Source of the DNA: Hyphomicrobiales bacterium
GTDB taxonomy: Bacteria; Pseudomonadota; Alphaproteobacteria; Rhizobiales; Aestuariivirgaceae
Assembly: GCA_026990765.1 (NCBI GenBank)
Contig: JALXCV010000142.1
Location: forward strand, 1-36,357
Direction: 5' to 3'
DNA length: 36,357 nt
The notes beneath the pieces were generated by a model. That model worked only from the letters and a program-made list of their open reading frames with translations, had not been told where the DNA came from and ran no database searches. Position 1 is the stretch's first letter; each line of letters starts with the position of its first letter. The translations under genes and the position numbers were made by a program. Below are positions 1 through 36,357 of the stretch, piece after piece.

Positions 1-149
1 CCATTGCGCTTTGAAGCTCTGACATTAGCTTCCAGTCTGATAATCCGGTCATAAAGCGAGTTCCACTCGCTTGTTGACTGGGCATGAAGCTGGGGACTGC
101 CTACAAGAAACAGACCAAGGACCATAAGTCCGGCTACCGGCTTGAACAT
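1..149 (-). CDS. cpoB: CpoB/YbgF-like Tol-Pal periplasmic protein, N-terminal fragment
   Basis: Only the first 49 codons are inside the window; the 3' end runs off the left edge. The translation starts MFKPVAGLMVLGLFLVG, a typical Sec signal peptide ending near HAQ. It continues with a hydrophilic helical stretch (LYDRIIRLEANV) of the kind that forms the N-terminal coiled coil of CpoB/YbgF. In the family this periplasmic protein couples the Tol complex to peptidoglycan synthesis during division. The ATG at 149 was chosen because GGAG lies 9 nt upstream; an in-frame ATG at 158 abuts that site and leaves no spacing. Position directly downstream of pal is the standard alphaproteobacterial order and is the main support. 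Identity rests on context, signal peptide and the short coiled-coil start. Confidence 0.7.
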   Translation of the reverse strand, partial: MFKPVAGLMVLGLFLVGSPQLHAQSTSEWNSLYDRIIRLEANVRASKRN

Positions 150-193
150 ATATGCCATCTCCGCTGAATATATAAATGTAGTCTGCACTGGTT

Positions 194-217
194 TTTGCAT
201 GTCGAAAATCATGCAAA
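194..217. repeat. Inverted repeat between pal and cpoB
   Basis: An 8-bp perfect inverted repeat, TTTGCATG (194-201) and CATGCAAA (210-217), is separated by 8 nt in the 137-bp gap between pal and the cpoB fragment. On the transcribed minus strand the second arm is followed by AAAACC, not a T run, so it does not look like an intrinsic terminator. It could be an operator, an mRNA processing hairpin, or chance. Confidence 0.35.
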
Positions 218-286
218 CTCATTTTAGCTGCAATTTATGGCAATCTCAAACCTTAAAATTGTGGCATCAGCACGGCGAGGGCTGAA

Positions 287-778
287 TTAACCGGGAACTG
301 CACCACCGGTAATCACGGTAACAGCGCGCCGGTTCTGGTTCCAGCAATTTTCAGCATCGCAAAGTGCTACCGGGCGTTCCTTGCCATAGGCTATGGTCGA
401 CATGCGCGATCCGGCTATGCCTTGCGCCAGCAGAAAGCGGTGGGTAGATGTGGCTCGCCGGGCTGACAGGGCAATATTATATTCACGTGTGCCGCGTTCA
501 TCCGCATGGCCTTCAATCTGGATTGTAACATTGGGATACTGGCGCAGCCATGCTGCCTGCTTGCGCAAAATATCCATGGCTTGTGGTGTCAGTGTTGACT
601 GATCAACAATAAAATGCACCCGGTCTCCCACATTAAGGATGAAATCACGTTCTGATCCCGGAGTTGCTGTTTGCTGCGGGTTTGCCACTTGCGGTTTATC
701 ATTTGACGAGCACCCAGCTATGGTCAGTGCTGCCAAAAAAGCTGCGGTCAGCTTCAGTCCGGTTCGTCTGTTCATCAT
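287..778 (-). CDS. pal: Peptidoglycan-associated outer-membrane lipoprotein Pal
   Basis: Pal is the outer-membrane lipoprotein that binds peptidoglycan and is pulled by TolB/TolA during constriction. A signal peptide (MMNRRTGLKLTAAFLAALTI) runs into the lipobox AGC, so the Cys would be lipidated. A short disordered linker follows, then an OmpA-like domain with the signature IEGHADERGTREYNIALSAR and the later GKERPVA; its Asp and Arg residues contact meso-diaminopimelate in the family. The frame stays open upstream to a TTG at 856 with ATGs at 841 and 793. Those starts add a charged stretch before the signal peptide or leave no room for a ribosome-binding site, so I placed the start at 778 (GGGA about 9 nt upstream); 775 is equally possible. 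It lies between tolB and cpoB. Confidence 0.95.
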   Translation of the reverse strand: MMNRRTGLKLTAAFLAALTIAGCSSNDKPQVANPQQTATPGSERDFILNVGDRVHFIVDQSTLTPQAMDILRKQAAWLRQYPNVTIQIEGHADERGTREYNIALSARRATSTHRFLLAQGIAGSRMSTIAYGKERPVALCDAENCWNQNRRAVTVITGGAVPG

Positions 779-920
779 TTTGTTAAGTCCCATCCTTTGA
801 AACCTTTTAAATTCGTTTGTTGAGGGGTTACAAACCCGCATATTGTGTTCATTCAAAGGCCATTAAGCCATGTGAGCCTTCAAGAATAAACCGCGTCCCC
901 CGGTTAAAATCTCAGGCAGT

Positions 921-2252
921 CTAATTCAACAATGGTGACCATGCCGGGTCGGATGCAAATCCGGGAGTCTTGATCTGGCGTTCATTATATCCGGTTATAT
1001 CAACTGAATACAGTTTTGGCCCACCATTGGCTCCGCGTGATTCACGGAAAAACATGACAACCCGACCATTAGGTGCCCATGTTGGTCCCTCATTGTGATA
1101 GCCGCTGGTTAATATTCTCTCACCAGAACCGTCAGGACGCATAACTCCTATGGAAAAACGTCCCTTTGACATCTTGGTAAAGGCAATAAGATCACCGCGC
1201 GGTGACCATACCGGGGTTGAATAACGCCCCTTGCCAAAAGAAATCCGGCGCGGATTGGAACCATTTGAACTCATCACATATATCTGCTGATGGCCTTCAC
1301 GGTCAGATTCAAATACAATATTTCTGCCATCAGGTGAAAATGAAGGAGCAGTATCAATTGCATTGGTATTGGTTAGCTGCCTGGTGCCGCGTGTCTGCAG
1401 ATCCAGCATGTAAATATTGGAATTTGCTCCATTTTGCAGACTCATGATAACCCGACGGCCAGATGGGCCAAACCGGGGTGAAAAGCTCATATTGGGGAAC
1501 ACCCCAACCGTTTCGCGCTGGCCGGTCTGCAGATTAAACAGATAAACCCTTGGCTTGCCACCGGCATAGGACATATAGGTGATTTCCTGACGTGTCGGTG
1601 AAAATCTGGGTGTCAGAACCAGTGAACGGCCATTGGTCAGATACCGAAGGTTAAACCCGTCCTGATCCATGATTGCCAGGCGCTTTATCCGTTTGTTCTT
1701 TGGCCCCTTTTCTGAAATAAACACAATTCTGGTATCAAAATAACCATCTTCACCGGTCAGTGCCTTGTAAATTGTATCTGAAATCAGGTGCCCGATACGG
1801 CGCCAGTTTTTGGGTGTAGTGACAAATTGCAGGCCGGTCATTTGCTGCTGGGCAAAAACATCCCACAAGCGAAACTCGGCGCGAACCCTCCCGTCAGGCT
1901 GCATGACAATCTGGCCGGTAACCAGAGCCTGTGCCTGAATGGTTCGCCAGTCACCAAATCTGGGTTGCTGGCTGAACGAGGAAAACTGCTCAATATAGGA
2001 ATTTTGTGGTAATGGCTGGAACAAGCCGGAGCTTAGCAGGTCATTGCCGATTATACCGGCAATATCATGGCCATATTTTATGGCACTTTCATTACTGCCC
2101 AGAAAATCAGGTATTGCTATTGGCAGCGGTTTTACCCGACCCTGGGTAACATCAATTTCCAGCAGTGCATTGGCTGGCTGGCTGAATGTTGCAAACACAA
2201 CCAGCAGAACAAGCAGTGGTGCAGCCAGATTTGAAAAATACCTTTTTATCAC
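921..2252 (-). CDS. tolB: Tol-Pal system periplasmic beta-propeller protein TolB
   Basis: TolB is a periplasmic protein linking Pal to the inner-membrane TolQRA motor. From a GTG start the product is 443 aa, the normal family length. It has a signal peptide ([19 protein letters not shown]...ANA), an N-terminal alpha/beta domain, and a C-terminal six-bladed propeller whose WD40-like repeats read as [29 protein letters not shown] and [12 protein letters not shown]. The GTG at 2252 has AAGGGGAG about 6 nt upstream. The frame continues in phase to an ATG at 2360, but that would put 36 charged residues in front of the signal peptide, so the GTG start is preferred. The upstream leader contains a bulged hairpin (2272-2299). 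Confidence 0.95.
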
Positions 2253-2271
2253 CCCGTAACTCCCCTTAAAT

Positions 2272-2299
2272 GTTTCCGGCTCCCACAATGCCTGGAAAC
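2272..2299 (-). other. Hairpin in the tolA-tolB leader
   Basis: GTTTCCGGC (2272-2280) pairs with GCC plus GGAAAC (2290-2292 and 2294-2299), giving a 9-bp stem with one bulged base (T2293) and a 9-nt loop. It sits just upstream of the tolB ribosome-binding site, between the tolA stop and the tolB GTG. It could protect or process the operon mRNA, or tune tolB translation. No T-tract follows, so it is not an obvious terminator. Confidence 0.35.
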
Positions 2300-2368
2300 G
2301 TATCTTCAAATATCTGATATTGTTGCATTTCATATTAAACATCTGTTTCAAACCTAACATGAAACATC

Positions 2369-3271
2369 CTAGTTCACAGCAAGCATTTTGCGCGGGTCAA
2401 AATTCACAATTGTATCACGCCAGGTTTCGTATTTTTCCGGCGGCATACGGTCATATGGCTGACAGCCAAGCACAGCCCGCACGGCACTGTCTGCAGCCAC
2501 CTGAAACAATGGATTTGCAGAGCTGTTTATCACACGTGGTGTTCCCAGAACAGTGCCATCAATATCCATCTCAAAGCGAACCTTGACAATCAATGTTGCA
2601 GCTTCGCGCACACCAACTGGCGGGTTCCAGCATTGCGATACTTTCTGGCGCAACCAGTCAGCTTCACTTGCCGATAGTCTGGCATCAGAACCGATAAGAC
2701 TGTCTATCTCGCCGGTTGCAGGAGTACCAGTTTCATCTGCTGGATCGGTGCGCTGCTTTGGCTCTTCATCAATCTTGTTGAGCAATGCGGTTAACTGATC
2801 CGGGTTGAATTTGTGCTTCTTCTTTTTCTTTTCTGCAAAACTCTTTGGCACTCTGGGTTTCCTGCGAGGAACAGGAACCGGTTTGTTTTCAGCCTTTTTG
2901 GGTTCAGGTTCCGGTTCGGTTTTTGGTTCCGGCTCCGGCAAAGGTTCGGTTTTCTTGATCAGTTCTTCCAGTGGCTTTGGATCAGGTGGGGCAGGTTCTG
3001 TCTTGACCGGCTCTGGTTCAGGTTCGGGCACAGGAACCGGTTCCGGCTTCACAACTTCTTCAACCTTGGGCGAGGCAACTTTTTCTTCAGGCACTGGCAG
3101 AGCATCTTTTTTGGTGGCCCGGCGCAGTGAGACATCTTCAATTTCAACAATATCAACACTTATCGGCGTCTGTTCTTTCACCGTAAATTCATCCGGGCTT
3201 GGCAACACCACGATTGCCGCCAGCAAAATAGCTGAATGAACCAGAAATGATATGATCAGGCTGAACCGCAT
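2369..3271 (-). CDS. tolA: Tol-Pal inner-membrane spanning protein TolA
   Basis: TolA transmits proton-motive energy from TolQR to TolB/Pal. The 300-aa product begins with one transmembrane helix (residues 3-23, with the conserved SxxxH pattern as SFLVHSAI). A Pro/Glu/Lys-rich extended domain (about 75-150) and a folded C-terminal domain (about 200-300) follow. Domain II is PEPEPEP-like, not the Lys/Ala helix of enterobacterial TolA; this is common in alphaproteobacteria. The C-terminal domain has two Cys (in SQCWNPP and LGCQPYD) that probably form a disulfide. The start lies 8 nt past the tolR stop, within the tolQRAB-pal operon. TonB is an alternative by sequence, but the neighbours settle it as TolA. 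Confidence 0.93.
2864..3049 (-). repeat. Pro-Glu low-complexity repeat inside tolA
   Basis: Codons for about residues 75-136 of TolA encode degenerate PEP/PVP units (for example [12 protein letters not shown]). The DNA is correspondingly repetitive, with many GGTTC/GGCTC units on the plus strand. The segment should form a stiff extended polyproline-like spacer across the periplasm and may vary in length between strains. Confidence 0.7.
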
Positions 3272-3279
3272 TGATCAGC

Positions 3280-3732
3280 CTATTTTATTTTGTCATCAGG
3301 GCTGGTTACCAGTCCTATACGCTTGAAACCTGCCTTGTTCAAAACACCCATCACTTTCATTACTGTGCCATAATCAATCGATTTGTCACCGCGAACAAAT
3401 ATCCGCTCTTCAAAACCGTTCTTGGCAATAGCAGTCAATTTCGGCGCCAGTGTGTCGAGGTCTATTTCGGTTTCCTGCAAATATATCGTTCCATCAGTCT
3501 TGATGGTAATCGCCAAAGGCTCATTATCACCCTGTAAAGGTTTGGCCTGGGTTTCAGGCAGTTCAATCGGAACTCCTGTTGTCAGCAAGGGGGCTGCCAC
3601 CATGAAAACAATCAGCAGCACCAGCATCACATCAACAAATGGTGTAACATTGATTTCACTCATCGGCACGAAAGAGGTTTTTCTGCGACGCCTGCTTCTG
3701 GCATCCTTGATGCCGCTGACACCTGCTCCCAT
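3280..3732 (-). CDS. tolR: Tol-Pal inner-membrane protein TolR
   Basis: TolR is the ExbD-family partner of TolQ in the proton-driven motor. It has a basic cytoplasmic start (RSRRRRK), then the family hallmark MSEINVTPFVDVMLVLLIVFMVAAPLL. Asp34, in the single transmembrane helix, is the proposed proton-carrying residue. A periplasmic domain follows (about 55-150) with the typical FVRGDKSIDYGTVMKVM stretch. It starts 2 nt after the tolQ stop, with its ribosome-binding site (GAGAGGA) inside the end of tolQ, so translation is probably coupled. Length (150 aa) is typical. Confidence 0.96.
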   Translation of the reverse strand: MGAGVSGIKDARSRRRRKTSFVPMSEINVTPFVDVMLVLLIVFMVAAPLLTTGVPIELPETQAKPLQGDNEPLAITIKTDGTIYLQETEIDLDTLAPKLTAIAKNGFEERIFVRGDKSIDYGTVMKVMGVLNKAGFKRIGLVTSPDDKIK

Positions 3733-3734
3733 TT

Positions 3735-4442
3735 TTACATCCTCTCATCAAGCTGGCGCGAGATTATAGCTGAAAATTCATCAGCAAAATTCTCCAGCCT
3801 GGCGCTGAGCTTGGCAGTATCAGAAGCAAATTTGTTAAAAAAGATAACCGCAGGAATAGCTGCCAAAAGACCAAGCGCCGTTGCAAACAGTGCCTCGGCA
3901 ATCCCTGGTGCCACCACAGCCAGATTGGTGCTTTTGGATACTGCAATGGCGCGGAATGAGGACATGATACCCCATACGGTTCCAAACAGGCCGATGAAGG
4001 GTGAAGAAGAACCCACAGTTGCCAGAAACAGCAGCCTGCTTTCAAGAACACTCATTTCACGCTGCAATTGCACATCCATGACTTTTTCGATGCGCTTTTC
4101 CATACCGTGAAACCCGGCTCGCATCGCGCTTTGCTGTGAGCGTTTCCATTCGCGCATGGCCGCCATGAACAGACTGGCCATGGCCTGGGTCTTTGCCGTG
4201 CCAAGGGTTAAATACAGATCGTCAAGTGACTGGCCGGACCAGAATTGCTTTTCAAATCTGTCAGTGGCCCGTTTTGCCCGGCCAATAGTGACAAATTTTT
4301 CAAACACAATTGCCCAGCACCCGATTGATGCCATGATCAGGCCAAGCATCACTATCTTGACGACAATATGCGCTTTCATGAACAGGGCCAGAATGGAGCC
4401 TCCATCCTGCCCGGCCATGGTTTGCGCGATTTCAACTTCCAT
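3735..4442 (-). CDS. tolQ: Tol-Pal proton channel protein TolQ
   Basis: TolQ is the MotA/TolQ/ExbB-family channel that drives TolA with TolR. The product is 235 aa with three predicted transmembrane segments: residues about 20-48, then two in the C-terminal half, which include VGSSSPFIGLFGTVWGIM and the conserved PGIAEALFATALGLLAAIPAVI stretch. ATG 4442 is preferred (AAGGGG 7-8 nt upstream; MEVEIAQTM). An in-phase start at 4520 would add 26 polar residues and lacks a good ribosome-binding site. A 151-bp gap separates it from ybgC upstream. Confidence 0.95.
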   Translation of the reverse strand: MEVEIAQTMAGQDGGSILALFMKAHIVVKIVMLGLIMASIGCWAIVFEKFVTIGRAKRATDRFEKQFWSGQSLDDLYLTLGTAKTQAMASLFMAAMREWKRSQQSAMRAGFHGMEKRIEKVMDVQLQREMSVLESRLLFLATVGSSSPFIGLFGTVWGIMSSFRAIAVSKSTNLAVVAPGIAEALFATALGLLAAIPAVIFFNKFASDTAKLSARLENFADEFSAIISRQLDERM

Positions 4443-4585
4443 TTGGCGCCCCTTTTGCGAAGGTTTCCCTGAGCCGGAAAACCAGAAATTCTTGTCAAAA
4501 CTGCGGCGAGCGGCCTTCATGCCCGGATATTTGCCGCATATTGTTTATCACACTGCCCGGTTTATGGTTAATGACAGGTTACGAT

Positions 4586-4604
4586 CTGCATCATTATGGT
4601 GCAG
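4586..4604. repeat. Imperfect palindrome over the ybgC stop codon
   Basis: CTGCATCAT (4586-4594) and ATGGTGCAG (4596-4604) form a near-perfect inverted repeat with one mismatch (a G-U pair if folded as RNA). It spans the ybgC stop codon, at the start of the 151-bp gap before tolQ. It could be a weak transcript 3' hairpin or a protein-binding site. No T-run follows on the minus strand. The remainder of the gap (to 4443) shows no clear promoter. Confidence 0.3.
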
Positions 4605-5049
4605 TAAATTTTGAAAAAGCCTTGAGCATGGAGGCGGAAAACCGCTTTGGCCTGCCGCTGGCATCTATCAGGGCAGCGGTAACATCTGCCTTGAACAGGC
4701 AGATATCATCAATCCATATGGACTGATCAATCTCCATACGCGCCCCGCGGGCTGTTTTCAATGAGGTTTTGACCACAACCACATCATCAATGCGTGCTGG
4801 TCTTAAAAAATCGCAATTCATTTTGCGTACTACAAAGCCACTGCTGCCATCTGTTTCGTGCCAGTGTAATTCATGATGGTGGATACCCAAAGCCCGCAAG
4901 AAGTCAGAACGCGCCCGCTCACAGAATTTCAGATAATTGGCATGATAAACAAAGCCGGAAAAATCAGTGTCTTCATAATATATGCGGATCGGCAGAATAT
5001 GGCAGTTCCCCGTGATTTTTCCGCCAAGTTCCGGCCAGTCATCATTCAT
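4594..5049 (-). CDS. ybgC: Tol-Pal associated acyl-CoA thioesterase YbgC
   Basis: A 151-aa hotdog-fold thioesterase. Residues about 22-50 carry the family signature YYEDTDFSGFVYHANYLKF, in which the Asp of the DTD motif is the catalytic residue of 4-hydroxybenzoyl-CoA-type thioesterases. ERARSDFLRALG follows, as in YbgC. Family members hydrolyse acyl-CoA or acyl-ACP at the membrane and are linked to phospholipid metabolism; their tie to Tol is mostly genetic. It is the first gene of the minus-strand tol cluster here, so the promoter upstream probably drives at least this gene. Confidence 0.92.
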   Translation of the reverse strand: MNDDWPELGGKITGNCHILPIRIYYEDTDFSGFVYHANYLKFCERARSDFLRALGIHHHELHWHETDGSSGFVVRKMNCDFLRPARIDDVVVVKTSLKTARGARMEIDQSIWIDDICLFKADVTAALIDASGRPKRFSASMLKAFSKFTAP

Positions 5050-5097
5050 GAAGTTATCTTTTTTGTGATCATTTGTTTTGCAGTATTGATGACAGGC

Positions 5098-5125
5098 AAT
5101 ATGGACAAGCTTGCAGGTTTTTCAA
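5098..5125 (-). promoter_or_regulatory. Candidate sigma-70 promoter for ybgC
   Basis: Read on the minus strand, TTGAAA (5120-5125) and CATATT (5098-5103) are 16 nt apart. The -35 matches the consensus at 5 of 6 positions and the -10 at 4 of 6. Transcription would start near 5091, giving a leader of about 40 nt to the ybgC ATG at 5049. Confidence 0.35.
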
Positions 5126-5191
5126 GTCACTTATTCTGCCCTATGGATCTTCTGTGACAGTTTTTGCTTGCATTCAATAATTAAACGGCTA

Positions 5192-5204
5192 CCTTACGTT
5201 AAGG
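5192..5204. promoter_or_regulatory. Short palindrome next to the ribosome-binding site of the His-rich gene
   Basis: CCTTACGTTAAGG consists of 5-bp arms around a 3-bp centre. It lies immediately upstream of the AAGGAGGG ribosome-binding site of the gene at 5222. It could be an operator half-site pair or a small hairpin affecting translation. The short arms make chance plausible. Confidence 0.25.
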
Positions 5205-5221
5205 AAAAAGGAGGGAAACTT

Positions 5222-5497
5222 ATGAAGAAACTTATCACAATAATGATGATGGCTGTCGGGTTATTCATCATCTCACCAACCATCCACACTCAAAAGGCTG
5301 AGGCAGGGATAAATATTTATCTGGGCGGTCCGTCTATACGCATTGGCAAACGTCGCAATTGTTTTTACCATCGCCATGGTGGTTATGGTCGCCACCGCCA
5401 TTGTGGCAGCAGCTACCACCGCCCGCGCGCCCGCCGGCATTGCCATGTGCGTTACAGAAATGGTCGTCGCTATCGCAGGTGCCACAGGCATCGCTAG
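5222..5497 (+). CDS. Small secreted His/Arg/Cys-rich protein
   Basis: I do not recognise this 91-aa protein. A strong ribosome-binding site (AAGGAGGG, about 6 nt upstream) sets the ATG. Residues 1-28 form a clear Sec signal peptide (MKKLITIMMMAVGLFIIS...AEA). The mature part starts GINIYLGGPSIRIGKRR and becomes extremely rich in His, Arg, Tyr and Cys, with 9 His and 4 Cys in the last 45 residues, for example CFYHRHGGYGRHRHC and CHRHR at the end. Exported, basic and rich in metal ligands, it could bind metal, a polyanion, or the cell surface; none of this is proven. It is the only plus-strand gene between ybgC and the acyltransferase pair. Confidence 0.75.
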   Translation: MKKLITIMMMAVGLFIISPTIHTQKAEAGINIYLGGPSIRIGKRRNCFYHRHGGYGRHRHCGSSYHRPRARRHCHVRYRNGRRYRRCHRHR

Positions 5498-5560
5498 AGG
5501 TATCTCCGGTAACAGCAGGGTATTTCCGGTTCTGCCGGATACGGAACTACCCTCATTGCC

Positions 5561-6754
5561 TTACCTCAATTTTGGCTTTTTACAGCCTATGCCTAAAAAG
5601 TCCGGTTCATTTTTGTTAACCATAGCAGCCGAATATGGGGTTGCCAGACCTTCCAGCTTCAACAGCCGGTTGATTTCATTATAATTTAGAACCCTGGCAA
5701 GCCGTTTGTCTGTTCTGGCCATATATTCAAGCATTCTGGCCGATACGACAGCACCTGGATGAAAACCGTCCATAAACTCGCAATCAGATGTTTGCAGGAA
5801 CTCGGCATCATGCAGATTAAAAACCTCAATACCGCGTTTTTTCAGTATTTCTGCTGCTCTGCCTATATAGTCATATTGCCCCGGCTTGCTCATGGCCCTG
5901 GAAATGGTTGGTGCAACCGGCGGGAACATTACTACTATCTTGATACCGGCAGCTTTGATTTTATCAATAAAATCTATCAGTAAATCAAGCTTTTCAAGGT
6001 CAGGCTCTTTGGCACGCTCAAAATGCTTGCGCTGTTTCTTGATTCGCGACAGCGTATTTCTGAACTGGTAATCATGCAGTTCTGTCCCGTCCACAACAGA
6101 CCATGGTGCATATATGCGATAACCATCAGCCCTGAAGCCGCTTTTATAAAATCTGGTTTTTACACCAAGATCGCAAGACGCCGGTTTCATCCCCCAACTG
6201 GAAGCTGAAATCAGTTCCGGCTGATTTAACACAGCTTCGATCAAAACCCGCAACATTGACGGGTCTGCAGGTGAAATCACATTCAGATGTTTCGCCTGCC
6301 CGGTGCGCAATCGGCGTTTGGGGTTCAGCAGCCAGAAATCAACACCAAGAATTATCATTTCAGGCTTTTTTACCGCCAGCATCCGCTCAAGCATTGCCGG
6401 TCCTTCGGCCAAATGGTTCATGGTCCGGCCCAGATTGGCAAATTTCCGGTTGAACATCTCAGATGCATATTGCAGCACCCTTGATGAACCCATTATCGTT
6501 ATTTCCGGTTTGATTTTCCGGTAAATAGCCAACTTGTATGCCGGATTATTATTGGCCGCAGTAGTGCCATATAAACACAAGTTTTCAGTGGAATGCTGAA
6601 TGCGTACTGCTTCGGTTTCGCTGATCAGATCCCCGGTGCCGATGAAATAGGCCCTGGCTGTAAAAAGGCAGATAGCAATAATGCCCAGCAGCGCCAGAAT
6701 GGAAAACACAAACAGTTTTGGCCGTGGCTTAAAACTGGAAGTATAAAAACTCAC
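5561..6754 (-). CDS. Membrane-anchored SGNH-like protein, partner of the MBOAT acyltransferase
   Basis: A 397-aa protein with one N-terminal transmembrane helix (residues 13-33), the rest predicted periplasmic. Two SGNH/GDSL-type landmarks are visible: MGSSRV at 88-93 (block I, nucleophile candidate Ser90 or Ser91) and DGFHPG at 329-334, with the Asp329/His332 pair expected of block V. Proteins of this kind (DltD, AlgJ/AlgX and relatives) complete acyl transfer to an exported polymer together with an MBOAT protein. The GTG at 6754 follows GGAGG by 5 nt and overlaps the upstream MBOAT gene by 26 bp, implying coupled translation. The target polymer is unknown; no glycan synthesis genes are nearby. 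Confidence 0.7.
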   Translation of the reverse strand: MSFYTSSFKPRPKLFVFSILALLGIIAICLFTARAYFIGTGDLISETEAVRIQHSTENLCLYGTTAANNNPAYKLAIYRKIKPEITIMGSSRVLQYASEMFNRKFANLGRTMNHLAEGPAMLERMLAVKKPEMIILGVDFWLLNPKRRLRTGQAKHLNVISPADPSMLRVLIEAVLNQPELISASSWGMKPASCDLGVKTRFYKSGFRADGYRIYAPWSVVDGTELHDYQFRNTLSRIKKQRKHFERAKEPDLEKLDLLIDFIDKIKAAGIKIVVMFPPVAPTISRAMSKPGQYDYIGRAAEILKKRGIEVFNLHDAEFLQTSDCEFMDGFHPGAVVSARMLEYMARTDKRLARVLNYNEINRLLKLEGLATPYSAAMVNKNEPDFLGIGCKKPKLR

Positions 6755-8177
6755 TGTCACCTCCAACTGTCAGAATAATTATAATCCACAAGGCCAGTAT
6801 GAATACCAGATGCACAAGATTGGGCACGAACCCTGCCTTGCCTTTAATACCCATATGGTAATTGGCTGCATTGGGTGCAAAAAACACAATCAGGAATGAA
6901 ATGATCAATAATGCGATTACATAGCCGGCCTTGTAGGAACCGGCGGCAAACAGGTTTTTGACTTCATTCTTTGTCATGTAAAGGTCGCCGGGATTGATCA
7001 GGCTTGAGATAATGTTCATCGCCCCGTCAACAGTTTCAGCCCGGAAAAATATCCAGCAGATCATAACGGATATGAATGTGATTGCTACTGCCACAACCCG
7101 CGGAATTCTAAACCAGGCAAATCTGGCATTTATCGACTGCCACAGATGGTGACCAAGCAGCAAAGCCCCATGCAGCCCGCCCCAGATAACATATGTCCAG
7201 CCCGCGCCATGCCACAAACCACCCAGCAGCATGGTGATCATCAGATTTAGATAACGCCGGGTCTTGCCCTTGCGGTTGCCGCCCAGCGGAATATACAGAT
7301 AATCTTTTAGGAACCGTGACAGTGTCATGTGCCAGCGCCGCCAGAAATCGGTAATGCTTTCAGCCTGATAAGGTGACATGAAATTTATCGGCAGGCTGAT
7401 ACCGATTAGCAGTCCCAGTCCGATAGCCATGTCGGAATAACCTGAAAAGTCAAAATAAAGCTGAAATGTATAGGACAGGGGGCCGAATATTGCTTCAGGG
7501 GTACTCAGTGCCGCCCCGGCATCGGCCTTGGCAAATACCACATTTGCAGTTGGTGCCAGATTATCGGCAATTATGGTTTTCTTGAACAAACCGATGGTAA
7601 ATATGCTCAAGGCTGTGGCCAGACGCGTTGCATCAAAGGCTTTCTTGCGTGTTGCAAATTGCGGCATCATCTCTGCATGATGCACGATTGGCCCAGCTAT
7701 CAGTTGCGGGAAAAACGTAACAAACACCGAATAATTCAGCAATGAAACCTTAGGAACCATGCCGCGATATGAATCAACCAGGAATGCTATTTGCTGGAAG
7801 GTGAAAAACGATATTGCCAGCGGCAGAACCAGATGCGGGTCAGCAATTTCCACTCCCGGCAGCAGGTTCAGATTGGCAACAGCAAATCCGGCATATTTAA
7901 AGAACCCGATCAGCGTCAGATTAAATCCGATACCTGCAATCAGCACCTGACGCCTGTATGATTTTGCCTGTGCCAGATATGATCCGATCACATAATTTAT
8001 CAGGATTGAGGCAACCAGCAATGGCACATATACCGGGTTCCACCAGCCATAAAACACCAAAGAAGCCAGTAACAGCCATGATAATCGCCAGCGTGCATCT
8101 GCTCGGTTGAGCAGAAAATACACAATTACGGTTATCGGGACGAACCCCAGTATGAATTGATACGAGTTAAAAAGCAT
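6729..8177 (-). CDS. AlgI/DltB-like MBOAT O-acyltransferase
   Basis: A 482-aa polytopic membrane protein of the MBOAT family. It has the AlgI-type signatures LPLAISFFTFQQIAFLVD (118-135), FPQLIAGPIVHH (156-167), FQLYFDFSGYSDMAIG, TDFWRRWHMTLSRFLKDYLYIPLGG (His283) and GGLWHGAGW with the invariant His323. In the family these proteins pass acetyl (or another acyl) groups from the cytoplasm across the membrane for O-acylation of exopolysaccharide, teichoic acid or similar. The downstream gene overlaps it and supplies the likely periplasmic SGNH partner. Whether the product is alginate-like or another polymer cannot be read here, so I avoid the name algI. Confidence 0.85.
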   Translation of the reverse strand: MLFNSYQFILGFVPITVIVYFLLNRADARWRLSWLLLASLVFYGWWNPVYVPLLVASILINYVIGSYLAQAKSYRRQVLIAGIGFNLTLIGFFKYAGFAVANLNLLPGVEIADPHLVLPLAISFFTFQQIAFLVDSYRGMVPKVSLLNYSVFVTFFPQLIAGPIVHHAEMMPQFATRKKAFDATRLATALSIFTIGLFKKTIIADNLAPTANVVFAKADAGAALSTPEAIFGPLSYTFQLYFDFSGYSDMAIGLGLLIGISLPINFMSPYQAESITDFWRRWHMTLSRFLKDYLYIPLGGNRKGKTRRYLNLMITMLLGGLWHGAGWTYVIWGGLHGALLLGHHLWQSINARFAWFRIPRVVAVAITFISVMICWIFFRAETVDGAMNIISSLINPGDLYMTKNEVKNLFAAGSYKAGYVIALLIISFLIVFFAPNAANYHMGIKGKAGFVPNLVHLVFILALWIIIILTVGGDSEFLYFQF

Positions 8178-8188
8178 ATATCAGGGCA

Positions 8189-8220
8189 GTTGGCATAAAT
8201 ACATAAAACAGAATGCCAAC
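8189..8220. promoter_or_regulatory. Inverted repeat upstream of the MBOAT gene
   Basis: GTTGGCAT (8189-8196) and ATGCCAAC (8213-8220) are perfect 8-bp arms separated by 16 bp, or about two helical turns centre to centre. They begin 11 bp upstream of the MBOAT start, in the 100-bp gap after the hypothetical gene. Position and spacing suit a dimeric regulator site or a long-loop RNA hairpin. Confidence 0.4.
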
Positions 8221-8277
8221 ACCTATCAGTTTTTATTCAGTTTATGAAGTCCTGCATCCAGCTTTTCACCAGTCAAC

Positions 8278-8772
8278 TCAGTATTTTGGCACCGGGCGGA
8301 TTTTCTCTAAAATTCCGTCAGCATTTGAGCTTAGACCGTAAATACCATGTTTTTCACCCTCAATGGCAAAATGCAGAACCGCCAGTGCCTTGCGCTTGCG
8401 GTCCGATACATATTCCAGTATCAGTTCATAACACGGCCCATTCTTGCGTGGTCGCATTTCCCTGATACCGCGTTCAATATTGGCAGCCACTTCCAGTTGC
8501 AGCAAGCACCAGTTGAACAGTTCCGGCTCACCAATATCGCGTATCCGGTTTATTGCATCGCGCCACTGGTCAGAACGTTTCAGCCGCCGGTTGGTGTGAA
8601 ACGGGCTGGCATGAACAAGCTTGTGCATCTTGCGCCATTTGGCAAATTCCAGTTCGCACTGTTCAATATATTTCAGTTCTGTGCCTTCATTCTGCAACCG
8701 GTCCACTATATCGCGTATTTCACAAATCAGTTGCGATTTGTCTTGTGCTGTTAATCTGCGTGGTGCGCTCAT
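8278..8772 (-). CDS. Hypothetical soluble protein, no recognised family
   Basis: I do not recognise this 164-aa protein. It is probably real: a good ribosome-binding site (AAGGA, 8 nt from the ATG) precedes it, it is the long frame of its interval, and amino-acid use is balanced. It has no signal peptide or transmembrane segment and is predicted mostly helical and charged, with a basic Arg/Lys-rich middle (TNRRLKRSDQWRDAINRIRD) and a C-terminal mixed region (ALAVLHFAIEGEKHGIYGL). It faces away from the phosphoesterase at 8851 across a 78-bp divergent gap and lies upstream of the MBOAT gene, but the 100-bp spacing gives no firm operon link. Confidence 0.65.
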   Translation of the reverse strand: MSAPRRLTAQDKSQLICEIRDIVDRLQNEGTELKYIEQCELEFAKWRKMHKLVHASPFHTNRRLKRSDQWRDAINRIRDIGEPELFNWCLLQLEVAANIERGIREMRPRKNGPCYELILEYVSDRKRKALAVLHFAIEGEKHGIYGLSSNADGILEKIRPVPKY

Positions 8773-8850
8773 TTGCGCATTCCTTTCAATTTACCCCTTC
8801 TCATATGGCTGCTAAAGGGAGGCAAATCAATATTCAAAGACAGATAAAAC

Positions 8851-9597
8851 ATGCTCATAGCTCATATAACCGACAGTCACATTGAGGTGCCTGAACCGCA
8901 AGGTGCGGGCCGGATTCGTGATTTTGAACGTGTGGTCAGCCATATTTCAGCTTTGGAAAAAGCTCCCGATTTCATTGTTCACACCGGTGACATTACCCAT
9001 TGCAACCGGGTTGAAGAATATGAAAAAGTAAGGCAGATGCTGTCATCGCTGACCATCCCTGTACTGATCATTCCCGGCAATAAGGATGAAAGGCAATTAT
9101 TCAGGCAGTTTTTCGGCACCCGGATTGATAGCCAGTCAGGCAGTATGAATTATTCAGTCAATGCCGGTGCCATAACCCTGCTGATGCTGGATACTTTGCA
9201 TGGCAAATCGAACAAGGGCTATATATGTGAGCAAAGGGCGCAATGGATCGATGCAAAACTTGCTGCAGCATCAGGTCCGGTTGCCATTTTCATGCACCAT
9301 CCGACCTATGACATGCCCCAGGCGCCGCATCCATTTCAGTTTGAGTGCCGTGATTCAGCTGACCGGTTTAACCAGATTATTGCTTCACATGAAAATGTTG
9401 CAGGGGTTTTTTGTGGTCATGCACACCGCAATACCAGTAAAATTATTGACGGTGTACCGGCCATGACCCTGACCGCCATGGCAATTGACCGGCGCCGTGG
9501 TGACTATCCGTCTGAATATACCGGCAAACCGGTTTATCAGCTTATCGAATTTGCAGATGATGGCAGTTTTGAAATGGAAATCCAGTTTTGTGACTGA
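8851..9597 (+). CDS. Class III (CpdA/Icc-like) metallophosphoesterase with GNKD motif
   Basis: A 248-aa calcineurin-like phosphoesterase. Metal-site motifs appear in order: DSH (Asp8, His10), GD (Asp47), GN (Asn77), MHH (His149/150) and GHAH (His190, His192). This layout matches class III cyclic-nucleotide phosphodiesterases (CpdA/Icc) and relatives acting on phosphodiesters such as glycerophosphodiesters. The usual GNHD motif reads GNKD here: Lys78 replaces the His that normally helps position the phosphate or protonate the leaving group. The metal ligands are intact, so activity with an altered substrate is possible. It is a lone plus-strand gene, convergent with corC (8-bp gap). I give no symbol because the substrate is uncertain. 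Confidence 0.8.
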   Translation: MLIAHITDSHIEVPEPQGAGRIRDFERVVSHISALEKAPDFIVHTGDITHCNRVEEYEKVRQMLSSLTIPVLIIPGNKDERQLFRQFFGTRIDSQSGSMNYSVNAGAITLLMLDTLHGKSNKGYICEQRAQWIDAKLAAASGPVAIFMHHPTYDMPQAPHPFQFECRDSADRFNQIIASHENVAGVFCGHAHRNTSKIIDGVPAMTLTAMAIDRRRGDYPSEYTGKPVYQLIEFADDGSFEMEIQFCD

Positions 9598-9605
9598 ATA
9601 TATTA

Positions 9606-10574
9606 TCAATCTGTCTTTTGCGGCCTGGTGCGGATTTTAATTTTTTTTACCCGGCGCGGATCAGATTTGGTAATTTCAAATTCGATACCGCTTTCATGCC
9701 GAACCAGTTCGCCACGCACCGGCACCCGGCCCAGCATGGAAAATATAAACCCGCCAAGTGTATCGGCATCTTCATCACGCTCATCGGGCAACAGGTCAAT
9801 CTTCAAAAGAGCCTCAACCTCTTCAATCGGGGCGCGCGCATCGGCATCATAATTGCCTGATCCATCAGCAATGATCATTTCAGCTTCATCAATGTCATGT
9901 TCATCGGCAATATCGCCAACGATTTCCTCAACCACATCTTCAATCGAAACCAGACCGTCAGTTCCGCCATATTCATCAACCACAATCGCCATGTGAATAT
10001 GGGTGGACTGCATTTTCAAAAGCAGATCAGATGCCGGCATGGAAGGCGGAACATACAGCACTTCGCGCATGATTCCAGCCTTGTTGATGGGTGTATCTGC
10101 ATCCGGGCGACAAACAGTTTTCGGCTTTTGCTTGTCATTTTCTTCAATGTCGTCAGCAGTCAGCCAGCGCAGGAAATCCTTTATGTGGATCATCCCTACA
10201 GGATCATCGAGAGTTTCGTGAAAAATCGGAATGCGCGAATGATTGGCTTCATCAAACAGTTTCAGCAACTGGCTGGTAGTGGCCTCATCTTCAATTGCGA
10301 TAATATCAGCCCGTGGCACCATGACATCATCAACGCGAACATCAGGAAACCTTAACAGGTTCAGCATCATTGAACGGGCATCTGGTGGAATATCTGATGT
10401 GCTGTTATCCGTTTCATGGCTTTCAATCACATCTTCCAGACTGGCTCTTAAAGTGTGATTGTGCCTGTGGCCAAACCAGCCACGCAGTGTTGCGAAAAAT
10501 CCGTTATTAACGGACCCCTCGCTGTCGATCTCTGGAGGTTCTTCTGCTGAATTGCTGACTGTATCGTCTTGCAT
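9606..10574 (-). CDS. corC: CorC/HlyC-family CBS-domain protein
   Basis: A cytoplasmic protein of the CorC/HlyC family. It has a variable acidic N-terminus, then paired CBS domains starting at VDDVMVPRADIIAIE and containing SRIPIFHETLDDPVGMIHIKDFL and MAIVVDEYGGTDGLVSIEDVVEEIVGDI. The C-terminal CorC_HlyC domain follows (about 240-322) and includes DTLGGFIFSMLGRVPVRGE. Family members are tied to Mg/Co export but biochemical proof is limited. ATG 10574 has AAGG 5 nt upstream; an ATG at 10604 inside ybeY is possible but has no ribosome-binding site. It is the last gene of the fur-miaB-phoH-ybeY-corC run; the lnt gene that often follows in Hyphomicrobiales is absent. Confidence 0.88.
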   Translation of the reverse strand: MQDDTVSNSAEEPPEIDSEGSVNNGFFATLRGWFGHRHNHTLRASLEDVIESHETDNSTSDIPPDARSMMLNLLRFPDVRVDDVMVPRADIIAIEDEATTSQLLKLFDEANHSRIPIFHETLDDPVGMIHIKDFLRWLTADDIEENDKQKPKTVCRPDADTPINKAGIMREVLYVPPSMPASDLLLKMQSTHIHMAIVVDEYGGTDGLVSIEDVVEEIVGDIADEHDIDEAEMIIADGSGNYDADARAPIEEVEALLKIDLLPDERDEDADTLGGFIFSMLGRVPVRGELVRHESGIEFEITKSDPRRVKKIKIRTRPQKTD

Positions 10575-10587
10575 AATAGCCTTCACG

Positions 10588-11082
10588 CTAATTGTGGTTT
10601 GCATATGGGTTTGCTATTTCAAGGCGGTTTAGCGCCCTGATTTCCTTGTTTTCCATGGCTTGTGCTTGCGCATCATCTTGATGATCATCGCCGAAAAGAT
10701 GAAATAATCCGTGTACAGCCAAATGAATAAAGTGGTTTTTTACCGGTTTTTTCTGCTCCAGCGCCTGTTTCGCAATAGTTTCATGCGCAAAAATCAGATC
10801 ACCAAGGAAAATATGGCCATTTTCGCATTTGCTGCCAAAAGGCGCCGGGAATGAAAGAATATTGGTAGGTCGGTCCTTTTCCCGCCAGTCCCGGTTCAAC
10901 TGGCGGACCTGTTCATCACTACCAAGCATCACCGAGATGGACAAAGCTTGCCCGTCAGTTTCCTGTTCTAGCAGGCCAGCGTCAAACGCCAGTTTCAAGA
11001 TATTGTTCCAGTCATTGTTAATATCCCACAGATTATCATCTATCTGCAGCTGAATTTCAAGTTCTGGTATCATTCGGGTCAT
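10588..11082 (-). CDS. ybeY: Endoribonuclease / rRNA maturation factor YbeY
   Basis: YbeY is a zinc-dependent endoribonuclease needed for 16S rRNA 3' maturation and ribosome quality control. The product (164 aa) carries the metal motif HGLFHLFGDDH at residues 124-134 (His124, His128, His134), preceded by the conserved NRDWREKDRPTNILSFP and LGDLIFAHET segments. The start is 9 bp after the phoH stop and the order phoH-ybeY-corC is conserved. An in-frame ATG at 11073 is an alternative start. Confidence 0.93.
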   Translation of the reverse strand: MTRMIPELEIQLQIDDNLWDINNDWNNILKLAFDAGLLEQETDGQALSISVMLGSDEQVRQLNRDWREKDRPTNILSFPAPFGSKCENGHIFLGDLIFAHETIAKQALEQKKPVKNHFIHLAVHGLFHLFGDDHQDDAQAQAMENKEIRALNRLEIANPYANHN

Positions 11083-11091
11083 TTTATCGGT

Positions 11092-12075
11092 TCAGTCTCT
11101 ACCATAGGCGTTGACGATTTTTGATACCAGCGGATGGCGAACAATATCATCCTCACCAAGAGTAATGATTGATATGCCCTTGATATCTTCAAGCAGGCTG
11201 GTGGCATGGGAAAGCCCGGAAGTAACCCCTTTTGGCAGATCGACCTGTGAGGGATCGCCATTGATCACCATGCGGCTGTTTTCACCCAGACGGGTCAAGA
11301 ACATTTTCATCTGCAATTGTGTAGTGTTCTGGGCTTCATCCAGAATGACAAAGGAAGAAGACAGGGTTCGCCCGCGCATAAATGCCAGCGGGGCAATTTC
11401 AATAGTGCCATCGCTCAAACCCTTGGTAATCAGATTTGCCGGCATCACATCATAAAGAGCATCATATAAGGGGCGCAGATACGGGTCGACCTTTTCTTTC
11501 ATGTCGCCGGGCAGGAACCCCAGATTTTCACCGGCCTCGACAGCCGGTCTGGAAAATACAATCCTGTCAACCAGCCCCTGGTTAAGGGCTGCTGCTGCAC
11601 AGGCAACTGCAAGATAGGATTTGCCGGTCCCTGCCGGTCCTACTCCAAAAACCAGCTCATCGCGCAAAATGGCCCTGATATAGCGACTTTGACCAGGTGA
11701 GCGCGGGGTAATGGTTTTGCGGCGGGTAATAATCTGCACGTCATGATTGGCGTTGCCATCACCGTTGCTTCTGGTTTTGCCATTACTGGCATTCATGCGA
11801 ATGGAACCTTCAACATCACCAATGGTGATATCGCGCCCGCTTTCAATCTGATGATAAAGCTCATCAAGTACATTGGCGGCTGACAATGCCGCCCGTTTGT
11901 TACCTTTGATCGCCACATTATTACCTCGCGGGGTAATTTCTACGCCCAGTCGGTCTTCGATCATTATCAGGTGTTTGTCATGTTCGCCAAACAATAGCGG
12001 CATCAGCCTGTTATCGGCAAAAGATCGTGTCAGATTGTCTCTGGCTTTGCTGGCGTCGGTATTAGCTGTTGCCAA
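11092..12075 (-). CDS. phoH: PhoH-family ATPase (YbeZ)
   Basis: A 327-aa cytoplasmic P-loop ATPase of the PhoH/YbeZ group, functionally linked to YbeY and RNA metabolism. A KH-like N-terminal region (about 35-75) precedes Walker A GPAGTGKS (146-153), then FVILDEAQN with the Walker B Asp246/Glu247, and the downstream NGDPSQVDLP motif. The frame starts with TTG at 12075, with AAGGAG 11 nt upstream. The next Met (residue 25) would remove the conserved LTRSFADNRLM segment, so TTG is preferred. It lies 19 bp after miaB. Confidence 0.93.
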   Translation of the reverse strand: MATANTDASKARDNLTRSFADNRLMPLLFGEHDKHLIMIEDRLGVEITPRGNNVAIKGNKRAALSAANVLDELYHQIESGRDITIGDVEGSIRMNASNGKTRSNGDGNANHDVQIITRRKTITPRSPGQSRYIRAILRDELVFGVGPAGTGKSYLAVACAAAALNQGLVDRIVFSRPAVEAGENLGFLPGDMKEKVDPYLRPLYDALYDVMPANLITKGLSDGTIEIAPLAFMRGRTLSSSFVILDEAQNTTQLQMKMFLTRLGENSRMVINGDPSQVDLPKGVTSGLSHATSLLEDIKGISIITLGEDDIVRHPLVSKIVNAYGRD

Positions 12076-12094
12076 TGTGGTTGCGGCTCCTTGA

Positions 12095-13456
12095 TTATGC
12101 AGTCTCTATTATACTGGCAGATAGTGAGTTTTTACCAGCATTATTGACAGCAACTTTGACAATTTCACCAATTTCATGGCCATTGCCATCCACATGCACT
12201 GCCTGCAAATATGGTGAGCGGCCAATCAGTTGGCCTTCAAACCGGCCAGGTCTTTCCAGCAACAGGTCAAATTGACGACCAACAAAGCTTTCATTGAATT
12301 GCAATTGCTGTTCATTAAGCAATTCCTGCAATCGTTGCAGCCGCTCTGACTTTTCAGCTTCAGGCACCTGCCCGTCCATCTCGGCAGCTTTGGTGCCAGG
12401 GCGCATTGAATATTTGAATGAATATGCCTGTGCATAGGTGACATCGCGCACCAGTTGCAGTGTCTGTTCAAAATCAGCTTCGGTTTCCCCTGGAAAACCG
12501 ACAATAAAATCACCAGACAGGGCAAGGTCACGATTGTGATGGCGGATTTTCTTGATCAGGCTGACATATTCATCAGCAGTGTGCTGACGGTTCATGGCTT
12601 TCAGTATTCGGTCACTGCCAGCCTGTACCGGCAAATGCAGATATGGCATCAGTTTGGGGTTGTCAGCCCATGCGGCAATCAGCTGATCATCCATGTCGCG
12701 CGGATGCGATGTGGTAAAGCGCAGTCTTTCAATACCATCAATCCTGCCAAGCTGTTCAAGCAATCCGGCAAGTCCGGTGCCATTATCCTCATAGGCATTG
12801 ACATTTTGACCAAGTAACGTGATTTCACGCACTCCCAATGCGGCCAGTTGTTCAACTTCGGTAATTATCTGGGCAACCGGCCTGGAAAACTCGGCCCCGC
12901 GTGTAAAGGGAACCACGCAAAATGAGCAAAATTTGTCGCAACCTTCCTGTACCGTGACAAAGGCACTGGTGCCGCGTGGCAATGGCCGGTTTTTACTCTT
13001 TTGCGCCAGATCATCAAACTTGTCTTCAACCGGGAATTCGGTTTCAATGACATTTTTTTCACCCGCCTCAACCCTTGAAATCAATTCAGGCAGCCGGTGA
13101 TATGATTGCGGGCCAAATACCAGATCAATTGCCGGTGCCCGGTTCAGCATTTCTTCGCCTTCCGCCTGGGCCACACAACCAGCCACCGCAATCATCATAT
13201 TGGCGCCATCCTGCTTGCGGCTCTCGGCCATGGGGCGAAGTCGCCCAATTTCCGAATACACCTTTTCAGCCGCCTTTTCACGAATATGACAGGTATTGAG
13301 AATAACCAGATCGGCATCATCAGGCTGGTCAGTCATTGCATAATCCATGGAAGACAAAACATCCCCCATGCGCTGGCTGTCATAGACATTCATCTGGCAG
13401 CCATAGGTTTTTACAAATAGTTTTTTGGGCATTTTGGGTTTATTTGTCGTTGCCAT
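12095..13456 (-). CDS. miaB: tRNA-2-methylthio-N6-dimethylallyladenosine synthase MiaB
   Basis: MiaB is the radical-SAM methylthiotransferase that converts i6A37 to ms2i6A37 in tRNAs. From the ATG at 13456 the protein has 453 aa. The N-terminal UPF0004 domain carries Cys20, Cys56 and Cys94 for the auxiliary [4Fe-4S] cluster ([25 protein letters not shown]). The radical-SAM triad is CDKFCSFC (173, 177, 180), and a TRAM domain forms the C-terminus. The longer frame to 13561 runs back inside fur and would add non-homologous residues. The chosen ATG overlaps the fur stop by 17 bp, and no strong ribosome-binding site is visible, so coupling to fur translation is likely; ATG 13432 is possible. Confidence 0.93.
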
Positions 13457-13856
13457 TGATCTTGACTGCATATAGTTCCAGCCGGTGATCGACCAGCCTG
13501 TAGCCAAGCTCACGCGCAATTTTCTTTTGCAATTCTTCGATTTCTGGATTGGAAAACTCAATCACTTCGCCGCTATTCATGTCAATCAGGTGGTCATGAT
13601 GATCATCGGTCACCTGTTCATAGCGTGACCGGCCCTCGCGAAAATCATGCCGTTCGAGAATACCGGCATCTTCAAACAGTTTTACAGTCCGGTAAACCGT
13701 GGCAATGGAGATATTGTCATCTGCTAGTGCCGCGCGCCGGTGCAGTTCCTCGACATCTGGATGATCATCGGATTCAGAAATGATCCGGGCTATGGTGCGC
13801 CGCTGGCCGGTCATGCGCATATTTTTCTTTTGACAGGCTTTTTCTATATCATTCAT
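13440..13856 (-). CDS. fur: Fur-family metalloregulator, Mur/alpha-Fur type
   Basis: A 138-aa Fur-family repressor. An N-terminal winged helix ([19 protein letters not shown], 49-67) is followed by the metal-binding dimerisation domain with [16 protein letters not shown] (86-101). The CxxC structural zinc motifs of E. coli Fur are missing; the only Cys is residue 8. In Hyphomicrobiales and Rhodobacterales such proteins often respond to manganese (Mur) while Irr and RirA sense iron, so an iron role should not be assumed. The promoter seems to lie in the 60-bp gap after tsaB-rimI. CCCCATCGGGG (13865-13875) could fold over the GGGGA ribosome-binding site. It is co-directional and overlapping with miaB. 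Confidence 0.9.
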
Positions 13857-13864
13857 GGTCAGTT

Positions 13865-13875
13865 CCCCATCGGGG
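13865..13875 (-). promoter_or_regulatory. Small GC hairpin over the fur ribosome-binding site
   Basis: On the minus strand CCCC-GAT-GGGG precedes AACTGACCATG. The GGGG arm is part of the likely Shine-Dalgarno sequence (GGGGA, 7 nt from the start), so pairing would hide it. Four GC pairs make only a small hairpin and chance is possible. Confidence 0.25.
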
Positions 13876-13916
13876 TCAGTCTTGTCACAGTTTTTCAGTT
13901 TTATTCATACTTGCTA

Positions 13917-15032
13917 TCACATGCTCAATTGCAGCGCCATGGTAATAGCATCTTCTTTCTGGCCATCATTGCCAGTGTAATAGGCTTTTCGCACCCCGCA
14001 TGCTGAAAAACCGGCCTTTTCATATAATTTGCGGGCGGCAAAATTGTTCTCACCCACTTCCAGAAAAATTTTCTTTATATTCTCATGCTGCAATCTGGTT
14101 ATCAGATCCTGCAATAATCTGTCTGCTATGTGCCGCCTGCGTGATTGCCTGTTAACGGCAATGGTAATGATTTCAGCTTCATCGGCGACTTTTCTGGCAA
14201 GGACAAATCCATTTGGCTGATCATGGGCTTTTGCCATCAAGGTGACAGCACCATTTGCCGCCATCAGGCTGGCCAGTTCCTCTTCACCCCAGGGTCTGGC
14301 AAAAGCCTGTGCGTGCATCTGTGCAATCACAACTGCCATATGCGCATCAACGGTTGTTATTTCGACATCAACCGGGCTGGTAGTCACCAAAGGGCTTTGC
14401 GGCTTGGCATCGGCCTGACGCAGATAAAGCGGCACAGGCTTGAAGTCTGACGGGTCAAGATCAATTGCCAGTTTGCACAATCTGCCAGCATCGGGATAGG
14501 GCGATACTGATGCAGGCTGCAACTGGTTATATTTGTTGCTCAGCAGCTTGGCTGCTGTGCCAACCACAATACAACCACCATCGGGAATCATATCGGCCAC
14601 CTTGCTCAGCCTGCATATTTGCGGATCGGTCAGAGCGGTGCCATTATCAAATAATTGCAGATAAACCTCACCGCGCCTTGCATCAAAACTGGCAAGAACC
14701 GGCATTTCATTATCTTCAATATTGGCCGCAAGTGTTGCAAGCGAGCCAATTCCAACAATTGGTATATTAAGAGCCAGCGCCAGTCCGCGCGCCATCGACA
14801 GGCCGATACGCACCCCGGTAAAGGCACCAGGTCCGGTGGTTACCGCTATTTTGCCAATATCTGCAAATCGTACACAAGCTTCATCAATCGTCTCAGATAT
14901 CATTTGCGGCAGCAATTCTGCATGGCCTCTTTGCAACTCAATGCGGCTGTGAGCCATTATTTCGGCATTGCTGCTGTCACACACTGCCACCGAACAGCTT
15001 GCATGCGATGTATCAAGGCCAAGGATGAGCAT
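13917..15032 (-). CDS. TsaB-RimI fusion: t6A synthesis subunit joined to a GNAT acetyltransferase
   Basis: One 371-aa frame contains two normally separate proteins. Residues 1-212 are TsaB, the dimerisation partner of TsaD in tRNA t6A37 synthesis, with TTGPGAFTGVRIGLSMARG (65-83) and the usual C-terminal PLYLRQADAKPQ (201-212). Residues about 224-371 are a RimI-type GNAT (family role: N-alpha-acetylation of ribosomal protein S18), with ARPWGEEELASL, EVGENNFAARKLYEKAGF and the terminal region after AYYTGNDGQKEDAI. The acetyl-CoA loop, normally R/Q-x-x-G-x-G/A, reads RRRHIA (298-303), so a Gly is His301. tsaB and rimI are adjacent in many alphaproteobacteria, so loss of a stop and short spacer is the simplest origin. 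A 60-bp gap separates it from fur. Confidence 0.9.
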   Translation of the reverse strand: MLILGLDTSHASCSVAVCDSSNAEIMAHSRIELQRGHAELLPQMISETIDEACVRFADIGKIAVTTGPGAFTGVRIGLSMARGLALALNIPIVGIGSLATLAANIEDNEMPVLASFDARRGEVYLQLFDNGTALTDPQICRLSKVADMIPDGGCIVVGTAAKLLSNKYNQLQPASVSPYPDAGRLCKLAIDLDPSDFKPVPLYLRQADAKPQSPLVTTSPVDVEITTVDAHMAVVIAQMHAQAFARPWGEEELASLMAANGAVTLMAKAHDQPNGFVLARKVADEAEIITIAVNRQSRRRHIADRLLQDLITRLQHENIKKIFLEVGENNFAARKLYEKAGFSACGVRKAYYTGNDGQKEDAITMALQLSM

Positions 15033-15040
15033 TTTCTGGC

Positions 15041-15634
15041 CTAAAGAATTTCCGCCAGTTCATCAAATTCCGGGCGCGGGCTGCGCTCAAATACTGAATC
15101 GGGATCACCATAGCCAATAGCGCAGATAAAGTTGGATTTAACCTTGCTGCCGGCAAAGAACTTCTTGTCGACAGCATCATTGTCAAAACCCGACATTGGC
15201 CCGCAATCAAGCCCCATGGCCCTTGCAGCCAGCATGAAATATGCCCCCTGCAACGTGCCATTCCTGAAAGCGGTAGTGGCAATCAGCTCATCATTTCCCT
15301 CAAACCAGCTTTTGGCGTCAGTATGCGGGAAATATTGCGGCAGCCTTTGGTAAAACTCCAGATCATGTCCCAATATGGCAACCACCGGTGCGCTCATCAC
15401 CTTGTCAATATTGGCTTCCATCAAAAACGGTTTGATCCCGGTTTTGGCTTGTATTGATTTAAGGAATTTGATGCGGATCGGCTGGCAATTGGCGCTGGTC
15501 GGGGCCATTTTCATCAGATCAACAATACCGTGAAGCTGCACATCGCTCACCGGCCTGTCCAGCCAGCCATTGAATGAGCGTGCTGCGCGAAACAATTGAT
15601 CCAGCGCAGCATCACTCAAAATCGGTTTTGTCAT
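15041..15634 (-). CDS. Nitroreductase-family protein, RutE/malonic semialdehyde reductase-like
   Basis: A 197-aa FMN-dependent nitroreductase-family protein. It matches the RutE-like branch through LFRAARSFNGWLDRPVSD, DLMKMAPTSANCQP, APVVAILGHDLEFYQRLP, FPHTDAKSWF and LAARAMGLDCGPMSGFD. RutE reduces malonic semialdehyde to 3-hydroxypropionate in pyrimidine breakdown, but no other rut gene is present, so the substrate is open. The start is ATG 15634 (AAGGGG about 8 nt upstream) rather than the GTG 9 nt earlier, which abuts that site. It lies between tsaB-rimI (8 bp) and nfu (29 bp) on the same strand and is probably co-transcribed. Confidence 0.8.
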   Translation of the reverse strand: MTKPILSDAALDQLFRAARSFNGWLDRPVSDVQLHGIVDLMKMAPTSANCQPIRIKFLKSIQAKTGIKPFLMEANIDKVMSAPVVAILGHDLEFYQRLPQYFPHTDAKSWFEGNDELIATTAFRNGTLQGAYFMLAARAMGLDCGPMSGFDNDAVDKKFFAGSKVKSNFICAIGYGDPDSVFERSPRPEFDELAEIL

Positions 15635-15663
15635 TTGTCGCACCCCTTTTGTGAATATCGGTT

Positions 15664-16215
15664 TTATACCGGGCGCACTTCACTGACTTCCGGCACGAAA
15701 TGTTTCAGCAGATTCTCAATACCATGTTTGAGAGTGGCAGTCGATGACGGGCAACCAGAACAGGCACCCTTCATCTGCAGGAACACCACCCCGTCCCTGA
15801 AACCATGGAAGGTGATATCGCCGCCATCCTGGGCCACGGCCGGACGCACTCTTGTATCGAGCAGTTCCTTGATTGTGGCTACAGTTTCGGCATCCTTGGC
15901 ATCAAATTCTTCTGCGCCCTGACCGCCGCCTTCGCCTTCCATTACCGGATCACCTGACATGTAATGTTCCATGATGGCACCCAGAATGGCAGGTTTGAGA
16001 TGTTGCCAGTCAGATGCAGATTTGGTGACTGTTATGAAATCAGAACCAAGGAAAACCCCTTCCACGCCTTCAATATCAAACAGGCGACGCGCCAGAGGCG
16101 ATGGCTTGGTTGACTGTTTATTGCGAAACTCAAGTGGCGGACCACTTACCACCGGCTCACCGGGGATGAATTTCAAGGTTGCTGGATTGGGTGTGGCTTC
16201 GGTCTGGATAAACAT
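15664..16215 (-). CDS. NfuA/NifU-type Fe-S cluster carrier
   Basis: A 183-aa protein with the alphaproteobacterial/mitochondrial Nfu layout. The N-terminal Nfu_N domain (1-88, starting MFIQTEATPNPATLKFIPG) and a Gly/Glu linker (about 91-105) precede a C-terminal NifU domain. Cys152 and Cys155 in GACSGCPSST bind a bridging [4Fe-4S] cluster. It acts in delivering clusters to apo-proteins in the cytoplasm; MiaB nearby is one plausible client class but no link is shown. It heads the nfu-nitroreductase-tsaB/rimI run. The 108-bp gap to trpS probably holds its promoter, but no strong consensus was seen there. Confidence 0.9.
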   Translation of the reverse strand: MFIQTEATPNPATLKFIPGEPVVSGPPLEFRNKQSTKPSPLARRLFDIEGVEGVFLGSDFITVTKSASDWQHLKPAILGAIMEHYMSGDPVMEGEGGGQGAEEFDAKDAETVATIKELLDTRVRPAVAQDGGDITFHGFRDGVVFLQMKGACSGCPSSTATLKHGIENLLKHFVPEVSEVRPV

Positions 16216-16323
16216 GCCTTTTCGGCTCCCATAAATAACGATTACAGTCTGATTTTTAACGACGATATAGCCAATGTGGAGCTTGAGTCCACCTGCTTCA
16301 ATGCCGCAATGTGAAAATTCTGA

Positions 16324-17367
16324 CTATTTTGATCGGATAAAGCCGACAATTCGCTTCACATCTTCAAAAATCGGGGCGGCAATGGCTCTTGCCCGCTGAC
16401 TGCCATCTTTCAGGACCTCATCAATATAGGCCTTGTCAGCCATCAGGCGTTTCATTTCAAGCCCAACCGGTCCCATCTTTTCAACTGCCAGCTCTGACAG
16501 GGCAGGTTTGAAGGTGGAAAACTGCGAGCCGCCAAAATCTTTCAGCACATCCTTGATGGAACATCCTGCCAGTGCTGCATATATACCAACCAGATTGGCC
16601 GCTTCGGGACGCCCTTCAAGGCCTTTTTCCTCACTGGGCAGTGCGTCTGGATCGGTTCGTGCTTTCTTGATTTTGCGGGCAATATCATCAGGGCCATCTG
16701 ACAGATTGATGCGCGACAGGTCTGATGGATCAGATTTCGACATTTTCTTTGATCCATCCTTCAGCGACATGACTCTGGTGGCAGCCCCGGTAATCAGTGG
16801 CTCGGGCAGCGGGAAAAACCCGTCGTCATATCCAGCCTGCCTGATTGATTTGGAAAAATCATTATTGAATTTCTGGGCAATGTCACGGGTCAGTTCCAGA
16901 TGCTGTTTCTGGTCCTCGCCAACCGGTACATGAGTGGCGCGATATGCCAGAATATCAGCCGCCATCAGATCAGGATAGGAATATAGACCGACCGATGCCT
17001 TTTCTGCATCCTTGCCCGCCTTGTCCTTGAACTGGGTCATCCGGTTCAGCCATCCCATGCGGGCAACGCAGTTGAATATCCATGCAAGTTCGGCATGTTC
17101 AGACACCTGGCTCTGGTTGAATACAATATGCTTTGACGCATCAACCCCGGCAGCAATATAGGCAGCTGTAACTTCGCGGGTATTGCGCGCCAGTTCGACC
17201 GGGTCCTGCCAGACGGTAATCGCGTGCATATCCACAACGCAGTAAATACATTCATGGGTGTTCTGCAATTCCACAAACCGGGTGATTGCACCAAGATAAT
17301 TTCCAAGATGCAGATTTCCGGTTGGCTGAACGCCGGAAAAGACGCGTTGGGTCAGGCCAATACTCAT
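16324..17367 (-). CDS. trpS: Tryptophanyl-tRNA synthetase
   Basis: A class I aminoacyl-tRNA synthetase that charges tRNA-Trp. The 347-aa product shows the N-terminal substrate motif [18 protein letters not shown] (HIGH region) and KKMSKSDPS (KMSKS loop), plus [17 protein letters not shown], typical of bacterial TrpRS. ATG 17367 has AGAGGA 4 nt upstream; the longer frame to 17415 runs into the gap after murJ and adds an unrelated basic stretch. It follows murJ by 19 bp. Length is typical. Confidence 0.96.
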
Positions 17368-17386
17368 TTTATCCTCTTTATGTGTT

Positions 17387-18955
17387 TTATTTGTTCGCCG
17401 AGCGCGAGACAGCACCTTTTAATTCACTTGCCGCAATTGTGCCAGTGGCAAATGCAAGCACAAAGAATATAGCAGCACCTGTTACCACCAATCCGCCCAG
17501 AACCGCCATCCGCAGCCATAATTCATTGGCTGAATTGAACAGGCTGTATGTGTAGTAATTTCCAGCCAGCAATACCGCCCCCATGATCATTGAAATGCCA
17601 ATAGTTTTGACAAGGCGAGTGCGCAGGCGGGCATCGGTCCTGAAATGGCCCTTGCGTGTAAGGGTAATGCCCAGCGCCAGAGCATTGACCCAGCCTGCAA
17701 TGCTGACAGACATGGCAACCCCGACATGCCCAAAATATGGAAATAATATCAGCGCCATGGCAATATTGGTAGCAACCGACAATCCGGCGAAATACATCGG
17801 GGTTTTGGTGTCTTCGCGGGCAAAAAATCCAGGTGAGAATATTTTGACCATGACAAAGGCCGGCAATCCGGCTGCATAGGCGCCAAGCGCCAGGGCGCTG
17901 GCATGGCTGTCAGATGCACCATAAGCCCCGCGTTCAAACAATACCTGAATGATCGGGAACGGTATTGCCATTAGTGCAAAAGTGGCCGGTATGGTCAAAA
18001 ACAGTGAGAACTCCAGAGAACGGTTCTGGCTTTGATGTACCCCTGCCTCATCGCCCGCCCGCAAGCGCCGCGATAATTCCGGCAGCAGCACCACCCCAAT
18101 TGCCACCCCGATAACCCCGAGTGGCAACTGATATACCCGGTCGGCAAAATACAACCATGCCTGGGCATGATCCTGCAATGAGGCAATTATGGTGGAAATC
18201 ACCAGATTAAGCTGGGCAATGCCGCTGGCAACAAGACCGGGAATACCCAGCATAACCAGCCTTTTTACTCCCGGCGTATAGGCTGGTCGCTGAATTTTCA
18301 GTCTCAAACCGGCTTTTCTGGCCGCGATCCACAACATGGCAAACTGGGCAAACCCGGCAAACGCCACCCCCCAGACAATTGCCACGCCTGATCTGGCACT
18401 ATTGCCCCATCCGGCAAAGTGAATGCCTGATAACAGGCCGATCAGTATCACGTTAAGAACAATCGGGGCAGCCGCTGCAGCGGTGAACCGGTGCATCGAA
18501 TTCAGTACCCCTGACAGCATTGCCACCAGCGACATGAAAACCAGATATGGGAAAGCTATACGGGTCAGCACCACTGTTAAGTCAAACTTGGCCGCATCAT
18601 CAGCAAAGCCGGGAGCAAACAGATACATCAGCAATGGCATTGCCAGTTCGGCAAAGGCCAAAAACAGCAATAATACAAATAACAGCCCGGAAAACACCTC
18701 GGCGGCAAAATTCTCAGCCGATGTTTTTCCTTCACCTTCCAGCCGTTTGGCAAATAATGGAACAAAGGCGGCATTGAATGCCCCTTCACCAAACAGGCGG
18801 CGGAACAGATTTGGAAACCGGAAGGCCACCACATAGGCTTCTGCAACCATGCCGGTGCCAAGCAGTGAGGCCAGCAGCACATCGCGCACAAATCCCAGCA
18901 CCCGGCTTATCATGGTGAACCCGCCAACAGTGGCTGCTGATCTGAAAAGTGACAT
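17387..18955 (-). CDS. murJ: Lipid II flippase MurJ (MviN)
   Basis: A 522-aa polytopic protein of the MOP superfamily that flips lipid II across the inner membrane. The N-terminal [20 protein letters not shown] and [16 protein letters not shown] (around residues 54-69) are MurJ hallmarks, including conserved charged residues lining the cavity. About 14 hydrophobic segments are visible to the end. The order glnD-murJ-trpS is typical for Hyphomicrobiales. It begins 21 bp after glnD. Confidence 0.95.
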
Positions 18956-18976
18956 TATGCCTGTTTGTCCGGTTCG

Positions 18977-21712
18977 CTATTTATCATCGCCAGCCTTTGC
19001 ATCTCCCGCCAGCGCCTTTGTTAAATGCCTGATAATGGCACTGCGGCGATTGGCGTTGGTTATTTTTGCCCCTGTCAGGTCTGAAACGTAAAACACATCA
19101 ACCGCCCGCTCGCCATAGGTTGTAATGTGAGCTGAGGCAATATTGAGGTTCAGATTATACAATTCTTCAGTCAAATCGTGCAGTAACCCTAAACGGTCCA
19201 GCCCGACCAGTTCAATCACTGTGTGAATATTGGATGAATCATTATCAACAATAACCCGCGGCTCCACGCTGAATGCTTCGCGCTTGATGTCGGGCCGCCT
19301 TTTCTGTTCCAGCACATCGCGCAGTCGCTTGCGACCATGCAATATGTCATCGATCATGGTGACAATACGGGCTGCCTTTTTATGTTCATCCCGATCATCA
19401 TTTTCCCGCTGGATCAGTAATGTATCAAGTGCCTGACCGTCCGTGGTGGTGAAAATCTGGGCCCCGGCAATATTGCCGCCACCGGCAGCACAGGCCCCGG
19501 TCAGCAATGACAGCAGGCGCGGGTGATCAGGCGCCAGAATTGTCAATTCGGTAATGGCGGTAAATTCATCGGTCCTGACTGAAGTTGATATTGGATCATT
19601 ACTGCCAGATGCCTTTTGCATCAAACGGGCATGATCAATCTGGTGCTGGGTGTCTGTGGTCAGCCAGTATGGATCATAATGCCGGGCAATATATTCCCTT
19701 GCCGGTTTTTCCTCCAGATCGGTTGCTTGCAGAAATGCCTGATGGGCGGTTTCAATTCGCTGTTTGCGTGAAATTGAGCTGTGCCCGCCTGAAAGGACCG
19801 GTTCGGCCTCATAATATAGCGTGCGCAGCAACTGGCCCTTCCAGCCATTCCATACCCCAGGTCCGACGGCACGAATATCGCACACTGTCAAAATCAGCAA
19901 CAGTTTTAACCGCTCCGGTGATTGTACTATCGCGGCAAAATCCATAATGGTTTTAAAGTCATTCAGATCACGCGACTGGGCGGTTTCGCTCATCACCAGA
20001 TGATTGCGCACCAGCCAGGCAACACTGTCGGTCTCGGACGGATTAAGACCAAGTCGCGGGCATAATTGCCGGGCAACCCTTTCACCAGCTATTGAGTGGC
20101 TCTCTTCGCGCCCCTTGGCAATGTCATGCAGGAACACGGCAAGATATAAAACCTTGCGTGAGCTTTTATTCAGGGTCTTGAACAGTTCACTGGACAGCGG
20201 ATGTTCTTCTTCCAGCAATCCCTTGTCGATCTGTGCCAGATTGCCAACCGCCCGCAGCAAATGCTCATCAACCGTATAATGGTGATACATGTTGAACTGC
20301 ATCATCGCTACAATCTGGTCAAATTCAGGAATGAATCTGGCCAGAAGACCAGACTGGTTCATCCGTTTCAATATACCTTCAGGATCACCACTTTCAGTCA
20401 GCATCTTGATAAAGGAGGCATTGGCCTTTGGATCATTGCGCAAATTGTCATCAATATCATCAAGTGAGCGTCTTATGGTTGTATAGGCATCTGGATGTAT
20501 AGAAAAATTGCTTCTGACCGCCACCTTGAACAAAAACAGCAGGCTGGCCGGGCTTTTCTTTGGGTCAAAACCTTCAACAAAATTCAGCCTGCCATTATCA
20601 ATGCGCAAGTCCTGAAAATCCTTCACTGCGCCACGCCCGCGAAAGCCCTTGAACAGGCTGGACATTTTGGGAGCCTTTTTAACGTGACTGGCTTCCAGCA
20701 CCGAGCAGAAAATCCGGGTGAGGTCACCCACATCCTTGGCAATCAGAAAATATTGCCTCATGAAGGTTTCAACCGGCTTTAGCCGCCCTTCACCCTCAAA
20801 GCCCAGCCGTTTGGCAATCTCGCTTTGCTTGTCAAAGCTCAACCGGTCATCACCGCGCCCGGTAATGAAATGCAGATGACAGCGAACCGTCCATAAAAAA
20901 TCCTCGCATTCGGTGAAACGTGCCAGTTCATTTTCATTGAACACTCCGGCACCGACCAGATCGCTCGACTGTCTGGCGCCATAGATGAATTTGCCGATCC
21001 AGAATAAAGTGTGCAGGTCACGCAAGCCGCCCTTGCCATCCTTGACATCAGGTTCCACCAGATAACGTGATTCACCGGACCGGATATGGCGCTGGTCGCG
21101 TTCTGCCAGTTTGGCTTTGGTAAACTTGCGTTCGCCACCCTTGATGATGTCCTTGATAAACCGTTCCTGCAATTCATCAAACAGATTGGCATCACCGCAT
21201 AACAGCCTTGCCTCCAGCACTGAAGTCAAGATGGTTTCATCGCTGGCTGCCAGCCTGATACATTCATCAATCGAGCGGGTGGCATGACCGACCTTAAAAC
21301 CCAGATCCCACAGCATATAAAGCAGGAACTCGACTACGCTTTCCCCCCATGCTGTCTGCTTGTAGGGCAGCAGGAACAACAGATCGATATCGGAGCCTGG
21401 AGCCAGTGCCGCGCGCCCGTAACCCCCAACTGCCACCACTGCCAGATGTTCAGCTGTTGACGGATTGGTGGCCGGATAGATTTCATCAATTGCCAGATCA
21501 TGCAGGGCGCAGACAATCTCGTCTTGAACATCACTGAGGAACATGGCGCATTTGGTGCCTTTCTTGCGTTCCAGCAATTGTGCCTCGGCTTCGTTTCTGG
21601 TGCGCTTTATATGCTGTTTCAGCATTTCCAGCAGGGCCGGGCGAAAAGCTGAACCTTCAGCCCCGTGCTGTTTTACCAGACTGGCAATTTCAGCTTTCAG
21701 ATTGTCACTCAT
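18977..21712 (-). CDS. glnD: Bifunctional [protein-PII] uridylyltransferase/uridylyl-removing enzyme GlnD
   Basis: GlnD senses glutamine and uridylylates or deuridylylates PII proteins, setting nitrogen regulation. Domains in order over 911 aa: a nucleotidyltransferase domain with GGYGRAALAPGSDIDLLFL (96-114; catalytic Asp108 and Asp110); the GlnD PII-uridylyltransferase helical region; an HD phosphohydrolase domain with FLHDIAKGREESHS; and two C-terminal ACT domains, one starting around FTAITELTILAPDHPRLL and the other around HTVIELVGLDRLGLLHDLTEELY. All catalytic motifs are present, so both activities are expected. Its ATG overlaps the mutS stop by 8 bp (ATGAGTGA), implying coupling. Confidence 0.96.
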   Translation of the reverse strand: MSDNLKAEIASLVKQHGAEGSAFRPALLEMLKQHIKRTRNEAEAQLLERKKGTKCAMFLSDVQDEIVCALHDLAIDEIYPATNPSTAEHLAVVAVGGYGRAALAPGSDIDLLFLLPYKQTAWGESVVEFLLYMLWDLGFKVGHATRSIDECIRLAASDETILTSVLEARLLCGDANLFDELQERFIKDIIKGGERKFTKAKLAERDQRHIRSGESRYLVEPDVKDGKGGLRDLHTLFWIGKFIYGARQSSDLVGAGVFNENELARFTECEDFLWTVRCHLHFITGRGDDRLSFDKQSEIAKRLGFEGEGRLKPVETFMRQYFLIAKDVGDLTRIFCSVLEASHVKKAPKMSSLFKGFRGRGAVKDFQDLRIDNGRLNFVEGFDPKKSPASLLFLFKVAVRSNFSIHPDAYTTIRRSLDDIDDNLRNDPKANASFIKMLTESGDPEGILKRMNQSGLLARFIPEFDQIVAMMQFNMYHHYTVDEHLLRAVGNLAQIDKGLLEEEHPLSSELFKTLNKSSRKVLYLAVFLHDIAKGREESHSIAGERVARQLCPRLGLNPSETDSVAWLVRNHLVMSETAQSRDLNDFKTIMDFAAIVQSPERLKLLLILTVCDIRAVGPGVWNGWKGQLLRTLYYEAEPVLSGGHSSISRKQRIETAHQAFLQATDLEEKPAREYIARHYDPYWLTTDTQHQIDHARLMQKASGSNDPISTSVRTDEFTAITELTILAPDHPRLLSLLTGACAAGGGNIAGAQIFTTTDGQALDTLLIQRENDDRDEHKKAARIVTMIDDILHGRKRLRDVLEQKRRPDIKREAFSVEPRVIVDNDSSNIHTVIELVGLDRLGLLHDLTEELYNLNLNIASAHITTYGERAVDVFYVSDLTGAKITNANRRSAIIRHLTKALAGDAKAGDDK

Positions 21713-24407
21713 GGCTTTCCCCCGACAGACTTTTCAATTCATACAGCAAATCCAGCGCCTGTCGCGGTGTTAGTTCATCCGGCATGATTTCTGCAAGTCT
21801 TGCTAATGCCGCAGATGGTTTTGCCGGCTGTGAAACCGGTTTGTCAGCTGTTACCGAAAACAGCGGCAGATCATCAATGAAGTTGGCATTGGGCGAATTT
21901 TGCTGATTATCTTCCAGCGATTGCAAAACCTCATTTGCCCGGTTGATAACCGATTGTGGCAAACCGGCCAGCCTGGCCACCTGAATCCCGTAGGAACGAT
22001 CAGCTGAACCAGGAGCCACCTCATGCAGAAAAATTACTTCACCTTTCCACTCTCGCACCTGCATGGAAACATTTGCCAGATGCTCAAGCTTGCCGGCCAG
22101 AGCTGTCAACTCATGATAGTGAGTGGCAAACAGGGCGCGTGACTTGTTCACCTCATGCAGATGTTCAATCGATCCCCAGGCGATTGACAATCCATCAAAA
22201 GTGGCAGTACCGCGTCCGATCTCATCAAGAATAACCAGAGATTTGTCAGTAGCCTGATTCAGGATGGTAGCCGTTTCAACCATTTCCACCATAAAGGTCG
22301 AGCGACCGCGCGCCAGATCATCAGCCGCCCCGACACGTGAAAACAACCGGTCAATAATCCCGATATGTGCACTGTCGGCAGGCACGAATGAGCCGGTTTG
22401 CGCCAGCAATGCAATCAGGGCATTCTGGCGCAAAAAGGTTGATTTGCCCGCCATATTTGGGCCGGTAAGCAGCCAGATGGATTTGGTATCCTTGCCAAAC
22501 TCGCCTGACAGGTCACAATCATTGGCAATGAACCTGCTTTCCCCGGCACTTGACAAAGCTGCCTCAACTACCGGATGCCGCCCTTTTTTAATGGCAAATG
22601 CCCGGCTTTCATCAACCAGTGGCCGCACATAATCCATCATGTCTGCCAGTTCGGCCAGCCCGGCATATACATCCAGTTCGGCAATGGCTCTGGCCCGCTT
22701 TGACAAATCTTCAGTGTGAGTATTTATCATCGCTACCAGTTGGAAAAATATGTCCTGTTCAATGGCAATGGCCCGGTTTGCCGCTGCTGAAATGCGTCGT
22801 TCAAGATCAGCAAGTTCGGTAGTGGTAAACCGCATGGCACTGGCCATGGTCTGGCGATGAATGAATTGCTGGTCATGTGGTTCTGCCAGCATGGTTGGTC
22901 CGTGCTGGGAAGGAACTTCGATAAAATAGCCAAGCACATTATTATGCTTGATCTTTAGCGCCTTGATGCCGGTTGCCTGACAATACTCACTTTGCAATCC
23001 TGCAATCACCTTGCGGCTTTCATCCCGCAATGTGCGGTTTTCATCCAGTTCTTTATTGAAGCCTGAATTAACAAAACCGCCATCGCGAGTGTGGGCCGGC
23101 AGTTCAGATTTTAGTGCAGCATCCAGTCTGGAAATAATATCATGATCAGGTTGGGATAATATTTCACCTGTTGCCTTCAGACCATCGGGTAATTTGTTCA
23201 ACGGTTCATCGGTAAACAGATATTCAGCCAGTTGCCTCGCTTTCAGCAAAGCTTCACCACAGGCAGCCAGATCGCGAGGACTGCCGCGATCAAGCGACAG
23301 GCGGGCCAGCGACCGGCCAAGGTCAGGGCAGCCTTTAAGGGTTCTTCTTGTCTCCTGGCGTATCGAGGTGCTGGTATTGAAAAACTCCACCGCATCCAGT
23401 CGCATATTGATCTTGTCAACACTGGTAAGCGGGCTTGACAGCCATTCGGCCAGAAGCCTGCCACCAGGTCCGGTGACTGTCCGGTCTGTTGTGTGCAGCA
23501 ATGAGCCTTTTTTTTCGCCAGAAAGGGTTCTGGTCAATTCAAGATTGGTTCGGGTGGCGGCATCGATCAGCATTGCATGTCCGCTATTCAACCGTTTGGG
23601 ACGGGCAATGACCGGCAGCTTGCCAACCTGTGTCAGCAATACATAATCAACCAGTGTTCCGCAGGCCGATATTTCAGCGCGGGTAAATTCTCCAAATGCC
23701 TCAAGCGCTGCTACACTGTAATTTTCCTTTAACCGGCGCTCGGCTGATGAACTGTCATAGCTGGCAGCAGGCAGGCAGGTTATTGCTGCACCTGATTCGT
23801 TGCAGATTTGTGAGAACTCTGATTCAACCATAAGGCTTTCCGGCACCAGTAATTCGCGCGGCGCCAGTCGTGACAGCTCGGCTGCCAGCAGCGTCATGTC
23901 AGTTGTAGAAACGCAAAACTCTCCGGTTGAAATATCCATCCAGGCCAGTGCCATTGTGTTATCAGCGCGAATGCGTGAAATGCAGCACAGAAAATTGTGC
24001 TGTTTGGCTTCCAGAAGGTTTTCTTCTGTAAGGGTGCCAGCCGTAACCAGCCGCACCACTTCACGCCGCACCACTGACTTGGCACCGCGCTTTTTGGCTT
24101 CTGCCGGATCTTCTGTCTGTTCACATACTGCAACCCGGTATCCAAGCTTGATCAGCCGGTGCAGATATTCATCGCTGGCATGATAGGGCACCCCGCACAT
24201 TGGAATGTCCTGATCAAGATGTTTGCCGCGTTTGGTCAAGGTGATTCCAAGCGCCTTGGATGCTGTTTCGGCATCTTCAAAAAACAGCTCATAGAAATCC
24301 CCCATCCGGTAAAACAACAGGCTGTCAGGGTTGGCAGCCTTGATTTCCAGATACTGGGCCATCATGGGTGTTGGCTTTTTGGCTATAGCTGCAGCCGCGT
24401 CAGACAA
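21705..24407 (-). CDS. mutS: DNA mismatch repair protein MutS
   Basis: MutS recognises mismatches and small loops and recruits MutL. The 900-aa protein has the mismatch-contact motif in GDFYELF (Phe-x-Glu), an N-terminal TPMMAQYLEIKAANPDSLLFYRMG, connector/lever/clamp regions, Walker A GPNMAGKSTFLRQ, Walker B LVILDEIGRGTATFDG and a C-terminal helix-turn-helix. The initiation codon is TTG (24405-24407) with GAGGG about 9 nt upstream. The first internal ATG is codon 15, which would still keep the TPMMAQYLE core, so the exact start is not certain. It is divergent from maeB across about 110 bp. Confidence 0.95.
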   Translation of the reverse strand: MSDAAAAIAKKPTPMMAQYLEIKAANPDSLLFYRMGDFYELFFEDAETASKALGITLTKRGKHLDQDIPMCGVPYHASDEYLHRLIKLGYRVAVCEQTEDPAEAKKRGAKSVVRREVVRLVTAGTLTEENLLEAKQHNFLCCISRIRADNTMALAWMDISTGEFCVSTTDMTLLAAELSRLAPRELLVPESLMVESEFSQICNESGAAITCLPAASYDSSSAERRLKENYSVAALEAFGEFTRAEISACGTLVDYVLLTQVGKLPVIARPKRLNSGHAMLIDAATRTNLELTRTLSGEKKGSLLHTTDRTVTGPGGRLLAEWLSSPLTSVDKINMRLDAVEFFNTSTSIRQETRRTLKGCPDLGRSLARLSLDRGSPRDLAACGEALLKARQLAEYLFTDEPLNKLPDGLKATGEILSQPDHDIISRLDAALKSELPAHTRDGGFVNSGFNKELDENRTLRDESRKVIAGLQSEYCQATGIKALKIKHNNVLGYFIEVPSQHGPTMLAEPHDQQFIHRQTMASAMRFTTTELADLERRISAAANRAIAIEQDIFFQLVAMINTHTEDLSKRARAIAELDVYAGLAELADMMDYVRPLVDESRAFAIKKGRHPVVEAALSSAGESRFIANDCDLSGEFGKDTKSIWLLTGPNMAGKSTFLRQNALIALLAQTGSFVPADSAHIGIIDRLFSRVGAADDLARGRSTFMVEMVETATILNQATDKSLVILDEIGRGTATFDGLSIAWGSIEHLHEVNKSRALFATHYHELTALAGKLEHLANVSMQVREWKGEVIFLHEVAPGSADRSYGIQVARLAGLPQSVINRANEVLQSLEDNQQNSPNANFIDDLPLFSVTADKPVSQPAKPSAALARLAEIMPDELTPRQALDLLYELKSLSGESHE

Positions 24408-24518
24408 AAAATGCTTCCCTCAAACTGGTTTCTACCTTGATTTTTACAGGTGATATGTGGTTTGTAAGCATGAAAAGCGTCAGGGTCCAGCCCCGCCGTA
24501 TGATAATCAACAATATCA

Positions 24519-26816
24519 ATGAACAAGCGAGTAATCATGGTACGACCAATGCGGCCTTCAAACCGGCCAAGCGTAACCGATTCAGATGCCTTGAGTTTTC
24601 ACAAACAGGGAAAACCGGGTAAACTTGAAATTCAGGCAACCAAACCAATGGCAACCCAGCGTGACCTGTCGCTGGCCTATAGTCCAGGGGTTGCCGCTCC
24701 CGTCAGGGCCATAGCTGAATATCCTGACTGCGCATATGATTATACATCACGTGGCAATTTTGTGGCTATCGTTACCAATGGTTCGGCAATTTTGGGGCTG
24801 GGCAATCTGGGGGCGCTGGCTTCCAAGCCGGTGATGGAAGGAAAAGCGGTTTTATTCAAACGCTTTGCTGATGTTGATGCTTTTGACATAGAGCTGGATA
24901 CTCCAGATCCTGAAGCCATAATCAATGCAGTCCGCTATATGGGGCCAACTTTCGGCGGCATTAACCTTGAGGATATCAAGGCGCCTGAATGTTTCATCAT
25001 TGAAGACAAGCTGCGTGAACTTATGGATATTCCGGTATTTCATGATGACCAGCATGGAACCGCGATCATTGCCATTGCCGGACTGATCAACGCATTGAAA
25101 CTTACTGATCGTGATGTCAAGTCGACGAAAATTGTCTGCAATGGTGCAGGAGCTGCTGCCATTGCCTGTATGGGTCTGGCTGTTTCGCTGGGTGTGCCGC
25201 GCAAGAACATAACCCTTTGTGATACCAAGGGGGTTATTTACAAAGGCCGCAAGGAAGGGATGAACCAGTGGAAATCCACCTATGCCCGTGACACCAAACG
25301 GCGATCTCTGGCTGAAGCCATCAAAGGCTCGGATGTGTTTTTCGGGCTTTCTGTCAAAGGCGCAATAACCAAAGATATGGTAAGATCCATGGCGCCAAAT
25401 CCGATTATTTTTGCCATGGCCAATCCTGACCCTGAAATAACCCCGGAAGAAGTGGCCAGTGTGCGCAAGGATGCCATAATGGCAACCGGGCGTTCTGACT
25501 ATCCCAACCAGATCAATAATGTTCTGGGCTTTCCCTATATTTTCCGCGGGGCGCTGGATGTGCATGCCCGTACCATTAATGAGGAAATGAAACTGGCAGC
25601 GGCACATGCACTTGCCATGCTGGCACGTGAAGATGTGCCTGATGAGGTAGCTGCAGCCTATCATGGCCAGCGTCTGCGCTTTGGCCCTGGTTACATTATC
25701 CCGACCCCGTTTGATCCACGTCTGATTTCAACAGTTTCACCCGCTGTTGCCAGAGCCGCAATGAAGACCGGGGTGGCCCGAAGGCATATTGATGACATTG
25801 ATGAATATGCAATCGAACTGTCAGCCAGACTTGATCCGGTAGTCGGGCTGCTGCAGGGCGTTTATGATTCGGTCCAGCAAAATCCCAAGCGGGTAGTGTT
25901 TGCCGAAGGTGAAGAAGAATCAATGATCAGGGCGGCACACGCATTCTGCTCCAATGGCATGGGTGAAGTCATATTGATTGGTCGTGAGGAAGAAGTGCAA
26001 AAGACCTTGCTTGCCACCGGTATTGAACTGCATGAAGATGTAACCATTCTCAATGCCAGATTGTCGGACCGCAAGAGCGATTACACTTCCTATCTGTATG
26101 AAAGACTGCAGCGCAAGGGATATCTGTATCGCGATTGTCAGCGTCTGGTTAATACCGACCGCAACGTATTTTCCGGTTGCATGGTGGCATTGGGCGATGC
26201 TGATGCAGTACTTACCGGCATAACCAGAAAATATTCGGTATCACTGGAAAATATCCGTCTGGCTATCGATGATCGCCCCGGGCACCGCCCGATCGCCGTT
26301 TCCATGGCCATGTGTGCCAAACGCCGGGTATTTATTGCTGATACCTCAATCCTTGAAATGCCGACACCGGAAGAACTTGCCGATATTGCCGAAGAGGCAG
26401 CCGGTGTGGCCCGAAGGCTTGGTCATACTCCACGCGTGGCTTTTCTGTCTTATTCAACCTTTGGTCATCCTGATGGTGACCGGGTGCAGAATTCTCGCCA
26501 GGCTGTTGCCGAGCTTGATAAAAGACATGTCAATTTTGAGTATGATGGTGAAATGGCTGCCGATATTGCCCTGTCGAAGAAAAATATGGCTGATTATCCA
26601 TTCTGCCGGCTTTCAGGCCCGGCCAATGTGCTGGTCATGCCTGCTGCTCACTCTGCCAGTATTTCAACAAAGATGCTGCAGGAGCTTGGCGGTGTGACGG
26701 TTATCGGACCATTGCTGGTTGGCCTTGAAAGGCCGGTGCAGATTTCATCAAAGAATGCTTCGGTTTCCGAATTGCTCAATCTGGCTGCAATTGCTGCCTA
26801 TGATATTAACGGCTAA
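24519..26816 (+). CDS. maeB: NADP-dependent malic enzyme with C-terminal phosphotransacetylase-like domain
   Basis: Oxidative decarboxylation of malate to pyruvate with NADP. The 765-aa length fits the MaeB type. The malic enzyme part (about 25-440) has [41 protein letters not shown] (catalytic Lys region) and [19 protein letters not shown] (metal/catalytic motif). The C-terminal half resembles phosphotransacetylase ([19 protein letters not shown] and beyond) but in this family acts in oligomerisation or regulation by acetyl-CoA rather than catalysis. The ATG at 24519 has no strong ribosome-binding site; ATGs at 24537, 24549 or 24558 are possible. It ends 14 bp before a strong stem-loop. Confidence 0.93.
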
Positions 26817-26829
26817 ATCTAAATGCGAG

Positions 26830-26856
26830 GGCGGGCGGTGGCAATCACCGCCTGCC
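26830..26856. terminator. Stem-loop between convergent maeB and kinase genes
   Basis: GGCGGGCGGTG (26830-26840) pairs with CACCGCCTGCC (26846-26856), forming an 11-bp GC-rich stem with one G-U pair and a 5-nt loop (GCAAT). It fills the 45-bp gap between the maeB stop and the stop of the kinase gene on the other strand, where a bidirectional terminator is expected. There is no long T-run; on the minus strand ATTTAGATTT lies a few bases downstream. Confidence 0.7.
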
Positions 26857-26861
26857 GAGAA

Positions 26862-28721
26862 TCAGGCAGCCTGTGCTGCTATCAATTCTTTGATGGCTTC
26901 TTCAAGATCGGATTTGTCAAACGGTTTTGACAGATAACCATCCATTCCGGCTTTTTTGCATTCGTCCTGATCTTCACTGCGGGCATTTGCTGTCAGGGCC
27001 AGTACAGGGACCGGTTTTTGCAATCCATGCTGACGGCTGATCTTTCTGATCTGTCTGGTGGCATCAAGCCCGTTCATTTCCGGCATGAATATATCCATCA
27101 AGATCAGGTCGGGTGGGTTGTCAATCATGGCTTCAAATTCTGAAACCGCTTCACGCCCGTTTTTGACATGATTAACTTTATGCCCGAATTTGGCAAGCAT
27201 GGCGATGGCCAGCCGCGCATTGATCGGATTGTCTTCGGCCAGCAAAATCTGCAATTTGCGGGAATTCCCGATCCTGCTTTTGGCCACGGTATTGCGCAAT
27301 TTTTTAACAGCACTGTCTATAATCCGGTCTGATTGACCAGCCAGCAGATTATTCAGGGTTTTGCGCCGTACCGGTTTCAGCAGATAGCCTGAAATGGTCT
27401 TGTTCAGCACATCATTATATTTGCGCCTGAATTCAGGTTTCAGCACCAGCCATATTTGTGACTGCGGATTGGCATCGACTATCTGGCATATAATAGCTTG
27501 CGGGTCATCGCCTCCCGGTTCATCGATGAAAATATGATCGGCCTTGTATTCAGCAAGATCATTGTCAAATTCACCCTTGAATACTTCCAGCTGTTTCAGG
27601 GATTTACAGGCAGGGCCGAGATAGGCTTTCAGACTGTCGCTGGTTGGACCATCAGCCATTGCCAGGACAATGGTTTTGCCTTCAAGATTATCAAAACCGG
27701 CCTGGATACTGGCCGGGCTTATCTGTTCATGCTCAAGCTCGAAATGAAATACCGCACCCTTTCCAGGTTTGCTGTCGATTTCAATTTTGCCACCCATCAA
27801 TTCAACAAGTTGTCTGGAAATGGTCAGTCCAAGACCTGTGCCGCCATATTTCTTGTCGGCCCCTTCTTTGGTCTGGGCATAAGAGGCAAATATCTTTTCC
27901 TGATCAGCCTTTGCTATGCCGATGCCATCATCCCTGACTTCATAGCGCAAGCGAACCTTGCCATCATCGCTGGCAACTGGTGATACACTAACAAGAACCC
28001 CGCCTTTTTCAGTGAACTTGATGGCATTGCCGGCAATGTTCATGATTACCTGACGCAGGCGCTTTTCATCAGCCCGGATCAGTTCAGGTATTTCAGGTGA
28101 TACATAACAGGCAATCTCGATATTCTTTGCATGGGCGCGCGGGGCCAGCAATTCGGTAACGCTCTCGGTCAGCTTCAATATCGACATCGGTGTTTCATGC
28201 AGGTCTACTGCTTCGGCTTCGGTTTTTGAAGTATCGAGAATTTCATCGATAATCGACAATAAAGCGCGCGCTGATGTGTCAACGCTTTGAGCATAATTTT
28301 CCTGTTCAGGTGTAAGTCCGGTATCCAGCAGCAGAGAGTTCATCCCCAGAACCCCGTTCATCGGGGTGCGGATCTCATGGCTCATCTTTGCCAGAAACCG
28401 GGTCTTGGCTGCATTGGCCGCATCAGCCCGGCGACGCGCTATCTGTAATTCCTCTAAAGTTTCGGTCAGTTCTTCAAACCGGTGTCTGGTCATATGCCAG
28501 ACATAAATGGCAGCTGAAGCGGCATATATCGCAAGAATGACCCCGATCAGGGCGCCCAGTCCGCGCGGTTCAGGTGCATTGGGTGAAAACACCAGCATCA
28601 AAAGATAAACGCTTAAGGCTGAAGCGCTGATAATTCCAAAAAATGCCACCCCGATATGAAACGCCGGTTTGGCTATCGGTATTGCCGGTTTTCCGGTTAA
28701 TTCTGTTTTGACTTTAGACAC
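26862..28721 (-). CDS. Membrane hybrid histidine kinase with degenerate and intact receiver domains
   Basis: A 619-aa hybrid sensor kinase. Two transmembrane helices (about 21-45 and 55-76) with only about 10 residues between them leave no periplasmic sensor domain. HisKA has KMSHEIRTP with His115; HATPase_c has N-box [10 protein letters not shown]1 DDGIGIA and G2 GGTGLGL. A first receiver-like region (about 348-460) lacks the usual acidic pair after its first strand (LAMADG) and is probably degenerate, though Asp400 and Lys449 sit near canonical positions. The second receiver (about 489-615) is complete: Glu496/Asp497, Asp543 in [11 protein letters not shown], Thr577 and Lys599. The layout recalls BarA without HPt. 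GTG at 28721 is the only start that keeps the first helix. Signal and output unknown. Confidence 0.88.
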
Positions 28722-28748
28722 TGCAAAAGGCCCGTTTTGATGATTGAA

Positions 28749-28754
28749 TATAAT
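28749..28754 (+). promoter_or_regulatory. Candidate -10 element for the MBL-fold gene
   Basis: A perfect TATAAT occurs in the 121-bp divergent gap between the kinase and the MBL-fold gene, about 90 bp before the latter's ATG. No good -35 lies 16-18 bp upstream, so this is weak support. A short inverted repeat (GAAGT/ACTTC, 28782-28795) lies downstream. Confidence 0.25.
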
Positions 28755-28842
28755 CAGACAGATTGCCGCAATTTCATTTACGAAGTGTTTACTTCCCCTC
28801 GCGCAAGGCCTAATTTGTCAGCTATCATGGAGATTAAAAAAG

Positions 28843-29616
28843 ATGAAAATTACCCTTTTATGTGAAAATCAGGTTTGTGACATGAAGTGGCATGCTGAAT
28901 GGGGTTTTTCAGCACTGATAGAGCATGAAAACGGGTCAGTGCTGTTCGATACTGGCTATTCAGATGTCTATATCCGCAATGCCGATCTTGGCGGGATCGA
29001 TCTGGACAGGGTTGATCTTTTATGCCTGTCACATTTTCATCTTGATCATACTCGCGGCCTGCTGAACCATCCATTCAGTGACAAGAAGCAGATTATCATG
29101 CACCCGCGAATCCTTGATGCCATGCGCAGACCGGCAAAGAAAAAGGAGCGTGAAACCTATTCCCGTATTTTGCAGGTGATTGAATCTGATTTTGATATTG
29201 TGACCGCAACCACCCCGTATGAATTTGCTGAAGGGGCATGGTTCATGGGCGAGATACCGCGGCTTAATGATTTTGAGCATGGCGGTTACAAGGATGATCC
29301 AATGCCTGATGACACCGCCTTGTGTTTTGCAACTGACAAGGGTGCCATTGTGGTCGCCGGTTGTTCACATGCCGGTATCTGCAATATTGCCCAATATGCA
29401 AAACAGATAACCGGTCAGCCGCTATATGCGATAATAGGCGGGTTTCACCTGCTGGAAGATGAAAACCCGCCAGTATCTGAAACCATAGAGTTTTTCAAAA
29501 CCGAAAAGGTGGAGAATTTGTTGCCCATGCACTGCGTTGATTTTCCAGCCATGGTGGAATTTCACAAGGCATTCGGAATTGAAAAGTTTTCAGCTGGTGA
29601 TGTAATCGAGATTTAG
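28843..29616 (+). CDS. Metallo-beta-lactamase-fold hydrolase of the COG1237 (DHPMR-P synthase-like) type
   Basis: A 257-aa cytoplasmic MBL-fold protein. Metal ligands are HFHLDHT (His64, His66, Asp68, His69), GCSHAG (His176) and GGFHLL (His202). The pair VLFDTGYS and VVAGCSHAGICNI is characteristic of the group that includes archaeal dihydropterin ribofuranosylaminobenzene phosphate (DHPMR-P) synthase, but most bacterial members have no assigned function. The ATG at 28843 has GGAG 10 nt upstream; a longer frame from 28744 lacks support. Its stop overlaps the stop of the convergent UPF0280 gene by 4 bp. It might be a ring-opening or amide hydrolase for the adjacent catabolic operon, but that is speculation. 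Confidence 0.78.
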   Translation: MKITLLCENQVCDMKWHAEWGFSALIEHENGSVLFDTGYSDVYIRNADLGGIDLDRVDLLCLSHFHLDHTRGLLNHPFSDKKQIIMHPRILDAMRRPAKKKERETYSRILQVIESDFDIVTATTPYEFAEGAWFMGEIPRLNDFEHGGYKDDPMPDDTALCFATDKGAIVVAGCSHAGICNIAQYAKQITGQPLYAIIGGFHLLEDENPPVSETIEFFKTEKVENLLPMHCVDFPAMVEFHKAFGIEKFSAGDVIEI

Positions 29617-30446
29617 CGCGCTGATGACAGGGCCAGCTTTCCTGTCTGGACAATTTCACCGGCCAGAAACAACACCGCCCCGGCAATCAGATTGTCCCTG
29701 ACCATTGCTTCGGCCCTGACCAGTCCGGCGGCAAGTGCCATTGCTGTTTGTTCCTCATCAAGCGGCCCGACATCTGTGGTAACCAGCCTTTCGCCCAGAT
29801 CACTGTCGAGGGACAATTCAATGGCTGGCTGGCGTTTGATTGCCGGATGGCCAGGAAGGTCAACCGCATTGGCTATCAAGGTTGCGGCCACATCGGCCAT
29901 TGCCGCATTTTCGGCCACCACGCTCACTGCATCAGCAATACCCAGAGAAAAGCTGCGACCACGCCAGCCCGATGTTGCAATACCGCGATACGGGTCGGTT
30001 GATCTGATAGTGATAGAGCTTTTCATATCCGCTGCCATAACCGCCCTGATCTTTTGACCTTCATCCAGATAAAACCCGGTATCCCCGCCATTATTGACAT
30101 AGGCCTTTTCAATTCCTTCAATGGAACTGATGACTGAAATGATTTCATCAGCCACTGCTCCGGCAACTGCGGCCATAGGCGTTACAAATTCATTACCAAA
30201 TAATATCGCGGCCCGATACATTCTGCCAGCTACTGCTCCTTTTGGCTTCATGTCCGTTGTCACCTGTTGCCGCAACAGGCAAAGCTCGCTGACTATTTCA
30301 TCAAGTATCGAAGCAAATCTTTTTTCAGCTCTTGCATAGGCTTTTTGCTGGCCTGTCCCTGATGCTTCAACAATCAGGTCAATAGGCCCATGTTGCAGAT
30401 GCAGTCTGTTGCCGTCAGGCAGCATGCGGGCAATGGCAGCTTGCAT
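29613..30446 (-). CDS. UPF0280 family protein (ApbE-like flavin transferase superfamily)
   Basis: A 277-aa protein I assign to UPF0280, an uncharacterised branch related to ApbE. ApbE proteins move FMN from FAD onto a Thr or Ser of a target protein. Visible ApbE-like landmarks are AYVNNGGDTGFYL (116-128), GIATSGW (155-161) and VSVVAENAAMADVAAT (174-189), which recall the GGD, TSG and ADAxAT motifs that bind FAD and Mg. The ATG lies 1 base past the stop of the reductase-like gene, so the two are almost certainly translated together. No signal peptide is apparent, unlike most ApbE proteins, suggesting a cytoplasmic target. The likely client is the upstream Fe-S reductase, whose characterised relative has a covalent flavin. 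The longer frame into the upstream gene has no support. Confidence 0.78.
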   Translation of the reverse strand: MQAAIARMLPDGNRLHLQHGPIDLIVEASGTGQQKAYARAEKRFASILDEIVSELCLLRQQVTTDMKPKGAVAGRMYRAAILFGNEFVTPMAAVAGAVADEIISVISSIEGIEKAYVNNGGDTGFYLDEGQKIRAVMAADMKSSITIRSTDPYRGIATSGWRGRSFSLGIADAVSVVAENAAMADVAATLIANAVDLPGHPAIKRQPAIELSLDSDLGERLVTTDVGPLDEEQTAMALAAGLVRAEAMVRDNLIAGAVLFLAGEIVQTGKLALSSAR

Positions 30447-30447
30447 T

Positions 30448-31887
30448 TCATTGCCGCTTTGCTGCCGGCAGCATCTGGAAGCTGTCACCATATTCGCCGC
30501 CATTGCAAAGAACATCATCAAGCTGGCGCACCGCATCCATATGACCGCCCAGTTCAAGATAAAGCTGGTAAGGCATGGTAAACTCTATGGGCGCAACGAT
30601 GGCCGGGGTCGGCACATAGCCAAATGAGCACTCGGGCATCTCCATTACATCCACCATTATGGTAATGCCTCCACCGGGCCAGACAAAAGCCTGCGCCCCG
30701 CCACAGGTTAACCGGGTTTGCGAATGTTTTACCGATCTGGTCAGCTTCACCGGGTTTTTCGTCACCCCGGAGCGCAGCGAACCACCCGCGCCTGCCATGA
30801 ACATTATCGAACAGACAGATGGTTCGCAATTCTCGCTGATCAGTTCAACGCTAGCTTCAAGGCTTTCGGGCAGATCATGTTTGACCGGTTGCAGATCATC
30901 ATCAAGCACATAATAGGCTGATTGCTCACCGGTTGTGGAAACCATCAAAATGGTCATACCCGGCCTTGCGCCCTTGCGGGCATTGAAATCCCCCAGTATG
31001 ACCAGAGGATCTTCAATATTGGTGCCACCCCAGGAAAGACCGGGTTCTGCCACCTGAAAATATCTGCCCGGTGTGGAGCGCCGCCCGTTGATTTTTATTC
31101 CGCTCGGCTGCCAGCCAAGCACCTTTCCGGCCTGATGTTCAGACACCACCCCGGTAATATGATCATCAACCACCACCACCTCGTCAACCAGTCCCAGCCA
31201 TTGCGAGGCAAACATGCCGATAGTGGCCGATCCGCAACCTACCCGCATGCGTTCTTCGCGCCTGCCATCAATGATTGGTGGTTGCCCGGCCTCGATGATG
31301 ATTGTGGAACCATTATCGATGGCAAGCCTGACCGGTTGCCGGTTGCATAAATTCATCAGCGTATCGCAGGTGACATTGCCTTCGCGTTTGGAGCCTCCGG
31401 TCAGATGATCGACCCCGCCAAGTGACAGCATTTGCGAACCATATTCGCTGGTCATTACATGGCCCACCGCTTCCCCGTCGGCCCGGACAATATCGCATTC
31501 ATTGCCAATATGCCGGTCAGTATCAATCTTGATCTTTACTCCGCAATAAGAAAAGATCGCTTCTGAAACCACGGTGATAAAATCTGCCCCGTCAATCTGG
31601 CTGGCAATGATAAACGGTGCCGGTTTGTAATCAGGATAGGTGGTGCCAGCCCCGACAGCGGTAACTGTCAGTTCATCACCGGTAAAATTTTCACCATCCC
31701 GGTCAGATTTCAAAAACGGCTTGATCGCCCCGCCAGCTTTTAGGGTTTTGTTGATGATGGTGACCGGGTCACAGCGGATTATCCGGCCAGCCTCATTGGC
31801 ATAGCGGTCACAGGCTCCAGCGCGCCCCTCAGCGATGAAACACATGACCGGGCAGGCTTCACAGCGGATTTTGTCCGATCCGCCCAT
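30448..31887 (-). CDS. 6-hydroxynicotinate reductase-like Fe-S flavoprotein
   Basis: A 479-aa cytoplasmic protein I place in the 6-hydroxynicotinate reductase family by its N-terminus, CEACPVMCFIAEGRAGACDRY. Cys9, Cys12, Cys16 and Cys26 look like [4Fe-4S] ligands. More than ten further Cys are spread through the chain (for example Cys115, 131, 174, 181, 218, 354, 359, 395, 420, 461), enough for extra clusters. The Eubacterium barkeri enzyme reduces 6-hydroxynicotinate to the tetrahydro-oxo ring and was reported to hold one [2Fe-2S], two [4Fe-4S] clusters and a covalent flavin. GCGSAT (217-222) partly resembles an ApbE flavinylation site. ATG 31887 overlaps the stop of the molybdenum hydroxylase gene by one base. 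The family is fairly confident; the substrate is not. Confidence 0.7.
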   Translation of the reverse strand: MGGSDKIRCEACPVMCFIAEGRAGACDRYANEAGRIIRCDPVTIINKTLKAGGAIKPFLKSDRDGENFTGDELTVTAVGAGTTYPDYKPAPFIIASQIDGADFITVVSEAIFSYCGVKIKIDTDRHIGNECDIVRADGEAVGHVMTSEYGSQMLSLGGVDHLTGGSKREGNVTCDTLMNLCNRQPVRLAIDNGSTIIIEAGQPPIIDGRREERMRVGCGSATIGMFASQWLGLVDEVVVVDDHITGVVSEHQAGKVLGWQPSGIKINGRRSTPGRYFQVAEPGLSWGGTNIEDPLVILGDFNARKGARPGMTILMVSTTGEQSAYYVLDDDLQPVKHDLPESLEASVELISENCEPSVCSIMFMAGAGGSLRSGVTKNPVKLTRSVKHSQTRLTCGGAQAFVWPGGGITIMVDVMEMPECSFGYVPTPAIVAPIEFTMPYQLYLELGGHMDAVRQLDDVLCNGGEYGDSFQMLPAAKRQ

Positions 31888-34574
31888 CAACTGCCTCCAG
31901 CCGCTTTAATTGCCGCCAGAACCCGGTGGGGCAGGGCGGGAAGCTGTGTTATTCTGGCCCCGCTGGCATCGTGAATGGCATTGATGATTGCCGGGGCGGT
32001 CGGGATCAGCACATGTTCTCCCAGACCTTTGGCGCCCATCGGTCCTTCCGGGTCGGTTTTCTCAATGAAAATGGAAGTAACTTTCGGAACATCGCCAAAG
32101 GTCGGTATCAGATAATCATGCAGATTCGAGGTCTTGCCATCTATATATTCCTCCATCAGGGCCAGCCCCAGCCCCTGGGCAATGCCGCCTTCAATCTGCC
32201 CCTCGGCCAGCACCGGATTTATCACCCGGCCAAGATCATGGGCCGCAGTGATATGGGTAACCGTTACCTTGCCGGTAAGCATGTCCACTTCAACCTCAGC
32301 CAGTTGCGCCCCGTAACCATAAAGCCCGTAAGGCTTGCCCTGACCATTCTCATCCAGCGGCGTGGTTGGCGGGTCATAGGTTTCTTCAGCCATCAGCACA
32401 TAACCATATTCATTGGCCTCAAGCCCGGTCAGATCAATATGCCGGGTGGCGGTTTTGTCGCTTATGGTCAATTGGGTGCCGACAAGTTCGATCAATGCCT
32501 CATCGCCCATATTGCTCATCCGCAATATCTGTTCACGCAATGCCCTGCCTGATGCTTCTGCCGCCTTGCCGGTGACATAGGTCTGGCGAGAGCCGGATGT
32601 CTTGCCACAATCAGGGGTTAATGCGGTATCTGGACCGACCAGTTCAAACCGCTCAATATCCACTCCCAGCGCATCGGCGCAGATCTGGGTTATGACCGTA
32701 TTGGAACCCTGACCGATATCAATGGCTCCCTGATGGATATAAAGATGCCCGTCAGCGGTAATGCCAAGTCTGATGGTTGACGGGTTGGGAAGAGCAGTAT
32801 TACCGCAGCCATACCAGCATGAAGCAACCCCAATACCGCGTTTGACATGTTCTGACTGGCTATTGAATTTCAGGGCTTCATCGCCCGCCTTTTGCCATTG
32901 TGGTTTGAGAGCCTCAAGGCACTCGACAATGCCCATGGCCTCCATCGTCTGGCCGCAAACCGACTTGTCACCGTCAACCAGCGCATTGATCAGGCGAAAT
33001 TCCAGCCGGTCAATGCCGCATTTCTCCGCCAGTTCGTCAAACAGGCTTTCCTGCAAGATTGTAGCCTGGGGAATGCCAAAGCCCCTGAAAGCCCCCGAGA
33101 TCGGGCCGTTGGAATGACAGGCGCTGGTATAGGCGCCATAATCTGGCACCCGGTATGGACCGCTGGCATGTACCGGCACCCTGTTGGCAACGGTCGGACC
33201 CCAGCTTGCATAGGCACCAGTATCAAATTTGCCTTCAAACAACATGCCGGTTATTCGCCCGTTTGCATCAGCCCCGATTGAGGCACTGGTTGTTGATGGG
33301 TGGCGTTTGGTGGTTGAACTCATCGATTCACCACGATTGTAAACCATCCGGCATGGTTTGCCGGTCTTAAGGGTTACCAGCCCCAATAGTGGTTGTAGTG
33401 ATACATCCAGTTTGGAGCCGAAACCACCACCGGTCGCCGGTGGAGAAATCCTTATACGCTCAGGATCAAGCCCCAGAACAATAGCCGTATCGTCTCGATC
33501 CATGATTGGAGCCTGGGTTGAGGCTGATATAACCAGCATGTCACCATCCATCCAGGCGCTGCCAGCTTCCGGCTCGATATAGGCATGTTCGACAAAGCCG
33601 GTCTGCATGTGACCGGTTGCAACATGGGCACTTGCAGCAAGTGCTGCCCTTGCATCACCCCTGACAACCTTGCCGCTGATCAGCACATTATCGGGTTTGT
33701 CGGCATGTACTGGAACATTATCTGCCAGTTGCTCCCAGCTAACCGGGAAATCGTCCAGATTTACCTTGCTGACAATATCTGGATCACCGGCAATCAGCGC
33801 TATGGCCTCACCGCGCATTCTTGCCTTTCCTTCAGCCAGTGCCGGCTGGTCGGCAAAGGGCGGGATAACCCCGAAACAGTTCTTGCCGGGAATATCGCTG
33901 GCGGTCAGAACCACTTCTATATTCTGTTCGCGCCGCCAGCTTTCAATATCGCCAAAACTGAATGCGGCATGCCGGTGAGGCGAGCGTACTGCCCGCACCA
34001 GCAGGGCATCTTTCGGCCATTGATCAGCACCATATTTTTCAGTCCCGGCAGCTTTTGCCACCCCGTCAATTCTTTCAAGCCGCGCCCCAACTGCCTTGCC
34101 TGCCGGTGCCGTGGTCTTTGGCTCGCTGAAATCATGGGCGGCAACTACTGCATCGACAATCTTTTGATAACCCGTACAGCGACACAGGACCCCGGATAAA
34201 CCATCTTCAACCTCTTTTGCGGTTGGATGCGGGTTCTTCTCAAGCAGGGCGGTTGCTGCCATCAGCATTCCCGGTGTGCAGATGCCGCATTGCACCGCCC
34301 CATGATGCAGCATTGATTGCTGCAACGCGGTGCTAGCATCATCGGGCAGGCTTTCAACCGTGGTGATCTCGCAATCATAGACTTTGGCTACCGGGGTCAG
34401 GCAGGAACATACCGGCTCGCCATCTATCAGCACCGTACATGCCCCGCAATCACCGGCATCACAACCAACCTTGGTGCCAACCAGCCCCAGTTCTTCACGC
34501 AGGACTTGTGACAATCTGCGCGATGGGTCAGACTTTATCAGGCATTTCTTGCCATTGACTATTATACTGCTCAT
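31887..34574 (-). CDS. Molybdenum hydroxylase, fused [2Fe-2S] and molybdopterin-binding subunits
   Basis: An 895-aa xanthine-dehydrogenase-family protein combining small and large subunits. Residues 1-148 carry two [2Fe-2S] sites: C38/C43/C46/C58 (GCDAGDCGAC) and C96/C99/C131/C133 (QCGIC, CRC). Residues about 165-895 bind molybdopterin, with GGGFGSK (382-388), SGAFRGFG (Arg497, matching the substrate-contact Arg of xanthine dehydrogenases), GQGS (621-624) and GAKGLGE with the catalytic Glu853. The family hydroxylates carbon next to ring nitrogen in purines, nicotinate and similar compounds. It overlaps the FAD gene (ATGA) and the reductase gene (TGATG), so all are co-translated. Lack of the CoxL AYRCSFR loop argues against CO dehydrogenase. 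The true substrate is unknown. Confidence 0.9.
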   Translation of the reverse strand: MSSIIVNGKKCLIKSDPSRRLSQVLREELGLVGTKVGCDAGDCGACTVLIDGEPVCSCLTPVAKVYDCEITTVESLPDDASTALQQSMLHHGAVQCGICTPGMLMAATALLEKNPHPTAKEVEDGLSGVLCRCTGYQKIVDAVVAAHDFSEPKTTAPAGKAVGARLERIDGVAKAAGTEKYGADQWPKDALLVRAVRSPHRHAAFSFGDIESWRREQNIEVVLTASDIPGKNCFGVIPPFADQPALAEGKARMRGEAIALIAGDPDIVSKVNLDDFPVSWEQLADNVPVHADKPDNVLISGKVVRGDARAALAASAHVATGHMQTGFVEHAYIEPEAGSAWMDGDMLVISASTQAPIMDRDDTAIVLGLDPERIRISPPATGGGFGSKLDVSLQPLLGLVTLKTGKPCRMVYNRGESMSSTTKRHPSTTSASIGADANGRITGMLFEGKFDTGAYASWGPTVANRVPVHASGPYRVPDYGAYTSACHSNGPISGAFRGFGIPQATILQESLFDELAEKCGIDRLEFRLINALVDGDKSVCGQTMEAMGIVECLEALKPQWQKAGDEALKFNSQSEHVKRGIGVASCWYGCGNTALPNPSTIRLGITADGHLYIHQGAIDIGQGSNTVITQICADALGVDIERFELVGPDTALTPDCGKTSGSRQTYVTGKAAEASGRALREQILRMSNMGDEALIELVGTQLTISDKTATRHIDLTGLEANEYGYVLMAEETYDPPTTPLDENGQGKPYGLYGYGAQLAEVEVDMLTGKVTVTHITAAHDLGRVINPVLAEGQIEGGIAQGLGLALMEEYIDGKTSNLHDYLIPTFGDVPKVTSIFIEKTDPEGPMGAKGLGEHVLIPTAPAIINAIHDASGARITQLPALPHRVLAAIKAAGGS

Positions 34575-35404
34575 TGCGCCAACTCCCTGATTAGCCGGCG
34601 AACCTGTATCAGCGCCAGTTGATTGCGATATTCAGCGCTGGCGCGTACATCATCGATCGGTGACAGACTGTCAGTTACCAGTTCACTGGTAATGATCTGA
34701 TCAAAATCAGCACTGGTATTTTTCCCGGCAAGCACTGCTTCAAGCCTGTCAAGCCGGGTGGCCACCGGCCCGCATGCCCCGACTGCTATGGATATTTCCT
34801 CAATCCGGCCATCTGAAATGACAGCCCTTGCTGCCGTCATGGCTATTGATATTACCATATATTTGCGCGCCCCGAATTTGCTGAAAGCTGCAATGCCTCT
34901 GGCTGCGGTTTCGGGTATCATTATACGGGTCAAGATTTCACCCGCTTTCAGTGCGGTAGTTCCAGGCCCGGTAATAAACTGGTTGAGCGGCAATGTGCGA
35001 GTGCTGGATATTGAGTTGATCTCCACCTTTGCATCCAGTGTCAAAAGGGCCGGCACCCCGTCAGCAGCAGGTGACGCATTGCACAAATTACCGCCAATGG
35101 TGGCCGCATTCTGAATCTGGATTGACCCTATCTGGGAGGCGGCAGCTTTCAGCCCGTCAAAAGCGCAGGGCAGATCAGTTCCGGCAATCTGGCTCCAGCT
35201 ACTTGCCGCTCCAATACGATAATAACCATCTACCCGTTCAATCTGTTTTAACGGCTCAATGCCACTTATATCAATGAAATCACCTGCAGGTTGTTCCATC
35301 TGGGTGGCCGGCAGAATATCTGTACAACCAGCCATTATCCGGGTATTGCCGCCAGCAGCAAGCTCAAGCGCCTGTTGCAGATTGTCAGGGCGATAATAGC
35401 TCAT
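34571..35404 (-). CDS. FAD-binding subunit of the molybdenum hydroxylase
   Basis: A 277-aa medium subunit (XdhB/CoxM type) that passes electrons from the [2Fe-2S] clusters to FAD and on to an acceptor. AGCTDILP (25-32; more often AGGTDL) and QNAATIGGNLCNASPAADG (around 98-116) form the FAD-binding motifs, and a CO_deh_flav_C domain follows. The ATG at 35404 has GGAG 7 nt upstream and is the first gene after a promoter with overlapping palindromes. The stop overlaps the next ATG by 4 bp. Together with the fused gene downstream it would make a complete two-subunit enzyme. Confidence 0.9.
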   Translation of the reverse strand: MSYYRPDNLQQALELAAGGNTRIMAGCTDILPATQMEQPAGDFIDISGIEPLKQIERVDGYYRIGAASSWSQIAGTDLPCAFDGLKAAASQIGSIQIQNAATIGGNLCNASPAADGVPALLTLDAKVEINSISSTRTLPLNQFITGPGTTALKAGEILTRIMIPETAARGIAAFSKFGARKYMVISIAMTAARAVISDGRIEEISIAVGACGPVATRLDRLEAVLAGKNTSADFDQIITSELVTDSLSPIDDVRASAEYRNQLALIQVRRLIRELAQ

Positions 35405-35420
35405 ATCAAGGCTCCAAACT

Positions 35421-35436
35421 CATTTGTACACAAATG
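35421..35436. promoter_or_regulatory. GntR/FadR-type operator palindrome
   Basis: CATTTGTACACAAATG has perfect 7-bp arms (CATTTGT/ACAAATG) around a 2-bp centre. TTGT..ACAA fits the TnGT...ACnA pattern of GntR (FadR-subgroup) operators. It abuts the -10 element at 35437-35442 and covers the predicted transcription start, so binding would block transcription of the catabolic genes. The regulator itself is not in the window. Confidence 0.65.
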
Positions 35437-35464
35437 ATTATACAGACAATTGTGATTGGTTCAA
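35437..35464 (-). promoter_or_regulatory. Sigma-70 promoter for the hydroxylase/reductase genes
   Basis: On the minus strand TTGAAC (35459-35464) and a perfect TATAAT (35437-35442) are 16 bp apart. Transcription would start near 35430 and leave a short leader to the FAD-subunit ATG at 35404. An ACAATTGT palindrome (35446-35453) lies in the spacer. This separates the enzymes from the transporter genes upstream, allowing independent control. Confidence 0.65.
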
Positions 35465-35468
35465 CCAA
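35456..35468. promoter_or_regulatory. Second palindrome over the -35 element
   Basis: TTGGTTCAACCAA is a perfect 13-bp palindrome (6-bp arms, 1-bp centre) that contains the -35 box TTGAAC. It may be a second regulator site, or a modest hairpin at the 3' end of the transporter transcript, 27 bp after the LivF stop. Confidence 0.5.
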
Positions 35469-35494
35469 AGTGTTTTATGCTTGTGGCTGCAAAA

Positions 35495-36190
35495 CTAAAC
35501 TCCGACATATTTGCTGATCAGGCTGTCATCGGTTTTAAGAGTTTTGGCGGTTACGGTTTCACGCGTATGGCCGTTTTCGATAAAGGTTACCCGGTCCGCC
35601 AGCGACAAGACCGCATCAATGCGCTGTTCAACCAGTATCACCGCCACTCCGTCATGCTTCATTTTAACAATCACCTGCCGGATAAGCTCGATCATTGATG
35701 GCTGCAAGCCTTCTGTTGGTTCATCCAGCAACAGCACTTCAGGTTCGATGCACAATGCTCTGGCCGTTGCCAGCATTTGCTGTTCGCCGCCTGACAGGGT
35801 TTGCGCGCGTTGATCAAGACGCTCGCGCAATCGCGGAAACAGATCCAGCACCTTTTTGCGGACATCCATGCCCTTGCCGCGTACCATCAGCCCGATTTCC
35901 AGATTTTGCGCAATCGTCAGTTCAGAGAACAGGCGGCGCCCTTGCGGGATATAGCCAATGCCGCGTTTGGGTATCTCATGGGCAGCAAGGCTGGATATTA
36001 CCTCATTATCAAGGCTTATGCTTCCCGCCCGCAATGCTACCAGCCCCATAATCGCCTTCATTGTGGTGGTCTTGCCCGCCCCGTTGCGCCCCATCAGGCA
36101 GGTGATTTCACCGGCTCTGGCGACCAGTGAAACATCGTGCAATATCTGCGTTTGTCCATAAGCTGCGGCCAGATTTTTGATCTCAAGCAT
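35495..36190 (-). CDS. LivF/UrtE-type branched-chain amino acid family ABC transporter ATPase
   Basis: A 231-aa ATPase of the HAAT (LivF) group. It has Walker [11 protein letters not shown]-loop YIPQGRR, signature LSGGEQQ, Walker [12 protein letters not shown] and the LivF-type LVEQ at the switch position. The GRNGAGKTT plus [10 protein letters not shown] combination is closer to UrtE-like members than to classic LivF (GANGAGKST), which hints at an amide or heterocyclic solute rather than leucine. ATG 36190 is chosen because the N-terminus [13 protein letters not shown] is canonical; the longer frame runs into livG. It overlaps the livG stop by 8 bp. Rest of the transporter is outside the window. 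Confidence 0.88.
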
Positions 36191-36357
36191 CACCGCCCCC
36201 CAGATAGGCTTCCTGCACCGCCTTGCTGGCTCGTATCTCATCAGGAGTACCCTGTGCCAGCACATCGCCAAAATTGAGCACGGTAATATATTCGGCAATC
36301 TCCATCACCACATCCATATTATGTTCGATCAGCAAGATCGTGGTATCACCGGCAATG
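36183..36357 (-). CDS. LivG-type ABC transporter ATPase, C-terminal fragment
   Basis: The last 57 codons are present; the gene starts beyond the right edge. The translation reads [22 protein letters not shown], containing the H-loop His of the LLIEHNM motif. [19 protein letters not shown] and [11 protein letters not shown] follow to the stop, the standard LivG C-terminus. Its stop overlaps the downstream LivF start by 8 bp. Permease and substrate-binding genes should lie further upstream. Confidence 0.88.

Follow-up and report, generated by a model that had tools for sequence, protein, structure and literature searches.

The window, the whole 36,357-nucleotide stretch analysed here, is one entire contig (C142) of a genome that is 97% complete in 169 contigs. 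Between positions 29613 and 36357 it carries an island of six genes, all on the minus strand, in which neighboring genes overlap or touch except at one 90-bp gap. The features are as follows.

29613..30446, minus strand: UPF0280 family gene, 277 aa from the ATG at 30446 (NCBIfam NF003322)
30448..31887, minus strand: Hnr-like gene (6-hydroxynicotinate reductase family), 479 aa from the ATG at 31887
31887..34574, minus strand: fused [2Fe-2S] and molybdopterin subunit of a xanthine-dehydrogenase-family hydroxylase, 895 aa (Pfam Fer2, Fer2_2, MoCoBD_1, MoCoBD_2)
34571..35404, minus strand: FAD subunit of the hydroxylase, 277 aa (Pfam FAD_binding_5, CO_deh_flav_C)
35405..35494, no strand: 90-bp gap between the transporter and hydroxylase genes, bounded by the coordinates of the flanking stop and start
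35495..36190, minus strand: LivF-type ABC transporter ATPase (ABC_tran; UrtE/LivF-like, below cut-offs)
36183..36357, minus strand: LivG-type ATPase gene, 3' part only (truncated at the contig end; remainder on contig C118)

The stop codon of the FAD subunit and the ATG of the hydroxylase overlap by 4 bp, the hydroxylase stop and the Hnr ATG (31887) overlap by 1 bp, and the Hnr stop (30448) and the UPF0280 ATG (30446) lie 1 bp apart; the FAD subunit and LivF are separated by the 90-bp gap (35405–35494). These coordinates bear out the co-directional block described in the first-pass annotation. The unit is nevertheless cut rather than complete, and the right end of C142 is shared with contig C118 over 157 bp with one mismatch. 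C118 (locus L006) carries the rest of the LivG-type gene, livM, livH, a LivK-type binding protein gene, and a membrane-protein ORF, as well as four genes that are divergent from the transporter genes.

C118 5526-7580, divergent from the transporter genes: hyuA (assigned by Pfam families)
C118 7577-9334, divergent from the transporter genes: hyuB (assigned by Pfam families)
C118 9331-10347, divergent from the transporter genes: cuyA-like gene
C118 10347-11015, divergent from the transporter genes: cuyB-like gene

A substrate-binding protein and an amidohydrolase had been suggested as genes to look for to the right of 36357, and C118 supplies both in the form of the LivK-type gene and the amidohydrolase-type pair HyuAB. 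The binding protein is 70–71% identical to those beside the enamidase clusters L041 and L044, and molybdenum hydroxylase and transporter genes adjoin hnr.

Hnr occurs in 44 of 289 alphaproteobacterial genomes. Locus maps were guided by homology, as longest-ORF maps proved unreliable in high-GC loci; entries F13, F14, and F18 of the locus listings were set aside as apparent antisense artefacts. In three sets of 40, 80, and 19 Hnr loci, a UPF0280 gene is found on the Hnr strand, within 600 bp of it, in 40, 78, and 18 loci, respectively. Three loci yielded no UPF0280: L117 and L088, both from the set of 80 named loci, and L207. A contig end truncates L117 and L207; in L088, ABC-ATPase matches occupy the position. 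The fused hydroxylase, counted at an identity of at least 45%, is present at 35 of 40, 75 of 80, and 8 of 19 loci; L066 and L075, with a 26%-identical match of a different type, fall outside this tally, and many of the 19 loci have a different hydroxylase. Because the proximity of UPF0280, Hnr, and hydroxylase recurs across the loci of relatives, the clustering goes beyond chance. The reductase and hydroxylase genes thus co-occur in related genomes, and this conservation supports the earlier view that the importer, the molybdenum hydroxylase, the Hnr family, and UPF0280 form one conserved functional island.

Genes on 26 plasmid records match the Hnr-like protein at 57–68% identity over at least 80% of its length, and 17 of them carry the annotation 6-hydroxynicotinate reductase; homology to the Hnr family spans most of the protein. 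No Pfam or NCBIfam family matched it at 1e-3, and a Foldseek search with its fold gave no match at 1e-3. A second fold search placed GcvT C-terminal-barrel-like matches on top (best Z 5.0, residues about 117–203), and Pfam GCV_T_C matched 26 of 26 Hnr members at E values up to 10 (best 3.6e-5; E = 0.2 for the protein here). We do not take the outcome of these searches as evidence of a new fold. Cysteines 10, 13, 17, 27, 116, 219, and 355 are invariant in all 53 Hnr rows aligned, a conservation that marks them as predicted carriers of FeS clusters. The Hnr of Eubacterium barkeri reportedly contains a covalently bound flavin and reduces 6-hydroxynicotinate to 1,4,5,6-tetrahydro-6-oxonicotinate (THON). 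Thr377, which lies in an NqrC-like [SA]GVT stretch, was considered as the site of flavin attachment; it is replaced by Val in 2 of the 53 rows and therefore cannot be an obligate site. Columns that are always Ser or Thr, such as 246, 250, and 384, are the remaining candidates.

The best solved relatives of the hydroxylase are the aldehyde oxidoreductases 1sij and 1dgj, and nicotinate dehydrogenase 3hrd was also matched. The island encodes a fused FeS/Mo subunit and an FAD subunit, whereas the enamidase locus L188, from a genome of the same taxonomic order, contains a 1171-aa Mo-subunit gene. Given this difference in type the entry substrate could differ, which we count against assigning nicotinate to the island.

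The first-pass annotation had noted that the expected ring-opening enamidase is missing from the window and that the pathway may end differently. Indeed, no enamidase orthologue was found in the source genome as a whole (best match E = 5.7e-4), and sequence comparisons suggest that HyuAB takes the place of enamidase as ring-opener. Among the 44 Hnr genomes, enamidase of at least 67% identity is present in 17 and HyuB of at least 63% identity in exactly the other 27, which include the source genome (its own HyuB served as query). The searches covered the best 4 HyuB and best 6 enamidase candidates per genome, and the identity thresholds were set after the match lists were seen. Among the matches listed, the best HyuB in an Hnr genome is either at least 63% or at most 46% identical, and the HyuB paralogues of enamidase genomes reach at most 46%. 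Two of the 27 HyuB genomes contain a distant enamidase-like match (G104, 42%; G064, 36% and partial). The matches listed for genomes that lack Hnr include HyuB at 62% (G217), 60% (G114), 59% (G182), and several at 50–57%, as well as enamidase at 71% (G082) and copies at 40–42% in G060 and G202. The flanks of the 80 named loci contain HyuAB in 23 cases, enamidase in none, and neither ring-opener in 57. Genomes with the HyuAB group next to Hnr include those of Mesorhizobium, Aminobacter, Chelativorans, Pseudooceanicola, Frigidibacter, and a SAR116 bacterium, and in Pseudosulfitobacter hyuA overlaps the end of the hydroxylase gene by 4 bp.

Trees place the Hnr proteins of enamidase and HyuAB loci in a single family. 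The type of ring-opener switches six times by parsimony (bootstrap range 6–7; four switches forced by supported branches) on a tree of 40 intact rows of the 44; this tree leaves out the frameshifted L076 (G028), which another Hnr tree still includes, and G064, G087, and G231, which had no usable locus. The sister genomes G210 (L227) and G104 (L228), members of one family, show the exchange at a single site. Both share the order Mo subunit (69% identical), exchanged site, isochorismatase (48%), isochorismatase (71%), SDR (68%), and next ORF (89%); the exchanged site holds enamidase in G210 and HyuB-HyuA in G104. The partition of enamidase and HyuAB and their interchange on the Hnr tree appear to be new results.

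HyuAB contains Hydantoinase_A and Hydantoinase_B domains (Pfam PF01968, PF05378, PF02538), and HyuA carries GVDVGGTFTD, DMGGTS, and SGPASG, which we take to be the ATP-site motifs of its fold. The nearest solved relatives of HyuAB are N-methylhydantoinase and 6yra. HyuA and HyuB domains are common to the island, caprolactamase CapAB, ATP-dependent N-methylhydantoinase, and 5-oxoprolinase; unlike CapAB, the HyuAB of the island is tied to Hnr islands and falls below both NCBIfam equivalog cut-offs for caprolactamase (508.7 and 321.6 bits, each against 1000). We count this shortfall against our main reading, since HyuAB may act on another substrate.

That reading, which we consider fairly likely, is of a nicotinate-type island in which Hnr reduces the ring, HyuAB opens it, and UPF0280 acts as an accessory of Hnr. 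The LivKHMGF-type ABC system would import a ring compound, a pyridine-3-carboxylate of the nicotinate type, and the FAD/FeS/Mo hydroxylase would hydroxylate the ring beside its nitrogen, with water as the oxygen source, to yield 6-hydroxynicotinate. Hnr would then reduce the ring to THON with low-potential electrons, probably from ferredoxin; analogy with E. barkeri supports the reductive dearomatisation proposed at the outset. In the source genome and 26 of the 43 other Hnr genomes, the lactam would be opened by HyuAB, an ATP-dependent amidohydrolase of the oxoprolinase/caprolactamase type, rather than by enamidase, and the carbon may proceed through glutarate and glutaryl-CoA to crotonyl-CoA. 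Synteny, orthology, and glutarate-pathway genes point to nicotinate as the most likely substrate. Genes for a GcdH-like acyl-CoA dehydrogenase and a succinate-glutarate CoA-transferase-like protein lie beside Hnr in both G210 and G104, and the source genome encodes proteins homologous to both (54% for the CoA transferase, 65% for the dehydrogenase); these matches fall below their equivalog cut-offs, which counts against the reading.

It is unlikely, in our estimation, that HyuAB-type islands use a different pyridine carboxylate, such as picolinate or an N-methylated relative, with the architecture unchanged. Hnr would in that case generate a saturated lactam, for example 6-oxopipecolate, the six-ring analogue of 5-oxoproline, which HyuAB and ATP would convert to an amino-dicarboxylate. 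Such a substrate would fit the membership of HyuAB in the oxoprolinase/lactamase family, the hydroxylase that differs from that of L188, and a ring-hydroxylating oxygenase gene, possibly upstream-acting, in the HyuAB loci L059 and plasmid L231. However, a ring-hydroxylating oxygenase gene is also found in some enamidase loci, either ring-opener can accompany the fused hydroxylase, L196 combines HyuAB with a hydroxylase of another type, glutarate-pathway-like genes are found in both members of the swap pair, and the two ring-openers replace each other about six times along one Hnr tree as well as at a single syntenic site. We find it improbable that HyuAB acts on another amide of the pathway, or outside it, and that the ring-opener has gone unrecognised. 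The candidate for that role would be AA_synth (PF06684), which follows UPF0280 and is present in 25 of 40, 67 of 80, and 18 of 19 Hnr loci; the source genome has one AA_synth gene, which neighbors a MarR gene on a different contig. But AA_synth occurs beside both enamidase and HyuAB and therefore does not explain the constant presence of one of the two in the sample. A standard operon for the catabolism of xanthine, hydantoin, or purines, with an Hnr-like protein that has drifted to another reduction, is very improbable: the hydroxylase matches include xanthine dehydrogenase models and relatives of HyuAB are annotated as hydantoinase, but every xanthine-dehydrogenase model listed scores below its cut-off and Hnr is a single family across both kinds of loci.

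The UPF0280 gene scores 346 bits against NCBIfam NF003322 (cut-off 290). UPF0280 is present in all 44 Hnr genomes at E 1.1e-39 or better, and the 245 genomes that lack Hnr yielded only four weak, sub-cut-off matches (E 4.6e-7 to 6.5e-4); this confinement appears to be a new result. Foldseek analysis of the AlphaFold model (pLDDT 89.4) gave 2o34 (Desulfovibrio DVU1097) as the best match, followed by ApbE flavin transferases, and all 33 matches at E 1e-3 or better are 2o34 or ApbE/Ftp/FmnB chains. The predicted fold is thus ApbE-like, with TM of about 0.3–0.45 to the ApbE chains matched. Unlike ApbE, for which the accessible part of PMC12052999 gives His257 as the general base in Vibrio cholerae and D-x-x-[ST]-G-A-[ST] as the client motif, UPF0280 contains no invariant His column in 37 rows (best 33 of 37, near the N-terminus), and its putative client Hnr contains the motif in 0 of 53 rows; we count both against the reading. 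COG2122 of homocysteine synthesis resembles ApbE as well, a likeness that seems not to extend to the flavin-binding region (PMC5764234); the partner of COG2122 is DUF39, whereas that of UPF0280 is Hnr. UPF0280 is probably a dedicated maturation factor of Hnr, with a putative chemistry that would most likely help to install the Hnr cofactor.

In the nicotinate fermentation of E. barkeri (Alhapel 2006), a molybdenum hydroxylase reportedly acts before Hnr and propionate is reported as the end product. The island resembles this system in pairing the two enzymes, and 2vun, the solved E. barkeri enamidase, is matched at E = 2e-109 by the L041 enamidase, whose type 17 of the 44 Hnr genomes carry. It differs in its single fused FeS/Mo subunit, in a source genome that has no detected enamidase orthologue, and in an expected end product of glutarate, as opposed to the propionate reported for E. 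barkeri. The nicotinate route through THON and its gene cluster have been published, as the accessible part of PMC3511419 describes, for Azorhizobium caulinodans, Bradyrhizobium japonicum USDA110, Rhodopseudomonas palustris HaA2, and the Bradyrhizobiaceae strain SG-6C, the homologue in SG-6C being 42% identical to E. barkeri Hnr. The A. caulinodans and SG-6C clusters described there likewise combine Hnr, hydroxylase, an ABC transporter, and conserved unknown proteins, with oxygen-independent ring reduction in an aerobic alphaproteobacterium, a trait predicted here from genes; in the island, HyuAB appears to replace enamidase, and the SBP1-type transporter is a further difference. In public records, the genes already bear the names 6-hydroxynicotinate reductase and UPF0280 family protein. 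The cluster of Hnr, hydroxylase, and transporter genes is therefore not undescribed, contrary to the first-pass annotation, and the term appears to hold only for the HyuAB partition and the link to UPF0280. A search for homarine operons returned nothing bearing on the island, nor did the accessible part of a paper on riboflavin catabolism (PMC12746152).

More broadly, alphaproteobacteria may possess two interchangeable reductive nicotinate routes, one with enamidase as ring-opener and the other with a HyuAB-family enzyme that would be an undescribed, ATP-dependent THON amidohydrolase, and UPF0280 may be an obligate, non-canonical cofactor transferase for Hnr; we hold this proposal tentatively and with some doubt. 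If true, it would define a second, cytoplasmic branch of ApbE-like protein-modifying enzymes, whose principle is possibly common to the COG2122-DUF39 pair. The missing-gene puzzle would become a testable rule, exactly one of two unrelated ring-openers per sampled Hnr genome, and within the large HyuAB family, most of which is unassigned, one group would acquire a specific function. The UPF0280 family would gain a specific client protein in which to probe its chemistry, and this bears on the part, so far unexplained, that the family plays in homocysteine synthesis.

A 2-oxoacid:ferredoxin oxidoreductase (KorA), scored at E 1e-60, is present in 22 of 44 Hnr genomes versus 42 of 245 others (41 without G053, whose protein is 37% identical), and 4 of 40 loci have it close to Hnr. 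The idea of KorA as a universal electron source thus held only in part, and this too counts against the main reading. A ferredoxin-NADP reductase gene adjoins Hnr in two plasmids.

The gene island at the right end of the window is real, widely conserved and of a known kind. As the first-pass annotation had described, its six genes share the minus strand, and neighbouring ends overlap or touch except at a single 90-bp gap. The 895-amino-acid protein belongs to the xanthine dehydrogenase family as a fused [2Fe-2S] and molybdenum-cofactor subunit; the adjoining gene encodes the FAD subunit. The 479-amino-acid protein resembles 6-hydroxynicotinate reductase (Hnr), the enzyme that forms 1,4,5,6-tetrahydro-6-oxonicotinate (THON). 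Neither Pfam nor NCBIfam assigned it to a family at 1e-3, but it shares 57–68% identity with proteins encoded on 26 plasmid records, of which 17 carry the annotation 6-hydroxynicotinate reductase. Foldseek comparison of the Hnr model with the PDB returned no match at E 1e-3; the best fold match, still weak, likens residues 117–203 (window ~31281–31539, minus strand) to the GcvT C-terminal barrel. The last gene encodes a UPF0280 protein, above the NCBIfam cut-off. It overlaps by 4 bp a convergent metallo-β-lactamase-fold gene (28744–29616) that has weak, below-cut-off matches to lactonases.

The first-pass annotation proposed that the island hydroxylates an N-heteroaromatic compound and then reduces its ring, and called the unit possibly undescribed. 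The chemistry is sound, but the unit is not undescribed: the route is already in print (PMC3511419, PMC9304392), and so is the cluster (PMC3511419). The reductive step from 6-hydroxynicotinate to THON was discovered in Eubacterium barkeri and later reported for the aerobe Azorhizobium caulinodans (PMC3511419). The same paper describes a gene cluster covering the first three steps, which we read as hydroxylase, Hnr and ring opening, in Azorhizobium, Bradyrhizobium japonicum USDA110, Rhodopseudomonas palustris HaA2 and strain SG-6C; the cluster also encodes a putative transporter and two conserved proteins of unknown function (PMC3511419). PMC9304392 likewise describes this route, in which the ring is opened by hydrolysis; in E. 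barkeri the enzyme is enamidase. Among the matches listed from the open-licence literature, no title or abstract linked the hydantoinase/oxoprolinase-type proteins HyuAB to the nicotinate/THON pathway, or UPF0280 to Hnr. The ring-opening step of the variant considered here and its accessory protein appear to be unreported.

The genome comprises 3.1 Mb in 169 contigs, one of which (C142) is the window in full. Contig C118 overlaps the right end of C142 by 157 bp with one mismatch; the LivG reading frame is continuous across the joint, and the order of transporter genes matches that of relatives (e.g., loci L077 and L078). C118 contributes livM, livH, a LivK-type binding protein gene and a conserved membrane ORF, with hyuA, hyuB, cuyA-like and cuyB-like genes on the opposite strand. 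The binding protein and a candidate ring-opener, sought beyond the right end by the first-pass annotation, are found on C118.

Hnr occurs in 44 of 289 alphaproteobacterial genomes, including that of the window, and in 32 of 398 phylum-wide genomes, three of them outside the class. Neighborhoods were mapped in three sets: 40 of the other 43 alphaproteobacterial Hnr genomes; 80 named loci, the best 80 of 587 from one genome-contig scan; and 19 further loci, from 18 genomes of the 398-genome sample plus genome G231. UPF0280 lies on the same strand and within 600 bp of Hnr in 40/40, 78/80 and 18/19 loci, respectively. In one locus (L076, genome G028), Hnr is broken into two neighbouring matches that differ in reading frame; this copy is disrupted or mis-sequenced.

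Enamidase is present in 10/40, 0/80 and 8/19 of these loci and HyuAB in 16/40, 23/80 and 4/19; the two were not found together in any mapped locus of the three sets. A whole-genome search of the 44 Hnr genomes, with thresholds of at least 67% identity to the enamidase of locus L041 and at least 63% to the HyuB of the window's genome, detected enamidase in 17 and HyuB in exactly the remaining 27, including the window's genome. At these thresholds no Hnr genome has both ring-openers and none has neither, although an enamidase-like gene of lower identity is present in two of the 27 HyuB genomes (G104, 42%; G064, 36%, partial). Among the matches listed for the 245 genomes without Hnr, enamidase reached threshold in one (G082) and HyuB in none, the nearest being 62%, 60% and 59%. 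G082 has a 71% enamidase orthologue and shares its genus with G197, where Hnr and enamidase are both present; G082 may have lost Hnr recently.

Relatedness among genomes would inflate any simple probability, and the Hnr tree therefore weighs more. Across 40 intact proteins, the ring-opener label changes six times by parsimony (bootstrap range 6–7), and at least four changes are forced by supported branches. The cleanest swap separates G210 and G104, which belong to the same family and are sisters on the tree. The order in G210 is molybdenum subunit, enamidase, two isochorismatases and SDR; in G104, HyuB and HyuA occupy the position of enamidase. The flanks are 69% (molybdenum subunit), 48% and 71% (isochorismatases), 68% (SDR) and 89% (next ORF) identical, and G210 has extra genes between AA_synth and the molybdenum subunit that are absent from G104. 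The end of the hydroxylase gene overlaps hyuA by 4 bp in Pseudosulfitobacter pseudonitzschiae, and hyuA begins immediately after a transporter ATPase gene in Fuscovulum ytuae. Relatives of HyuAB include N-methylhydantoinase, 5-oxoprolinase and caprolactamase; this kinship, together with conserved motifs that we take to be ATP-site motifs, suits ATP-dependent opening of a lactam.

The LivK-type binding protein of the island is 70–71% identical to those beside the enamidase-type loci L041 and L044, and its Hnr is ~65% identical to those of enamidase loci L188–L191. In both G210 and G104, Hnr is flanked by genes similar to those for succinate-glutarate CoA-transferase and glutaryl-CoA dehydrogenase, and the window's genome has homologues of the transferase (54%) and dehydrogenase (65%); all these matches fall below equivalog cut-offs, and the top match of the dehydrogenase is not the glutaryl-CoA model. 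The genes fit the route through glutarate outlined for Azorhizobium in PMC3511419. Because of these likenesses to enamidase loci and the glutarate-pathway-like genes, nicotinate is the leading candidate substrate, but the type of hydroxylase varies.

Reduced ferredoxin is a reasonable candidate electron donor. Genes for 2-oxoacid:ferredoxin oxidoreductase lie near Hnr in 4/40 loci, and ferredoxin-NADP reductase genes adjoin it on two annotated plasmids. KorA is present in 22 of 44 Hnr genomes versus 42 of 245 others; in the window's genome its gene is split over two contigs.

The UPF0280 model NF003322 gave 48 matches in the 289 genomes: all 44 Hnr genomes, with E no higher than 1.1e-39, and elsewhere four weak, below-cut-off matches. 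Of the 14 control genomes, those of Methanocaldococcus and Methanosarcina match it below cut-off. A dedicated role in Hnr maturation is quite probable. For the predicted UPF0280 structure (pLDDT 89.4), 2o34 is the best match, and all others at E 1e-3 or better are ApbE-type flavin transferases. Hnr of E. barkeri carries a covalent flavin, so UPF0280 would be the obvious transferase. Two findings argue against a straightforward ApbE role: no histidine is invariant in UPF0280, and the ApbE target motif was found in 0/53 Hnr sequences. We take COG2122 to be the same family as UPF0280. PMC5764234 doubts that the likeness of COG2122 to ApbE extends to the flavin-binding region, which also speaks against such a role, and ties COG2122 to DUF39 and homocysteine synthesis in Methanosarcina and Desulfovibrio. 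Covalent flavin attachment is a tentative assignment, somewhat short of an even chance.

AA_synth (PF06684) accompanies Hnr in 25/40, 67/80 and 18/19 loci. An AA_synth/MarR regulator gene pair follows UPF0280 in many relatives, e.g., Mesorhizobium loci; in the window's genome it lies apart from the main island (L203:9933–10952, contig C123). The membrane-protein-like ORF between the binding protein gene and hyuA (L006:4031–5644, on C118) matched nothing in Pfam or NCBIfam and recurs in 5/40, 24/80 and 1/19 Hnr loci. At L006:9331–11015, genes for CuyA (D-cysteate sulfo-lyase) and CuyB (cysteate racemase) score above NCBIfam cut-offs, and the cuyA-like gene shares 4 bp with the 3' end of hyuB. 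No copy of either was detected in the other 139 mapped Hnr loci, so a cysteate module has apparently been added to the hyuAB transcript in this genome.
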